From Teichococcus rhizosphaerae (GTDB lineage: Bacteria > Pseudomonadota > Alphaproteobacteria > Acetobacterales > Acetobacteraceae), in assembly GCF_002631185.1 (NCBI RefSeq), contig NZ_PDNU01000005.1, positions 1 to 64,000 of the forward strand: DNA of 64,000 nucleotides. The letters are read 5' to 3'. Both the position numbers and the translations under genes were made by a program. Below, in pieces: positions 1 to 64,000 of this stretch (within the stretch, counting starts at the first letter, position 1; each line of letters begins with the position of its first letter). A model generated the notes under the pieces. The model was given only the letters and a program-made list of their open reading frames with translations. It did not search any database and was not told the DNA's origin.

Positions 1-17
1 CCAGACCTTCCCGCGGC

Positions 18-52
18 GCCGCCCGCCGGCACCTCACTTCCGCCCGGGCGGC
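18..52 (+). terminator. weak hairpin upstream of the first gene
   Basis: An 8-bp inverted repeat (gccgcccg at 18-25, cgggcggc at 45-52) with a 19-base loop is followed by ctttcgtt. It could end a gene lying left of the window. The long loop and the lack of a clean T run make this tentative. The rest of 1-161 holds no gene I can support and should contain the promoter of the next gene. Confidence 0.25.
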
Positions 53-161
53 CTTTCGTTCGGCACCCGCCATCCGCTAGATAGGGCGACACGCCCCCCG
101 GGCGCACCCCCTTCTCCTTGCAACCGGCGCCCGTCGCCGCCGCGCCACAGGAAACCGCCTC

Positions 162-818
162 ATGAAGTTCTTCGTCGACACCGCCGAGGTGTCCGAGATC
201 CGCGCGCTCGCCGAGCTTGGCATGGTGGACGGCGTCACCACCAACCCGTCGCTGATCGCCAAGTCCGGCCGCAACATGGCCGAGGTGATCGCCGAGATCT
301 GCGCCATCACCCCCGGCCATGTTTCCGCCGAGGTGACGGCCACCGACCACGAGACCATGCTGGCCGAGGGCCGCTTCCTGCGCGGCATCGCGCCGAACGT
401 GGCGGTGAAGGTGCCGCTGACCGAGGCGGGGCTGCGCACCTGCCGGGCGCTCACGGACGAGGGCACGCCGGTCAACGTCACGCTGTGCTTCTCCCCCACC
501 CAGGCGCTGCTGGCGGCCAAGGCGGGCGCCACCTACATCTCGCCCTTCGTCGGCCGGCTGGACGACCTGGCGCAGGACGGCATGCAGCTCATCGCCGACA
601 TCGTGCAGATCTACCGCAACTACCCGGCGATCCGGACCGAGGTGCTGGTGGCCTCCATCCGCCACCCGCTGCACCTGGCGCAGGCGGCCAAGCTCGGCGC
701 GGGCGTCGCCACCCTGCCCCCCGCCGTGATCCGCCAGCTCATCAAGCACCCGCTGACCGACCGCGGCCTGGAAGCCTTTCTGGCCGACTGGAAGAAGACC
801 GGCCAGAGCATCCTCTGA
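162..818 (+). CDS. fsa: fructose-6-phosphate aldolase / transaldolase-like protein
   Basis: A 218-residue class I aldolase of the short transaldolase (TalC/FsaA) family. Family members cleave or form fructose 6-phosphate from dihydroxyacetone and glyceraldehyde 3-phosphate, or act as transaldolase in the pentose phosphate pathway. The start [10 protein letters not shown], the GVTTNPSL stretch (about residues 24-31) and the Schiff-base lysine in VAVKVP (about K83) are all present, and the length is normal for the family. It is cytosolic. The ATG at 162 follows a purine-rich acaggaaacc. The DUF484 gene starts 32 bases downstream on the same strand, so the two are probably cotranscribed. Sequence alone does not separate aldolase from transaldolase activity. 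Confidence 0.9.
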
Positions 819-850
819 GGGGAGATGGGAGCGGCGCGGGGCCGGCCGGC

Positions 851-1450
851 ATGACGCCCGAGGATGTGGCCGCCTGGCTGCGCGCCCATCCCGGCTTCCT
901 GGCCGAGCGGCCGGAGCTGTACCGGATGCTGGCGCCGCCCCGCCGCGTGCATGGCGAGGAGCTGGCCGACCACATGGCGGCGATGCTGGCCACCGAGCGC
1001 GCCGCCAGCCGCGACCTGGCCGAGGCGGCGCGCGAGGGGGCGGGCTTCGCCGCCCGTGCCCGCGCCGCCGTGCTGGCGCTGATCCCGAGCCGCGACCCGG
1101 CCGAGACGGTGAGCCAGGAATGGCCCGCCCTGCTGGGGCTCGAGCACTGCGCCCTGGCCGATGAGGGCATGCCCCGCCCCCACCGGCTGAGCCTGCCGCG
1201 CGGCACGGTGGCGCGGCTGCTGCCGGCGGGGCGCGACGCGCGGGTGCGCCCTTCCCCCACCGAGCTGCCGCTGCTGCACGCCGAGGCCGCCGGCCTGGTG
1301 CAATGCGACGCCCTGGCCCGCCTGCCCCTGCCCGGCGCCCCCGCCATGCTGGTGCTGGGCGCCCGCGCCGTGGCCGGCCTGCCGGCCCGGGGCGCGGGGC
1401 CTGAGCTGCTGTTCCTGGCGCGCGCCCTGGCCGCCGCCCTGCTGCGATGA
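851..1450 (+). CDS. DUF484 family protein
   Basis: A 199-residue cytosolic protein. Its opening, roughly TPEDVAAWLRAHPGFLAERPEL, is the typical N-terminus of DUF484 proteins, followed by a helical stretch and a GAF-like C-terminal part (about residues 70-199). The molecular role is unknown. In many proteobacteria the gene lies directly before xerC, as here, and it is thought to go with that recombinase. The ATG at 851 was chosen because it gives the family N-terminus; the reading frame is open further upstream, but that part overlaps the aldolase gene. The last four bases ATGA overlap the xerC start, which suggests translational coupling. Confidence 0.85.
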   Translation: MTPEDVAAWLRAHPGFLAERPELYRMLAPPRRVHGEELADHMAAMLATERAASRDLAEAAREGAGFAARARAAVLALIPSRDPAETVSQEWPALLGLEHCALADEGMPRPHRLSLPRGTVARLLPAGRDARVRPSPTELPLLHAEAAGLVQCDALARLPLPGAPAMLVLGARAVAGLPARGAGPELLFLARALAAALLR

Positions 1451-2373
1451 GCGAGGACGCCATGACCGGCTTCGAGGCACGCCAGCTCTGGCTGGACTGG
1501 CTGGCGCGCGAGCGCCGGGCCAGCCGCCACACCCTGGTCGCCTATGGCGGCGACCTGACCGACTTCCTCGACTTCCTCACCCGCCACCAGGGCGAGGAGC
1601 CCAGCATGGCCAGCTTTGCCGCGCTGCGGCCGGCCGACCTCCGCGCCTTCCTGGCCGAGCGGGCGACGCGGGACGGGGTGGGCAACGCCACCCGCGCGCG
1701 GCAGCTCGCGGCCATACGCGGCTTCCTGCGCTTCCTGGCGCGGCACCACGGCCTGCCGCCCCTGGCGCTCGCCGGGCTGCGCGGGCCTCGCGTGGTGCCC
1801 CCCGCCCCGCGCCCGCTGACCCCCGAGCAGGCGCTCGACGTTTCGCGCGCGGCGGGCGACGTGGAGAACACCCCCCTCCTCTCGGCGCGCGACACGGCGC
1901 TGTTCACCCTGCTCTATGGCTGCGGCCTGCGCATCTCCGAGGGGCTGGCGCTCAACGTGAAGGACGCGCCCAAGGCGGGGCAGGCGCTGCGCATCCTCGG
2001 CAAGGGGGAGAAGGAGCGGCTGGTGCCGGTGCTGCCCGCCGTGGCCGAGGCGGTTGCCGCTTATCTGCGGCTGCGCGGCGGCGCCCTGCCGGACGACCCG
2101 CTCTTTCTCGGCGCGCGCGGCGACCGGCTGGACCCCGGCGTGGCGCAGAAGGCGCTGCGCACCTATCGCCGCCTCGTGGGCCTGCCCGAGAGCGCCACGC
2201 CGCACGCGCTGCGCCATTCCTTCGCCACCCACCTGCTGGGGGCGGGCGGCGACCTGCGCGCCATCCAGGAACTGCTGGGCCATGCCAGCCTGTCCACCAC
2301 CCAGCGCTACACCAGCGTCGATTCCGTGAAGCTGCTGGAAACCTGGCAGAAGGCGCATCCCCGCGCCCGCTGA
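1447..2373 (+). CDS. xerC: tyrosine recombinase XerC
   Basis: A 308-residue site-specific tyrosine recombinase that, with XerD, resolves chromosome dimers at dif. An N-terminal SAM-like core-binding domain covers about residues 10-105, and the catalytic domain about 120-300. The catalytic set is complete: R162 (LRISE), K186, H253 and R256 (HALRH), H279 (LGHAS) and nucleophile Y288. Its coupling to DUF484 and normal length support XerC rather than a phage integrase. Its probable partner XerD is encoded at 59325-60212. The start overlaps the DUF484 stop by four bases. A second in-frame ATG five codons later is possible. Confidence 0.95.
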   Translation: MSEDAMTGFEARQLWLDWLARERRASRHTLVAYGGDLTDFLDFLTRHQGEEPSMASFAALRPADLRAFLAERATRDGVGNATRARQLAAIRGFLRFLARHHGLPPLALAGLRGPRVVPPAPRPLTPEQALDVSRAAGDVENTPLLSARDTALFTLLYGCGLRISEGLALNVKDAPKAGQALRILGKGEKERLVPVLPAVAEAVAAYLRLRGGALPDDPLFLGARGDRLDPGVAQKALRTYRRLVGLPESATPHALRHSFATHLLGAGGDLRAIQELLGHASLSTTQRYTSVDSVKLLETWQKAHPRAR

Positions 2374-2389
2374 GGCGCTGCAGGCGCCA

Positions 2390-2671
2390 TCAGGGGCGGC
2401 GGAAGCCCCAGCGCAGCCGCCCCGCCCAGCCCCGGCCGCGCTCCACCATCTGCTTCTCCAGCGCGCCCAGGCTGTCCACCCGGGCGGGCCAGCGCGCATG
2501 GCACCAGCCCAGCGCCCGCTGCGACCAGGCATGCTGCTCGCGCAGCACGAAGATCCCGAGCAGCAGGAAGAGCGTGCCATTCATCACCGGCAGGATCAGC
2601 CCGGCCACGCCGAGCGCCAGAAGCGACCAGCCGGCCATCTTGCGCTTCCAGGAAGGGCGGTAGACGAGCAT
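2390..2671 (-). CDS. small two-helix membrane protein
   Basis: A 93-residue protein with a basic N-terminus, two hydrophobic segments (about residues 13-27 and 30-43) separated by a short turn LPVMNG, and a basic C-terminal tail. The layout resembles the PGPGW and DUF454 families of small inner-membrane proteins, but the exact PGPGW motif is absent, so family membership is a guess. It lies 32 bases downstream of the YoaK-family gene on the same strand and converges on xerC, 16 bases away. The ATG at 2671 gives a lysine/arginine-rich cytoplasmic start; the frame stays open upstream without recognisable sequence. Function unknown. Confidence 0.6.
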   Translation of the reverse strand: MLVYRPSWKRKMAGWSLLALGVAGLILPVMNGTLFLLLGIFVLREQHAWSQRALGWCHARWPARVDSLGALEKQMVERGRGWAGRLRWGFRRP

Positions 2672-2703
2672 GGCAGGGCAGATGGCGCTGCCGCGCCGTT
2701 CCC

Positions 2704-3519
2704 TCAAGGGCAGCGCATGGCCTCCGCGGCCAGCATCAGCAGCGCCGCCAGCGGCAGGCAGAAGGCGAAGCCCAGCGCCAGGAAGCCCGCCGCCCCCGCC
2801 ACCCCGCCCAGGAAGAAGCTGCCGAGCAGCGCCAGCAGCAGCCGCAGCCTGGCGCGGTCCGCCCGCACGAAGGGGCGGCCTTCCAGCAGGCCGGCGCGGT
2901 TCCAGTAGAGCAGCTTGCCCAGCTCCACGCCGATGTCGGTGATGACGCCGGTCATGTGGGTGGTGCGCATCCGCGCGCCGGAGATCTTGGTGATGGTGGC
3001 GTTCTGCAGCCCCATCAGGAAGCACAGCAGCGGGGTGGCCAGCGCCACAGGCGGCACGCCCCCGGCCTCGCGCGCCGCCAGCCAGCCCACGCCGCCACCG
3101 GCCAGCAGCAGCCCGGCCTCCAGCCGCAGCGGGACGAGATAGGGGTTGCGCCGCCCCCGCCGCCGCCCGCGGTTGATCAGCACGGCCGAGACGCCGGCGC
3201 CCGCCGTGAAGGCCAGCAGCGCCAGCAGCCCCGCCAGCACCACCGGCATGGCGCCGAGCACCAGGTGATCCGCCATGGCCGAGACGATGCCGGACATGTG
3301 AGAGGTATAGGCTCCGACGAGCAGGAAGCCGCCGGCATTCACCGCCCCCGCCACGGCGGCAAGGCAGAGGCTGAGCCCCGCCTCGCTCAGCCCGCCGCCC
3401 CGGAACCAGCGGACAAGCAGAGGGCGGGCGAGCCGGCGGCGGACCAGCCGGAGCCGCGAGGGCCCAAAACGGGAAGACCCGAGACGAGAAGATCGGGCGC
3501 GCGGGCGAGGCTTGCCCAC
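2704..3519 (-). CDS. YoaK family (DUF1275) membrane protein
   Basis: A 271-residue integral membrane protein. The signatures AGAVNAGGFLLVGAYTSHMSG (about residues 57-77) and GLQNATITKISGARMRTTHMTG (about 169-190) are typical of the DUF1275/UPF0700 family, whose substrate is unknown. About six transmembrane segments are predicted. The N-terminal 35 residues are unusually rich in Arg and Ser with a short internal repeat (GSSRFGPSR), so the true start may lie later, near residue 34, at a non-ATG codon. It begins 13 bases after the lpdA stop on the same strand, so it may be read through from lpdA. Confidence 0.8.
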   Translation of the reverse strand: MGKPRPRARSSRLGSSRFGPSRLRLVRRRLARPLLVRWFRGGGLSEAGLSLCLAAVAGAVNAGGFLLVGAYTSHMSGIVSAMADHLVLGAMPVVLAGLLALLAFTAGAGVSAVLINRGRRRGRRNPYLVPLRLEAGLLLAGGGVGWLAAREAGGVPPVALATPLLCFLMGLQNATITKISGARMRTTHMTGVITDIGVELGKLLYWNRAGLLEGRPFVRADRARLRLLLALLGSFFLGGVAGAAGFLALGFAFCLPLAALLMLAAEAMRCP

Positions 3520-3532
3520 CCGCGCCGCCCGC

Positions 3533-4924
3533 TCAGATGTGCAGCGGCCGGCCGTCCACGGCCAGCGCGGCTTCCTTCACCGCCTCGTTCAGCGTCGGGT
3601 GGGCGTGGCAGGTGCGCGCCACGTCCTCGGCGCTGGCGCCGAACTCCATGGCGATGGCCACCTCGGCGATCAGCGTGCCGGCATCCGGGCCCAGGATGTG
3701 GCAGCCCAGCACGCGGTCCGTCTCCTTGTCGGCCAGGATCTTCACGAAGCCGTCCACGTCGCCCATGGCGCGGGCGCGGCCATTGGCCATGAAGGGGAAC
3801 TTGCCGACCTTGTAGGCCTGGCCGCGCGCCTTCAGCTCCTCCTCCGTCTCGCCCACGCTGGCGATCTCGGGCCAGGTGTAGACGATGGCAGGAATGACGC
3901 CGTAGTTCACGTGGCCGGCCTGCCCGGCCAGGATCTCGGCCAGAGCCACGCCCTCATCCTCGGCCTTGTGCGCCAGCATGGCGCCGGCGATGACGTCGCC
4001 GATGGCATAGATGCCGGGGACGTTGGTGGCGAAGTGGCCATCGGTCTTCACCCGGCCGCGCTCGTCCAGCTCCACGCCCACCTCGGCCAGGCCCAGGCCC
4101 TCCGTGTAGGGGCGGCGGCCGATCGCCAGCAGCACCACGTCCGCCTTGATCTCCTCGGCCGCGCCGCCGGCGGCGGGCTCCACCGTCAGGGTCACGCCCT
4201 CGGCCGACTTGGCGGCGGCGGTGACCTTGGACTTCAGCCTGAACTTCATGCCCTGCTTGGCGAGCACGCGCTCGAACTGCTTGGCCGTCTCGGCGTCCAT
4301 GCCGGGGGCGAGGCGGTCGAGATACTCGATCACCGTCACCTCCGAGCCCAGGCGGCGCCACACGGAGCCCAGCTCCAGCCCGATCACGCCGCCGCCGATG
4401 ACGACGAGGTGGCCCGGCACCTTCTCCAGCTCCAGCGCGCCGGTGGAGGTGACGACCTGCTTCTCGTCCACCTCGACGCCGCGCAGCGGCGCGCTGTCCG
4501 AGCCGGTGGCGATGACGATGTTCCTGGTCTCAAAGGTCTGGCCGGCGACCTCGACCTTGCCGGGTGCGACAACCTTGCCGGTGCCCTTCAGCCAGGTGAT
4601 CTTGTTCTTCTTAAAGAGGAACTCGACGCCCTTGGTGTTGGCGGACACCACCTCGCCCTTGCGCGCCTGCATGCGCGCGAGATCGAGCTTCACGCCCTCG
4701 ACGATGATGCCGTGCTCGGCGAATTTGTGCTTCGTCTCCTCGAAGCTTTCCGAGGATTGCAGCAGCGCCTTGGATGGGATGCAGCCGACGTTCAGGCAGG
4801 TGCCGCCCAGCGTCTCGCGCTTCTCGACGCAGGCCACCTTGAGCCCGAGCTGCGCGGCGCGGATGGCGCAGACATAACCGCCGGGGCCGGCGCCGATCAC
4901 GATCACGTCGAAGCTGTCGGACAT
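3533..4924 (-). CDS. lpdA: dihydrolipoyl dehydrogenase (E3)
   Basis: A 463-residue flavoprotein that reoxidises dihydrolipoamide on the E2 of 2-oxo acid dehydrogenase complexes using NAD+. The FAD-binding GAGPGG lies at residues 11-16, the redox disulfide is C43/C48 in [13 protein letters not shown], the NAD-binding [10 protein letters not shown] lies mid-protein, and the C-terminal dimer motif HAHPTLNEA carries the active-site His. The ATG at 4924 gives the canonical start [16 protein letters not shown]; the frame runs open far upstream but without E3 homology. It belongs functionally with sucAB, but a plus-strand receptor gene separates it from sucB, so it needs its own promoter in 4925-5170. 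Confidence 0.96.
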
Positions 4925-5170
4925 GGGGCAAAAGTCCTGCTTGGCAATGGAATGTGACGGGCAAACTGGCCTGCCCGGCGCCATCGGGCAAGGGGCAGCG
5001 TGGCCCGGCCGGCCCTGCGGCGCGCGCGGCTGCCCTCCCGCCCCCGCATGCGGCGCCTTGTGCGCAGGGGCCGTTTCCCGTCTGGATTGTTGCCAGCCGC
5101 CTGCCGCCTCTGCCACGCTCGCCGGCGGGCCGGGGCCAGGATGAAGCCCCGCCCAGGGGAGAAATGAAGA

Positions 5171-6163
5171 ATGGTGACTGGTTCCAACCGAGCATGGCCA
5201 CGCCGTGGCGCCCTGGCGCTGGCGGCGGGCATGGCCGCCGGCGCCCTGGCGCGCCCCGCCCTGGCGCAGGGCTTCCCCAGCCGGCAGATCCGGCTGATGA
5301 TCCCCTGGCCGCCCGGCGGCTCGGCCGATGCGCAGCTCCGCTCCCTGGCCGACCTCGCCACCCGGACGCTGGGGCAGCCGATCGTCATCGAGAACCGCTC
5401 CGGCGCGCGCGGGCTGCTCGCCGCGCAGGCGCTGCTGCAGGCCGCCCCCGATGGCTACACCCTGGCGCAGCACCACCTCTCGGTGATCCGCCACCCCTTC
5501 CTGACCAAGGCGAAGTCCTGGCACCCGGTGGAGGACTTCACCCCCGTCATCGGCCTCACCGGCTGGCTGTTCGGCGTGGTGGTGCGCGCCGACAGCCCGA
5601 TCAAGAGCTGGGCCGACTACGTGGCCGCGGCCAAGGCGCGGCCAGGGATGATGACCTATTCCACCAGCGGCATCGGCACCACCAACCACCTGGCCATGGA
5701 GGACATCTGCACGCGCCTCGGCATCCAGCTGACGCATGTGCCCTTCCGCGGCAGCACGGAGGGGGTGACGGCGATGCTGGGCGGGCAGATCGACAGCATC
5801 GCCGACAGCTCGGCCTGGGTGCCGCAGGTGGAGGCGGGGCAGTTCCGCCTGCTCTGCGTCTGGTCGCCCGAGCGCGCCAAGCGCTTCCCCGACGTGCCGA
5901 CGCTGCGCGACCTCGGCATCGATCTCGCCGTCACCTCGCCCTATGGCATCGCCGGGCCGAAGGGCATGGACCCCGGCGTGGTGCGGGTGCTGCACGACGC
6001 GCTGAAGGCGGCGCTGCTCAGCCCGGAGAACACGGCGATCCGCGAGAAGTGGGACATGCCGCTGAACTACCTCGACACCGAGGCCTACCGGGACTTCACG
6101 GTGCGGCGCGCCGCCTATGAGAAGGAGATGGTGACCCGCCTCAACCTCAGCATCGACAGCTGA
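5171..6163 (+). CDS. Bug/TctC family tripartite tricarboxylate receptor
   Basis: A 330-residue periplasmic solute-binding protein. A twin-arginine-containing signal ([11 protein letters not shown], cleavage probably after ARPALA near residue 32) precedes a Bug fold with the family landmarks [19 protein letters not shown] and the DGYTL loop. Bug proteins bind small carboxylates for TctABC uptake or act as sensors; no tctA/tctB lies nearby, so the ligand and partner are unknown. A good Shine-Dalgarno (aggggaga) precedes the ATG at 5171. It is oriented against the flanking sucB and lpdA, splitting what would otherwise be a single suc-lpd operon, which suggests a later insertion. A 14-bp perfect hairpin follows it. 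Confidence 0.9.
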
Positions 6164-6171
6164 GAACGCGA

Positions 6172-6200
6172 AGCGGGGGCCGCATGATGCGGCCCCCGCT
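6172..6200. terminator. bidirectional hairpin between the Bug gene and sucB
   Basis: A perfect inverted repeat of 14 bp per arm (agcgggggccgcat, one central base, atgcggcccccgct). It lies 8 bases after the receptor stop and 26 bases before the sucB stop, so it can serve both convergent transcripts. There is no T run on either side. Confidence 0.75.
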
Positions 6201-6226
6201 CCTCACTCCAACGCGGAGCAGCCGGA

Positions 6227-7477
6227 TCAGATGTCCAGCATCAGCCGGCGCGGATCCTCGATGCTCTCCTTCACGCGCACCAGGAAGGACACCGCCTCCT
6301 TCCCGTCCACGATGCGGTGGTCGTAGGAGAGCGCCAGGTACATCATCGGGCGGATCTCGATCTTGCCGCCCACCACCATCGGGCGCTCCTGGATCTTGTG
6401 CATGCCCAGGATGCCCGACTGCGGCGGGTTCAGGATCGGCGTCGACATCAGCGAGCCGTAGATGCCGCCATTGGTGATGGTGAAGGAGCCGCCCGAAAGC
6501 TCGTCCAGCTTCAGCTGCCCATCGCGCGCCTTGCGGCCGAAGCCCGCGATCGACTTCTCGATCTCGGCGAAGGACATCTGGTCGGCGTTCTTCAGCACCG
6601 GCACGACGAGGCCGGACGGGCCACCCACCGCGATGCCCATGTGCACGAAGTTCTTGTAGACGATGTCGTCGCCGTCGATCTCGGCGTTGACCGCCGGGAA
6701 CTCCTTCAGCGCCGCGACGCAGGCCTTCACGAAGAAGGACATGAAGCCGAGCTTGGTGCCCTGCTTCTTCTCGAACACGTCCTTGTACTCGTTGCGCAGC
6801 GCCATCACCGCGCCCATGTCCACCTCGTTGAAGGTGGTGAGCATGGCGGCGGTGTTCTGCGCCTCCTTCAGCCGGTTGGCGATGGTCTTGCGCAGGCGGG
6901 TCATCTTCACCCGCTCCTCGCCGCCTTCCAGGGCGCGTGGGGCCTTGGGCGCGGCGGGCTTGGCCGCCTCGGGCGCCGGGCGGGCCAGGAAGGACTGCAC
7001 GTCGCCCTTGCTGATGCGGCCGTCCTTCGCAGTGCCGGCGCCGATCTGCTCGGCCGACACGTTGTTCTCAGCCATCATCTTGGCGGCGGCGGGCAGCGGC
7101 GCGTGGCCGACGCCGGGGCGGCCCCCCGGCCCGGTCTCGGCGCGCGGCGCCTCCACCTTGGGGCCGGAGGGCGCGGCGGCGGGGGCCGCGGCCGGGCTCG
7201 CGGCCTTGTCGGCGGCGGGCTTCGGCGCGGCGGCCTTGCCATCGCCCGCGCCGATCACGCCGAGCACGGCGCCCGGCTCCACCTCGGCGCCCTCATCGGC
7301 CGCGATCGACTCCAGCACGCCGGCGGAAGGCGCGTTGACCTCGACCGTGACCTTGTCGGTTTCCAGCTCCACCAGCGGCTCGTCGGCCGCAACCGCCTCA
7401 CCGGCCTTCTTCATCCACTTCGCCACAGTCGCGGTGGACACGCTCTCGCCCAGTGTGGGCACCACAATTTCGGTCAT
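6227..7477 (-). CDS. sucB: 2-oxoglutarate dehydrogenase E2 (dihydrolipoyl succinyltransferase)
   Basis: A 416-residue E2 component that transfers the succinyl group to CoA in the TCA cycle. The lipoyl domain is residues 1-75 with the lipoylated K42 in ETDKVTV. An Ala/Pro-rich linker follows (about 80-115), then the E3-binding peripheral subunit domain (about 120-160) and the catalytic domain (about 185-416). The active site is H387 and D391 in YDHRIVDG. One lipoyl domain, as usual for SucB. It starts 41 bases after the sucA stop on the same strand and is surely cotranscribed with it. The E3 gene lpdA lies beyond an opposing receptor gene. Confidence 0.97.
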
Positions 7478-7518
7478 TCTGCCGTCGCCTTCTTGCCGGT
7501 GCGATGCTCAGGAATGGG

Positions 7519-10404
7519 TCAGTTGAGGCCCAGCGCTTCGCGCACCAGGGCCTCCTGCTGCTGCTGATGGACCTTGGCAAGGCCCGTGGCGGGGCTCGCC
7601 GCCTCGGCACGGCCGACATAGTCCGGCCGCTTGGCCTTGATGCCGAGATCCTTCAGCACCTTTTCGATGCGCCGGTCAACGAAGGTCCAGGCGCCCATGT
7701 TCTCGGGCTCCTCCTGGCACCACACCACCTCGGCGTTCTTGTACTCGGCCAGCACCTTGGCGAGGCTGATGCGCGGGAAGGGATGGATCTGCTCCATCCG
7801 GGCGATGGCCACGTCCTGCACGCCCTTGTCGCGGCGCTCCTGCAGCAGGTCGTAATAGACCTTGCCGGTGCAGAGCACGACGCGCTTCACCTTCTCGGAC
7901 GGCGCGATCGCGTCGGTCTCGGGGATCACGGTGCGGAAGGTGGAGCCGGGCGCGAACTCGGACAGGCTGCTGACCGCCAGCTTGTGGCGCAGCAGCGACT
8001 TCGGCGTCATCACCACCAGCGGCTTGCGGTAGTTGCGCTTCAGCTGCCGGCGCAGGGCGTGGAAGTAGTTGGCCGGCGTGGTGAAGTTGCACACCGCCAT
8101 GTTGCGCTCGGCGCAGAGCTGCAGGTAGCGCTCCAGGCGCGCCGAGGAATGCTCCGGCCCCTGCCCCTCATAGCCGTGCGGCAGCAGCATCACGAGGCCG
8201 GACATGCGCAGCCACTTGGTCTCGGCGCTGGCGATGAACTGGTCGATGATGACCTGCGCGCCATTGGCGAAGTCGCCGAACTGCGCCTCCCACAGCACCA
8301 GGGTCTGCGGGTCGGCCAGGGTGTAGCCGTAGTCGAAGCCCAGCACGCCCATCTCGGACAGCAGCGAGTTGAACGCCTCCATCCGCGCCTGACCCTCGCG
8401 GATGTTGTTCAGCGGCATGTATTCCGCCTGGTTCCGCTGGTCGACCAGCACGCAATGGCGGTGGCTGAAGGTGCCGCGCTGCACATCCTCGCCCGAGAGG
8501 CGGACGCGGTGGCCCTCCAGCAGCAGGGTGCCGAAGGCCAGCGCCTCGCCGGTCGCCCAGTCGATCCCCTCGCCCGTCTCGATGGCGTTCTTCTTGGCCT
8601 CGAGCTGGCGGACGATCTTGGAGTTGGCGTTGAAGCCCTCCGGCACGCGGGAGAGCGCGCCGCCCACCTCGCGCAGCGTGGCGAGGTCGACGGCGGTGCC
8701 GTCCTCCTTCTCCTCGTCATCCGAGCCCGCGGCCTTGAGGCCGGCCCAGTGGCCTTCCAGCCAGTCCGCCTTGTTGGGCTTGAAGGTCTGCGCGGCCTGG
8801 TAGGCCTCCTCCAGGCGGGCGTTGAAGGCGTCCAGCATCGCCTTGCCGTCCTCGGCCGGCACGGCGCCGGAGGCGGCGAGCGCCTCGGCATACTTGGTGC
8901 GGGTCGTCTTCATCTCCCGGATCCGGCCATACATGGCGGGCTGGGTGAAGGCGGGCTCGTCCGTCTCGTTGTGGCCGTGGCGGCGGTAGCAGACGATGTC
9001 GAGCACGATGTCGGCGCCGAACTGCATGCGGTACTCGGCCGCGAGCCGGGCGCAGAACACCACCGCCTCCGGCTCGTCGCCGTTGACGTGCAGGATGGGC
9101 GCCTGGACCGACTTGGCGACGTCGGTGCAGTAGAGGCCCGAATAGGCGTGCAGCGGCACGGTGGTGAAGCCGATCTGGTTGTTCACCACCACATGCACCG
9201 TGCCGCCGGTGCGGTAGCCGATGAGCTGGCTCATCGCCAGGGTCTCATAGACCAGGCCCTGGCCGGCGAAGGCGGCGTCGCCATGCAGCAGGATGCCCAT
9301 GACCGAGCGGCGGCTCTTGGTGTCGCCCGCCATGTCCTGGCGCGCGCGCACCTTGCCCACCACCACCGGGTCCACCGCCTCGAGGTGGGACGGGTTGGGC
9401 TGCAGCGAGAGGTGGACCTGGCGGCCGTTGATCTCGATGTCGGTCGAGGTGCCGAGATGGTACTTCACGTCGCCCGAGCCCTGGACGTCGTCCGGGTGGG
9501 CCGGGTTGCCCTTGAACTCGGAGAAGACCTGCGTGAAGGGCTTCTTCACCACGTTGACCAGCGTGTTCAGCCGGCCGCGGTGCGGCATGCCGATGGCGAT
9601 CTCGCTGACGCCGAGCCCCGCCACCGTCTCGATGATGGCCTGCAGCGCCGGGATGGTGACCTCGCCGCCCTCCAGCCCGAAGCGCTTGGTGCCCACATAC
9701 TTGCGGGCGCAGAAGGCCTCGAAGCCCTCCGCCTCGGTCAGCTGCTGCAGGATGGTGCGGCGGGCCTGGCCGTCAAAGGCGCGGCCCCAGGGCGCGCCCT
9801 CGATGCGCTGCTGGATCCAGGACTTCTGCTCCGGGTCCTGGATGTGCATGAACTCGACGCCGATCGGCCCGCAATAGGTCGCGCGCAGGATCTGCATGAT
9901 CTCGCGCAGCGTCGCGGTTTCCTTGCCCAGCACCTTGTTGATGAAGATGGGGCGGTCGAGGTCGGCGTCGGTGAAGCCGTAGGTCTTGGGGTCCAGCTCC
10001 GGATGCGGCTTGGCCTGCTGCAGGCCGAGCGGATCGAGCTGCGCCTCCAGATGGCCGCGCACGCGGTAGGCGCGGATCAGCATCAGGGCGCGGATCGCAT
10101 CCAGCACCTGCTGGCGCGAGGCAGCGGGATCGGCGGCGGCGGGGGCGGCAGGCTTGCCCCCCTTCTTCGGGTCGGCCCTGGGCGCCTCGGGCTCGGGCGC
10201 GAAGCCGCCGCGCGGGCGGGGCGCCCAGGAGGCGCCGGTGGCATCGTGCAGCACGGCGCGGGCGTCATCGTTCAGCGCCGCGAACAGCTCCTGGAAGGAG
10301 ACGTCCACGCTGTCCGGATTCTCCACCCAGCGCGCATACAGGTCGGCGAGGAAGGTGGCGTTCGCCCCCGTCATCGCGCTTGCCAGGATATCGATACCGG
10401 CCAT
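7519..10404 (-). CDS. sucA: 2-oxoglutarate dehydrogenase E1
   Basis: A 961-residue thiamine diphosphate enzyme that decarboxylates 2-oxoglutarate and reductively succinylates the E2 lipoyl group. The N-terminal helix (FLADLYARWVENPDSVD) binds the rest of the complex. GMPHRGRLN, the ThDP/Mg2+ region GDAAFAGQG...VNNQIGFTT and the C-terminal LPHGYEGQGPEHSSAR are all present. Full family length. Two adjacent ATGs (10407 and 10404) follow a strong gaggaggag; I chose the second for better spacing, and the frame also stays open a little further upstream. It lies about 200 bases downstream of sucD; a hairpin in that gap suggests partial uncoupling from sucCD. Confidence 0.97.
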   Translation of the reverse strand: MAGIDILASAMTGANATFLADLYARWVENPDSVDVSFQELFAALNDDARAVLHDATGASWAPRPRGGFAPEPEAPRADPKKGGKPAAPAAADPAASRQQVLDAIRALMLIRAYRVRGHLEAQLDPLGLQQAKPHPELDPKTYGFTDADLDRPIFINKVLGKETATLREIMQILRATYCGPIGVEFMHIQDPEQKSWIQQRIEGAPWGRAFDGQARRTILQQLTEAEGFEAFCARKYVGTKRFGLEGGEVTIPALQAIIETVAGLGVSEIAIGMPHRGRLNTLVNVVKKPFTQVFSEFKGNPAHPDDVQGSGDVKYHLGTSTDIEINGRQVHLSLQPNPSHLEAVDPVVVGKVRARQDMAGDTKSRRSVMGILLHGDAAFAGQGLVYETLAMSQLIGYRTGGTVHVVVNNQIGFTTVPLHAYSGLYCTDVAKSVQAPILHVNGDEPEAVVFCARLAAEYRMQFGADIVLDIVCYRRHGHNETDEPAFTQPAMYGRIREMKTTRTKYAEALAASGAVPAEDGKAMLDAFNARLEEAYQAAQTFKPNKADWLEGHWAGLKAAGSDDEEKEDGTAVDLATLREVGGALSRVPEGFNANSKIVRQLEAKKNAIETGEGIDWATGEALAFGTLLLEGHRVRLSGEDVQRGTFSHRHCVLVDQRNQAEYMPLNNIREGQARMEAFNSLLSEMGVLGFDYGYTLADPQTLVLWEAQFGDFANGAQVIIDQFIASAETKWLRMSGLVMLLPHGYEGQGPEHSSARLERYLQLCAERNMAVCNFTTPANYFHALRRQLKRNYRKPLVVMTPKSLLRHKLAVSSLSEFAPGSTFRTVIPETDAIAPSEKVKRVVLCTGKVYYDLLQERRDKGVQDVAIARMEQIHPFPRISLAKVLAEYKNAEVVWCQEEPENMGAWTFVDRRIEKVLKDLGIKAKRPDYVGRAEAASPATGLAKVHQQQQEALVREALGLN

Positions 10405-10472
10405 CATCTCCTCCTCGCCCGCACCTCGAACGGGCGCGGCGGCACATTTCACTACCCGGCGTCACAAAACGC

Positions 10473-10501
10473 AGCGCCGTCCCCGATATAGGGACGGCGC
10501 T
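10473..10501 (-). terminator. hairpin between sucD and sucA
   Basis: An 11-bp perfect stem (agcgccgtccc / gggacggcgct) with a 7-base AT-rich loop. Read on the minus strand it is followed by gcgttttg, a short T run. It lies 106 bases after the sucD stop and about 70 before the sucA start, so it could end or attenuate mdh-sucCD transcription. A direct repeat of ggttaa lies beside it at about 10502-10519. Confidence 0.6.
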
Positions 10502-10606
10502 GGTTAACATAGAGGTTAAAGTCGCGGCATGGGAGCCAGCACCGACGGGGCTGCATGGCAGACCCGCCCGGTTGGCCCGGCTCCCCTTGTCGCGACCGTT
10601 CCGGCA

Positions 10607-11497
10607 TCAGCCGCGCAGGGCCTTCACCATGGTCGAGCCCAGCGCCGCGGGGCTCTCGGCCACATGGATGCCCGCCTCGCGCATGGCGTTCATCTTGGCT
10701 TCCGCGGTGTCCTTGCCGCCCGAGATCACGGCGCCGGCATGGCCCATGCGACGGCCCGGAGGGGCGGTCGCGCCGGCGATGAAGCCGACCACGGGCTTGT
10801 AGTTGGCCGAGCCCGGCCGGTTCTCGCGGCCCAGGAACTCGGCCGCCTGGATCTCGCTCTGGCCGCCGATCTCGCCGATCATGATGATCGACTGCGTCTC
10901 GGGGTCGGCCAGGAACATCTCCAGAACCTCGGTGAAGTCGGTGCCCTTCACCGGGTCGCCGCCGATGCCGACGCAGGTGGACTGGCCGAGGCCCGCCGCC
11001 GTGGTCTGCGCCACCGCCTCATAGGTCAGCGTGCCCGAGCGGGACACGATGCCGACCGAGCCGCGCTTGTGGATGTGGCCCGGCATGATGCCGATCTTGC
11101 AGGCGTCCGGCGTGATCACGCCCGGGCAGTTCGGCCCGATCAGGCGGGACTTCGAGCCGGACAGGGCGCGCTTGACCTTGACCATGTCCAGCACCGGGAT
11201 GCCCTCGGTGATGCAGATGATCAGCGGCACCTCGGCGTCGATCGCCTCCAGGATGCTGTCGGCGGCGAAGGGCGGCGGCACGTAGATGACGGAGGCGTTG
11301 GCGCCCGTGGCCTCCACGCACTCGGCCACGGTGTTGAACACCGGCAGGCCCAGATGCGTCTGCCCGCCCTTGCCCGGGGTCACGCCGCCCACGTAGTTCG
11401 AGCCGTAGGCGATGCCCTGCTCGGCGTGGAAGGTGCCCTGGGAGCCGGTGAAGCCCTGGGTCATCACCTTGGTGTTCGCGTCGACGAGGATGGCCAT
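10607..11497 (-). CDS. sucD: succinate-CoA ligase alpha subunit
   Basis: A 296-residue alpha subunit of succinyl-CoA synthetase, which makes GTP or ATP from succinyl-CoA. The CoA-binding N-terminal Rossmann domain carries TGSQGTFH (about residues 18-24), and the C-terminal flavodoxin-like domain carries the phosphorylated active-site H253 in MGHAGAVI. The region [10 protein letters not shown] (about 121-130) is typical. Cytosolic, a heterodimer or heterotetramer with SucC. It begins one base after the sucC stop, so the two are translated from one transcript. Confidence 0.97.
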
Positions 11498-11498
11498 C

Positions 11499-12695
11499 TC
11501 AGTTGGCTCCCTTCACGGCGCGGACCACCTTCTCGGCGGCGTCGGCCAGGTTGTCGGCGGGGATGATCTTCAGGCCGCTCTCGGCCAGGATCTTCTTGCC
11601 GAGCTCCACATTGGTGCCTTCGAGGCGCACCACCAGCGGCACGGACAGGGTCAGGTTCTTGGCCGCCTGCACCACGCCGGTCGCGATCATGTCGCACTTG
11701 GCGATGCCGCCGAAGATGTTGACCAGGATCGCCTTGACGTTGCTGTCGGAGGTGATGATCCGGAACGCCTCGGTGACGCGCTCGGCCGTCGCCGTGCCGC
11801 CCACATCGAGGAAGTTGGCGGGGGAGGAGCCGTAGAGCTTGATGATGTCCATGGTGGACATCGCGAGGCCCGCGCCGTTCACCATGCAGCCGATCTCGCC
11901 GTCGAGCGCCACATAGTTCAGGTCGTTCTTGACGGCCTCCAGCTCCTTCGGGTCCATCTCGCTGTCGTCGCGCAGGGCCTCGAGGTCCTTGTGGCGGAAC
12001 AGCGCGTTGTCGTCGAAGGACACCTTGGCGTCGAGCGCCACGATCTCGCCGGCGCCGGTCACCACCAGCGGGTTGATCTCGACGATGGCGCAGTCCAGCT
12101 CGACGAAGGCCTGGTACATGGCCGTGACGAACTTGGTGAAGGAGGCGACCTGCTTGCCTTCCAGGCCGAGGCCGAAGGCCAGCTTGCGGCAATGGAAGCC
12201 CGAGATGCCCGAGGCCGGGTCGATCGCCGCCTTCAGGATCTTCTCCGGGTGGTGCTCGGCGACCTCCTCGATCTCCATGCCGCCTTCGGTCGACGCCATG
12301 ATGACGATGCGGGAGGTGTCGCGGTCCACCAGCAGGGAGAGGTACAGCTCGCGCTTGATGTCGCAGCCATCCTCGACATAGACCCGGCTCACCACCTTGC
12401 CGGCCGGGCCGGTCTGCTTGGTGACGAGGGTCTTGCCGATCATCGCCTCGGCCGCCGCGCGCACGTCCTCGACCGACTTGACGACGCGCACGCCGCCCTT
12501 GCCGTTCGGGTCCTCCGCGAAGCGGCCGGCGCCACGCCCGCCGGCATGGATCTGGCTCTTCACCACATAGACAGGCCCGGGCAGCTTGCGCGCCGCCTCG
12601 GCCGCCTCCTCGGCGGTCCAGGCCACATGGCCGTCGAGCACCGCGACGCCATAGCGGCGCAGCAGTTCCTTGCCCTGATACTCGTGAATGTTCAT
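11499..12695 (-). CDS. sucC: succinate-CoA ligase beta subunit
   Basis: A 398-residue beta subunit with an ATP-grasp nucleotide-binding domain (about residues 1-240) and a C-terminal CoA-ligase domain. The start [17 protein letters not shown] and the stretch [21 protein letters not shown] (about 260-280) are diagnostic. Together with SucD it carries out the only substrate-level phosphorylation of the TCA cycle. It lies 82 bases downstream of mdh on the same strand and is nearly contiguous with sucD. Nucleotide preference cannot be read from the sequence by eye. Confidence 0.97.
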
Positions 12696-12777
12696 CCGCT
12701 CACCCTTCGCTGGGCTGGACGGCCGGGGCGCGGCCGGATGGAAACGGCCAGGGCGACCCCGCCCCGGCCGCGGGAGA

Positions 12778-13770
<993 letters not shown>

Positions 13771-13877
13771 TCAGGGAAATCTTGCAGCGGCTACCTACTC
13801 CGCCCCACCCATATGGGCAAGGCGGGCCAGTGCCGTTTCAGCCCGATCGACGCACGAGCCGGGTGCCGGAATGCCGC

Positions 13878-14306
13878 TCAAAGCGGCATGCAGCGAATCA
13901 CGTCATCATGCCCGCGCGCCAGGGTGGCCAGGGTGCCCACGGGGCACTCGCGCTGCGTGCCGGAGGCCAGCGGCAGGCCCGCCTGCCAGGAGGTGAGGCG
14001 CGCCCCGCCCGCGGGCGGCTGGGCGGCGGCCCTGGAAACAACGCGGGCGGTGCCGCGCTGCGGCTGGAGGGCGGGGCGGCGCAGCAGCTGGCCGGCCTTG
14101 GCGGAAGCGGGGCGGAGGGCGGCGCGCTGGGGCTGCGCGGCCGGCCGGGCCGCCGCGCGGGCGGCGCTGCCCGCCTTGGTGGACTTGGCCGACTTGGCGG
14201 AGGCGCGGCTCTCGCCACGGCTCGACGCGGCCTCGGCCGCGGGGGCCATCGCCGGGACCATGGCCGCGGCCAGGAGGCCGAGCAGGCAGAGCGGGATCAT
14301 TCGCAT
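13878..14306 (-). CDS. small secreted Ala/Arg-rich protein
   Basis: A 142-residue protein with a clear Sec signal peptide (MRMIPLCLLGLLAAAMVPAM, cleavage probably near residue 25). The mature part is basic and low-complexity, dominated by Ala, Arg, Ser, Lys and Pro, ending in a short region with two cysteines (RECPVG and IRCMPL) that could form a disulfide. Not recognised as a known family. The ATG at 14306 is chosen because gaaggag sits five bases upstream and it begins exactly at the signal peptide. It lies between zapE and mdh on the same strand, 31 bases after the zapE stop. Confidence 0.65.
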   Translation of the reverse strand: MRMIPLCLLGLLAAAMVPAMAPAAEAASSRGESRASAKSAKSTKAGSAARAAARPAAQPQRAALRPASAKAGQLLRRPALQPQRGTARVVSRAAAQPPAGGARLTSWQAGLPLASGTQRECPVGTLATLARGHDDVIRCMPL

Positions 14307-14337
14307 GGCAGCTCCTTCTGGCAGCGGGCGGCCCATC

Positions 14338-15528
14338 TCAGGTGAGATGCGGCAGGCCCAGATATTCGTGGCTTTGCATTTCCATCAGGCGGGACGCGGT
14401 GCGCTGGAACATCGCGGCGTTCTCGCCCTGCTCGTAGAGCTGGTCCGGCGCCGCTGCGGCGGAGGCGACCAGCTTGCAGCGGTGCTCGTAGAGGGTGTCG
14501 ATCAGCGTGATGAAGCGGCGGGCCTTGTCGAAATTGTCGGGCCCGAGGCGCGGCACGCCGTCCAGCACGAGCGTGTGGTAATGGGTGGAGATGGCCAGGT
14601 AGTCGGCCGGCCCCAGCGGCTTGCCGCAGAGGGCGTCGAAATCCGCCCGCGCCACGCCGCCCAGCGCCTGCGGGATCTCCACCCGCCGGCCGAGCACGGA
14701 GATCACCTCCGGCGCGCCATGCGCCTTGCCGGTCAGCTCCCGGAAGGCGGCATCCAGCGCCCGCTCCGCGCGGCCATCGGCCGGGCTGTGCCAGGTGGGC
14801 AGGCCCTGGATGCGGTCACGCCGGTAGTCCTGCGCCGATTGCAGGTGCAGCACCGAGACGTTCCGGTTGATCAGCGCGATGAAGGGCAGGAAGGCATCCC
14901 GCCCGGGGCGGCCCTTGAACAGGTCGTCGGGCGCCGTGTTGGAGGTGGCCACGATGACCGTGCCACGCGCGAACAGCGCCTCGAACAGCCGCCCCAGGAT
15001 CATCGCGTCGGCGATGTCGTGCACCTGGAACTCGTCGAAGCAGAGCAGCGAGGCCTCGCCGGTGATCTGGTCGGCCAGCGGCGGGATGGGGTCCGCCGTG
15101 TCGCCGTGCTGCTTCTTCCAGGCATGGATGCGCTGGTGCGACTGCTGCATGAACTGGTGGAAGTGGATGCGCTTCTTGCGCGGCACGTCGGCGCAGGCGA
15201 AGAACAGGTCCATCAGCATGGACTTGCCCCGCCCCACCTCGCCCACGAGGTAGAGGCCCTGCGGCACGTTGCCCGGCGCCTCGTCCACCGGCTTGCGGCG
15301 GAAGAAGCGGCTCATGAAGCCGCTGCCCGGCTCGGCGGTCGGCGCCTCGCGCTTCGGCTCGTAGCCGCGGGTGCGGCGCCACAGGTCCTGCAGGGTTTCG
15401 GCCGCCAGGGCCTGGGCGGGGTCGGCGCGCAGCTCGCCCGCCGCCACCTTCGCGCGATAGGCGGGCAGTGGACCTTCAGCGGAGGACGGGGGGCTCGCGG
15501 CACCGCCCGGCTTCAAGGGAGCATCCAT
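14338..15528 (-). CDS. zapE: cell division protein ZapE (AFG1-like ATPase)
   Basis: A 396-residue P-loop ATPase of the AFG1/ZapE family. In E. coli ZapE acts at the division ring under stress, and mitochondrial Afg1 helps turn over respiratory-chain proteins. Walker A is GEVGRGKS (residues 96-103) and Walker B is LLCFDEF (D165, E166). The family regions KKRIHFHQFM and TSNTAPDDL are present. The length is slightly above that of the E. coli protein because of an N-terminal Pro/Ala extension. Its place directly upstream of mdh and the suc genes is common in this order and fits the link to respiratory metabolism. Confidence 0.92.
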   Translation of the reverse strand: MDAPLKPGGAASPPSSAEGPLPAYRAKVAAGELRADPAQALAAETLQDLWRRTRGYEPKREAPTAEPGSGFMSRFFRRKPVDEAPGNVPQGLYLVGEVGRGKSMLMDLFFACADVPRKKRIHFHQFMQQSHQRIHAWKKQHGDTADPIPPLADQITGEASLLCFDEFQVHDIADAMILGRLFEALFARGTVIVATSNTAPDDLFKGRPGRDAFLPFIALINRNVSVLHLQSAQDYRRDRIQGLPTWHSPADGRAERALDAAFRELTGKAHGAPEVISVLGRRVEIPQALGGVARADFDALCGKPLGPADYLAISTHYHTLVLDGVPRLGPDNFDKARRFITLIDTLYEHRCKLVASAAAAPDQLYEQGENAAMFQRTASRLMEMQSHEYLGLPHLT

Positions 15529-15591
15529 CGCGTTGCGGCATAGCCTGTGAGGCCCGAACCGGCAACCGCACTTTCACAACATTCTCCAACC

Positions 15592-15622
15592 CACGGAAAG
15601 GATGGATTTTTTAGATTCCGTG
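15592..15622. promoter_or_regulatory. inverted repeat in the zapE / DUF2171 divergent promoter region
   Basis: A perfect 7-bp inverted repeat, cacggaa and ttccgtg, with a 17-base spacer that holds a run of six T. It lies in an AT-enriched patch between two divergent start codons (15528 and 15717). A regulator-binding site is plausible; nothing identifies the regulator. Confidence 0.35.
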
Positions 15623-15716
15623 AACTGGTGAAAACGCGGTCATGTCCCCGTGCTGCATCCTCTGCGCCGGCACCGCGTTTACCGCCCGGGTGAAACAACA
15701 AAACGGAGCGGCACCC

Positions 15717-15986
15717 ATGATCGACAAGTCCACGATCACCGAACACGCTGAAATCGTCGGCTCCTGCGGCAACCATGTCGGCACCGTCGATCATATCGAG
15801 GGCGACTTCATCAAGCTGACGGCCGCGGATTCTACGGATGGGCGGCACAAATACCTGCCGATCTCCGCCGTGGCCTCGACCGAGCCGGGGCGGGTGATCA
15901 CCCTGGTGAATCACAAGGCCGCGCAATCGCTCCTCCAGGACGCGCCCGAGGCAGGCACCGGACCCAACTTCCAGGCCCAGGGCTGA
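15717..15986 (+). CDS. DUF2171 (PRC-barrel-like) protein
   Basis: An 89-residue cytosolic protein. The opening IDKSTITEHAEIVGSCGNHVGTVD and the pattern IKLTAADS...HKYLP match the DUF2171 family, a small beta-barrel domain related to PRC barrels; its function is unknown. The ATG at 15717 was chosen for the family start and the upstream acggagcgg; an earlier ATG at 15642 would add 25 residues without homology. It is divergent from zapE and convergent with sdhB, and it is followed by a strong hairpin terminator. Confidence 0.8.
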   Translation: MIDKSTITEHAEIVGSCGNHVGTVDHIEGDFIKLTAADSTDGRHKYLPISAVASTEPGRVITLVNHKAAQSLLQDAPEAGTGPNFQAQG

Positions 15987-16005
15987 GAGCGATTCGCGCA
16001 TGAGA

Positions 16006-16035
16006 AAGGCCCGGGGGATCGCTCCCCCGGGCCTT
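16006..16035. terminator. bidirectional terminator between DUF2171 and sdhB
   Basis: A perfect 13-bp stem (aaggcccggggga / tcccccgggcctt) with the 4-base loop tcgc, flanked by A and T residues on both sides. It is centred between two convergent stop codons (15986 and 16062). Confidence 0.85.
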
Positions 16036-16061
16036 CCCTTATCCGCCGCGCGGCGCCGGGA

Positions 16062-16844
16062 TCAGCCCTGCCGCTCGACGATCATCTGCTTGATCTTGCC
16101 GATCGCCTGGGCCGGGTTCAGCCCCTTGGGGCAGGTCGCGGCACAGTTCATGATGGTGTGGCAGCGATACAGGCGGAACGGGTCCTCGAGGTTGTCGAGG
16201 CGCTCGCCCGTGTACTCGTCGCGCGAATCCGCGATCCAGCGATAGGCCTGGAGCAGCACGGCCGGGCCGAGATAGCGGTCGCCGTTCCACCAGTAGGACG
16301 GGCAGGCCGTGGAGCAGCAGAAGCACAGGATGCACTCCCACAGCCCGTCGAGCTTGGCGCGCTCCTCCTTGGACTGGCGGCGCTCCTCGTCCGGCGGCGG
16401 GGGCGTGTCGGACTTCAGCCAGGGCTCGATGGAGCGGAGCTGCGCGTAGATGTGCGTCAGGTCCGGCACCAGGTCCTTCACCACCGGCATGTGCGGAAGC
16501 GGCGTGATGCGCACGTCCTTCTTCACATCCTCGATCGGCTTCAGGCAGGCCAGCGTGTTCATCCCGTCGATGTTCATCGAGCAGGAGCCGCAGATGCCCT
16601 CGCGGCAGGAGCGCCGGAAGGTCAGGGTGGTGTCCACCTCGTTCTTGATCTTGATCAGCGCGTCCAGGACCATGGGCCCGCACTTGTCGAGATCGATCTC
16701 GAAGGTGTCGTAGCGCGGGTTCTCCCCCGTGTCGGGGTCGAACCGGTAGATCTTGAACGCTTTGACGTTCTTGGCGCCCGGCTCGGCCTTGTAGGTCTTG
16801 CCGGCGCCGATGGTGGAGTTCTTGGGCAGGGTGAAGGTGGCCAT
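16062..16844 (-). CDS. sdhB: succinate dehydrogenase iron-sulfur subunit
   Basis: A 260-residue complex II subunit that passes electrons from the flavin to ubiquinone. The N-terminal ferredoxin domain carries the 2Fe-2S ligands in CREGICGSC (mid-domain). The C-terminal domain carries the 4Fe-4S and 3Fe-4S ligands in [17 protein letters not shown] and [17 protein letters not shown]. All expected cysteines are present. The WWN stretch contributes to the quinone site. It is the last gene of sdhCDAB, 17 bases after the sdhA stop. Confidence 0.97.
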
Positions 16845-16861
16845 GATGTCCCGCTCCTTCC

Positions 16862-18685
16862 TCAGTACACGCGCGGCTTGGGCGGGAAGACCTGGACCTC
16901 GTTGGTGAGGGTCCGCATCTTCACGTCGCGGTAGTCGAGCGAGACTTCGTACTTCTCGTTCACCCGGGCGAGGGTGTGCTTCATCCAGTTCTGGTCGTCG
17001 CGCTCCGGGTAGTCCTCATGCGCGTGGGCGCCGCGGCTCTCGTGCCGCGCTTCCGCGCCCACCACGGTGGTCAGCGCGTTGCCGATGAGGTTGTCCAGCT
17101 CCAGCGCCTCGACGAGGTCGCTGTTCCAGATCAGCGAGCGGTCGGCGATGCGGATGTCGCTGTACCCTTGGGCCACCTTCGCCATCTTCTCGCAGCCTTC
17201 CTTGAGCAGCTCGGAGGTGCGGAACACGGCGGCATGGGTCTGCATGGTGCGCTGCATCTGCAGGCGCAGCTCGGCGACCGGCGTGCCGCCCTTGGCGTGG
17301 CGGACGCGGTCCAGCCGCTCCAGCGCGGCCTCGCCGGCCTTGGCCGGCAGCGGCGCCTGGGTGGCGCCGGGCTTGATCGTGTCGGCGGCGCGGAGCGCCG
17401 CGGCGCGGCCGAACACCACCAGGTCGAGCAGCGAGTTGGTGCCGAGGCGGTTGGCGCCGTGCACCGAGACAGAGGCCGCCTCGCCCACCGCCATCAGGCC
17501 GGGCACCACGCGATCCTGGTCCGCGCCGGTGGCGGCCAGCACCTCGCAGTGGATGTTGGTCGGGATGCCGCCCATGTTGTAGTGGACGGTCGGCAGCATC
17601 GGGATCGGCTCCTTGGTCACGTCCACGCCGGCGAAGATCTTCGCCGTCTCGGAGATGCCCGGCAGCCGCTCATGCAGCAGGTCCGCGCCCAGATGCTCCA
17701 GGTGCAGGTGGATGTGGTCCTTGTGCGGGCCGACGCCACGGCCCTCGCGGATCTCCATCGACATGGCGCGGGACACCACGTCGCGCGAGGCGAGGTCCTT
17801 GGCCGTGGGGGCATAGCGCTCCATGAAGCGCTCGCCCTCGGAGTTGGTCAGGTAGCCGCCCTCGCCGCGCGCACCCTCGGTGACGAGGCAGCCCGAGCCG
17901 TAGATGCCGGTCGGGTGGAACTGCACGAACTCGTTGTCCTGCAGCGGCAGGCCGGCGCGCAGCACCATGCCGCCGCCATCGCCCGTGCAGGTGTGGGCGG
18001 AGGTGCAGGAGAAGTAGGCGCGGCCATAGCCGCCGGTCGCCAGCACCACGGTCTGGGCGCGGAAGCGGTGGATGGAGCCATCCTCCAGGTTCCAGGCCAT
18101 GACGCCGCGGCAGGCGCCTTCCTCGTCCATGATCAGGTCGAGGGCGAAGTACTCGACGAAGAACTCGCAGTTGTGCTTCAGCGACTGCTGGTAGAGCGTG
18201 TGCAGGATCGCGTGGCCGGTGCGGTCGGCGGCGGCGCAGGCGCGCATCGCCGGCGTCTTGCCGTAGTTCTGCATGTGGCCGCCGAAGGGCCGCTGATAGA
18301 TCCTGCCGTCCTCGGTGCGCGAGAAGGGCACGCCGAAGTGCTCCAGCTCGATGATCGCCGGCACGGCCTCGCGGCACATGTACTCGATGGCATCCTGGTC
18401 GCCCAGCCAGTCCGACCCCTTGACGGTGTCGTACATGTGCCAGCGCCAGTCATCCTCGCCCATGTTGCCCAGCGCCGCGCCCACGCCGCCCTGCGCCGCC
18501 ACGGTATGGCTGCGGGTCGGGAAGACCTTGGTGATGCAGGCGGTTTTCAGCCCCGCCGCACCCATGCCGAAGGTGGCCCGCAGCCCGGCACCCCCGGCGC
18601 CCACGACGACGACGTCGTAGGTGTGGTCCACGATGCGGTAGGCGCCCCCGGGGGCACCGGTGTTGGGCATGGTGATCGCGTTCAT
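16862..18685 (-). CDS. sdhA: succinate dehydrogenase flavoprotein subunit
   Basis: A 607-residue subunit that oxidises succinate to fumarate. FAD-binding [11 protein letters not shown] lies at about residues 28-38. Covalent FAD attachment is expected at H60 in [10 protein letters not shown]. The substrate and active-site regions [11 protein letters not shown] and [15 protein letters not shown], and the C-terminal R-rich [17 protein letters not shown], are intact. Normal length. It follows sdhD by 113 bases, the largest gap in the operon; I see no convincing hairpin in that gap. Confidence 0.97.
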
Positions 18686-18798
18686 CGTCCCGATCCGTCC
18701 GTCACTTGCGCGGCGGGCACAGGGAGCCGCCGCCTTTCCAGAAACCAGTCACCGCAGAGATGGGCGGGGCCGGCGCGATGCCACCCCCCGTCCATGGC

Positions 18799-19194
18799 TC
18801 AGATCGCGATCTTCAGCACGGCCACGGCGGCCAGGACGCCGAACAGGGCGCAGGCGGCCTTGACCGCCAGGATCATCGCCATGCGCACCATCTCGCTCCG
18901 CGTGTAGTCCTCGATCACCACCTGCATGCCGGAGGCGGCATGCTGGAAGGCGAGGCCGATGGACAGCAGCAGCAGCGTGGCGTTCAGCGGATGGCCGATC
19001 CAGGCCACCACCTCGGCATGCTCCTTGCCGCCCATGGTGGCCACGGAGATGATGAACCACAGCATCAGCGGCACCATGGCCACCGAGTTCACGCGCTGGA
19101 TCCACCAGTGATGCGAGCCCTGCTTGGCCGAGCCCAGGCCGCGCACGCGGCCGAGCGGCGACTGCAGGGGGATGCGGGTCGGAGTGTCGCTCAT
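18799..19194 (-). CDS. sdhD: succinate dehydrogenase membrane anchor subunit
   Basis: A 131-residue inner-membrane anchor of complex II with three transmembrane helices. The opening SPLGRVRGLGSAKQGSHHWWIQRV is typical of alphaproteobacterial SdhD. H85 (FQHAASGMQ) is the expected heme b ligand, and Y97 in EDY is at the quinone site. It starts 10 bases after the sdhC stop. Confidence 0.93.
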   Translation of the reverse strand: MSDTPTRIPLQSPLGRVRGLGSAKQGSHHWWIQRVNSVAMVPLMLWFIISVATMGGKEHAEVVAWIGHPLNATLLLLSIGLAFQHAASGMQVVIEDYTRSEMVRMAMILAVKAACALFGVLAAVAVLKIAI

Positions 19195-19204
19195 GTCCCG
19201 TTCC

Positions 19205-19651
19205 TCAGCCCCAGGCGATGATGACGATGAGCCAGGTCAGCACCGTCAGCACGGCGGTGCCGATCAGCACGGCCCGGCCGGTGCGGTAGGTGGTCGGCAG
19301 GTCGTAGCCGTAGCCCGCGTCCCACATCAGGTGGCGGATGCCGCCCAGGGTGTGGAACCAGGCCACCGCCGTCATGCCGAACAGCATGAGGATGCCGAGG
19401 AAGGACGAGAAGAACCACTGCGCCGTGGCGAAGGCCCGGGGGCCGGCCGCGGCGGCCACCAGCCACCACACCAGGAAGAGCAGGCCGACCGTCCAGGCGA
19501 TGCCGGTCGCGCGGTTGGCGATCGACAGGCCGCTGGTGATCTGCATCATGTCATAGACCTGCAGATGCGGGGACAAGGGGCGCCTCACGCGCGTCCCGTC
19601 CGTGCGGCGCCCCACCATGGTCGCCTCGCGCGCGTCTTTCGTACTGGACAT
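19205..19651 (-). CDS. sdhC: succinate dehydrogenase cytochrome b556 subunit
   Basis: A 148-residue membrane anchor with three transmembrane helices. The family signature RPLSPHLQVY (about residues 24-33) and the heme and quinone region HTLGGIRHLMWD (H100, H107) are present. It is the first gene of sdhCDAB. The ATG at 19651 gives an extra 11-residue head before a second Met, and either start is possible. A good promoter candidate lies about 80 bases upstream. Confidence 0.94.
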   Translation of the reverse strand: MSSTKDAREATMVGRRTDGTRVRRPLSPHLQVYDMMQITSGLSIANRATGIAWTVGLLFLVWWLVAAAAGPRAFATAQWFFSSFLGILMLFGMTAVAWFHTLGGIRHLMWDAGYGYDLPTTYRTGRAVLIGTAVLTVLTWLIVIIAWG

Positions 19652-19729
19652 GGGCCGATCCCGCTCCGCCTTATTCTGAAACGCTCCCGCCCCGGCCTGG
19701 GCAAGCGGCCGGGGGAAGCGGTGGAACCT

Positions 19730-19757
19730 TTTATGGTGCGCTGCCGTGCAGCGTCAA
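19730..19757 (-). promoter_or_regulatory. probable sigma70-type promoter of sdhCDAB
   Basis: On the minus strand a -35 box TTGACG (19757-19752) and a -10 box CATAAA (19735-19730) are separated by 16 bases, within an otherwise GC-rich stretch. The expected transcription start is near 19722, about 70 bases before the sdhC ATG. Confidence 0.5.
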
Positions 19758-19932
19758 CGCGCCGGCCCGCACCATGTCATGGCGCGGCGGAATTGCGGGT
19801 TAACGTTCCGGCCTTTTCATTCGCCTCCGCCCTCGATGGCAGAGCCCGGGGCCGTCGCGCCGCCGGCGCCGACTCGCGCCTCCCCTCCGGCGGGGCGGCC
19901 GTCCCCGCCGGAGGGTGCCACGGGGGGCCGGG

Positions 19933-20211
19933 TCAGTAGCCGTGATAGCCGCCGCGGGGATGGCGGCGGCCGTAATAGGGGTCGGGGCGCTCCGGCGTCG
20001 TCACGGCACCGCCCACGGCGCCCAGCGCGCCGCCGATCAGCGCGCCCGTGCCGGCATTGCCGCCGGTCAGGGCACCCACGCCAGCGCCGGCGCCGGCGCC
20101 GAGCAGCCCGCCCCCCACGGCCCGCTGGCCGGGGCTGTAGGGATCGGAACATGCCGCCAGGCCAAGCGCCAGGCCGGCCGCCAGCCCCAGACGTGTCAGG
20201 TTGTTCCGCAT
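19933..20211 (-). CDS. glycine-zipper lipoprotein
   Basis: A 92-residue predicted lipoprotein. The signal peptide ends in the lipobox LAAC with the lipidated cysteine at residue 21. The mature part is a glycine zipper (about residues 32-70, rich in [11 protein letters not shown] and GALIGGALG) of the kind that packs against membranes or self-associates, ending in a Tyr/Arg/Gly-rich tail. The ATG at 20211 follows a strong aggagg seven bases upstream. Related small outer-membrane lipoproteins (OsmB, Rickettsia 17-kDa-like) have structural roles; the function here is unknown. It lies downstream of asd on the same strand. Confidence 0.75.
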   Translation of the reverse strand: MRNNLTRLGLAAGLALGLAACSDPYSPGQRAVGGGLLGAGAGAGVGALTGGNAGTGALIGGALGAVGGAVTTPERPDPYYGRRHPRGGYHGY

Positions 20212-20351
20212 GGTCAATCCTCCTGGTCTGCCAAACACCAGAAGGCTTGGGCCGGTCCCCCGGCGAAGATGCGGCGGCAGCGTGGCCATGCCGCCGCAAT
20301 TCCATACGTTCGCGTGAACCGCCCCCGCCGGGTGGGGCGGCCCGGCGCGCC

Positions 20352-21383
20352 TCAGGCCGCCTGCTTCTCCAGCAGCTCCTGCCGCACCAGTTCCTCGGCG
20401 ATCTGCACCGCGTTCAGCGCCGCGCCCTTGCGCAGGTTGTCGGCCACGCACCAGAAGGCCAGGCCGTTCGGCACGGTGGGATCGGCCCGCAGGCGGGAGA
20501 CGAACACCGGATCCTCTCCCGCGATCTCCACCTGGGTGGCGTAGCCGCCATCCTCGCGCCGATCGAGCACGGTGATGCCGGGCGCCTCGCGCAGCGCCGC
20601 CCAGGCCTGGTTTACGCTGATCGGCCGCTCGAACTCCACATGCACCGCCTCGCCATGGCCGATGAAGGCGGGCACGCGCACGCAGGAGGCCACCACCTGG
20701 ATGTTGGGGTCGAGGATCTTGCGGGTCTCCACCGCCATCTTCCACTCCTCCTTGGTGAAGCCGTCATCCATGAACTTGTCGATGTGCGGGATGCAGTTGA
20801 AGGCGATGGGCTTGGTGAACACCTCGGGCGTCGCCGCGTCGTTGACGAAGACGCCGCGGGTCTGGGTGAACAGCTCGTCCATCGCCTCCTTGCCCGCGCC
20901 GGACACCGACTGGTAGGTGGCGACGACCACGCGCCTCACCGTGGCGATCTCGTGCAGCGGCTTCAGCGCCACCACCATCTGGATGGTGGAGCAGTTGGGG
21001 TTGGCGATGATGTTGCGGCGGCGGAAGCCCTTGAGCGCGCCGGGGTTCACCTCCGGCACCACCAGCGGCACGTCGTGGTCCATGCGGAACTGCGAGGTGT
21101 TGTCGATCACCACGCATCCCGCCGCCGCCGCGCGCGGCGCGTGCACGGCCGAGACCGAGGCGCCGGGCGAGAACAGGCCGATATCGGTGCCGGCGAAGTC
21201 GAACTTCTCCAGGTTCTGCACCTTGAGCACGCCCTTCTCGCCGAAGGACACCTCCTGCCCCGCCGAACGGCCCGAGGCGAGGGCGATGACCTCGCTCACC
21301 GGGAACTCGCGCTCGGCCAGGGTCTTGAGGATCTCGCGCCCCACATTGCCGGTGGCGCCGACGACCGCGACCCGGTAGCCCAT
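20352..21383 (-). CDS. asd: aspartate-semialdehyde dehydrogenase
   Basis: A 343-residue NADPH enzyme converting aspartyl phosphate to aspartate semialdehyde for lysine/diaminopimelate, threonine and methionine synthesis. GATGNVG lies at residues 9-15. The catalytic cysteine is C131 in ANPNCSTIQM, and the substrate-binding GHGEAVHVEF carries the active-site His. Normal length. I chose the ATG at 21383 (MGYRVAVVGATG) because it matches the family start and has gagggg upstream; an ATG eight codons earlier is less likely. Confidence 0.96.
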   Translation of the reverse strand: MGYRVAVVGATGNVGREILKTLAEREFPVSEVIALASGRSAGQEVSFGEKGVLKVQNLEKFDFAGTDIGLFSPGASVSAVHAPRAAAAGCVVIDNTSQFRMDHDVPLVVPEVNPGALKGFRRRNIIANPNCSTIQMVVALKPLHEIATVRRVVVATYQSVSGAGKEAMDELFTQTRGVFVNDAATPEVFTKPIAFNCIPHIDKFMDDGFTKEEWKMAVETRKILDPNIQVVASCVRVPAFIGHGEAVHVEFERPISVNQAWAALREAPGITVLDRREDGGYATQVEIAGEDPVFVSRLRADPTVPNGLAFWCVADNLRKGAALNAVQIAEELVRQELLEKQAA

Positions 21384-21605
21384 AGGTGTATCCCCTCGCA
21401 TCAGCATTCGGCGGAAAAGTGGCGTGGCTTAGCGCCCCCCCGCCGCGCGGCGCAACTGTTTTGCACCCCCGGGACCGCGCCCGTCCCGGCCATGGCGCGG
21501 CACCCGCCGCCGCCGCGCCATGGCCGCCACCAGCCAGGCGGCCGATCTCCAGACTGCCGATGTCCGGAATGCCAGCGTCAGGCTGGTGGCGTCAGGCCGG
21601 CCGCG

Positions 21606-22601
21606 TCAGGCCGCCACCAGCCGGTCCGGCAGGGAGATGCCCTTTTCGCGGAAATAGCGCGCGGCACCCGGGTGGAAGGGCAGGAAGCCGTTCTTTCCGG
21701 CATTGGCCGGCACCGTCTCACGCGCCGCGGCGATCGCCTGAACGAGCTGCGCGTTGTTGTCCATCACGGCCTTGACGATGGCATAGACCAGGTCCTCGCC
21801 CAGACTGCGGTGGGCGATGGCGAAGTTGAACATGCCCACCACCCGCAGGTCCCGCCCGGCGGTGCGGTAGGTGCTGGCGGAGATGGTGCCCGGGGAAAGC
21901 TCGGGCAGCGCCGCCGTCAGCTTCGCCACCTCCGCCTCGGTGAAGTCGAGGAACGTCACCTCGCCCTGGGTCTCGGCCTCGCTGAAGGAGGGCACCGGCA
22001 CGCCGGAGGCGAAGAGGTAGGCATCCAGCAGCCCGTCCTGGAGCTGCCCCGCCATGTCGGAGCCGGAGCCGTAGCGCACCGCGGCCGGCTTGTAGCCCAG
22101 CGTGTCCATGATGATGGGGAAGTAGGTGCCCGGCGTGCCGCCGCGGGGCCCGACGCCGATGTTCTTGCCCGCCAGCTGCTCGAAGCGGGTGATGCCGCTG
22201 CGCTTCAGCGCGATGCCGTGGAAGGGCGTGTCGTACATGGGGAACAGGGCGCGGATCTCGCGGAACTTCTTGCCCTGGGTCCAGTCGCCCTTGCCCTCCC
22301 AGGCCTGCAGCGCCACCCCCATGGTGGTCATGCCGATCTCCACCTCCTTGCGCTCCACCAGCAGGATGTTCTGGTTGGGCCCCTGGGTGGTCCGGTAGGA
22401 GATGGCGACGCCCGTGGCCTCCTGCGCCATCTGCCCCCAGGCGGGGCCATACAGCGCGTAGGTGCCGCCCGGCGCCGCCGTGCCCATGGTGAGCGCGCGC
22501 GGCCAGCCGGCCTGCTTGGGCTGCGCCGCCGCCGGGCGCGCGCCCAGGGCCGGCAGCGTCGCCGCCAGGGCGGCACCGAAGAGCATCTCGCGTCGTAGCA
22601 T
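21606..22601 (-). CDS. TAXI family TRAP transporter solute receptor
   Basis: A 331-residue periplasmic binding protein. A signal peptide (RREMLFGAALAATLPAL, cleavage after about residue 27) is followed by the TAXI landmark MGTAAPGGTYALYGPAWGQ and the region NQNILLVERKEVEIGMT. TAXI-TRAP receptors deliver organic anions such as glutamate or 2-oxoglutarate to a fused QM permease. No permease gene lies nearby, so the partner must be elsewhere. The ATG at 22601 follows ggaagg; the frame is open upstream but lacks a signal sequence. Confidence 0.88.
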   Translation of the reverse strand: MLRREMLFGAALAATLPALGARPAAAQPKQAGWPRALTMGTAAPGGTYALYGPAWGQMAQEATGVAISYRTTQGPNQNILLVERKEVEIGMTTMGVALQAWEGKGDWTQGKKFREIRALFPMYDTPFHGIALKRSGITRFEQLAGKNIGVGPRGGTPGTYFPIIMDTLGYKPAAVRYGSGSDMAGQLQDGLLDAYLFASGVPVPSFSEAETQGEVTFLDFTEAEVAKLTAALPELSPGTISASTYRTAGRDLRVVGMFNFAIAHRSLGEDLVYAIVKAVMDNNAQLVQAIAAARETVPANAGKNGFLPFHPGAARYFREKGISLPDRLVAA

Positions 22602-22781
22602 GTGTTTTCCTTCCCTGTTCGTGGCGGGCACGCCGCCGTCCCGGCCCGGCCCCGGTCGTCGCGCCAGGTGTGGCCGAGGCACAGCCTGCCGCAGCCGGCC
22701 GGCCAAAGGAAGCGCCGACGCATGCCCCACCCCCGCGATGCCCCTCTTGCGGCGGGGCGGCGGGTGCGTAGATCAGGCGGC

Positions 22782-23213
22782 GTGCTGCACATCATCAAGC
22801 TCTGCGTCGGCCCGCGCGACGTGGCCTCCCTCCGCGCCGCGCAGGAGCGGCGCGCCCGGCTCGACCCGCCGCTGCGCCACCTCACCCGCATGCAGCCCAA
22901 GCGCGCCGCCGAGATCCTGGAGGGCGGCTCGCTCTACTGGGTGGTGGCGGGCTTCGCCTGCGTCCGCCAGCGCATCCTCGACATCCGTGCGGAGGCGGCG
23001 GAGGACGGCACGGCCCATGCCGCGCTGGTGCTGGACCCCGCGCTGGTGGCCGTGGCCGCGCGGCCGGTGAAGGCCTGCCAGGGCTGGCGATACCTGGAGG
23101 CCGAGGCCGCGCCGCCCGACATCGCCGCCCGCCCGCCGGGCGCGGGGGAGGACGGCATCGCCGCCCTGCCGGAAGCGCTGCGGCGCGAGCTGCAACTGCT
23201 CTGCCTGCTCTGA
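22782..23213 (+). CDS. DUF1489 family protein
   Basis: A 143-residue cytosolic protein. The start LHIIKLCVG and the motif GGSLYWVVAGFACVRQRILDI are typical of DUF1489, a family largely confined to alphaproteobacteria and of unknown function. It begins with GTG at 22782, preceded by aggcgg; earlier in-frame starts would add unrelated residues overlapping the receptor promoter. It is divergent from the TAXI receptor and is followed 219 bases later by a strong rho-independent terminator. Confidence 0.82.
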   Translation: MLHIIKLCVGPRDVASLRAAQERRARLDPPLRHLTRMQPKRAAEILEGGSLYWVVAGFACVRQRILDIRAEAAEDGTAHAALVLDPALVAVAARPVKACQGWRYLEAEAAPPDIAARPPGAGEDGIAALPEALRRELQLLCLL

Positions 23214-23431
23214 GCCGCCCGTTTCATTACGCTGAATTCAGCGCGGGCCCATCCCGCCGAGAGGGCGGCTTTCGCAGCCTGGAGCGGAGGGGGAGCCGCC
23301 TTCCCCCGGCACCAGGCAGCCGCCGCCGCGTCCTGCCGCGCGGCCGGCCGAACAGGCTCACGGCTTCGGCGGCGGCCTTTTTCCCGGCAGGCCGCCGTCC
23401 GATCAGCCAGCCCTTCCGGGGGCCGGCTGTT

Positions 23432-23467
23432 GGGCCGGCCGGAGCGATCCGGCCGGCCCTTTTTTTT
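23432..23467 (+). terminator. strong rho-independent terminator
   Basis: A perfect 12-bp stem (gggccggccgga / tccggccggccc) with the loop gcga, followed by eight T on the plus strand. It lies between DUF1489 and the converging hyf-like operon (stop at 23501). A second, looser hairpin with a 38-base loop followed by five T lies at about 23319-23382. The T runs favour plus-strand termination. Otherwise 23214-23500 holds no gene. Confidence 0.9.
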
Positions 23468-23500
23468 CCACGCCGGCCGCTTTCCCGAAGGCCCGCCCGC

Positions 23501-24124
23501 TCACCCAGGGCCGTCTTCCGGCACGGGCCCGTCGCGCCGCGGCTCCGCCCAGCTTTCCATGGTGGGCTCCACCGGCCGGAGCGGCGGCGGCGGCGGCGCG
23601 GCCGTGACCTCGGCCTCCAGCAGCGCCAGCAGCCCCTCCAGGAGCAGGGTCGGGCTGGGCGGGCAGCCGGGGATCAGCAGGTCCACCGGCAGGAGCCGCC
23701 CGACGCCGCCCGGCTCCACCGCGTCGCTGCCCTGGAACACCCCGCCATCCACGGCGCAGTCCCCCACCGCCACCACCCATTTCGGGTCGGGCATCGCGGC
23801 ATGGGTGCGCAGCAGCGCCTCGTTCATGTTGCGGCCGCAGGGCCCGGTGACGAGCAGCACGTCGGCATGGCGGGGCGAGGCGACGAAGCGCAGCCCGAAG
23901 CGCTCCAGGTCGTGGACCACGCCGGACAGGGCGTTGATCTCCAGCTCGCAGCCATTGCAGGAGGCGGCGCCGACATGGCGGATGGCCAGGCTGCGGCCGA
24001 GGCGCCCGCGCGCCATGGCGTCCAGCCGCTCCACCAGCGCCGCGACGATCTCCGGATAGGTGGCGGGCGCCGGGTCGGTCAGCGGCCGGCGGAACAGGGT
24101 GCGCGCCAATCGGGGCAACAGCAT
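23501..24124 (-). CDS. HyfI/NuoB-like iron-sulfur subunit
   Basis: A 207-residue small subunit of the complex I/group 4 hydrogenase superfamily. It would carry the 4Fe-4S cluster next to the large subunit. Cysteines at C56 and C59 (SCNGCE), C123 (GDCA) and C154 (IPGCPPSP) match the expected cluster ligands; C96 (GPC) is extra. The C-terminal 35 residues are a Pro-rich tail. The ATG at 24124 was chosen because it begins a family-like N-terminus; the frame is open upstream into the large-subunit gene. It is the last gene of the six-gene operon, 26 bases after the large subunit. Confidence 0.85.
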   Translation of the reverse strand: MLLPRLARTLFRRPLTDPAPATYPEIVAALVERLDAMARGRLGRSLAIRHVGAASCNGCELEINALSGVVHDLERFGLRFVASPRHADVLLVTGPCGRNMNEALLRTHAAMPDPKWVVAVGDCAVDGGVFQGSDAVEPGGVGRLLPVDLLIPGCPPSPTLLLEGLLALLEAEVTAAPPPPPLRPVEPTMESWAEPRRDGPVPEDGPG

Positions 24125-24150
24125 CGGTCGGGCTCCGCGCCGGAACGGGT

Positions 24151-25656
24151 TCACAGGTCCACCCCGCTGCAGGAGGCGTTGAAGGATCGCTCGCAAAGCG
24201 GGAAGTCGGCCATGGCGCCGCCCTGCACCGCCGCCTCCAGCAGCGGCCAGTGCAGCCAGGAGGGGTCGCGCGGGAAGACGGCGCGGATCAGCCCCTGCTC
24301 GTCGAGCGCCATCCAGCACATCACCTCGCCGCGGAAGCCCTCCACCAGGCCGAGCCCCTCGCCTGGCCGCGCCGGCAGGGGCAGCAGCGTCTCCCCCGGC
24401 TCCAGCCGCGCCAGCAGGGCGGCCACCATGGCGAGGCTCTCGGCCATCTCGTCGAGCCTGACCTGCAGCCGCGCCGCCACATCCCCCGCCTGGCGCAGCG
24501 GCACGGTGAAGCCGAGCCGGTCATAGGGCGCGTAGGGCAGGTCGCGCCGCGCGTCGAAGTCACGCCCCGAGGCGCGGCCGACAAAGCCGCCGGCGGCGAA
24601 GCCCGCGGCCAGGGCGGGCGCGAGCGCGCCGCTGCCGGCCAGCCTGTCCTGCAACCCGGCATGGCCGTCGATCGCCCGCCGCAGCGGGGGCAGCTCGGCC
24701 ACCACCGCCGCCAGCGCGGCCAGGATGGCGTCCGGCCCGCTCGGCGCGATGTCGATGGACACGCCGCCGGGCACCACGCGGTCCATCATCAGCCGGTGGC
24801 CGAAGGCGCTGTCCGCCGCCCGCAGCACCACCTCGCGCAGCGCGCCGCAGCGGGCATGCGGCCAGGCGAAGCCGGCGGCGTCGCACAGGAAGCCGGCATC
24901 GTTGAGGTGGTTGGCGATGCGCTCCAGCTCCGCCATCACCCCCCGCAGCAGGATGGCGCGTGGCGGTGGCGCGACACCCGTGGCGGCCTCGGCGGCGGCG
25001 GCGAAGGCCCAGGCATGGGCGACGGTGGAATCGCCCGAGATGCGCGCCGCGAGCCGTGCCGCCAGCTTCGGCGACTTGCCGCGCATCAGCCCCAGGATGC
25101 CCTTGTGCGCGTAGCCCAGCCGCGCCTCCAGCCGGAGGATGGTCTCGCCCCGGACATGGAAGCGGAAATGCCCCGGCTCGGTCACCCCGCCATGAACGGG
25201 GCCGAGCGGGATCTGGTGCACCCCTTCGCCACCGGCGGGAAGAAAGGCCGGCTGCGGCAGCTCGCCGAGCGGGGGCTTGGGGTTGCGGCCGAGCGGCGCG
25301 TGGCGCGGCCAGAAGCCATGATCCAGCCAGGGCCGCGAATCGGCCGCGCCCTCGGCCCGCAGGCCCCAAAGGTCGGCCGCCATGCGCTCGAAGAGGCCGG
25401 CCGCCGGGCGGGCGGGGGAAAGCGCGGCATAGCGCCCGCCGGCGGCATCCGCCGTGGCCAGCAGCGGCGGGCCGCCGCCCGCGTGGCGGAAGGCGGCGTG
25501 CACCCGCTCCGCCTCCCCCCAGAGGCCCAGGAACTCGAGCTCCGGCTCCTGCCGCAGCGCGGCGGGCAGCGCCGTCCACCCCGCCTCGTCCATCCGCCAG
25601 CGGATCGGCGAGCGACGGGTGCCGGACTGGATCAGGCGGGTCGCGGGTCCGTTCAC
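24151..25656 (-). CDS. HyfG/NuoCD-like large subunit lacking nickel ligands
   Basis: A 501-residue protein with an N-terminal NuoC-like region (about residues 25-140) fused to a NuoD/hydrogenase large-subunit domain (about 145-501). GPVHGGVTEPGHFRF (about 152-166) and GYAHKG (181-186) are family landmarks. In nickel-iron hydrogenases the N-terminal motif R-x-C-G-x-C follows; here the aligned stretch is RISGDS (205-210), with Ser at both cysteine positions (S207, S210). The C-terminal end FNASCSGVDL aligns with the hydrogenase DPCxxC motif with Ser495 and Gly498 at the cysteine positions. So the nickel site should be absent, as in Ehr (energy-converting hydrogenase-related) complexes. It starts with GTG at 25656. 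Confidence 0.85.
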   Translation of the reverse strand: MNGPATRLIQSGTRRSPIRWRMDEAGWTALPAALRQEPELEFLGLWGEAERVHAAFRHAGGGPPLLATADAAGGRYAALSPARPAAGLFERMAADLWGLRAEGAADSRPWLDHGFWPRHAPLGRNPKPPLGELPQPAFLPAGGEGVHQIPLGPVHGGVTEPGHFRFHVRGETILRLEARLGYAHKGILGLMRGKSPKLAARLAARISGDSTVAHAWAFAAAAEAATGVAPPPRAILLRGVMAELERIANHLNDAGFLCDAAGFAWPHARCGALREVVLRAADSAFGHRLMMDRVVPGGVSIDIAPSGPDAILAALAAVVAELPPLRRAIDGHAGLQDRLAGSGALAPALAAGFAAGGFVGRASGRDFDARRDLPYAPYDRLGFTVPLRQAGDVAARLQVRLDEMAESLAMVAALLARLEPGETLLPLPARPGEGLGLVEGFRGEVMCWMALDEQGLIRAVFPRDPSWLHWPLLEAAVQGGAMADFPLCERSFNASCSGVDL

Positions 25657-25687
25657 GTCAGCTGTTCCCTCGCGCCAGCCGGGCAGG

Positions 25688-27136
25688 TCATCCGGCGATC
25701 CTCGCCGCCTCGGCCAGAAGCGCCGCGAGCGGCGCCGGCAGGGCCAGGCCCAGGATCAGCGCCAGCAGCAGGTGAAGCTGTGCCGGCGCCAGCGCCATCC
25801 ATTCCGCGCCCGGCAGCGGCGGCGGATCAGCCTCCCGCGGCGCCTCGGCACTGGCCGGGCCGCGGCAGAGATGCTGCGCGGCGCGCAGCATGGCCAGCGC
25901 CCCCGCCAGCAGGCCGAGGCCAAGCGGCAGGGCAAGCCAGGGCAGCCGCACCACGCTCTGCTGCGCCATCAGGAACAGCCTGGCGAACGGGGAAAAGGGC
26001 GGCAGCCCGGCCAGGGCCAGCAGGCAGAGCGCCAGCGTCCAGCCCGGCGCGGGATGGGACAGGGCCAGCCCGCCCAGGCCGGCCACGCGCGGGCCGCCCC
26101 CCAGCGCCATGGCGCGGCCCAGGGCCATGAAGCCGGCCCCCGCCACCAGGGCGTGGCCGAGCATGTGCAGCAGCCCCGCCATGGACGCCGCCCCGCCCAG
26201 GCCGAAGGCGAAGCTGGCCAGCCCCACATGCCCGATGCCGCTCCAGGCGAGGAGGCGCCGCGCATCCCGCTGCCGCCACAGCGCAAAGGCGGCCAGCAGC
26301 AGCGAGGCCAGCCCCAGCGCCACCATCAGCGCGCCGGGCGGCAGGGGGCCTGGGTTCAGCCCGACCACGGCCTTGGCCCGCAGGATGGCGTGCAGCGCCA
26401 CGTTCATCAGCAGGCCGGACAGCAGCACCGGAACCACCGCCGGCGCCTCGGCCTGGGCATCGGGCAGCCAGGCATGCAGCGGCACGAGGGCCGCCTGGGT
26501 GCCGTAGCCCACCAGCAGGAAGACAAAGGCCAGGGTCATCAGCCCCGGATCGGCCTCCCGCGCCACGCGGGCGAGGGTGGCGAGGGAAAGCGAGGCCACG
26601 CCCTCCCCCGCCGGCGGCTGCGCCGCCAGCGCCAGCACCACCGTGCCGAACAGCGCCAGCCCGAGCCCCAGCCCGCCCAGCATCAGGAACCGCCACGCCG
26701 CCCCGATGGCGGCGGGGGTGCGGCGCAGCGCCACCATCAGCACGCCGGCCAGCGTCGCCAGTCCGGCCGCCACCCACATCAGACCCAGATCGCCGGCCAG
26801 CAGCGCCAGGTGGCTGGCGCCGAGGAAGAGCTGGAAGCCAGCGTGGTAGGCCCGTCCGGCGCGCGGCCCGAAGCCTTCCGCCGGCAGCATGGCCGCCGAG
26901 AACACCGAGGCGGCAAGGCCCACCAGCCCGGACAGCAGCAGCAGCGGCAGGTTCAGCGCATCCAGGTGCAGCAGGCCCGCCGGCCCGCGCTCCAGCGCCG
27001 GCAGCGCCAGGGACAGCAGGAACCCCGCCGCCGAGAGGCCGATGTTGAGCAGGGCCGCCACGCGCTGGCGCGGGATGAGGGCCAGCACCGCCGCCCCCAG
27101 CAGCGGCAGCAGCACGAGCCAGGCGGGCTGGATCAT
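25688..27136 (-). CDS. HyfF-like antiporter-type membrane subunit
   Basis: A 482-residue membrane protein of the NuoL/M/N-Mrp family, with about 14 transmembrane helices predicted. The core reads LLVGYGTQAALVPLHAWLPDAQAEAP (about residues 207-232). HyfF-type proteins usually have GYGTK; here Q214 replaces the Lys. In the TM5 region WVAAGLATL, G125 stands where the family has a conserved Glu. Both changes are judged from memory of the family consensus. The ATG at 27136 overlaps the hyfE-like stop (ATGA), which fixes the start. Confidence 0.85.
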   Translation of the reverse strand: MIQPAWLVLLPLLGAAVLALIPRQRVAALLNIGLSAAGFLLSLALPALERGPAGLLHLDALNLPLLLLSGLVGLAASVFSAAMLPAEGFGPRAGRAYHAGFQLFLGASHLALLAGDLGLMWVAAGLATLAGVLMVALRRTPAAIGAAWRFLMLGGLGLGLALFGTVVLALAAQPPAGEGVASLSLATLARVAREADPGLMTLAFVFLLVGYGTQAALVPLHAWLPDAQAEAPAVVPVLLSGLLMNVALHAILRAKAVVGLNPGPLPPGALMVALGLASLLLAAFALWRQRDARRLLAWSGIGHVGLASFAFGLGGAASMAGLLHMLGHALVAGAGFMALGRAMALGGGPRVAGLGGLALSHPAPGWTLALCLLALAGLPPFSPFARLFLMAQQSVVRLPWLALPLGLGLLAGALAMLRAAQHLCRGPASAEAPREADPPPLPGAEWMALAPAQLHLLLALILGLALPAPLAALLAEAARIAG

Positions 27137-27810
27137 GCGCCCTCCCCTTCCCGCCCGGCGCCCCGCCGGGCCGGCAGGGGGGCATCCGGGCCGGGCAGGA
27201 CCCCATGCCGGCGAAACACCAGGAAGCCGCCCACCACCGCCAGCGCCAGCACCAGCGACGCGGCCGAAAGCCCCGGCACCAGCGGCGCGCCCCCCAGGCC
27301 GGAGGCCGCCAGCGCCAGCCCGTTCTCCAGGCTGAGCAGGCCCAGCACCTGGCTGATGGCGCCGTGCCGCGTGACTGTCATCAGCAGGCCGAGCAGCACC
27401 ACGGAAAGGGGGATGGCGAGGTCCCCGCGCGGCTGGGGCAGGGCGCCGGCGGCGGAAGGCGGCAGCGCCGCCAGCGCCAGCGCCACCAGCGCAACACCCG
27501 CCGCCATGCCGGCCCCGATGCCGATCGCGGGCTCCACCGCCGGGTGCAGGCCGAGCCGGCGCGCCAGCCGGCGCAGCGCCAGCGGCAGCAGCACCGCCTT
27601 GGCCGCCGCCAGCAGCGCGGCGAGGTAAAGGCCCGGCGCGCCCTGCGCCCAGCCCTGCCACATCAATGCCAGCGCCAGCAGCGCCGCCTGCGCGGCAAAG
27701 GCGCCGATCACGCCGGAGACGCGCCGCCGGTAGAGCATCACGAAGGAGAACAGCAGCATGCCGCCCCCCAGCAGCTGCGCCATGTCGTGGAAAAGCTGGC
27801 CGGTGCCCAT
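27133..27810 (-). CDS. HyfE-like membrane subunit
   Basis: A 225-residue protein with about seven hydrophobic helices, matching hydrogenase-4 component E, whose C-terminal part resembles NuoK. The region TVTRHGAISQVLGLLSLENGLALAA (about residues 137-161) carries the NuoK-like Glu in SLENG. It is an inner-membrane subunit expected to sit between the HyfC-like and antiporter-like subunits. The stop overlaps the next start by four bases, and it begins 13 bases after the HyfC-like stop. The C-terminal tail after residue 200 is charged and variable. Confidence 0.82.
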   Translation of the reverse strand: MGTGQLFHDMAQLLGGGMLLFSFVMLYRRRVSGVIGAFAAQAALLALALMWQGWAQGAPGLYLAALLAAAKAVLLPLALRRLARRLGLHPAVEPAIGIGAGMAAGVALVALALAALPPSAAGALPQPRGDLAIPLSVVLLGLLMTVTRHGAISQVLGLLSLENGLALAASGLGGAPLVPGLSAASLVLALAVVGGFLVFRRHGVLPGPDAPLPARRGAGREGEGA

Positions 27811-27823
27811 GCCGCGCCTCCCC

Positions 27824-28783
27824 TCAGGCCAAGCCGTTGGAAAGGAACAGGAGCACCACCCCGAGCAGCGCCAGCAGCAGCGCCGCGCCCAGGAACTCCG
27901 GCACGCGGAGGACGCGCATCCGGGCGGCGGCCGCCTCGAACGCCGCCAGCGCCAGCGCCAGCAGGCCGAGCTTCAGCCCCCAGGCGGCGAGGCCCAGCAG
28001 CCAGCCGAGCGGGCCCGCATCCGCCGGGGCGGTGCCGAAGGGGAGGAACACCGCCGCCAGCAGCGACAGCCACAGGGCGAGGCGCAGCGCGGCCTGCATC
28101 TCCCACAGCGCCAGGTGGCGGCCCGAGGCCTCCAGCAGCATCGCCTCCTGCACCATGGCCGGCTCCAGGGTGGTGCCGGGGCTGTCCACCGGCAGGCGCC
28201 CGTTTCCGGCCAGCGCCACGGCAAGCAGCGCCAGCAGCGCGAGGCCGAGCGGGAGGCGGAGCCCCGCCGGGCCTTCCCCCAGCGCCGCGCCGATGCCGTC
28301 GAGGTTGGTGGTGCCCGCCAGCATGGCCAGGACCATCACCGCCAGCAGGAAGGCCGGCTCGGCGAGGCTGGCGAAGCCCATCGCGCGCGCGGCGCCGAGG
28401 CCGCCCAGCGCGGTGCCGGCATCCATCCCCGCCAGGGCGAGCGCGCAGCGCGCCACCGCCAGCAGGCCGCCGACCAGGATGAGGTCGCCCATCGGCGCCA
28501 GGGCCATGCCGCGGGCGAAGCCCGGCACCATCAGCGCGGCGGCCAGCGTCGCCGCCAGCGCCACATAGGGGGCGGCCACGGAAACGGGGGATGCGCCCTC
28601 GGCCAGCACCGGCTGCTTGCGCAGCAGCTTCCGCAGGTCCCGCCAGGGCTGCAGCGGGTGGGCGCCGCGCCGGCCGAGCAGCCGCGCCTTCAGCCAGCGC
28701 ACCAGCCCCACCAGCAGCGGCGCCAGCGCCACCAGCAGCGCGGCGTGCAGGAGCTGGGTGAGGATCGCGGGAAACAGCGTCAC
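27824..28783 (-). CDS. HyfC/NuoH-like membrane subunit
   Basis: A 319-residue membrane protein of the NuoH/HycD family with about eight helices, which docks the peripheral arm. PWRDLRKLLRKQPV (about residues 46-59) and NGRLPVDSPGTTLEPAMVQEAMLLEASG (about 194-221) are family landmarks; the two Glu in the second are kept, while the usual His of VHE is Gln. It starts with GTG at 28783, which overlaps the preceding stop (GTGA), the pattern of a tightly coupled operon. Confidence 0.84.
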   Translation of the reverse strand: MTLFPAILTQLLHAALLVALAPLLVGLVRWLKARLLGRRGAHPLQPWRDLRKLLRKQPVLAEGASPVSVAAPYVALAATLAAALMVPGFARGMALAPMGDLILVGGLLAVARCALALAGMDAGTALGGLGAARAMGFASLAEPAFLLAVMVLAMLAGTTNLDGIGAALGEGPAGLRLPLGLALLALLAVALAGNGRLPVDSPGTTLEPAMVQEAMLLEASGRHLALWEMQAALRLALWLSLLAAVFLPFGTAPADAGPLGWLLGLAAWGLKLGLLALALAAFEAAAARMRVLRVPEFLGAALLLALLGVVLLFLSNGLA

Positions 28784-30846
28784 GGCGCCGGCCCGCCCGG
28801 CATTCCCTCGGGCAGCAGCGCCAGCAGCAGGAGCAGCAGCGCCAGCGTGCCGAAGCCCAGCACCAGGCCTTGCCGCGGGCCAGGGCCCCCGAGCCGTTCC
28901 GCCGCCGCCGCCAGCCGCTCCCATAAGGTGGCGAGGAAGCCCGGCACCCGCCCCCGCGGCGGGCCGCGGAAGCCGTCCTCCGGCCGGGCGGGGCCGGTGT
29001 CGTGCGGGGGTGGCGGCGGGTGCCCGCCCCGGGTTCCGCCCAGCATGTCCGCCAGCATCCGGCGCAGCGGCCGGGCGAAGCCGTCGGCGCTGGGCTGGGT
29101 GGCCGGGTCGCCGAAGGGCAGGTGCGGCGGCGGCGCCTGGAAGCCGCCATCCCAGGCCGGGCCGCGCCGGGACGGCAGCGGCGAGAGGCGGTGGCGCAGC
29201 GCCACCAGCCCCGCCCCCAGCAGGCCGAGCAGCACCGCCAGCGGCAGCGGCGCATAGTCCGAGCCCCGCAGGGAGGGGCTGACCGAAAGCGGCGCCGCCT
29301 CGGCCAGGCCAGGATGGCCGCTGAGCGCGGCGATGGCCCCCGAGCCCAGCATCAGCAGCGGGCCCGGCAGCAGGCCGAGCAGCACCGCAAGCCCGGCCAG
29401 GCCCATGAGCGCGGCGCGCACCACCGGCGGCGCCTCCTGCGCGCCCAGGGTGCGCGGCCCGCGCGGGCGGCCGAGAAAGGCGAGGCCCCAGAAGCGCAGC
29501 ATGGCGGCTGCGCCCAGCGCCAGCGAAAGCGCGGCAAGGGCCGTGCAGGCGGCAACCAGGAGCTGGAAGCCCAGCTCGCCCACCCGCCAGGCGCCGAGCA
29601 GCGCCTGCAACAGCAGCCACCCCCCCGCGAAGCCGGACAGCGGCGGCAGGGCGGCGGCGGCGGCGGCGCCGAGCAGGGCGCAGAGCGCCACCACCGGCAT
29701 GGCGTGCACCAATGCCCCCAGCCGGTCCAGGTGGCGGGAGCCGGCGGCGTGCCGCACCTCGCCGGCCACCAGGAGGAGGAGCGTCGTGAACAGCCCGTGC
29801 GCCAGGGCGTGCAGCAGCGCGGCGGCGGCGGCCAGTGCGGCCAGCGGGCCGAGATCGGCGGCGCGCAGCGTGGCGGCGAGGCCGAGCGCCAGGGTGACCA
29901 GCCCGGCATGGCCGATGGCGGAGCAGGCCAGCAGCACGCCCGTGTCGCGCTCCTGCCCGGCGCGCAGCGCGCCCAGCACGGCCGAGGCGGCGCCCGCCAC
30001 CATCAGCGGGGCGCCCCACCAGAGCGGCTGGCCAAGCCCGCCGAGATCGAGCAGCAGGCGCGCCATGACATAGAGCGCGACCGGGGCCGCGACGCCCGGA
30101 AGCAGGGCGAAGGCCGGCCCCGCCGCGGCGGGCTGGACCAGCGGCAGCCAGCCATGCAGCGGCACGAGCCCCGCCATGGCCCCCGCGCCCGGCAGCACCA
30201 GCGCCAGCACCGCCACCGCCACCCAGCCCTGCGGCGGCGCGTTCCGCAGACCGGCGAAGGAAAGGTCGCCCGCCGGCCCGCCCATCAGCCCCGCCGCCGG
30301 CACCAGGCAGGCGGCGGCGAACAGCGCGAAGCCGAGATAGTGCCGCGCCGCGGCGCCCGCCTCCGCCCCTTCTCCCGCCTCGGGGGGTGCGGCGGCCAGC
30401 AGCGCCCAGGCGGCCACCGACATCAGCCCGAAGCCCAGCAGCAGGGTAAAGGCATCGGCGGCCAGCAGGGTGAGCGCCATGGCCGCCAGCAGCAGCGGGC
30501 AGGGCAGCAGCCGGCGCGGCGGCGCGGCCCCCTCGCGCTCCCAGGCGAACAGGCCGGCGGCCAGCCCGGCCAGCCCGAGCAACAGCAGGAACCAGGCGGA
30601 CAGCGCATCCAGCCCCAGGCTCAGCGGCGCCCAGGGCGGGCCGAGCGGCAGCAGCGCCGCCGCCACCCCGCCTTGCGCGAGCGCCAGCACCGCCAGCAGC
30701 GCCAGCCCGGCCGAGACGGCGGCGCAGCCGCCATGCACCAGCCGCGCCATGGGCAGGCCGGCGGGCGCGGGCCACCGGCCCGCCAGGGCCCCGGCGGCGG
30801 CCAGCAGCAACAGGAGGCAGGGCGGCAGGACGAGCGCCGCGGTCAC
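28780..30846 (-). CDS. HyfB/HycC-like antiporter-type membrane subunit
   Basis: A 688-residue membrane protein of the NuoL-like family, close to the length of E. coli HyfB. The TM7-8 region is GLVPLHGWLPLVQPAAAGPAFALLPGVAAPVALYV (about residues 226-260). The conserved TM5 Glu of the WELMS motif appears as Gly140 (FGLMS), and the TM7 Lys as Pro255, by eye. If right, this subunit lacks classical proton-channel residues. It starts with GTG at 30846 without a strong Shine-Dalgarno and is the first gene of the operon; a promoter should lie in 30847-30980. Confidence 0.83.
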   Translation of the reverse strand: MTAALVLPPCLLLLLAAAGALAGRWPAPAGLPMARLVHGGCAAVSAGLALLAVLALAQGGVAAALLPLGPPWAPLSLGLDALSAWFLLLLGLAGLAAGLFAWEREGAAPPRRLLPCPLLLAAMALTLLAADAFTLLLGFGLMSVAAWALLAAAPPEAGEGAEAGAAARHYLGFALFAAACLVPAAGLMGGPAGDLSFAGLRNAPPQGWVAVAVLALVLPGAGAMAGLVPLHGWLPLVQPAAAGPAFALLPGVAAPVALYVMARLLLDLGGLGQPLWWGAPLMVAGAASAVLGALRAGQERDTGVLLACSAIGHAGLVTLALGLAATLRAADLGPLAALAAAAALLHALAHGLFTTLLLLVAGEVRHAAGSRHLDRLGALVHAMPVVALCALLGAAAAAALPPLSGFAGGWLLLQALLGAWRVGELGFQLLVAACTALAALSLALGAAAMLRFWGLAFLGRPRGPRTLGAQEAPPVVRAALMGLAGLAVLLGLLPGPLLMLGSGAIAALSGHPGLAEAAPLSVSPSLRGSDYAPLPLAVLLGLLGAGLVALRHRLSPLPSRRGPAWDGGFQAPPPHLPFGDPATQPSADGFARPLRRMLADMLGGTRGGHPPPPPHDTGPARPEDGFRGPPRGRVPGFLATLWERLAAAAERLGGPGPRQGLVLGFGTLALLLLLLALLPEGMPGGPAP

Positions 30847-30980
30847 GGCGCGCGGAGGTCAGGACATGTCACCCCGGCAGGATAGGCGCCGCCCCGCGCG
30901 GGCGGAAACGACAAAGCGGTGTGCGGCCCCAACGGCCTGAAACCGCGTGGGGAGACCGGCCCGGGCGGCACGGCGCCACC

Positions 30981-31811
30981 TCAGAGCATCTCCAGCGGCT
31001 GCTTGCGGCGGGGCGGGGGAAAGGCGCCGTCCAGCTCGGCCAGGTCCTCCGGCGTCAGCACCGTTTTCCAGACATCGGCGTTCTCGCGCAGATGCGCCTC
31101 GGTGGCGGCCTTGGGGATGCTGATGAGGCCGGGCGCGCGCAGCGTCCAGGCCAGCGCCACCTGCGCGGGCGTGATGCCCTGGCGCTTCGCCACCCGCCGC
31201 AGCGCGGGGTGGTCCAGCAGCGCGCCGCCCTGCCCCACGGGCGAATAGGCCATCACCGGCATCTTCAGCCGCGCCGCATAGGGCAGCAGGTCGAACTCCG
31301 CGCCGCGCGCCTCGAGGTTGTAGAGCACCTGGTCGGTGGCGCATTCGGACAGGGCGGTGCCCAGCTCCTCCAGGTCCGGCACGTCGAGGTTGGAAACGCC
31401 CCAGGCGCGGATCTTGCCCTGCTCCACCAGCCGGCGCATCGCCTCCACCGTCTCGGCCAGCGGCACGGCGCCGCGCCAGTGCAGCAGGTAGAGATCGATC
31501 GTCTCCACCCGCAGGCGCCTCAGGCTGCGCTCGCAGGCCTGCGGCAGCCGGGCGCGGGAGGCGTTCTGCGGATAGGCCTTGGTGACCAGGAACACCTCGT
31601 CCCGCCGGCCGGCGATGGCCTCGGCCACCACCTCCTCCGCGCCACCCTCGGCATACATCTCGGCCGTGTCGATCAGCGTCAGGCCGAGGTCGAGGCCGAG
31701 GCGCAGCACCCGCGCCTCGGCGGCGCGGTCGGCGCCCCGCTCGCCCAGCCGCCAGGTGCCCTGGCCGAGCACCGGAACGCCGCGGCCATCCGGCAGGGTG
31801 ATGGTGTTCAT
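30981..31811 (-). CDS. aldo/keto reductase
   Basis: A 276-residue NADPH-dependent oxidoreductase with a TIM barrel. The catalytic tetrad is D48, Y53 (LIDTAEMYAEG), K78 (VTKAYPQN) and H111 (LYLLHW). It resembles the E. coli YeaE/DkgA-like group, which reduces methylglyoxal and similar aldehydes; the true substrate is unknown. The ATG at 31811 has gaggag upstream. It is divergent from the IalB-like gene, with only 23 bases between start codons, and a palindrome lies at the junction. Confidence 0.92.
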   Translation of the reverse strand: MNTITLPDGRGVPVLGQGTWRLGERGADRAAEARVLRLGLDLGLTLIDTAEMYAEGGAEEVVAEAIAGRRDEVFLVTKAYPQNASRARLPQACERSLRRLRVETIDLYLLHWRGAVPLAETVEAMRRLVEQGKIRAWGVSNLDVPDLEELGTALSECATDQVLYNLEARGAEFDLLPYAARLKMPVMAYSPVGQGGALLDHPALRRVAKRQGITPAQVALAWTLRAPGLISIPKAATEAHLRENADVWKTVLTPEDLAELDGAFPPPRRKQPLEML

Positions 31812-31834
31812 GGCAAGCTCCTCTCCGCCTTCCT

Positions 31835-31848
31835 ATGTTGCGCAACAT
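31835..31848. promoter_or_regulatory. perfect 14-bp palindrome at a divergent gene junction
   Basis: ATGTTGCGCAACAT is fully self-complementary and lies between the starts of the aldo/keto reductase and the IalB-like gene, covering the first ATG of the latter. A dimeric regulator could bind here and control both genes. If so, the IalB-like gene probably starts at the ATG at 31847. Confidence 0.45.
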
Positions 31849-32530
31849 GCGTCGCACCGTCACCCTCGCCCCGCCCGGCCCTGCGTTGGCCCCTGCCCTG
31901 GTGCCTGCCCTGGCCCCTGCCCTGGCCGGCCTCGGGCTGCTGCTCGCCGCTGGCCTTGCCGCCGCGCCCGCCCGCGCCGCCACGGAAAGCCACGGGCCAT
32001 GGATCCTCACCTGCGCCGCGGACCCGATGACCGACCGCTCCACCTGCCGCATGACCCACAACCAGCCGGTGGAGCCCGCCACCGACAGTCAGGGCGCGCT
32101 GGCGCTGGAGGTGGCGCCGCGCCGGGGCCGGCTGGTGCCGGTGGTGACGGCGCGCGAGCTGGGGCTGGAAAGCGCCACGCGCGGCCTGCTGGCGCTGACC
32201 GGCACGGTGCAGCTGCGCTTCCCGCCCAACGCCCTGTTCGAGATGCCCTGCGGGCTGGAAGGGCGCTCGGTGGTCTGCGCCCCCCGTCCGGAGGATGCGG
32301 CGCGCGCCGCCGCCGAGCTGGCGGTGGCCGACCGCGTGCTGCTGCGCGTTCTGGGCCTGGGCAGCGCCACCGCCGAGGGGCCGCCGCGCGAGCTGCCGCT
32401 TTCCGGCACCCCGGCGGCGCTGGCCGCCTTCCGGGCCCGGGCGCCGGCCGAGCAGGCGGAGGAGCCGCCCCCGCCCTTCAACCTGCGGGACATGCTGCAA
32501 CGGCTGCAACGCTTCTTCGCGCCGAACTGA
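31835..32530 (+). CDS. IalB-like secreted protein
   Basis: A protein of up to 231 residues with a long Ala/Pro/Leu signal peptide (cleavage probably after APARA, about residue 48). The mature part has GPWILTC...STC (C60, C71) and a second pair C139, C148, resembling the disulfide-bearing pattern of the invasion-associated locus B family, whose members are periplasmic and of poorly known role. The match is weak. The start may be the ATG at 31847; no Shine-Dalgarno supports either. The signal peptide is built on a triplicated 12-bp unit. The tail is Pro-rich and ends in a short amphipathic helix. Confidence 0.6.
   Translation: MLRNMRRTVTLAPPGPALAPALVPALAPALAGLGLLLAAGLAAAPARAATESHGPWILTCAADPMTDRSTCRMTHNQPVEPATDSQGALALEVAPRRGRLVPVVTARELGLESATRGLLALTGTVQLRFPPNALFEMPCGLEGRSVVCAPRPEDAARAAAELAVADRVLLRVLGLGSATAEGPPRELPLSGTPAALAAFRARAPAEQAEEPPPPFNLRDMLQRLQRFFAPN
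31890..31925 (+). repeat. 3 x 12-bp tandem repeat in a signal peptide
   Basis: Three copies of cccctgccctgg (the middle one starting tg) encode the repeated Pro-Ala-Leu units of the IalB-like signal peptide. The unit is in frame, so copy changes lengthen or shorten the hydrophobic core. Confidence 0.8.
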
Positions 32531-32598
32531 GGCGGCCCTCCGCTCAGCCGCCCGGGGTCTCGTGGCGGCCCTGGCGATGGCCTTGATGGCTGTTCTGG

Positions 32599-32841
32599 TC
32601 ACTGTTCCGGGCGGCCAGGGGCCTCAACCGGCCATGCATCCCGCATGCCTTCCCCGCCGCTGGCCGCTGCCCCGGCGCCTTGCGGACCGGCCGCCAGCGC
32701 CGAGGCCGCTACCACGCCCGTGCCGGAGCCGCGCAGGAAGTTGCGCCGCGAAAGGAAGCCCGGCAGGCGGCGGAGGCCGAACCCTCCGCTGGAACCCCCA
32801 CCGGAAACCCGGCTGGAACGTCCGCTGGAACCCATGATCAT
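32599..32841 (-). CDS. very short Tat-signal protein or remnant
   Basis: An 80-residue reading frame with a textbook twin-arginine signal: SRRNFLRGSG, then a hydrophobic stretch VVAASALAAG and a likely cleavage site GAGA. After cleavage only about 25 residues remain before the stop. Translation signals are good: gaggg lies seven bases before the ATG at 32841. It could be a small exported protein or the surviving 5' end of a larger Tat-exported cofactor enzyme whose body is lost. It is convergent with the IalB-like gene. The upstream stretch 32842-33009 contains the 15-bp minisatellite. Confidence 0.4.
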   Translation of the reverse strand: MIMGSSGRSSRVSGGGSSGGFGLRRLPGFLSRRNFLRGSGTGVVAASALAAGPQGAGAAASGGEGMRDAWPVEAPGRPEQ

Positions 32842-32920
32842 CCGCGCCCTCCGTTTTCTCCGGCCGGCGCTTGAACGGCCGGGCAGGCCGCGCGGTTGCC
32901 TATGCTGGCCGCCCGGCATC

Positions 32921-33025
32921 CAGCGGCCTGGCGCCCAGCGGCCAGAGGCTCAGCGGCCAGGGGCTCAGCGGCCAAAGGTTCTGCGGCCAGGGGCTCAGCG
33001 GCCAAGAACTCAGCGGCCAGGCCCG
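32921..33025. repeat. 15-bp minisatellite, seven copies
   Basis: Seven contiguous 15-bp units with consensus cagcggccaggggct, each starting cagcgg (one ctgcgg), with the last bases most variable. Since 15 is divisible by three, the array can be read without interruption in several frames. The last unit and a half overlap the 3' end of the DUF983 gene and supply its stop codon (33010-33012). No spacers, so not a CRISPR array. Confidence 0.92.
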
Positions 33026-33405
33026 GCCTTGCGGGTGAAGCGGGCCTCCTCGGCCTTGTAGAAATACTGGGTGGCCACCAGCCAGCCCTTCAGCGGCCGC
33101 AGCGGCGGGATGCAGGTCAGCAGCATGAAGGGGATGCTGGTGACGAGATGCACCCAGAAGGGCGGCTCGAACTTCGCCTCGATGAACAGCGCCAGCACCA
33201 CGCTCGGGATGCAGGCGAAGCAGATGACGAAGAAGGCGGGCCCATCGGCCGGATCGGCATAGCTGTAGTCCAGGCCGCACACCTCGCAGGAGGGCCGCAT
33301 CTTCAGGAAGCCCTGGAAGATGTGGCCTTCGCCGCAACGCGGGCAGCGGCCGCGAAGGCCGGTGCGGGTGGGCGGCAGGGCCGGCCACTGCTTCTCGGGA
33401 GACAT
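33010..33405 (-). CDS. DUF983 family membrane protein
   Basis: A 131-residue protein. An N-terminal zinc ribbon with C21/C24 (CPRCGEGHIF) and C40/C43 (CEVCGLDY) is followed by DPADGPAFFVI and two transmembrane helices (about residues 55-75 and 82-100). This is the standard DUF983 layout, common in alphaproteobacteria near cytochrome oxidase or other genes; function unknown. The ATG at 33405 follows aaagga, and an upstream in-frame extension has no homology. The stop lies inside the 15-bp minisatellite, so repeat slippage could alter the C-terminus. Confidence 0.85.
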   Translation of the reverse strand: MSPEKQWPALPPTRTGLRGRCPRCGEGHIFQGFLKMRPSCEVCGLDYSYADPADGPAFFVICFACIPSVVLALFIEAKFEPPFWVHLVTSIPFMLLTCIPPLRPLKGWLVATQYFYKAEEARFTRKAGPGR

Positions 33406-33603
33406 GGCGGTTCCTTTCCGTGGCGGGTGTGCTGGCCGGCGCCCCAGGCCGTCCCGTCGCCGCCCGATTGTATGGGCAATGCAGGGATGCGCGGTCAAGC
33501 AGCGATGGAAGCCTGCCTGCCCTCACCGGCCAGATCGGCCAACAAATTCAGGCAATAAGCATGTTCCTGCAAAGATTCGAAAGAGAGCCGCCGCGGGTTT
33601 TGC

Positions 33604-33620
33604 ATGGATTGTTCATCCAT
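33604..33620. promoter_or_regulatory. inverted repeat upstream of the MocR-type gene
   Basis: ATGGAT and ATCCAT, separated by five bases, lie 70 bases before the MocR-type start, in the AT-richer 33540-33660 patch between divergent genes. MocR proteins commonly bind near their own promoters, so this is a candidate operator. Confidence 0.4.
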
Positions 33621-33690
33621 ACGTGTTGCCTTATCCTTCCGCCTTCCCTTCCTGCCGGCCCGCCGGCCAAGTGCCCGGAGCGCCCGCCGC

Positions 33691-35064
33691 ATGTCCTCCT
33701 GGAAGCCGGACCTCCCCGCGGATGGCAGCCCGCGCTACCAGGCGATCGCGCGGGCGATGCGGGACGATCTGCGCGCCGGCCGCCTTTCGCCCGGCCAGCG
33801 CCTGCCGCCGCAGCGCGCCCTGGCCGCGGCCCTCGACCTCGACCTCACCACCGTGACCCGCGCCTTCAACCTGGCCCGCGAGATGGGGCTGACAGAAGCG
33901 CGGGCCGGGCGCGGCAGCTTCATCCGCGCCGCGGCGGCGGAGGCGGTGGGGCCGCCCGTGCCCCCGGTCATCGACCTCAGCATGAACATGCCGCCGCAAC
34001 CCGAGGCGGCCCGGCTGCGCGCCCGCATCCAGGAAGGGCTGGCCGGGCTGCTGGCCGAGTCCGGCGGGCTGATGGCGCTGCACTACCAGGACAGCCTCGG
34101 CGCCGCGCCGGACCGCGCCGCCGCCGCGCGCTGGCTGGCACCCCGGCTGGGCACGGTGCCGCCAGCGCGGCTGGTGGTGGCTGCGGGGGCGCAGGCGGCG
34201 CTTTCCGCCATCCTGCGCGTGCTGCTGCCGGCCGGCACGGCGCTGGGCGTGCCCGCCCTCACCTATCCGGGGCTGCGCGCGGCAGCGGCGCGGCAGGGGG
34301 TGCGGCTGGTGCCGCTGGCCATGGACGCGGACGGGCTGGTCCCCGCCGCGCTGGAGGAGGCCTGCGGGCGCGAGGCCCTGCGCGCCCTTTATTGCGTGCC
34401 GACGCTGGACAACCCGACCACCGCCACCCTCCCTCCCGCGCGGCGGGAAGCCATCGTCGCCCTGGCGCGCCGCTTCGGCCTTTCGCTGATCGAGGACGAT
34501 GCCTATGGCGCGCTGGCCCGCGCCGCGCCACCGCCCCTGGCGGCGCTGGCGCCGGACATCGCCTGGCACGTCGCCACCCTGTCGAAATGCCTGACGCCCG
34601 CGCTCCGCACCGCCTATGTGGCGGCGCCCGGCCCGGCCGCGGCGCAGCGCCTCGGCGCCGAGCTGCGCGCCGCCACGCTGATGGCGCCACCCCTGATGGC
34701 GGCGCTGGCCACGCGCTGGGTGCAGGAAGGGGTGGCCGGCGAGATCACGGCCGCCATCCGCGCCGAGAGCGTGGCGCGGCAGGCGCTGGCGGCGCGGGTG
34801 CTGCGCGGCTGGGCGATGCGCGCACAGCCGGAGGGGCACCACCTCTGGCTGCACCTGCCGGAAGGCTGGCGGCAGGCGGAGCTGGTGGCGGAAGCCCGGC
34901 AATCCGGGCTCGCGCTGGTGCCGAGCAGCGCCTTTGGCGAGGGCTCGCGCGGGCTGCGCATCGCGCTTGGCGCGGCGCCGGGCCGGGAGGCGCTGGAGCG
35001 CGGGTTGCTGGCGCTGGCGGCGCTGCTGGGGCGGGGGCCGGGGGGAATGGGGACCTTCGTCTGA
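33691..35064 (+). CDS. MocR-type (GntR/aminotransferase) transcriptional regulator
   Basis: A 457-residue two-domain regulator. An N-terminal GntR winged helix (about residues 10-80, with RLSPGQRLPPQRALAAALDL...TVTRAF) is joined to a fold-type I aminotransferase-like domain (about 100-450) that binds pyridoxal phosphate at K299 (TLSKCLTPALR), with D270 and Y272 near the cofactor. Such regulators sense PLP, GABA, taurine or other amines. The ATG at 33691 gives a normal N-terminus; an upstream in-frame ATG at 33604 lies in the inverted repeat and is unlikely. It is divergent from DUF983 and convergent with an aminotransferase gene, which may be its target. Confidence 0.9.
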   Translation: MSSWKPDLPADGSPRYQAIARAMRDDLRAGRLSPGQRLPPQRALAAALDLDLTTVTRAFNLAREMGLTEARAGRGSFIRAAAAEAVGPPVPPVIDLSMNMPPQPEAARLRARIQEGLAGLLAESGGLMALHYQDSLGAAPDRAAAARWLAPRLGTVPPARLVVAAGAQAALSAILRVLLPAGTALGVPALTYPGLRAAAARQGVRLVPLAMDADGLVPAALEEACGREALRALYCVPTLDNPTTATLPPARREAIVALARRFGLSLIEDDAYGALARAAPPPLAALAPDIAWHVATLSKCLTPALRTAYVAAPGPAAAQRLGAELRAATLMAPPLMAALATRWVQEGVAGEITAAIRAESVARQALAARVLRGWAMRAQPEGHHLWLHLPEGWRQAELVAEARQSGLALVPSSAFGEGSRGLRIALGAAPGREALERGLLALAALLGRGPGGMGTFV

Positions 35065-35067
35065 GGA

Positions 35068-35099
35068 ACGGGCCAGGGGAAGGGTTTTCCCCGGCCCGT
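35068..35099. terminator. hairpin between mocR-type and aminotransferase genes
   Basis: A 13-bp stem (acgggcc + ggggaa / ttcccc + ggcccgt) with one bulged A and a 5-base loop. It lies right after the regulator stop and 17 bases before the convergent aminotransferase stop, so it probably serves both. Confidence 0.75.
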
Positions 35100-35116
35100 C
35101 CCGCTTCCCCGTCGGT

Positions 35117-36280
35117 TCAGCGGCGCAGCCAGGAGTACAGCCGCGCCGGCGCCTCGGCCATCGCGGCCTCGGCGCCGCAATAGGAGAAGCGCAGGAAGCG
35201 GCCGCCGCGCGCGGGGTCGAAATCCACCCCCGGCGTGGCGGCGATGCCGGCCTCGGCCAGCATGCGCGCGGCGAAGGCCACGCTGTCATTGGTCAGGTGG
35301 CCGATATCGGCCCAAAGGTAGAAGGCGCCGTCGGCGGCGGCGAGGCGGTCGAACCCCGCCGCCGGCAGGCCGGCCAGCAGCCGGTCGCGGTTGCGGGCAT
35401 AGGCGGCCTTGTTCGCCTCCAGCTCCTCAACGCCCCCGAAGGCGGCCTCCGCCGCCACCTGCGCCACATGGGGCGCACTGATGAACATGTTCTGCGCCAG
35501 GCACTCGACGGGGCGGATCAGGTCCTCGGGCAGCACCATCCAGCCGATGCGCCAGCCGGTCATCGAGAAGTACTTGGAGAAGCTGTTGATCACCACGGCG
35601 CTGTCGCTCAGCGCGGCGGCGGTGGTCTCCTCCATGCCGTAGGAGAGGCCATGGTAGATCTCGTCCGAGATCAGCCGCACGCCGTTCTCGTGGCACCAGC
35701 GGGCGATGGCGCCAAGCTCCCCGGCCGAAAGCATGGTGCCCGCCGGGTTGCAGGGCGAGGCGACGATGAGGCCGTCGGGCCGCGGGTCCAGCGCCTCCAG
35801 CATGGCGATGCTGGGCTGGAAGCGGGTGGAGGCGTCGCAGGGCAGCAGCTGCGGCACCATGCCGAGGGCGGTGAGGATGTTGGCGTAGGGCGGGTAGAAG
35901 GGCGCGGCCATGGCCACGCGGTCGCCCGGGTCGAAGGCGGCCAGGAAGGCCAGCGGAAAGGCGCCGGAGGCTCCCACCGTCACGGCCACCCGGTTGGGCG
36001 CCACGGTGACCGCGTACTTCTCCTCGTAGTGGCGGGCGATGCGCTCGCGCAGGCTGCGCAGCCCGAAGGCTTCCGTGTAGCCCATCGGCGCCCCGGCCGA
36101 GAGGGCGCGCATGGCGGCCTCCACGGCCGCGCGCGGCGCGCCGGTGGAAGGCTGCCCCACCTCCATGCGCAGCACCCCCGGCGCGCCGGGCGGCAGCGCG
36201 GCCTCGCGCGCATTGGCGGCGGCGATGACGTCCATCACCAGGAAGGGGGGCGCTTCCGCCCCGCGGCCCGTCTTCAGCAT
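35117..36280 (-). CDS. pyridoxal phosphate-dependent aminotransferase
   Basis: A 387-residue class I/II aminotransferase of fold type I. N178 (SPCNPAG), D206 and Y209 (SDEIYHG), the Schiff-base K236 (NSFSKYFSMTGWRIGW) and R244 form the expected active site. MEVGQPSTGAP is a typical N-terminal substrate loop. It is likely an aspartate/aromatic-type transaminase; the substrate is not certain. The ATG at 36280 was chosen because the upstream open frame lacks homology. It starts 46 bases downstream of the gamma-glutamyltransferase-like gene on the same strand and converges on the MocR-type regulator. Confidence 0.9.
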   Translation of the reverse strand: MLKTGRGAEAPPFLVMDVIAAANAREAALPPGAPGVLRMEVGQPSTGAPRAAVEAAMRALSAGAPMGYTEAFGLRSLRERIARHYEEKYAVTVAPNRVAVTVGASGAFPLAFLAAFDPGDRVAMAAPFYPPYANILTALGMVPQLLPCDASTRFQPSIAMLEALDPRPDGLIVASPCNPAGTMLSAGELGAIARWCHENGVRLISDEIYHGLSYGMEETTAAALSDSAVVINSFSKYFSMTGWRIGWMVLPEDLIRPVECLAQNMFISAPHVAQVAAEAAFGGVEELEANKAAYARNRDRLLAGLPAAGFDRLAAADGAFYLWADIGHLTNDSVAFAARMLAEAGIAATPGVDFDPARGGRFLRFSYCGAEAAMAEAPARLYSWLRR

Positions 36281-36326
36281 GTGTTCTCGAACTCCCGGCG
36301 GGAAGGGCGGCGCCCTCCCCGCGCGC

Positions 36327-37820
36327 TTACAGGCCGCCGCCGATCGCCAGCCCCGACCCGCGCGGGTCGGTGGCGGCGGCGCATTGGGCGGAATTGCCCG
36401 GCAGGTAGGCGGCGCAGCCAATGGCGTTGCCGCGCCCCGGCTCCGGCACGCCCGCCACCGCCGCGTCGATGCCGGTGCGGTTCAGCAGGTGCCGCGCCGC
36501 CGGCAGGGCGAGCGCGACCGGCGCCGCCGCCTGCCCCGTGCCGGTGCCGGCGTAGCGGAAGGCGCGCAGATTGGCGTTGTGCGCCAGGGCGGCCGCCAGC
36601 AGCGGCGGCTCCACGCGCCCGACGCCCGGCGCCGCGGCCAGCAGGAAGCCCATCTGCGGCACCACGCGCCCGGTGCCGAACAGGTTGTTCAGCGTGAACA
36701 CGCAGGAGACGGCGTTGCCGTCGCGGTCCAGCGTCATCAGCCCGGCCGAGGCGGGCAGCGCCGGCGCGATGCCGCCAAAGGCGGGCGGGCTCGCCAGCAG
36801 CGCGGCGGCATCCCCCCAGCCCTGGCGCCAGGCCTGCGAGACGGCGAGGCCGCGCTGCGAGGCGGCGTCCACCCCCTCACCCGCCTGCAGCGCCTGGAAG
36901 GCGGCGGCGGCGGCCAGGCCGCCATCGGCCGGCGGCGGCAGGAAGGAGAGGATGTCGCTGCCCACCGTCATCTGCAGGGGCGGCACCACGGCCGGGATGG
37001 CCGGGCGGAGCTGCTCCACCGTCAGCGGGCCGCCGATGGCGGGGCTCACCGCCTCCAGCCGCCGGGCCAGCACGCCCTGGTGCAGGTCGCCCACGCCCGA
37101 GACGCGCAGCGCGCCGAGCGTCGCGCCGAGATCGGCCTGGGTCATCCGCTCGCCCTCGGCCAGCGGCCGGCCGGTGGCGTCGGCGTAGAGGGCGCGGGCG
37201 CCCGGGTCGGCGAGGAGCGGGCCGGCCACGGCGGCGAGGTCCTGCGAGAAGGCGCGCGAGACGGTGGCGCCGAAGCGGGCGAGCTGCTCGGCCGGCGCCA
37301 TCAATTCCTCGAAAGGCCGGCGCGGATTGCGGGTGTGCAGCGCGAACAGGCCGCGCGCCAGCATGGGCACCGCCGCCGGGCGGTCGCCGCCGCCCGCCGC
37401 GCCGGAAGGCGGCAGGAAGAGCAGCGCCTCGGTCACGTTGCGGCTGTGGGTGTAGACGAGGCAGGCGCCGCTGGCGCCGAGGCCGGTGCGGGAGGGCAGC
37501 GTGACCGCCATGGCGAAGCCCGCCGCCACCGCCGCGTCCGCCGCCGTGCCGCCCACCGAGAGCACCTCGCGCGCCACCAGCGCGGCGCGCGGCTCGTCGG
37601 CCACCGCGCCGCCGAGGAAGCCGGAAACATAGCCGGGCTGGCCCTCGGCCGGGCCGCCGCCGGTCAGGCCGCTCACCGCGTTGCCGACGGTGCCGCAGCC
37701 CGCCAGCGCCACCAGGCCGAGGGCCAGCAGCGGGGCGGCCGCCGGAAGGCCCGGGGCGACGCGCCGCCGGAACCGTCGTCCTGGCCGCTCCCCCTCCGCT
37801 CGGGGTAGAATGGCCGGCAT
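36327..37820 (-). CDS. gamma-glutamyltransferase-like lipoprotein
   Basis: A 497-residue N-terminal-nucleophile hydrolase-like protein. The region VLSVGGTAADAAVAAGFAMAV (about residues 86-106) and LDRDGNAVSCVFTLNNLFGTG (about 364-384) are family landmarks. By alignment with the family TTHYSVVDKDG stretch, the autocatalytic Thr position is Ser358, and the usual GGSRI substrate motif is not seen. An N-terminal lipobox ALAGC (C42) predicts membrane anchoring. True enzymes transfer gamma-glutamyl groups from glutathione; activity here is uncertain. The ATG at 37820 overlaps the start of the divergent protease gene, and no better start is visible. Confidence 0.78.
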   Translation of the reverse strand: MPAILPRAEGERPGRRFRRRVAPGLPAAAPLLALGLVALAGCGTVGNAVSGLTGGGPAEGQPGYVSGFLGGAVADEPRAALVAREVLSVGGTAADAAVAAGFAMAVTLPSRTGLGASGACLVYTHSRNVTEALLFLPPSGAAGGGDRPAAVPMLARGLFALHTRNPRRPFEELMAPAEQLARFGATVSRAFSQDLAAVAGPLLADPGARALYADATGRPLAEGERMTQADLGATLGALRVSGVGDLHQGVLARRLEAVSPAIGGPLTVEQLRPAIPAVVPPLQMTVGSDILSFLPPPADGGLAAAAAFQALQAGEGVDAASQRGLAVSQAWRQGWGDAAALLASPPAFGGIAPALPASAGLMTLDRDGNAVSCVFTLNNLFGTGRVVPQMGFLLAAAPGVGRVEPPLLAAALAHNANLRAFRYAGTGTGQAAAPVALALPAARHLLNRTGIDAAVAGVPEPGRGNAIGCAAYLPGNSAQCAAATDPRGSGLAIGGGL

Positions 37821-39252
37821 GGGAAAGCTGCTGGCCCCGTTCCGCGCGCTGCTGCTCATGCTGGCGTTCTTCACTCCGGTGCTGGTTCCCGGGACCGTGG
37901 CGGCCCAGGGTGGACGGGACGGGGGACGAGAAGGCGGGCGGGGCGTGGTGGTGATCCGCGACGCCGAGACGGAGCGCATGCTCCGCGGCTTCGCCGATCC
38001 CCTGTTCCGCGCCGCCGGGATCGACCCGGCCCGGGTGGACATCACCCTCATCCAGAACCGGGCCATAAACGCCTTCGTCACCACCGGCAACCGCATGTTC
38101 ATCCACACCGGGCTGATCCTGCAGGCGGGCGGGGCCTCGGAGCTGGCGGGGGTGCTGGCGCACGAGACCGGCCACATCGCCGGCGGCCACCTGGCGCGGC
38201 TGCCCGACGAGATGCGGATGGCGATGCTCCGCTCCCTCGCCGCCATGCTGCTCGGCGCCGGCGCGGCGGTGGCCACCGGCCAGGGCGAGGCCTTCGGCGC
38301 CGTGGCCATGGGCGGGCAGGCCAGCGCCCTGGGCGGCCTGTTCGCCTTCACCCGCGGCCAGGAGCAGGCGGCGGACCAGGCCGCGCTGCACTACCTGGAG
38401 ACGGTGGGCTGGTCCGCCGCCGGGCTGGAGCGCCTGCTGGAGCGGCTGCTGGACCAGGAGCTGCTGGCGGTGGGCCGGCAGGACCCGTATTTCCGCACCC
38501 ATCCGCTTTCGCGGGACCGGCTGGACTTCGTGCGCGAGCGGATGCGCCATGGCCGCGCCGCCCGCGCCATGCCGCCGGCGGCGCTGGAGGGCGCCTTCGC
38601 CATGGCGAAGGCCAAGCTGCACGGCTTCCTCGACCATCCCGCCCTGGTGCTGCGGCGCTATCCGGCGGAGGACGCCTCCGCCCCCGCCCGCTATGCCCGC
38701 GCCATCATGGCCTTCCGGTCGGGGCGCATCGCGGAGGCGGCGGCGGGGCTGGATTCGCTGCTGGCCGAACAGCCCGGCAATCCCTGGCTGCACGAGATGA
38801 AGGGGCAGGTGCTGTTCGAGGGACACCGCGCCGCCGAGGCGCTGCCCGCCTATGCCGCCGCCGCCCGCCTCGCCCCCGCCGAGCCGCTGATCCGCACCGC
38901 CCATGCGCGGGTGATGATCGAGCTGGGCGAGCCCGCGCTGCTGCCGCGCGCCGTGGCCGAGCTGGAGGCCAGCCTGGCGCTGGACCGCGATTCCGCCTTC
39001 GCCTGGCGCCAGCTCGGCATCGCCCAGGGCCGGCTCGGCCGGATGCCGCTGGCCGACCTCGCCCTTGCGGAGGAGGCGATGCTGGAGGAGGACTTCCCCG
39101 CCGCCCGCTTCCTGGCCCGCCGCGCCGAGGAGGCGCTGCCCCCCGGCCCCGCGCGGCTGCGCGCCGCCGACCTTCGCAATGCCGCCCGGCGCGACAACCT
39201 GACACTCGACCAGCGCGCCGCCGAGCGCGAGCACGAACGACGGAGACGATAA
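37810..39252 (+). CDS. BepA-like M48 metalloprotease with TPR region
   Basis: A 480-residue periplasmic protease. A signal peptide (about residues 5-33) precedes an M48 domain with the zinc motif HETGH (H118, E119, H122) and third ligand E185 (GQEQAADQAAL), then a C-terminal TPR-like region (about 270-470). BepA in E. coli clears misassembled outer-membrane proteins such as LptD. The ATG at 37810 or the ATG at 37819 could be used; both overlap the divergent lipoprotein start. The stop lies four bases before the next gene, a DsbA-like protein, so they form an envelope-quality-control pair. Confidence 0.88.
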   Translation: MAGMGKLLAPFRALLLMLAFFTPVLVPGTVAAQGGRDGGREGGRGVVVIRDAETERMLRGFADPLFRAAGIDPARVDITLIQNRAINAFVTTGNRMFIHTGLILQAGGASELAGVLAHETGHIAGGHLARLPDEMRMAMLRSLAAMLLGAGAAVATGQGEAFGAVAMGGQASALGGLFAFTRGQEQAADQAALHYLETVGWSAAGLERLLERLLDQELLAVGRQDPYFRTHPLSRDRLDFVRERMRHGRAARAMPPAALEGAFAMAKAKLHGFLDHPALVLRRYPAEDASAPARYARAIMAFRSGRIAEAAAGLDSLLAEQPGNPWLHEMKGQVLFEGHRAAEALPAYAAAARLAPAEPLIRTAHARVMIELGEPALLPRAVAELEASLALDRDSAFAWRQLGIAQGRLGRMPLADLALAEEAMLEEDFPAARFLARRAEEALPPGPARLRAADLRNAARRDNLTLDQRAAEREHERRRR

Positions 39253-39256
39253 GCGC

Positions 39257-40069
39257 GTGACCCCGATGACCCGCAGCGCCCCCCGCCTCGCCATCCCGGT
39301 GCTGCCGTTCCTGCGGGTGGCGCTCCTGGCGCTGGCACCCCTGGCGCTGGCACCCCTGGCAGCGGCCCCCGCCCTGGCCCAGCCCCTCACCCCCGAGCAG
39401 CGCGGCGAGGTGGTGGAGATCCTGCGCGAGGCGCTGAAGCGCGACCCCTCCATCCTGCGCGAGGCCTTCGCCACGCTGGAGCAGGCCGAGCAGCAGGAGC
39501 GCGCGGCGGCGCAGCGCGAGGCCATCCTCGCCCAGTCCGCCGCCCTGCTGCGCGACCCGGCCGACCCGGTGAGAGGCAATCCGCGGGGCGACCTCGCCAT
39601 CGTCGAGTTCTTCGATGTGCGCTGCGGCTACTGCAAGATGATGCACCCCGCCATCCAGGCCTTGCTGGCCGAGGACCCGCAGATCCGCGTGGTGATGAAG
39701 GACCTGCCGGTCCTGGGCCCGGCCAGCGTGATGGCCAGCCGCGCCCTGCTGGCCGCGCAGCGCCAGGACCGCTACGCCGCGTACCAGGACGCGCTGATGC
39801 AGCTGCGCGGCGAGCCCACCGAGGCGGCGTTGAGGGTCGAGGCCGAGCGCGTCGGCCTCGACTGGACGCGGCTGCGGCGCGACATGGAGGATCCCGCCAT
39901 CCAGGCGCGGCTGCGGCACAACCTGGAGCTGGCCCGGCAGATGTCGATCCAGGGCACGCCGGCGCTGGTGATCGGCGGCACGCTGGTGCCGGGCGCGGTG
40001 GACCTGCCGGCGCTGCGGCAGCTGGTGGAGCAGGCGCGGCGGGAGGGCGCCGGCCGCAAGGACCAGTGA
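39257..40069 (+). CDS. DsbA-family thiol oxidoreductase (Com1-like)
   Basis: A 270-residue exported thioredoxin-fold protein. The signal peptide ends near APALA (residue 41). A coiled N-terminal region (about 45-95) precedes the DsbA domain with the active site CGYC (C123, C126) in FFDVRCGYCK and the cis-Pro loop GTPALVI. It resembles Com1/ScsC/BdbD-type proteins that oxidise or isomerise disulfides in the periplasm. It starts with GTG at 39257, with ggagacg upstream; an ATG three codons later is possible. Cotranscribed with the M48 protease. The signal core contains a duplicated 15-bp unit. Confidence 0.88.
   Translation: MTPMTRSAPRLAIPVLPFLRVALLALAPLALAPLAAAPALAQPLTPEQRGEVVEILREALKRDPSILREAFATLEQAEQQERAAAQREAILAQSAALLRDPADPVRGNPRGDLAIVEFFDVRCGYCKMMHPAIQALLAEDPQIRVVMKDLPVLGPASVMASRALLAAQRQDRYAAYQDALMQLRGEPTEAALRVEAERVGLDWTRLRRDMEDPAIQARLRHNLELARQMSIQGTPALVIGGTLVPGAVDLPALRQLVEQARREGAGRKDQ
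39326..39360 (+). repeat. 15-bp tandem duplication in a signal peptide
   Basis: ctggcgctggcaccc occurs twice in tandem plus a partial third copy, encoding the repeated Leu-Ala-Leu-Ala-Pro units of the DsbA-like signal core. In frame. Confidence 0.75.
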
Positions 40070-40274
40070 GGCATCGAGGCGCTGGGTCCGAAACGCCACG
40101 CCCCCGCCCCGTTGCCCATCTCGCACCTGCGTATAGAGTGAGGGCGGGAGAGCTTCGCGGGGGGATGGGTTTGCGAGCATGCATGCAGGCGCCGGAGCCG
40201 CGCCCGGGCCACCGCCGGGCCGCCGGGAGACTTGGCCTTCTCCGCCCGCTGGCGGGCCCGCGGGGCGCGGGCGG

Positions 40275-41255
40275 ATGAGCGGCGGGCCGGACCGGTCCTT
40301 TCTGCCGCATTTCCCGGTGGAACTGCCGGTCCCGGACTTGCGGCCCTGGCTGCCGGGCAACATGCTGCCCGGGGTGTGGAGCTTCGCCGCCGAGGCGCCC
40401 GGCCCGCATGTCGCGCTGTGCAGCCTGATCCATGGCAACGAGATCGCCGGCGCGCTGCTGCTTTCGCGCTGGCTCGAGCAGGGGATGCGCCCGGCGCGGG
40501 GGCGGCTCACCTTCATCTTCGCCAATCTCCGCGCCTTTGCCCGCTTCGACCCCGCCGACCCCACCCTCAGCCGCTACGTGGACGAGGACCTGAACCGCGT
40601 CTGGTGCGAGCGGGTGCTGAACGGGCCGCGCCAGAGCGCGGAGCTGAGCCGCGCGCGGGAGCTGCTGCCGGCGATCGGCACGGTGGACGTGCTGCTCGAC
40701 CTGCACAGCATGCTCTGGCCCTCCGACCCGCTGATCCTCTGCGGCAGCGTGCCGCGCGCGCAGGCGCTCGGGCTGCGGCTCGGCGTGCCGCCGCTGGTGG
40801 TGGCGGACCAGGGCCACACCACCGGGCTGCGGTTGATCGACCATCGCGGCTTCACCCGCCCGGAGGGGGGGCGGGCCGCCCTGCTGGTGGAGGGCGGCCA
40901 GCACTGGGAAGCGGCGACGCTCGCCACGCTGGAAGCCTGCGCCACCGCCCTGCTGCGCGAGACGGGGGTGCTGGAGCCGCCGCCCGCCCTTCCATTGGCC
41001 GCTCCATGGGTTGCCCCCTCCCGCATGGCGGTGGTGACCCGCACCGTCATCGCCGGCACGCACAGCTTCAGCTTCGTCGAGCCGTTCCGCGGCGGCACCG
41101 TCATCCCCCGCCGCAACACGCTGCTGGCGCTGGATGGCGAAACGGAGATCCGCACCCCGCATGACGACTGCCTGCTGGTGATGCCGAGCCCGCGCACCAT
41201 GCGCGGCCACACCGCCGTGCGCCTGGCGCGCTTCCTGGACCCCGTCGAGGGCTGA
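40275..41255 (+). CDS. AstE/AspA-family zinc deacylase
   Basis: A 326-residue M14-like metallohydrolase of the succinylglutamate desuccinylase/aspartoacylase family. Zinc ligands are H53 and E56 (LIHGNEIAG) and H144 (LLDLHSM). YVDEDLNRVW (101-110) binds substrate, and the Glu in LLVEGGQHW (second half) is the likely general base. The substrate is not known; family members hydrolyse N-acyl amino acids. The ATG at 40275 was chosen; the frame is open upstream without homology. The preceding 205 bases hold no other gene. A weak 7-bp hairpin follows at about 41264-41284. Confidence 0.85.
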   Translation: MSGGPDRSFLPHFPVELPVPDLRPWLPGNMLPGVWSFAAEAPGPHVALCSLIHGNEIAGALLLSRWLEQGMRPARGRLTFIFANLRAFARFDPADPTLSRYVDEDLNRVWCERVLNGPRQSAELSRARELLPAIGTVDVLLDLHSMLWPSDPLILCGSVPRAQALGLRLGVPPLVVADQGHTTGLRLIDHRGFTRPEGGRAALLVEGGQHWEAATLATLEACATALLRETGVLEPPPALPLAAPWVAPSRMAVVTRTVIAGTHSFSFVEPFRGGTVIPRRNTLLALDGETEIRTPHDDCLLVMPSPRTMRGHTAVRLARFLDPVEG

Positions 41256-41420
41256 CGCGCCGCGGCGCCGGGCGCGCCGGCGCCCAACCCTCTCCCCCCG
41301 GCGCAAACGGAGCGGACGGGCGGGGGGATTGCCGACAGTGAACACCCCATGCCACCCTGCCGGCAGCCGGCGGAATGCCTCGCCCGCTCAAGACATCCAG
41401 CACTCCGGAGGATTTCCAGG

Positions 41421-42098
41421 ATGGCCATTGGCCTGCGCATCGCCGAGCAGTTCACCCGCGTCGCCCCCGCGCTGATCGACCGCGCGGCCAAGCTGCCGGT
41501 CGCCAATATCGGCGACGTCATGAACCGGATGCAGGCCATGCGCGGCGGCTTCAAGGCCTATGGCGGGCGCCGCGCGCTGGTGGGGCCGGCGCTGACGGTG
41601 CGCGTCCGTCCCGGCGACAACCTGCTGCTGCACCGCGCCATCGACCTGGCCCAGCCGGGCGACGTGATCGTCTGCGACGGCGGCGGCGACCTGTCCATGG
41701 CGGTGGCGGGCGACCTGATGGCGAGCCACGCCGTCAGCCGCCGCGTCGGCGCCCTGGTGATCGACGGGGCGGTGCGCGACATCAAGGAGCTGGCGCAGCT
41801 CGACCTCGGCGTCTGGGCGCTCGGCGCCACGCCGGCCGGGCCGCACAAGGAGGGGCCGGGCGAGATCGGCTACCCCATCGCCTGCGGCGGGCTGGTGGTC
41901 GCCCCGGGCGACCTGATCGCGGCGGACGAGGATGGCGTCGTCGTCGTCCCGCGCGAGGCGGCGGAGGCGGTGATCGCCGCGGCGGAGGCGCACGCGGCCA
42001 AGGAGGCGGACACCACCGCCGCCATCCGCGGCGCCGGCTGGAACCGTGGCTGGGTCGAGCAGATCCTGGCCGCCAAGGGCTTCGCCGTCACCCGCTGA
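41421..42098 (+). CDS. RraA-like protein / 4-hydroxy-4-methyl-2-oxoglutarate aldolase family
   Basis: A 225-residue protein of the RraA/HMG aldolase fold. VANIGDVMNRM (about residues 30-40), the loop DGGGDLSMAVAGDLM and the stretch GALVIDGAVRD are family landmarks; the last carries the Arg and Asp that bind pyruvate and metal in the aldolases. Members are either class II aldolases/oxaloacetate decarboxylases or RNase E inhibitors. The setting with dehydrogenases and a carboxylate receptor favours an enzyme. The ATG at 41421 follows cggagga. It is the first gene of a four-gene plus-strand operon. Confidence 0.83.
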   Translation: MAIGLRIAEQFTRVAPALIDRAAKLPVANIGDVMNRMQAMRGGFKAYGGRRALVGPALTVRVRPGDNLLLHRAIDLAQPGDVIVCDGGGDLSMAVAGDLMASHAVSRRVGALVIDGAVRDIKELAQLDLGVWALGATPAGPHKEGPGEIGYPIACGGLVVAPGDLIAADEDGVVVVPREAAEAVIAAAEAHAAKEADTTAAIRGAGWNRGWVEQILAAKGFAVTR

Positions 42099-42109
42099 GG
42101 GCCGCGCAG

Positions 42110-43207
42110 ATGGCCATTCCCGTCGCCCAGGTGCCCGCCGGGCGTGTCCGGCGGCAGATCCTGAACGTGCTGCTGGCCTGGGGCATGGACCCTGTGCTGG
42201 CCGACACCACGGCCGAGGCCATGGTGGAGACCGACCTCATGGGCATCGACTCGCACGGCCTGTCGATGCTGATGATGTACGAGGCGCTGCGCGACGGCGG
42301 GCAGCTCGACCTGTCGGCGAAGCCCCGCGTGGCGCGGCGCAACGCCGCCACCGCGCTGGTGGATGGTGGCGCCGGGCTCGGCCACCCCGTGGCGGCCATG
42401 GGCATGGCGCTGGCGGCCGAGATGGCGCTGGCGGGCGGCATCGGCGCGGTGGGGGTGTTCAACTCGCACCATTTCGGCGCCGCCGGCTACTATGTCCGGC
42501 TGGCGGCGAGGCGCGGCGTCATCGGCATGGTGATGACCACGGCGCGCAGCGTGCTGGTGGTGCCCACGCGCGGCGCGCAGCCCATGCTCGGCACCAACCC
42601 CATCGCGCTGGCCGCCCCCGCCGGCCGCGAGCCCGCCTTCGTGCTGGACATGTCGAGCAGCACGGTGGCCGGCAACAAGGTCAAGGTCTATGACCTGAAC
42701 GGCAAGCCGATGCCGGAGGGCTGGGTGGTGGATGGCGAGGGCCGCCCCGTCACCGATGCCGCCGAGGGCATGGCCTACCTGTTCAAGCGGGCCGAGGGGG
42801 GGCTCACCCCGCTCGGCGGCACGGGGGAAGGCGGCGGCCACAAGGGCTACGGCCTCGGGCTGATGGTGCAGATCCTGGCGGGCACCCTGACCGGCGGCGC
42901 CCTTTCCGTGCTGCACAACCGCACGGCGAAGCCCGGCGAGCCGGACAATATCGGCCATTTCTTCCTGGCCATCGACCCCGCCGCCTTCCGCCCGCCGGAG
43001 GCGTTCGAGGCCGATCTGGGCGAGCTGCTGGCGACGATGCGCGCCACGCCCCCCACCCGGGCGGACCGCCCCGTGCTGATCCCGGGCGAGCCGGAGGATG
43101 CCGAGCGCGCCGCCCGCCTCGCCGCCGGCATTCCCGTGCCGGAAACGCTCGACCGGCATGTGCGGGAGATCTGCGCCCGCTGCGGCGCCGAATACGTGCT
43201 GGCCTGA
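42110..43207 (+). CDS. Ldh-family (malate/L-lactate dehydrogenase type 2) oxidoreductase
   Basis: A 365-residue NAD(P)-dependent 2-hydroxyacid dehydrogenase unrelated to the classical LDH/MDH fold. GIDSHGLSML (about residues 45-54) carries the catalytic His, and FNSHHFGAAGYY, MLGTNPIALAAP and GGGHKGYGLGLMVQ are family landmarks. Relatives act on malate, L-lactate, ureidoglycolate, sulfolactate or delta1-piperideine-2-carboxylate. It begins 11 bases after the RraA-like gene. An earlier in-frame ATG would overlap that gene and is rejected. Confidence 0.88.
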   Translation: MAIPVAQVPAGRVRRQILNVLLAWGMDPVLADTTAEAMVETDLMGIDSHGLSMLMMYEALRDGGQLDLSAKPRVARRNAATALVDGGAGLGHPVAAMGMALAAEMALAGGIGAVGVFNSHHFGAAGYYVRLAARRGVIGMVMTTARSVLVVPTRGAQPMLGTNPIALAAPAGREPAFVLDMSSSTVAGNKVKVYDLNGKPMPEGWVVDGEGRPVTDAAEGMAYLFKRAEGGLTPLGGTGEGGGHKGYGLGLMVQILAGTLTGGALSVLHNRTAKPGEPDNIGHFFLAIDPAAFRPPEAFEADLGELLATMRATPPTRADRPVLIPGEPEDAERAARLAAGIPVPETLDRHVREICARCGAEYVLA

Positions 43208-43328
43208 GGAAGCCCGGCCCCGGAGCCGGAAAAGCCGGCAGGCGCGGCGGGACCGCCCGCCGCGCGCCGGAACAAGCGGGCCGCGCCAGACGGCCGCGAG
43301 AAAGAACAGGAACCACGGGAGAATAGCC

Positions 43329-44300
43329 ATGTTCAGGATGCCCCGCCGCGCCATGCTGGCCGGCCTGCTCGCCACCCCCGCCCTGCCGCGCGCCCGTCCC
43401 GCCCTGGCGCAGGAGGGCTGGCAGCCGACGCGCCCCGTGCAGCTCATCGCCGGCTTCGCGCCGGGCGGCGGCAGCGACATCATCGCCCGCACCATCGCCG
43501 AGGCCTGCGCACCGCTCTTTCCGCAGCCGCTGGTGGTGGTGAACCGCCCCGGCGCCGGCGGCGCGCTCGCCGCGGACTTCGTGGCCCGCGCCGCGCCCGA
43601 CGGCCACACCCTGCTGCTGGCCGGCGGCAGCGAGAGCACCTCGATCCCCGCCCACCGCGAGGTGCCCTACGACCCGAAATCCTCCTTCCGCGCCGTGATC
43701 CGCCTGACGCGGAACGGCCACTTCATCTGCGTGCGCGGCAAGGGCGGCCGCTTCTCCGACATGCGGCAGGTGATGGCGGCGGCCAAGGCCGAGCCGGGGC
43801 GCATCACCCATGGCTCGGCCGGCGCCGGCACCCTGTCCCACTCGCTGTTCCTGCTGCTGGAGCGGCGCGCCGGCGTCGAGTTCCTGCACGTCCCCTACAC
43901 CGGCGGCGGCCCGGTGGCGCAGGCGCTGCTCTCGGGCGAGATCGACCTCGGCGTGCAGGCCTCGGACGAGCTGGGCGGCCTCGCCGCCTCGGGCGACATC
44001 GTGCCGATCGCCCTCGCCTCCGCCGAGCGGTCCCCCGCCTGGCCCGAGGTGCCGACGCTGCGCGAGCTGGGCTGGGACGTGCAGGCGGACAACCAGAAGG
44101 GCTGGATCGGCCCGGCGGGGCTGACCGACGCCATGGTGACCTACCACCACGACCGCTTCCGCGAGGGCATGAAGGCGCCCGCCTGGACCCGCTTCATGGA
44201 GCGCATCCGCGAGGTGGACGGCTATGCCAGCGGCCCCGACTTCCAGCGCGCCATGGACACGCTGCTGGACGACATCCGCGGCGCGCTGCGCCGGAGCTGA
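43329..44300 (+). CDS. Bug/TctC family solute receptor
   Basis: A 323-residue periplasmic binding protein. The signal (MPRRAMLAGLLATPALPRAR, cleavage after about residue 27) precedes WQPTRPVQLIAGFAPGGGSDIIAR and the DGHTLL loop, typical of Bug proteins. It probably binds the carboxylate handled by the flanking enzymes. No tctAB permease is nearby. It starts 121 bases after the Ldh-family gene and ends 10 bases before the dehydrogenase gene, inside the same transcription unit. Distinct from the Bug protein at 5171-6163. Confidence 0.9.
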   Translation: MFRMPRRAMLAGLLATPALPRARPALAQEGWQPTRPVQLIAGFAPGGGSDIIARTIAEACAPLFPQPLVVVNRPGAGGALAADFVARAAPDGHTLLLAGGSESTSIPAHREVPYDPKSSFRAVIRLTRNGHFICVRGKGGRFSDMRQVMAAAKAEPGRITHGSAGAGTLSHSLFLLLERRAGVEFLHVPYTGGGPVAQALLSGEIDLGVQASDELGGLAASGDIVPIALASAERSPAWPEVPTLRELGWDVQADNQKGWIGPAGLTDAMVTYHHDRFREGMKAPAWTRFMERIREVDGYASGPDFQRAMDTLLDDIRGALRRS

Positions 44301-44310
44301 GGAGAACAGC

Positions 44311-45219
44311 ATGACCCCGATCGCCCCGCCTGCTTCCGTCGCCTTTGTCGGCCTCGGCGTCATGGGCGCCGCCATGGCGGCCAATCTGCGCCGCGCCGGC
44401 TTCGCGCTGGCCGTGCACAACCGCAGCCGGGCCAAGGCCGCCACGCTGGAGGCGGACGGGGCGCGCTGGGCGGAAAGCCCCGCCGAGACCGCGCGCGGCG
44501 CCGCCTGCGTGGGCCTTTGCGTGCCCGACACGCCGGATGTGGAGGCGGTGCTGTTCGGCCCCGGCGGCGTGGCGGAGGGGATCTCCCCCGGCGCCGTGGT
44601 GATCGACTTCTCCTCCATCGCCGCCGCCCCCGCCGCCGGCTTCGCCGCGCGCCTGCTGGCCGAGCGCGGCGCCCACCTGCTGGACAGCCCCGTCTCGGGC
44701 GGCCCGGCCGGCGCGCGGGACGGCACGCTGACCTGCATGGTGGGCGGCGACCGCGCCGCCTTCGAGGCGGCCGCCGCCGTGTTCGGCGCGGTCGGGCGCA
44801 GCGCCACGCATCTCGGGCCGGCGGGCGCCGGGCAGGTCTGCAAGTCGGCCAACCAGCTCATCATCACCGCCACCATGCAGGCGGTGTTCGAGGCGCTGGC
44901 GCTGGGCCGCAAGGCGGGGCTCGACCCGGAGGCGATGCGCCAGGCGCTGCTTGGCGGCTCCGCCCGCTCGGCCGTGCTGGAGGCGCACGCCAAGCGCTAC
45001 CTGGACGGCGCCTTGAAGCCCGGCTTCCGCGCCGAGCTGATGCGCAAGGACATGCGGCTGGCGATCGGCGCCGCGCGGGACCACGGGGTGTTCGCGCCCG
45101 CCACGGCGCTCGCGGCGCAGATGATGGAGGCGCTGGTCAACAGCGGCCGGGGGGGGATGGATTCGGCGGCGCTGGGCGAGCTGGTGGCCGAGCTTTCCGG
45201 CCTCCCCCCCGCCGCCTGA
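44311..45219 (+). CDS. 3-hydroxyisobutyrate dehydrogenase-family beta-hydroxyacid dehydrogenase
   Basis: A 302-residue NAD(P)-dependent dehydrogenase. The N-terminal Rossmann motif FVGLGVMGAAMAANL (residues 12-26), the substrate loop DSPVSGGPAGARDGTL (125-140) and the catalytic K178 (GAGQVCKSANQ) with N182 are intact. Relatives reduce tartronate semialdehyde, methylmalonate semialdehyde or succinic semialdehyde. Good Shine-Dalgarno gaggag before the ATG at 44311. It is the last gene of the RraA-Ldh-Bug unit, and a hairpin follows. The substrate cannot be set from sequence; the context suggests breakdown of a hydroxycarboxylate. Confidence 0.9.
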   Translation: MTPIAPPASVAFVGLGVMGAAMAANLRRAGFALAVHNRSRAKAATLEADGARWAESPAETARGAACVGLCVPDTPDVEAVLFGPGGVAEGISPGAVVIDFSSIAAAPAAGFAARLLAERGAHLLDSPVSGGPAGARDGTLTCMVGGDRAAFEAAAAVFGAVGRSATHLGPAGAGQVCKSANQLIITATMQAVFEALALGRKAGLDPEAMRQALLGGSARSAVLEAHAKRYLDGALKPGFRAELMRKDMRLAIGAARDHGVFAPATALAAQMMEALVNSGRGGMDSAALGELVAELSGLPPAA

Positions 45220-45244
45220 GCGCCGGGAAAGGGAAGCGGGGCGC

Positions 45245-45268
45245 CGGGGGCGGGTTCATGCGCCCCCG
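45245..45268 (+). terminator. hairpin after the carboxylate operon
   Basis: An 8-bp stem (cgggggcg / cgcccccg) with an 8-base loop, 26 bases after the dehydrogenase stop and ahead of the convergent CinA-like gene. No T run. Confidence 0.55.
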
Positions 45269-45275
45269 TCCTGTC

Positions 45276-45313
45276 TTCAGCCGGCCCTGCCTTCAGCCGG
45301 CCCTGCCTTCAGC
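45276..45313. repeat. 16-bp tandem repeat at the 3' end of the CinA-like gene
   Basis: ttcagccggccctgcc occurs twice in direct succession, followed by a third partial copy ttcagc that contains the CinA-like stop codon (45309-45311). Earlier reading through the repeat would change the C-terminus. Confidence 0.8.
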
Positions 45314-46073
45314 GCGGCTCGCCCTGCACCGGCACGTAGCCCAGCTCGGTGATGAAGGTGGTGATCTCGCCCAGGGCCGCCTCCACCCGCGCGGGCTCGG
45401 TGCCCTTGGCCACCAGCGCCACGCCGTTCCCTTCCGGGCGGTAATAGGGGTAGGAGCCGATGTCGAGCTCCGGGTAGCGCGCCTGGATGGCGCCCAGCCC
45501 CTCGGCGATGGTGCCTTCCAGCATGCCGGTGGCGTGCACGGCGCGGGACTGCACCGGCGTGCCGCCGGCGAGCCTCGGCGCCAGCCCCTCGAACATCGCC
45601 TGCATGATGCGCGGCACGCCGGCCATCACATGCACATTGCCGATGATGAAGCCGGGCGCCACGGAAACCGGGTTGTCGATCAGCGCCGCGCCGCGCGGCA
45701 TGGTGGCCATGCGCTGGCGGGCGGCGTTGAACTCGGCCGGCGGGTCCTGGCGCGCGTAATGCGCGGCCAGCCGCTCCCACGCCTCCGGATGCGGCTCCCA
45801 CGGCACGCCGAAGGCGGCGGCGACGCATTCGGCGGTGATGTCGTCATGCGTCGGGCCGATGCCGCCCGTGGTGAACACATAGGTGAACTTCGCCCGCACC
45901 TCGTTCACCGTGGCGATGATGGTGTCCGGCACATCGGGGATGACGCGCACCTCGCGCAGCGGGATGCCGATCTCGCCCAGCCGGGTGGCGATGAACTTCA
46001 GGTTGGCATCCTGCGTGCGCCCCGACAGCACCTCGTTGCCGATGATGAGCAGGCAGGCGGTTGGATTGGTCAT
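45309..46073 (-). CDS. CinA/MoaB-like molybdopterin-binding domain protein
   Basis: A 254-residue protein with the MoCF (molybdopterin-binding) fold. LLIIGNEVLSGRTQDAN (about residues 8-24), TTGGIGPTHDDIT (about 68-80) and PGFIIGNVHVMAGVPRIM are typical of the N-terminal half of CinA and of stand-alone paralogs. The C-terminal nicotinamide-nucleotide amidase domain of full CinA is absent, so this is a single-domain version. Full CinA acts in pyridine nucleotide recycling (ADP-ribose pyrophosphatase); the role of the short form is unknown. It lies downstream of the GNAT-Nudix fusion on the same strand, 49 bases away. Confidence 0.87.
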   Translation of the reverse strand: MTNPTACLLIIGNEVLSGRTQDANLKFIATRLGEIGIPLREVRVIPDVPDTIIATVNEVRAKFTYVFTTGGIGPTHDDITAECVAAAFGVPWEPHPEAWERLAAHYARQDPPAEFNAARQRMATMPRGAALIDNPVSVAPGFIIGNVHVMAGVPRIMQAMFEGLAPRLAGGTPVQSRAVHATGMLEGTIAEGLGAIQARYPELDIGSYPYYRPEGNGVALVAKGTEPARVEAALGEITTFITELGYVPVQGEPR

Positions 46074-46122
46074 GCGCGAATCCCCTGGGCGGCGTCGCGG
46101 GGGAGTCTATCCCCCGCCCGGT

Positions 46123-47124
46123 TCACAGGAAATCGCGCAGCAGCGCGACCAGCGGCTTGTCGGCCGGCGGCATGGCGTATTCGGAAAGCTTCTGCGGCTT
46201 CACCCAGGCCAGCGCCTGGCCTTCCCGCGCCGTGATCGCGCCTTCCCAGCGGCGGCAGAGATAGAGCGGCATCAGCAGGTGGAACCGCCCGGCATCGTGG
46301 CTGGCGAAGGTGAAGGGGGCGAGGCAGGCGGCCGAGACATCGATGCCCAGCTCCTCCTTCAGCTCGCGGATCAGCGCGTCCTCCGGCGTCTCGCCCGGGT
46401 CGAGCTTGCCGCCGGGGAACTCCCACAGCCCGGCCATCGGCTTGCCTTCCGGCCGGCGGGCCAGCAGCACGCGGCCATCGGGGTCGATCAGCGCGCAGGC
46501 GGCCACCAGCAGCATCGGCTTCGCGTCCGGCGGCGGCTCGGCCACGAAGGTCTCCGGCAGCGGCACGGGCGCGGTGAGGTCCTCGCGCCCGCCCTCGAAC
46601 AGCGTCACCGGCAGGCGGGCGCCGCGCGCCAGGAACTGCACCTCGCCCTTGCCCGTCTCGCGCAGGCCGATGCGGCGCAGCACGCCGGCGGAGCGGCCAT
46701 TGTCCTCCAGCGCATGGGCGAAGATGCTGTCCAGGTCGAGATTGGCGAGGCCCCAGCGGGCCAGCCGGCCCGCCGCCTCGGCCGCCACGCCATGGCCCCA
46801 GAAGCGGCGCCCGATCCAGTAGCCCAGCTCGGCGCGGCGGGTATCCGGCTCCCGCGTCAGCCCGACGCAGCCCACCAGCACCTCGGTGTCGCCATCCTGG
46901 CCGACAATGGCGAGGTGCCAGGCGGAGCCTTCCGCCAGCCGCTTGTGGGTGGAGGCGATCCACTCATCGGCCAGCTCGCGGGAATAGGGGAAGGGCACGC
47001 GGCTGAGCCAGCGCACCACCTCCCAGTCGTTGATCAGCCGGTGCAGCGCCGGCGCGTCCTCGGCGCGCAGGGGCCGCAGCGTCAGGCGCTCGGTGCGAAG
47101 GGGGGCGAATTCGGCGGTGTTCAT
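46123..47124 (-). CDS. GNAT acetyltransferase-Nudix (MutT-like) fusion protein
   Basis: A 333-residue bifunctional protein. Residues 1-180 are a RimJ/RimL-type GNAT domain (TERLTLRPLRAEDA, the acetyl-CoA loop FWGHGVAAEA, FAHALEDNGRS). Residues about 205-333 are a MutT-like Nudix hydrolase with a complete Nudix box, GGKLDPGETPEDALIRELKEELGI. MutT domains remove oxidised or non-canonical nucleoside triphosphates; the GNAT substrate is unknown. The linker is about 20 residues. The ATG at 47124 starts a proper GNAT N-terminus; no strong Shine-Dalgarno is seen. It follows rne, separated by a hairpin. Confidence 0.88.
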   Translation of the reverse strand: MNTAEFAPLRTERLTLRPLRAEDAPALHRLINDWEVVRWLSRVPFPYSRELADEWIASTHKRLAEGSAWHLAIVGQDGDTEVLVGCVGLTREPDTRRAELGYWIGRRFWGHGVAAEAAGRLARWGLANLDLDSIFAHALEDNGRSAGVLRRIGLRETGKGEVQFLARGARLPVTLFEGGREDLTAPVPLPETFVAEPPPDAKPMLLVAACALIDPDGRVLLARRPEGKPMAGLWEFPGGKLDPGETPEDALIRELKEELGIDVSAACLAPFTFASHDAGRFHLLMPLYLCRRWEGAITAREGQALAWVKPQKLSEYAMPPADKPLVALLRDFL

Positions 47125-47137
47125 GCGGAAAGGTCCA

Positions 47138-47166
47138 GGCCCCGTGGCGCGGCGCGCCACGGGGCC
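47138..47166 (-). terminator. terminator hairpin after rne
   Basis: A perfect 13-bp stem (ggccccgtggcgc / gcgccacggggcc) with a 3-base loop, 8 bases after the rne stop. Read on minus it is followed by tggacctttcc. Confidence 0.8.
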
Positions 47167-47173
47167 ATGGGGT

Positions 47174-50323
<3,150 letters not shown>

Positions 50324-51120
50324 GAACCGGGATGCTCCGAGCCACCGGCGCGGTCGCGCTGCCGGTGGCGGCAATGGGTGGGCAGGCCCGAGGCAGCGGG
50401 GTCGCGCAGGCGGCGTGGCGATGGGCGTGCCATGCGGCTCTGGTCTCGACCTCTCGTCTCGGCGGGCCGCGCCCCATGATGGGGGGGCCCTTGTTGGGCG
50501 CGCCGCGCGCAGGCCCCGGGACCGTGCCGCCACATCGCGAAGCGACGCCGGGCGGGCACGAACGGGCCAGCGGCAGGCACGAGCCAGGATGACGGGTGGA
50601 AACGCCGCATCATCCCTCCGCGCCATGGTGCACGCGCCGGCGGAGCGGGCAGCGGGGCTCTGGCGAAGCCGGGATGCACGCGCCCCCGATCATAAGGGGC
50701 AATCCCTTGCCAGATCCTTCAGGCCAACGCGGACTTCCGGCCCGCCGCAGCGCGGCGGGGCCAGGAAAAGCCCGGGCGGCCGTGCCCGGAACCTCCACCG
50801 GCAGCGTCGCCGCCGGGGCAAGCCACCATAGGCGGGGCCTGCTCCTTCCACAAGGCATAGCATTCCTGAGATGTTACATGAAGTAATGCCGTGATCATCA
50901 GGCATTGCCATGATAGAGGCTGGGCCACCGAGGGTGCGGCCTGGAGCGGGCCGGCCGGCATGGCCGCCTTTTCCCGCTCCTGCCCGCCCCCGGGGCACCG
51001 CCGCGCCCCGCGCCGGCGGTGGCGGGCGCGCCCTGGGGAGGGCCGCGCCCGGCCGGGGCCGCCGGGAGGGGGAAAGCCCGCCGGCTCCGCCAGGCTCATC
51101 GAGGGGGAGTTCGCCGCGCC
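50324..51120. promoter_or_regulatory. rne-amiC divergent intergenic region
   Basis: About 800 bases without a convincing gene. Most is very GC-rich. An AT-rich island at about 50845-50915 stands out, with the inverted repeat aatgcc/ggcatt (50885-50890, 50901-50906) around a tgatca core, and further ggcat copies. It probably carries one or both promoters. Its distance from rne leaves room for a roughly 500-base untranslated leader, as expected for rne autoregulation. The small open frames here lack family features. Confidence 0.4.
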
Positions 51121-52272
51121 ATGTCTGATTCACCCGGCCGCCGGCAGCTGTTGCAAATGGCGCTGGGGCTCGCCTTCGCCGGGCTGCCGGCCCCGGCCGA
51201 GGCCGCCGTCACCGCCGCCCGGCTGGTCCGCGCCGATGGCGGAAGCCGCCTGACCATCGACGTCAACGGCGCCACGCGCTGGTCGCTGCGCGCCACGACG
51301 CGGCCGGCGCGGCTGGTGCTCAGCCTGCCCGGCAGCAGCTGGCGCGGCCCGGCGCGCCTGGCCGGTGCCGGGCTGGTGCGGGGCGCGCGCTGGGACAACG
51401 CCAACAAGCGGCTGCTGATCGACCTCGCCGGGCCCGTCTCGGTCGCCGAGGCCAGGGCGGAGGGGCGGCAGCTCGCCATCCACATCGCGCCCGGCACGCA
51501 GCCCGGCTTCGCGCAGCTGGCGCGCGGCACCATCGCCGAAGGGCGGTTCGGCGCCACGGCCACCGCCTCCGGCTCATCCCTTCCCCTGGTGGTGCTCGAC
51601 CCCGGCCATGGCGGCAAGGACCCCGGCACGATCGGCGCGGCGGGCACGCTGGAGAAGCGCATCACCCTGGCCGCGGCGCTGGAGCTGAAGCGCCAGCTCG
51701 AGGCCGGCGGCCGCTGCCGCGTGGCCCTGACGCGCGGGCGCGACGTGTTCGTCTCGCTCGATGGCCGGGTGGAGTTCGCCCGCAAGCGGCAGGCGGCGCT
51801 GTTCGTCTCGCTGCACGCCGATTCCGCGCCGGGCGCGCGCGGCGCCAGCGTCTACACCCTGTCCGACCGTGCCTCGGACAGCCTGTCCGCCCGGCTGGCG
51901 CAGAGCCAGAACCGCGCCGACGCGGCGGGCGGGCTGCGCCTGCCGGATGTCTCGCCGGAGGTGGAGCGCATCCTTTATTCGCTGGTGCGGCAGGAAACCA
52001 AGGTGGGCTCGGCCCGCATGGCCCGCTTCGTGGTGGATGCGCTCGGCCGCAGCGTGCCGCTGCTGCCCAACACCCACCGTCAGGCCTCCTTCGCCGTGCT
52101 CAAGGCGCCCGACGTGCCGAGCGTGCTGGTGGAGATGGGCTTCCTGTCGGACCGACGGGACGAGGCGGCGCTGAACCGCGCCGCGCACCGCGCCCTGCTC
52201 GCCCGCTCCATGACGCGCGCCATCCATGGCTGGCTGGCCCAGCACCATGCCGGCATGGCGCATGCCGGCTGA
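51121..52272 (+). CDS. amiC: N-acetylmuramoyl-L-alanine amidase (AmiC type)
   Basis: A 383-residue periplasmic zinc amidase that cuts septal peptidoglycan during daughter-cell separation. A Tat-type signal (GRRQLLQMALGLAFAG) precedes an AMIN domain (about residues 30-125) that targets the septum, and an Amidase_3 domain (about 155-375) with zinc ligands H163 (LDPGHGG), E178 and H232 (SLHADS) and catalytic Glu in VEMGFLSD. Tat export and the AMIN domain fit AmiC. The ATG at 51121 starts at the signal; the upstream open frame has no homology. Divergent from rne and convergent with secA. Confidence 0.93.
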   Translation: MSDSPGRRQLLQMALGLAFAGLPAPAEAAVTAARLVRADGGSRLTIDVNGATRWSLRATTRPARLVLSLPGSSWRGPARLAGAGLVRGARWDNANKRLLIDLAGPVSVAEARAEGRQLAIHIAPGTQPGFAQLARGTIAEGRFGATATASGSSLPLVVLDPGHGGKDPGTIGAAGTLEKRITLAAALELKRQLEAGGRCRVALTRGRDVFVSLDGRVEFARKRQAALFVSLHADSAPGARGASVYTLSDRASDSLSARLAQSQNRADAAGGLRLPDVSPEVERILYSLVRQETKVGSARMARFVVDALGRSVPLLPNTHRQASFAVLKAPDVPSVLVEMGFLSDRRDEAALNRAAHRALLARSMTRAIHGWLAQHHAGMAHAG

Positions 52273-52285
52273 AGCGGCGGGATGG

Positions 52286-52316
52286 AAAAAGGGCGGGGAA
52301 GTTCCCTCCCCCGCCC
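52286..52316 (-). terminator. terminator between amiC and secA
   Basis: An 8-bp stem (gggcgggg / ccccgccc) with a 10-base loop. Read on minus the hairpin is followed directly by TTTTT, 18 bases beyond the secA stop, so it looks like the secA terminator; it may also slow the plus-strand transcript. Confidence 0.75.
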
Positions 52317-52334
52317 CTTCCGTCCGCCCGGCCC

Positions 52335-55070
<2,736 letters not shown>

Positions 55071-55398
55071 GCTGTTTCGAAACTCTCCGAGGGCCGCCGG
55101 CGCCCCTTCCCCCTCCGGCCGGGGGGCGCGGGGGCCAGTCCGAGGAAGGCCGGGCCCGGGCCTCCGGGTCCGCCTGGGGCGGGCAACAGGCTGCTTTGGC
55201 CGTGACAGATAGGCGCCGGCCGCCTCAGGGTCAACGAAAGCCGGAATGACGGCCGGGAAAGCCCAGGCCCAAGGCGGCGTGGGCCTCCGCCGCCGCCGCT
55301 CCGGGCCTTGCCCTGCCCGCGTCCTCACCCGCCGGGCCCGCGCCGATTGTGATGCGGGGCGCCATCCGTCATCTTGAACCGTCCAGCCGCGAAGGCAC
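55071..55398. other. secA-parvulin intergenic region
   Basis: About 330 GC-rich bases with no gene I can support. It must hold the divergent promoters of secA and the parvulin-argJ unit. I see no convincing promoter boxes or RNA motif, only several C/G-rich partial inverted repeats. Confidence 0.4.
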
Positions 55399-56364
55399 AT
55401 GCATCCCATGCGATCCACTGCACTCATCCTCCCCCTGCTGCTTGCCGCGGCCCCTGTCCTGGCCCAGCCCGCGCCCTCCCCGGCGCCCGCCGCGCCTCCC
55501 GCCGCCCAGCCCCCGGTCAGCCAGCCCCAGGCCAGCCAGGGCCAGGCGGCGGCCAACCCGGTCGTCGCGCGCATCGACCAGGAGGAGCTGCGCCTGTCCG
55601 ACGTGCAGGCCGCCATCGCCGAGCTGCCGCCCGAGCTGCGCGGCGCGCCGGGGCCGATGCTCTTCCCGCTCGTGCTGGACCAGCTGATCGCCCAGAAGGC
55701 GCTGGTCGCCGCCGCCCGCAGCCAGGGGCTCGACCGGGACGAGGCGGTGCGCTCCGCCATCCGCCGCGCCGAGGAGGAGCAGCTGCAGCAGGCGCTGCTG
55801 CGCCGCGAGATCGCGCCCGCCCTCACCGAGGAGGCGCTGCGCGCGCGCTACCAGAAGGAGATCGCCGGCAAGCCGGGCGAGGAGGAGGTGCATGCACGCC
55901 ACATCCTCACCGCCACCGAGGCCGAGGCGCGCGCCGCCCTGGCCGAGCTGCGCAAGCCGGGCGCCGACTTCGCCGCCGTGGCGAAGCAGCGCTCCACCGG
56001 CCCCGGCACCCAGCAGGGCGGCGACCTGGGCTTCTTCAAGAAGTCCGACATGGTGCCGGAATTCGCCGATGCCGCCTTTGGCCTGAAGGCGGGCGAGGTC
56101 AGCCGCGAGCCGGTCAAGAGCCCCTTCGGCTGGCACGTCATCAAGGTCGAGGCGCGCCGGATGGCGCCCGCCCCGAGCTTCGAGGACAGCGCCGAATCGC
56201 TGCGCCAGGCCGCCTTCGAGGAGGCGGTGAACGACGCGGTGGAGCGGGTCCAGGCCAAGGCCCGGATCGAGCGCTTCAACATGGATGGCTCGCCCCGCAC
56301 CGAGGCCCCCGCTCCTTCGCTGCTGGACGGCGCCGCGCCGCCGGCCGCCCAGCCCCGCCGCTGA
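55399..56364 (+). CDS. parvulin-type peptidyl-prolyl cis-trans isomerase
   Basis: A 321-residue periplasmic folding factor. The signal peptide ends at PVLA-Q (about residue 23). A Pro/Gln/Ala-rich spacer follows (24-52), then a SurA/PrsA-like N-terminal helical region (about 55-155), and a rotamase domain (about 160-255) with [23 protein letters not shown] and PFGWHVIK. It helps outer-membrane or secreted proteins fold. Starts at 55399 or at the ATG three codons later. Divergent from secA. A large hairpin separates it from argJ 126 bases downstream. Confidence 0.93.
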
Positions 56365-56378
56365 GCCTCACCTTGCCC

Positions 56379-56418
56379 GCGGGCCGGAGGCGGCGGAAAT
56401 CCGCCCTCTCCGGCCCGC
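56379..56418 (+). terminator. hairpin between the parvulin gene and argJ
   Basis: A 10-bp outer stem (gcgggccgga / tccggcccgc) plus a 5-bp inner stem (ggcgg / ccgcc), starting 15 bases after the parvulin stop. The following sequence gcggctgctttc is only weakly T-rich, so some read-through into argJ is likely. Confidence 0.65.
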
Positions 56419-56489
56419 GCGGCTGCTTTCAAGCCCCCTTCCTTTGCGGTAACGCTGCGGCGCCCTGATCACGTCAAGGATGCGCCCTG

Positions 56490-57728
56490 ATGGCCGCTAA
56501 GGCTCTGCCCGTCTCTCCCCTCGCGGTTCCGCTGCCTGTGGTGCCGCCCATCGCCGGCGTGACGCTCGGCGTGGCGGCGGCGGGCATCCGCTACAAGGGC
56601 CGCAACGACCTCACCCTGATGCAGTTCGCGCCCGGCACCACGGTGGCCGGCGTGTTCACCCGCAACAAGTGCCCGGGCGCGCCCGTGGACTGGTGCCGCG
56701 CGGCGCTCAAGGGCGGCAAGGCGCGCGCCCTGGTGGTGAACGCCGGCAACGCCAACGTCTTCACCGGCAAGCCGGGGCGCGACGCGGTGCAGGCCACGGC
56801 CGATGCCGCCGCTGGCCTGGTGGGCTGCAAGCCGCGCGAGGTGTTCCTCGCTTCCACCGGCGTGATCGGCGAGACGCTGCCGCACGAGAAGCTGACCGCC
56901 GCCCTGCCGGCGCTGCACGGCCAGCTTTCGGAGGATGGCTGGGCCGAGGCGGCGCGCGGCATCATGACCACCGACACCTTCCCCAAGGCCTGCGTGCGCA
57001 AGGCGGTGATCGGCGGCGCGGAGGTGACCATCGCCGGCATCGCCAAGGGCAGCGGCATGGTGGCGCCGGACATGGCGACGATGCTCTGCTTCATCGCCAC
57101 CGACGCCAAGGTCCCCGCCGCCGCCCTCCAGGCCATCCTGAAGAAGGGGGTGGATGCCAGCTTCAACCGCACCACGGTGGATTCCGACACCTCGACCAGC
57201 GACACGGTGCTGGTCTTCGCCACCGGCCAGGCGAAGCACCCGCGCGTGCCGGCCGAGGGCGGGCCGGTGCTGAAGGACTTCGCCCGCGCCTTGGGCGAGC
57301 TGCTGCTCGACCTCGCCCTGCAGGTGGTGCGCGACGGCGAGGGGGCGCAGAAGCTGGTGCGGATCGACGTGACCGGCGCCACCACCGCCCGCTCGGCGCA
57401 GAAGATCGCCATGGCCATCGCCAACTCGCCGCTGGTCAAGACCGCCATCGCCGGCGAGGACGCCAATTGGGGCCGCATCGTCATGGCGGTGGGCAAGGCG
57501 GGCGAGCCGGCGGACCGCGACAGGCTCTCGGTGGCGGTGGGCGGCACCTGGATGGCCCGGGAGGGCGGCGTGGTGCCAGGCTATGACGAGGCGCCGGTGG
57601 TGGCCCACATGAAGGGCCGCGAGATCGAGATCGCCGTCGATATCGGCCTCGGCCGTGGCAAGGGCACCGCCTGGACCTGCGACCTCACGCATGGCTACAT
57701 CGACATCAACGGCTCCTACCGGAGCTGA
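56490..57728 (+). CDS. argJ: bifunctional glutamate N-acetyltransferase / ornithine acetyltransferase
   Basis: A 412-residue Ntn-fold enzyme that recycles the acetyl group from acetylornithine to glutamate in arginine synthesis. It self-cleaves before T197 in the motif [14 protein letters not shown], giving alpha and beta chains; T197 is then the nucleophile. The oxyanion Thr pair in STGVIGE (about residues 122-128) and the C-terminal [10 protein letters not shown] are intact. Whether it also uses acetyl-CoA (bifunctional type) cannot be told by eye. It follows the parvulin gene and converges on accA. Confidence 0.96.
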
Positions 57729-57738
57729 CCGCCTTTCC

Positions 57739-57767
57739 CCGCGCCCTGTCCGCCGGACGGGGCGCGG
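57739..57767. terminator. bidirectional hairpin between argJ and accA
   Basis: A 13-bp stem, ccgcgccc + gtcc / ggac + gggcgcgg with one T-G wobble pair, and a 3-base loop. It starts 10 bases after the argJ stop and ends 7 bases before the accA stop, so it can serve both. No T run. Confidence 0.8.
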
Positions 57768-57773
57768 CGGCCC

Positions 57774-58730
57774 TCAGGCCACCCCGTGCCGGCCCATCTC
57801 CAGGAACTTCTCGCGGCGGCGGGCCTTCAGCGTGCCGCTGTCGAGCGCCAGCAGCGGCTCCAGGCATTCCGCCACCTTGTCGCCCACGGCGCCGATCGCC
57901 GCCGCCGCGTTGCGGTGCGCGCCGCCCAGCGGCTCGGCCACCACGGCGTCGATCAGCGCCAGGCGGGAAAGGTCCTGCGCGGTCAGCTTCAGCGCGTCGG
58001 CGGCCGTGCTGGCCTGCGCCGCGTCGCGCCACAGGATGGAGGCGCAGCCCTCGGGGCTGATCACCGAATAGATGGAGTGCTCCAGCATCAGCACGCGGTC
58101 GGCTGCCGCCAGCGCGATGGCGCCGCCCGAGCCGCCCTCGCCGATGATGGTGGAAACCACCGGCACGGGCGCGTCGAGGCAGGCCTCGATCGAGCGGGCG
58201 ATGGCCTCGGCCTGGCCGCGCGCCTCGGCCTCGATGCCGGGAAAGGCGCCGGCCGTGTCCACGAAGGACAGGACCGGCAGGCCGAAGCGCCCGGCCAGCT
58301 CCATCAGGCGCCGCGCCTTGCGGTAGCCCTCGGGGCGGGCCATGCCGAAATTGTGCCGCACCCGGCTCTCGGTGTCGGCGCCCTTCTCGGTGCCCAGCAC
58401 CATCACGGCGCGGCCGCGGAAGCGGCCCATGCCGCCCACCACCGCCGCGTCATCCGCGAAGGCGCGGTCGCCCGCCAGCGGGGTGAAGCCCTCGATCAGC
58501 GCATGGACGTAGTCGAGGCATTTCGGCCGGTCGGGATGGCGGGCCACCTGGGTCTTCTGCCAGGGCGTCAGCTTGGCGTAGGTGGCGGACAGCAGCTTCT
58601 CCGCCTTGTCCGACAGCCGGCCGACCTCCTCCGCCACGTCGATGCCGCCGGCATCGGTGGTGCGGCGCAGCTCCTCGATCTTGCCTTCCAGCTCGGCGAG
58701 GGGCTTTTCGAAGTCGAGGAAGTGACGCAT
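57774..58730 (-). CDS. accA: acetyl-CoA carboxylase carboxyltransferase subunit alpha
   Basis: A 318-residue crotonase-fold subunit that, with AccD, transfers carboxyl from biotin to acetyl-CoA in fatty acid synthesis. The start [20 protein letters not shown], the region [25 protein letters not shown] (mid-protein) and [12 protein letters not shown], which stabilises the oxyanion, are diagnostic. Standard alphaproteobacterial length. It is convergent with argJ. The 130 bases between its start and the GFA-family gene should carry its promoter. Confidence 0.96.
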
Positions 58731-58858
58731 CGCGATCCCGTCTCTGGCGGCGCCCGGTCACGGCCTGGGCGTGGAGAGCGGGTGGCCTAGCGCAGACGCG
58801 GCGCCAAGGCCAGGGGCGTTGGCCCGGAAGGCCCGCCCGCCCGCGCGCCCCGCCCCCT

Positions 58859-59260
58859 TCAGCCGGGATAGCGCGGGAATTCCGGCAGGCTGTGCAGCGT
58901 GGTCATCCAGGGCAGGCGCTCGGCCACCTGGATCTGGGCGCCGGGCGGCAGGGCGGCGGGGTCGTCCAGCGTGCCGGTCTGGACGTCCACCATGCCCGGC
59001 AGCATCGCCTCGTTCACGTAGAACAGGCTGGTGCCGCATTCCGCGCAGAAGCTGCGGCGGCCATGCTCGGAGGAGGCATAGACCCGGGGCGTGCCCCCCA
59101 CGTCGAGGTGTTCCGCCGGCACCATCGCCCAGCCGACCACCGGCGCGCCCGCGTGGCGGCGGCAATCGGCGCAGTGGCACAGCGCGTGGTGCAGCACCTC
59201 GGCCTTGGGCATCCGGTAGTGGATGGCGCCGCAGTGGCAGCGCCCCGTCAGCACGTCCAT
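58859..59260 (-). CDS. GFA (glutathione-dependent formaldehyde-activating-like) family protein
   Basis: A 133-residue zinc protein. The cysteine pattern GRCHCGAIHY, LCHCADCRRH and FCAECGTSLFY is the GFA/CENP-V signature with two zinc sites. One member of this family was proposed to join glutathione and formaldehyde, but most have unknown function. The ATG at 59260 was chosen for the family start and the upstream gggggag; ten residues more are possible. It lies 64 bases downstream of xerD on the same strand. Confidence 0.88.
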   Translation of the reverse strand: MDVLTGRCHCGAIHYRMPKAEVLHHALCHCADCRRHAGAPVVGWAMVPAEHLDVGGTPRVYASSEHGRRSFCAECGTSLFYVNEAMLPGMVDVQTGTLDDPAALPPGAQIQVAERLPWMTTLHSLPEFPRYPG

Positions 59261-59324
59261 GGCCTTGCTCCCCCTCGTCCGGCTCATCAACCGGCGGGGC
59301 GGCAGCGTGCCATGCCCGTCCCGT

Positions 59325-60212
59325 TCAGGCCAATGGGGGCGAGGCCAGCGGATGGTGGGTCTCGACCAGCTGCCGCAGCCGCTCCTCCATCACCCGCGTG
59401 TAGATCTGGGTGGTGGCGATGTCGGCATGGCCGAGCAGCATCTGCAGGGCGCGCAGATCGGCGCCGCCTTCCAGCAGGTGGCTGGCGAAGGAATGGCGCA
59501 GGACATGCGGGCTGACCTTGGCGGGGTCGAGCCCCGCCGCCAGCGCCGCCTGCTTCACCAGCAGCAGCAGCCCCTGGCGCGTCAGGTGGCCGGCCGCCCC
59601 ATGCGAGGGGAACAGCCACTTGGAGGGCTTCTTCGGGTCCCGCAGGGCGGCCACGGCGGCGCGCGCCCGCTCCGAGACCGGCACCAGCCGGTCCTTGCCG
59701 CCCTTGCCGCGCACGCGGATCAGCGCGCTGCCCTGCGCCAGGGCGTGCGCCGGCAGCGAGACCAGCTCGCTGGCGCGCAGGCCCGAGCAGTAGAGCAGCT
59801 CCAGCAGCGCCACCGTCAGCGGGCCGCGCTTGCCGGGGATGGTGGCGGCGGCGGCCAGCAGCGCCTCCACCTCCGCCACCCGCAGCGCCTTGGGCAGGGA
59901 GCGCGGCTGGCGGGGGCTGTCCAGCAGCTCGGTCGGGTCGTCGGCGCGCAGGTTCTCCCGCGCCAGGAAGCGGAAGAACTGCCGCATGGCCGAGAGCCGC
60001 CGCGCCGCCGTGCGCGGCGAAAGGCCGGCATCGGTCAGCCGCGCCAGATAGGCGCGCAGCATCTCGGTCGAGGCGCCGGCGAGCGATTCGCCACGCCGGC
60101 GGGCATAGGTTTCGAAATCGGCGAGGTCGGCCTCGTAGGCGGCCAGCGTGTTGCGCGCGGCGCCGCGCTCGGCCGAGAGCATCTCCAGGAAGGCTTCGAG
60201 GTGGCGGTCCAT
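59325..60212 (-). CDS. xerD: tyrosine recombinase XerD
   Basis: A 295-residue partner of XerC for chromosome dimer resolution at dif. An N-terminal core-binding domain (residues 1-90, with RNTLAAYEADL and RRLSAMRQFFRFL) precedes the catalytic domain with R146 (SGLRASEL), K170, H236 and R239 (HVLRH), H262 (LGHAD) and nucleophile Y271 (TTQIYTRV). The ending ...LVETHHPLA is a typical XerD tail that contacts XerC. It starts at 60212, 40 bases after the small membrane protein. It differs clearly from the XerC at 1447-2373. Confidence 0.95.
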   Translation of the reverse strand: MDRHLEAFLEMLSAERGAARNTLAAYEADLADFETYARRRGESLAGASTEMLRAYLARLTDAGLSPRTAARRLSAMRQFFRFLARENLRADDPTELLDSPRQPRSLPKALRVAEVEALLAAAATIPGKRGPLTVALLELLYCSGLRASELVSLPAHALAQGSALIRVRGKGGKDRLVPVSERARAAVAALRDPKKPSKWLFPSHGAAGHLTRQGLLLLVKQAALAAGLDPAKVSPHVLRHSFASHLLEGGADLRALQMLLGHADIATTQIYTRVMEERLRQLVETHHPLASPPLA

Positions 60213-60252
60213 CCCGGTGTCCTGGCTGCTGTTCCCGCCCGCCCGGCCGGCC

Positions 60253-60399
60253 TCAGCGCGTGCCGAAGCGCTCGTTGGGCAGGGTGCGCTCGACCGGCTG
60301 CTGCGTCACGGGCGGCGGAAAGGCGCCCAGCACCAGCAGCCCGCCCAGGGCGGCGATGACGAGGACAAGGATCAGGAGAAGCAAGGGACGGCGAAACAT
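60253..60399 (-). CDS. small single-helix membrane protein
   Basis: A 48-residue reading frame: a short basic start MFRRP, one hydrophobic helix (about residues 5-25) and a polar tail ending PNERFGTR. It lies 40 bases before xerD on the same strand and is divergent from aroKB. The frame is open upstream, but the ATG at 60399 starts exactly at the helix. The composition is that of a real membrane peptide; no function is known. Confidence 0.5.
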   Translation of the reverse strand: MFRRPLLLLILVLVIAALGGLLVLGAFPPPVTQQPVERTLPNERFGTR

Positions 60400-60434
60400 G
60401 GCGGCCGGGGGTATCCTGCACGGCGGGGTGTGAT

Positions 60435-62210
60435 GTGCTACCGTCCGGCCCCGTGTCACGCAACCTCGGCTTCGCCATCATTCCACCCGCCGCGCCCCCG
60501 GCTCCCGAGTCCGCCTCCGCCCCGCCGGGCGCGCGGCGCCAGGCCGGGGAGGCCGCCCCCTCGGCCCTGGCCCCGGGCAGGCCGCGCTCGGTGGTGCTGG
60601 TGGGCATGCCCGGCTCCGGCAAGTCCTCCATCGGCCGCCGCCTGGCGCAGCGCCTGGGCCTGCCCTTCCTTGACGCGGACGCCGAGATCGAGGCCGCCGC
60701 GGGCCAGCCGATCACCGAGATCTTCGCCCGCTACGGCGAGCCGCATTTTCGCGAGGGGGAGCGCCGGGTCATCGCGCGGCTGCTGTCCGGCCCGCCCGTC
60801 GTGCTGGCCACCGGCGGCGGCGCCTATGCCGATGCCGAGACGCGCCGCGCCATCCGCGACTCGGGCGCCGTGGCGCTGTGGCTGCGCTGCACCGTGCCGG
60901 TGCTGCTGCCGCGCGTCTCGGGCCGCAGCACCCGCCCGATGTTCCTCAACCAGGACCCGGAGGCGGTGCTCAACCGCCTGATGACCGCCCGCCACCCCTT
61001 CTATGCCGAGGCCGATATCGTGGTGAACTGCCTGGACGAATCCCCCGAGACCACGACGGACCGCGTGCAGGCCGCGCTGGAGGGCCATGCCATGCCGGCG
61101 CGCCTGCCGGTGGCGCTTTCCGCCAATCCCTATGAGGTGGTGGTGGGCGAGGGGCTGCTGGCGCGCGCCGGCGGGCTGATCGCGCCCGTGCTGCCGGCGC
61201 GGCGGGTGGCCATCGTCAGCGACGCCAGCGTGGCCGCGCTGCACCTGCCCACCCTGCGCGCCGGGCTGGAGCGGGCCGGCTTCGAGATCCGCGCCAGCCT
61301 GTCCGTGCCGCCGGGCGAGGGCAGCAAGAGCTTCGCCCGGTTCGCCGCGCTGATGGAGGAGCTGCTGGCCGCGGGCGTGGACCGGAGCACCGCCATCGTG
61401 GCGCTGGGCGGCGGGGTGGTGGGCGACCTCGCGGGCTTCGCCGCCGCCGCCGCGCTGCGCGGCCTGCCCTTCGTGCAGGTGCCCACCACCCTGCTGGCGC
61501 AGGTGGACAGCTCGGTGGGCGGCAAGACGGGCATCAACCTCAAGGCCGGCAAGAACCTGGCCGGCGCCTTCCACCAGCCGCGCATCGTGCTGGCCGACAC
61601 GGGCGTGCTGGCCACCCTCCCCCCGCGCGAGCTGCGCGCCGGCTATGCCGAGGTGGCCAAGCACGGGCTGCTGCAGGGCCCGCTCTGGGAGTGGTGCGAG
61701 GCGAACGGCGCCCGCGCCGTGGCGGGCGATCCGGAGGCGCTGCGCCACGCCGTGCTGGAAAGCTGCCGCCTGAAGGCCGCCGTGGTGGCGGCCGACGAGC
61801 GCGAGGAAAGCCCCGAGGGCGGCCGCGCCCTGCTCAATCTCGGCCACACCTTCGGCCACGCCATCGAGGCCGAGTGCGGCTATGACGGCAGCCTGCTGCA
61901 TGGCGAGGGCGTGGCGGTGGGCCTCGGCCTCGCCGCCCGGCTCTCGGCGCGGCTCGGCCTGTGCGACGCGGCGCTGCCGGGGCGGGTCGAGGCGCATCTC
62001 GCGGCCGTCGGCCTCCCCGCCCGCCTCGCCGACCTGCCGCGCCGCTTCGGCGTGGCGGCGCTGATGGGCCGCATGCGCAAGGACAAGAAGGTGCGCGACG
62101 GCGCGCTGCGCTTCGTGCTGCTGCGCGGCCCCGGCGAGGCGCTGACCCGCGGCGACGTGGAGCCCGCCCTGGTCGAGGCCCTGCTGCGCGAGGCCGGCGC
62201 GGCGGACTGA
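60435..62210 (+). CDS. aroKB: fused shikimate kinase / 3-dehydroquinate synthase
   Basis: A 591-residue fusion of two shikimate-pathway enzymes. Residues about 50-215 are shikimate kinase: P-loop GMPGSGKSS, DADAEIE for shikimate and Mg2+, and TGGGAY. Residues about 225-591 are 3-dehydroquinate synthase: NAD-binding GGGVVGDLAGFAA, VPTTLLAQVDSSVGGKTGIN, and the zinc ligands Glu (in AGYAEVAKHG) and His (LNLGHTFGHAIE, LLHGEGV). In most bacteria aroK and aroB are adjacent separate genes; here they are one frame. It starts with GTG at 60435 or possibly the GTG at 60453. The first 45 residues are Ala/Pro-rich. Confidence 0.95.
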   Translation: MLPSGPVSRNLGFAIIPPAAPPAPESASAPPGARRQAGEAAPSALAPGRPRSVVLVGMPGSGKSSIGRRLAQRLGLPFLDADAEIEAAAGQPITEIFARYGEPHFREGERRVIARLLSGPPVVLATGGGAYADAETRRAIRDSGAVALWLRCTVPVLLPRVSGRSTRPMFLNQDPEAVLNRLMTARHPFYAEADIVVNCLDESPETTTDRVQAALEGHAMPARLPVALSANPYEVVVGEGLLARAGGLIAPVLPARRVAIVSDASVAALHLPTLRAGLERAGFEIRASLSVPPGEGSKSFARFAALMEELLAAGVDRSTAIVALGGGVVGDLAGFAAAAALRGLPFVQVPTTLLAQVDSSVGGKTGINLKAGKNLAGAFHQPRIVLADTGVLATLPPRELRAGYAEVAKHGLLQGPLWEWCEANGARAVAGDPEALRHAVLESCRLKAAVVAADEREESPEGGRALLNLGHTFGHAIEAECGYDGSLLHGEGVAVGLGLAARLSARLGLCDAALPGRVEAHLAAVGLPARLADLPRRFGVAALMGRMRKDKKVRDGALRFVLLRGPGEALTRGDVEPALVEALLREAGAAD

Positions 62211-62318
62211 GCGCGCGGCTGCCATGCGCGGCCCTCCCCGTCCTTGGGCTTCCACGGCCGGGGCGGCCATGCCATAGCGGAAGCCCTGTTGCGACGCATC
62301 ATGCCGGGAGGCCTGCCC

Positions 62319-62900
62319 ATGCCCCTCTCCCCGCCCGCCGCGCGCCGCCCACTGCATCGGCGTCTGATCGACATGCACGGCTATGCGCGCGAGGACGGCC
62401 TGTTCGACATCGAGGGCCACTTGGTCGACACCAAGCCGCACGGCTTCGTGACGCTGGACCGCACCGTGGGACCGGACGAGCCGCTGCACGGCATGTGGAT
62501 CCGGCTGACGGTGGATGACGACCTGCTGATCCATGCCTGCGAGGCCTCCACCGATTTCAGCCCCTATGCCATCTGCCCCGGGGCGGCGCCCAACTTCGCC
62601 CGTCTGGCGGGGCTGCGCATCGGCCTCGGCTTCAACCGCGCGGTGCAGGAGCGGGTGGGCGGCACGCTGGGCTGCACCCATCTGCGCGAGATGATGGCGC
62701 AGCTCGCCACCGTCGCCTTCCAGACCACCTATGACGCGCGGCAGGCGCGCCGCAAGGCCGAGGCGGCCGCGACCGGGCGGGTGCGCCGCCCCGCCCTGGT
62801 CGATAGCTGCCTCGCCTATGCCGAGGGCAGCGACGTGGTGGCACGCCACTGGCCGGACTACGCCGCCAGCCGCCAGGCGGGCCAGGACGCGGCCGAGTGA
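62319..62900 (+). CDS. DUF2889 family protein
   Basis: A 193-residue cytosolic protein. RLIDMHGYAREDGLFDIEGHLVDTKPHGF (about residues 15-43) and the C-terminal GCTHLREM match the DUF2889 family. Function unknown; relatives occur near aromatic or phenylacetate breakdown genes in other bacteria. The ATG at 62319 was preferred to an ATG six codons earlier because gggagg lies seven bases upstream and the protein then starts in the family style (MPLSPPA). It follows aroKB by about 110 bases. Confidence 0.8.
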   Translation: MPLSPPAARRPLHRRLIDMHGYAREDGLFDIEGHLVDTKPHGFVTLDRTVGPDEPLHGMWIRLTVDDDLLIHACEASTDFSPYAICPGAAPNFARLAGLRIGLGFNRAVQERVGGTLGCTHLREMMAQLATVAFQTTYDARQARRKAEAAATGRVRRPALVDSCLAYAEGSDVVARHWPDYAASRQAGQDAAE

Positions 62901-62927
62901 GCCCGGGCCCGGCGCGGGCCGGGCTCA
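62898..62927. terminator. bidirectional hairpin made from two stop codons
   Basis: A 9-bp perfect inverted repeat, tgagcccgg / ccgggctca, with a 12-base GC-rich centre that can pair further. The first three bases are the DUF2889 stop, and the last three are the stop of the convergent TPR gene. Confidence 0.8.
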
Positions 62928-64000
62928 GTCCTCGTCGCGGCTGAAGAAGGCGCGCAGGAAGCGGCGCAGGCGCGAGGGCTGCGGCCCGAGCTCCGCCGCC
63001 TCCTGCTCGGTGAGGTCGGGCGGGCCGAGCCGCTCCGCGATGGCCCGCACCCTGGCATCCCCGGGCAGCCGCCGCGCCGCCTCGGCCGCCACGCGCCGCG
63101 CCAGCTCCAGCCGCCCCGTCCGCTCCAGGGCGCGGGCCAGGCCGATATGCGCGGCCCCCAGATCGGGCGCGAGCAGCATCGCCTCGCGGAACACCGGCTC
63201 CGCCTCCCCCGGCTCGCCCACGAAGAGCAGCAGCTGCCCGAGCCAGAGAAAGGCCTGCGGGTCCTTCTCCGCCCCCTCGGTCTGGCGGCGGGCGATGGCG
63301 ATGGCCTCGGCACGGTCGCCCCGCGCGGCCAGGGTGTGGCTGAGGCCGAGCAGCGCCTTGGCATGGGCCGGGTTCTGCTTCAGCACGATGCGGAACTGCG
63401 CCTCGGCCTCGTCCAGCTTGCCGTTGTTCAGCAGCAGGTGGCCGTAATGCACGTGCAGCTTGCCGTCGCCCGGCGCGTCGCGCACGCCGCGCCTGCACAG
63501 CTCCAGCGCCTCCGTCATCCGCTTCTGGCTGCCCAGCACCAGGGACAGGCCCTGATAGACATGGCCGACATTCTGGCGCAGCGCCAGCGCGGCGCGGAAC
63601 GGGCCTTCGGCCTCGTTGAACGCGCCCATGCCGAGCAGGGCATGGCCGGCGCGGGCCTGGCTGTAGAAGTCCTCCGGCCGCAATTCGGCCTGGCGCAGCG
63701 CCACGGCGATGGCGGCCTGGCGGTCGCCCGCGTCGCGGAGCGCGCGCATGCGCAGCCGCAGGCCACGGATGATGTCCTGCTCGGTGATGCCGGGGGAAAG
63801 CCCCAGCTCCAGCGCCCGCTTCCACAGCCGGTTGGCCATCTCCAGGTGGCCGCGCCGGAAGGCGGCGTTGCCGGCGTGGCGGAACCAGTGCGGGCTCTGG
63901 TGGCGGCGGGCGCGCATCAGCGCCGTCAGCGCCGCCAGGTCCTCGGCCAGGATCAGGCCGAGCACCTGGCGCAGAAAGGCGCTCTCCACCAGCAGCCAGA
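62925..64000 (-). CDS. TPR-repeat protein, cut by the window end
   Basis: At least 354 residues of tetratricopeptide repeats, with no in-frame stop up to position 64000, so the N-terminus is probably outside the window. Several 34-residue units are clear, for example AEAQFRIVLKQNPAHAKALLGLSHTLAARGD, with the usual A/G/Y/P spacing across about residues 100-310. The C-terminus is charged (RRFLRAFFSRDED). TPR proteins act as protein-binding scaffolds; the partner is unknown. Convergent with DUF2889, with which it shares a terminator hairpin. Confidence 0.82.
   Translation of the reverse strand, partial: WLLVESAFLRQVLGLILAEDLAALTALMRARRHQSPHWFRHAGNAAFRRGHLEMANRLWKRALELGLSPGITEQDIIRGLRLRMRALRDAGDRQAAIAVALRQAELRPEDFYSQARAGHALLGMGAFNEAEGPFRAALALRQNVGHVYQGLSLVLGSQKRMTEALELCRRGVRDAPGDGKLHVHYGHLLLNNGKLDEAEAQFRIVLKQNPAHAKALLGLSHTLAARGDRAEAIAIARRQTEGAEKDPQAFLWLGQLLLFVGEPGEAEPVFREAMLLAPDLGAAHIGLARALERTGRLELARRVAAEAARRLPGDARVRAIAERLGPPDLTEQEAAELGPQPSRLRRFLRAFFSRDED

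Follow-up and report, generated by a model that had tools for sequence, protein, structure and literature searches.

The window analysed here (the whole stretch of 64,000 nucleotides, from a 4.65 Mb genome in 113 contigs with an estimated completeness of 100%) contains six genes in the order hyfB-C-E-F-G-I, all on the minus strand, each with an open reading frame in the ORF listing and together covering ~7.3 kb. These frames and their family matches bear out the original prediction of a six-gene complex, and are given here with two flanking features:

30981..31811, minus strand: aldo/keto reductase gene (Pfam match), immediately upstream of the operon
28780..30846, minus strand: hyfB, antiporter-like subunit of 688 aa (Proton_antipo_M match)
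27824..28783, minus strand: hyfC, NuoH/ND1-like subunit of 319 aa (NADHdh (NuoH) match), whose GTG start overlaps the hyfB stop
27133..27810, minus strand: hyfE, small membrane subunit of 225 aa (weak match to a hydrogenase-4 membrane subunit)
25688..27136, minus strand: hyfF, antiporter-like subunit of 482 aa (Proton_antipo_M match), whose ATG overlaps the hyfE stop
24151..25656, minus strand: hyfG, NuoD/HycE-like large subunit of 501 aa (Complex1_49kDa (NuoD) match, and a NiFeSe_Hases match below cut-off)
23501..24154, minus strand: hyfI, NuoB/HycG/MbhJ-like small subunit of 217 aa (Oxidored_q6 (NuoB) match), with a GTGA overlap with hyfG
23432..23459, no strand assigned: terminator-like hairpin with a 12-pair stem and T8 on the plus strand (consensus match only)

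The hairpin sits between the end of the hyf operon and a convergent gene of the opposite strand. Among gene neighbourhoods, aldo/keto reductase genes occurred near hyf in 9 of 40 regions (window region counted), and the window's own may be a mere neighbour by synteny. TRAP transporter genes (7 of 40 regions) and psd/pssA-like genes (10 of 80) were named by eye from translations. None of the recurrent neighbours resembled an electron donor across the 40 and 80 regions compared, and a neighbour-encoded electron partner was rejected. Searches by tblastn with E. coli queries (1e-6) labelled no gene for HyfA, HyfH, NuoI, NuoF or NuoG in the 64-kb window, in agreement with the predicted absence of HyfA/HyfH-type genes, and no second, intact hyf copy was found in the genome.

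Aligned with E. coli HyfG, the window HyfG replaces RVCGIC with RISGDS (residues 205-210, as predicted) and SLDPCYSC with SFNASCSG, the four nickel-cysteine positions reading S, S, S and G; no intact CxxC pair, which would count against loss of the site, stood at these positions. The protein stops three residues past the NASCSG motif, lacks the C-terminal extension seen in E. coli HyfG and has lost a conserved Y496. Its closest solved structure is E. coli FHL HycE (7z0s, E=1.9e-43), and the closest solved relatives of HyfI are MbhJ and HycG. HyfI retains cluster cysteines C66, C69, C133 and C164 (numbered from the GTG start), which are the predicted C56, C59, C123 and C154 with the start ten residues earlier. 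Losses at sites invariant among intact relatives showed no significant excess of charged residues in either HyfG (2/39 charged vs 7/63 other) or HyfI (0/6 vs 1/39). The marks of complex I were also missing: in place of the NuoD His and Tyr, which we take to be quinone-site residues, and of the NuoB tandem cysteines, the proteins carry GPVHGGVTEPGH, RISGDS and a CxxC replacing CC.

Overall homology to group 4 hydrogenases is all that speaks for an active hydrogenase built around an unusual metal centre, which is exceedingly improbable given that none of the four ligand positions holds a cysteine and that HyfG has no C-terminal extension. HypD, the one Hyp protein sought, had no match anywhere in the genome (the predicted lack of maturation genes is confirmed to that extent), and no other NiFe-hydrogenase large subunit was found in the genome, the sole second family match being the NuoD locus, below cut-off. 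Judged by its sequence, the assignment of the operon to an Ehr-type complex, group-4-like and without a nickel site, holds. Ehr, the energy-converting hydrogenase-related complexes, are reportedly described by Marreiros et al. 2013.

We compared the channel residues of the two antiporter-like subunits with those of E. coli Hyf and of the sister species, Pseudoroseomonas aestuarii JR1/69-1-13 (L038/L123). HyfB carries G140, M224, Q238, P255, G303, G312, T354 and G409 where both relatives have E, K, H, K, K, E, K and E, and in HyfF G125, Q214, A332 and L387 replace E, K, K and E, with H221 kept. As a 13-site string, the window reads GMQPGGTG / GQHAL against EKHKKEKE / EKHKE in E. coli Hyf, L038 and 19 intact family loci, so that 12 of the 13 sites are lost over the two subunits. 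HyfB contains no lysine at all; histidines are retained at HyfB H346/H350 and HyfF H221/H328. At E144, K234, K265 and E407, which we take to be the standard NuoM positions of complex I, HyfB has lost 4/4 and HyfF 3/3 (its fourth being Asn, as in E. coli), these positions having been applied after the changes had been noticed by eye. In HycC, the lost HyfB sites correspond to E135, L208, H222, K239, Q285, E294, K336 and E391, all eight of which are discussed as pathway positions in the accessible part of the FHL structure paper (PMC9474812); HycC itself lacks two of those charges, with Leu208 where the TMH7 Lys is expected. The genome's own NuoL/M/N retain the equivalent residues of E. coli.

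The losses were concentrated on charges, with 9/17 charged vs 9/65 other invariant sites lost in HyfB (p=0.0015) and 6/17 vs 4/55 in HyfF (p=0.009), L110 and L109 having been removed from the intact group before these counts. The sister L038, picked as nearest relative regardless of its residues, had lost 0/17 charged invariant sites and, of the other invariant sites, 1/66 in HyfB and 0/63 in HyfG; the intact rows were grouped after the four NuoM positions had been seen, and their invariance there and the 0/17 of L038 are partly by construction. A neutral-drift estimate (8/13 losses expected, P(>=12)=0.014-0.017) carries little weight, the list of 13 sites having been drawn up with the losses already in view, and an AlphaFold model of the window HyfB from a 5-row alignment was unusable (mean pLDDT 39.9). 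Sequencing error or misassembly is an unlikely cause of the residue loss, as it would have to exchange 12 residues while leaving both genes open, with 2-3 base changes required at six of them, and the genes are under purifying selection elsewhere.

HyfC retains eight acidic or basic positions as EDREDEEE and has lost E193, H205 and H212 of intact relatives (4/20 charged vs 3/40 other invariant sites, no significant excess). HyfE has G180 where relatives carry E, keeps K71 and E162, and likewise shows no significant excess (1/5 vs 2/21); in L038, 2/7 invariant charged HyfE sites are lost. The Ehr class originally proposed is thus upheld for the subunit set, the nickel ligands and HypD and departed from in the charged residues of HyfB and HyfF, and the view of the membrane arm as that of a usual energy converter fails at these same residues, all still present in the sister species and in E. 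coli Hyf.

Ehr-type operons of this kind occur widely across Pseudomonadota, and residue loss was found in several of them. Scored at all 13 sites, 76 loci fell into 57 that retain 12-13 and 19 that retain 0-4, with none between; gaps were scored as losses, a convention with consequences for L055-L063, whose HyfB/HyfF are shortened. All 13 sites are retained by 36 of the 39 loci from outside the family, which were chosen from HyfG matches alone (beyond the window, 28 places came from the class search and 66 from the phylum search, partly overlapping, and 40 were examined). Family loci were picked to span search scores, with genus members added, and the 18/37 found among them is therefore no prevalence. 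Of the 51 family rows, 14 lack a full 13-site score because genes are missing or incomplete; among those partly scored, the sites kept were 5/5 in L040 and L077, 4/5 in L065, 2/5 in L046 and L075, 1/5 in L071, and 0/8 in L054, L066, L069, L116 and L117. A scan of named genomes with the window HyfB gave only 4 loci because one sequence and its own stretches served as patterns.

In the window, channel loss happened on the species' own lineage, from an ancestor with complete proton channels. Such loss took place at least three independent times, and probably more: the window, L158 and at least one event elsewhere in the family are secure, and L068 is a probable fourth, with up to six losses in the family counted on the HyfG+C+I tree. 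L068 was placed with the intact L072 by that tree (90), the HyfB tree (1.0) and shared neighbours; its grouping with other loss lineages in the broad FastTree and the HyfF tree is perhaps long-branch attraction. The lack of intermediates suggests that buried charges vanish fast once pumping is abandoned, perhaps selectively.

These distributions bear on the reading of an ordinary Ehr that still pumps protons, the replaced residues being dispensable and protons being routed via, for example, HyfB H346/H350, HyfF H221/H328 and water. Such a route is in keeping with the retention of HyfC acids, of K71 and E162 in HyfE and of several histidines, and H2 production showed no significant drop on alanine replacement of HycC E135, H222, K239 or K336, according to the text available from PMC9474812. 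It nevertheless strikes us as very improbable, since 12 of 13 sites have gone jointly in both subunits where 57 of 76 loci retain 12-13, HyfB is left without a lysine, and changes at the middle Lys and terminal Glu (K235M or E377Q) blocked Nqo13 conduction in liposomes, as given in the accessible part of PMC11496545. The lost sites are not all equally telling, given that the ion-pair change E123Q raised conduction by isolated Nqo13 (PMC11496545) and that pumping persists in E. coli K263A-type mutants (PMC9802314), in the portions of these papers at hand. We infer that proton translocation by HyfB and HyfF has probably gone.

Purifying selection acts on the window hyf genes, averaged over the branch, significantly so in all but hyfE. 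On the window branch, omega was 0.24 for hyfB (omega=1 rejected, 2dlnL 33.7), 0.30 for hyfF (29.5), 0.15 for hyfG (49.9), 0.16 for hyfC (38.9) and 0.19 for hyfI (7.6); these values average branch time before and after the loss, with synonymous sites near saturation (t up to ~1). The sole subunit in which omega=1 was not rejected, hyfE, was relaxed on this branch (0.62 vs 0.13 elsewhere, 2dlnL 21.5), and hyfF was somewhat raised (2dlnL 5.4). Of five nearby genes used as controls, four had omegas of 0.04-0.07 on the window branch and the aldo/keto reductase had 0.29, three further intended controls being omitted as absent from the region of L038; the hyf genes are therefore less constrained than most neighbours, although omega=1 was not rejected for the reductase or for control sdh148 (2dlnL 3.1). 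In two older loss clades, omega was 0.17 and 0.18 for hyfB and 0.21 and 0.16 for hyfF, compared with 0.18 for hyfB and 0.18 and 0.19 for hyfF in intact control clades.

We weighed these results against an operon at the first stage of decay, with function lost recently and the genes still unbroken. An hyfE omega indistinguishable from 1 fits that account, as does a window branch threefold longer than the sister's (0.146 vs 0.048 for HyfG+C+I), and non-charged invariant residues have been lost too, in HyfB and HyfG alike, at rates the sister does not approach. Six genes open across 7.3 kb, rejection of omega=1 in five of them and the concentration of HyfB and HyfF losses on charges argue the other way, and the two residue-less clades have held their low hyfB/hyfF omegas (0.16-0.21) over total neutral lengths of ~5-8.5. 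We judge early decay to be unlikely.

With slightly better than even confidence, we favour a natural non-pumping Ehr, retained for a function at the HyfG/HyfI end. Charged residues of HyfB and HyfF would have been replaced on the species' own lineage, stopping proton translocation there, while the complex would still assemble and act at the HyfG/HyfI end. The vacated HyfG pocket beside the [4Fe-4S] cluster would hold a candidate substrate or acceptor, with a putative electron donor docking on HyfI. The reaction would be uncoupled from pumping, HyfB and HyfF would serve as a membrane platform, and their buried charges may have been removed after pumping ceased. It is possible, and we hold it tentatively, that relatives of complex I without coupling evolved repeatedly, with the redox end and full membrane arm selected and the proton-transfer chain of both antiporter-like subunits lost, an outcome absent from the published Paracoccus mutants.

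Alternatively, the complex may turn nothing over and act through the HyfI Fe-S cluster as a redox sensor, an assembly platform or a partner of another membrane protein. Among loss rows with HyfG, all four HyfI cysteines outlast the HyfG motif (14/17 vs SGD in 2/17, the window and L110), and most older loss lineages also lose HyfC acids while the HyfG pocket drifts. Small XRE-type protein genes lay near hyf in 19 of 80 regions, and in 18 of 80 such a regulator gene lay directly upstream of hyfB (by eye). Changes at three equivalent sites in Paracoccus complex I (E141, K232 or E405) abolish catalysis, with redox chemistry and pumping falling together and no uncoupled variant in the part of PMC9802314 available; an ongoing reaction in the window complex is therefore not assured. 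Set against this, the window HyfG keeps its motif and nearly all its charges, beyond the need of a pure scaffold, and no partner gene is conserved nearby, which makes an idle complex of this kind somewhat unlikely. The evidence as a whole suggests a non-pumping complex that still does something useful, and the parts that outlast the pump, the HyfI cluster above all, offer a handle on the Ehr reaction as what the complex is kept for.

Several known systems share parts of this arrangement. The large subunit matches that of the Pyrococcus furiosus MBS (6u8y) distantly (3e-13), a complex of sulfane chemistry. E. coli hydrogenase-4 (Hyf) has the same gene order B-C-E-F-G-I and, with its HyfB/HyfF models and FHL HycE, gives the best similarity; the window differs in lacking HyfA/HyfH (64 kb), the nickel cysteines, the HyfG C-terminal extension and the channel charges, and its six-gene order has no place for HyfD and HyfJ. 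Respiratory complex I has homologous core subunits (B, D, H, L/M/N), whereas no NuoF/NuoG/NuoI lies beside the window operon and the NuoD quinone-site His/Tyr are not retained. Ehr, in the accessible parts of PMC6349859 and PMC10284858, share group-4-like large and small subunits without nickel ligands, and NuoH-like and antiporter-like subunits. They are suspected there (PMC6349859) to translocate charge via the antiporter-like subunits, and the window departs from this usual picture in that both such subunits are stripped of their proton-channel residues; no report of antiporter-like subunits without them appeared among the matches listed for open-licence PMC titles and abstract openings. 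The closest system is that of P. aestuarii, with the same operon and neighbours (HyfG 87%, HyfB 82% identity) and, unlike the window, all 13 channel residues. This species pair, together with the older low-omega loss lineages, makes it testable whether members of the complex I superfamily can run redox chemistry apart from proton pumping.

Six minus-strand genes follow one another head to tail, joined by three start-stop overlaps and by gaps of 13 and 31 bases at their five junctions, and the original prediction of a hyfB-C-E-F-G-I operon was borne out by Pfam and NCBIfam families and by matches to solved structures.

Features of the hyf operon and its surroundings in the window (gene families from Pfam and NCBIfam)
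23432-23459: stem of 12 pairs with a loop of four bases and a tail of T8, lying between convergent genes; exact sequence match confined to loci of the window's own genome
23501-30846, minus strand: hyf operon, containing
hyfB and hyfF, minus strand: Proton_antipo_M; best models hydrogenase-4 B and F, below their cut-offs
hyfC, minus strand: NADHdh
hyfE, minus strand: hydrogenase-4 membrane subunit, below cut-off
hyfG, minus strand: Complex1_49kDa; NiFeSe_Hases just under cut-off
hyfI, minus strand: Oxidored_q6
30981-31811, minus strand: aldo/keto reductase gene, upstream of hyfB
33604-35064, plus strand: MocR-like regulator, best score to EhuR (ectoine utilisation), under cut-off (383.6 vs 480 bits)

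The closest solved structures were HycE of Escherichia coli formate hydrogenlyase (FHL) for HyfG (E = 1.9e-43), and MbhJ and HycG for HyfI. Alignment with E. coli HyfG confirmed that all four nickel cysteines are replaced (RVCGIC to RISGDS, and SLDPCYSC to SFNASCSG, with three residues beyond the latter motif), and HyfI retains its four cluster cysteines, as had been claimed. Together, the subunit set and vacated nickel site uphold the assignment to Ehr, the kind of complex described in PMC6349859 and PMC10284858.

Using a 10-row HyfG profile at 1e-60, matches were obtained in 27 of the 289 genomes sampled from the class and in 67 of the 299 from the phylum, both counts including the window's genome and two of its family. 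The gene order B-C-E-F-G-I, a survey of which had been proposed earlier, was present in 36 of the 40 regions fetched (differing or incomplete in L144, L149, L160 and L166), and none of those 40 regions had a gene labelled by tblastn with E. coli HyfA, HyfH, NuoI, NuoF and NuoG. Across the 40 loci from these searches, SGD occupied the vacated nickel position in 36, so that the RISGDS replacement is a conserved motif rather than noise; the exceptions were L145 and L162 (SAD), L166 (NAV) and L164 (G543:C44; CGD), whose RSCGDS motif includes a cysteine where the first nickel ligand would sit, with the rest of the site vacated. Most ended in SFNxSYSGxDL or near variants, and all four HyfI cysteines were kept in 37 of the 38 loci bearing HyfI. 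The predicted lack of maturation genes held as far as HypD, which was absent from the window genome (estimated completeness 100%), as was any further NiFe hydrogenase large subunit. HypD occurred in 27 of 250 genomes of the order (26 above cut-off), and a HyfG-like match reaching at least 1e-80 in 113 of them (a hand count, with the threshold picked after viewing scores and the nickel motif not confirmed in each genome). Only 19 of these 113 have HypD, indicating that the HyfG family is independent of nickel maturation.

Missing charges were first spotted by eye in translations of HyfB and HyfF, which were then aligned with E. coli NuoM, taking E144, K234, K265 and E407 to be the standard positions for proton-channel residues. 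None is kept in window HyfB (G, M, P, G), and HyfF lacks three of three (G, Q, L), the fourth being Asn in E. coli HyfF as well; the sister locus L038, apparently from Pseudoroseomonas aestuarii JR1/69-1-13 (Teichococcus aestuarii, order Acetobacterales, in the NCBI taxonomy), keeps the equivalent residues in both subunits. The window genome's own NuoL, NuoM and NuoN hold the same residues as E. coli, so the method detects them where present. Screening charged columns conserved in intact relatives revealed eight changed channel sites in HyfB (E140G, K224M, H238Q, K255P, K303G, E312G, K354T, E409G) and four in HyfF (E125G, K214Q, K332A, E387L; H221 retained). Lysines number zero in window HyfB (four in the sister) and one in HyfF (five in the sister). 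HyfE carries E180G, and further HyfB charges are lost in loops or the C-terminal part. Invariant charges were retained at 37 of 39 positions in HyfG and 6 of 6 in HyfI, and lost at 4 of 20 in HyfC (E193G, H205T, H212Q, K288R).

This loss is probably not plain decay of the operon. Window-branch omega was 0.24 for hyfB, 0.30 for hyfF, 0.15 for hyfG, 0.16 for hyfC and 0.19 for hyfI (omega = 1 rejected for each); these values and the clade values below are rough because they come from our own codon model and near-saturated synonymous sites. It was higher than on other branches for hyfF (2dlnL 5.4), not clearly so for hyfB (2.3), and rose clearly for hyfE (0.62 vs 0.13 elsewhere, 2dlnL 21.5), for which omega = 1 was not rejected. 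Four of five neighbouring control genes gave 0.04-0.07, and the aldo/keto reductase 0.29 (three taxa); the hyf genes are thus constrained, though less tightly than most genes around them. As the window branch spans periods on either side of the loss, two all-loss clades were also fitted, yielding 0.17 and 0.18 for hyfB, 0.21 and 0.16 for hyfF, and 0.20 and 0.18 for hyfG, compared with 0.18-0.19 in intact control clades (a single one for hyfB).

Among 76 loci with all 13 channel sites aligned, every site is kept in 55, 12 sites in two, four in one and 0-2 in 18. Within the window's family (Acetobacteraceae), where 37 of 51 rows have every site scored, 19 retain the full set and 18, including the window, retain 0-2; outside it, where 39 of 40 rows are so scored, the full set is retained in 36, 12 sites in two and four in L158. 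L158 (G580:C166; same phylum, another family; ELLKNSNQ in HyfB, EMHTQ in HyfF) is the sole channel-loss locus scored outside the family, and its RISGDS motif and HyfI cysteines are intact. The window pairs with intact L038 in broad, HyfB and HyfF trees (support 0.998-1.0). Independent losses are secure for the window, for at least one other lineage within the family, and for L158. A fourth is probable in L068, which groups with intact L072 in the HyfG+C+I tree (90), in the HyfB tree (1.0) and by shared neighbours, but not in the HyfF or broad tree. Three genomes carry two Ehr operons each.

Genomes with one intact Ehr operon and one with channel residues lost or partly lost
G019: L052 intact; L053 lost or partly lost
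G090: L047 intact; L046 lost or partly lost
G122: L049 intact; L048 lost or partly lost

Mutagenesis bears on the consequence. K235M or E377Q in Nqo13 is reported to block proton conduction in liposomes, and E123Q to increase it (PMC11496545); catalysis by Paracoccus complex I requires each of E141, K232 and E405, a K263Q variant keeps 18%, and none of the variants was uncoupled (PMC9802314). The equivalents of these residues are all missing in window HyfB, as are all that HyfF normally has, which suggests that neither subunit would still move protons. The window retains the HyfG pocket, the HyfI cluster and most of the charges in HyfC, so the redox end, with a donor and acceptor of some kind, may be what selection maintains. 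The main rival is that the complex serves as a sensor or platform centred on the HyfI cluster, since the HyfG pocket drifts in older loss lineages. All four HyfI cysteines remain in 14 of 17 fully scored family loss rows with HyfI, and SGD survives in just two of 17 with HyfG, the window and L110 (several keep GD; the motif is gone in L055, L059, L060, L062 and L063); HyfC acids are thinned too. In L055, L057 and L059-L063, which adjoin psd/pssA-like genes, HyfF is shortened (371-414 vs ~480 aa) and the HyfG motif has drifted to RAAAGA, RVAAGC or similar, while the four HyfI cysteines persist; omega was 0.10-0.18 in the three tested (L055, L059, L063). With pump charges gone and the putative redox end still present, the window looks like an early stage after the loss.

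No neighbouring gene named the reaction in the 80 regions viewed (some counts are over 40). The commonest neighbour in the regions compared was a small XRE-type gene, named by eye, which occurs in 19 of 80; in 18 of these, by our own reading, it is the gene immediately upstream of hyfB (product of 70-98 aa; L044, L047, L049, L050, L070 and 13 of L127-L155). Aldo/keto reductase genes recurred in 9 of 40 regions (upstream of hyfB in the window and eight others, including distant L055, L059 and L063), TRAP genes in 7 of 40 and psd/pssA-like genes in 10 of 80.

Channel-residue loss in both antiporter-like subunits was not reported among the matches listed, in titles and abstract openings of the open-licence PMC literature. 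In E. coli FHL, the eight HyfB sites align with HycC E135, L208, H222, K239, Q285, E294, K336 and E391, each treated as a proton-path position in the structure paper (PMC9474812); HycC itself lacks a charge at two of them.
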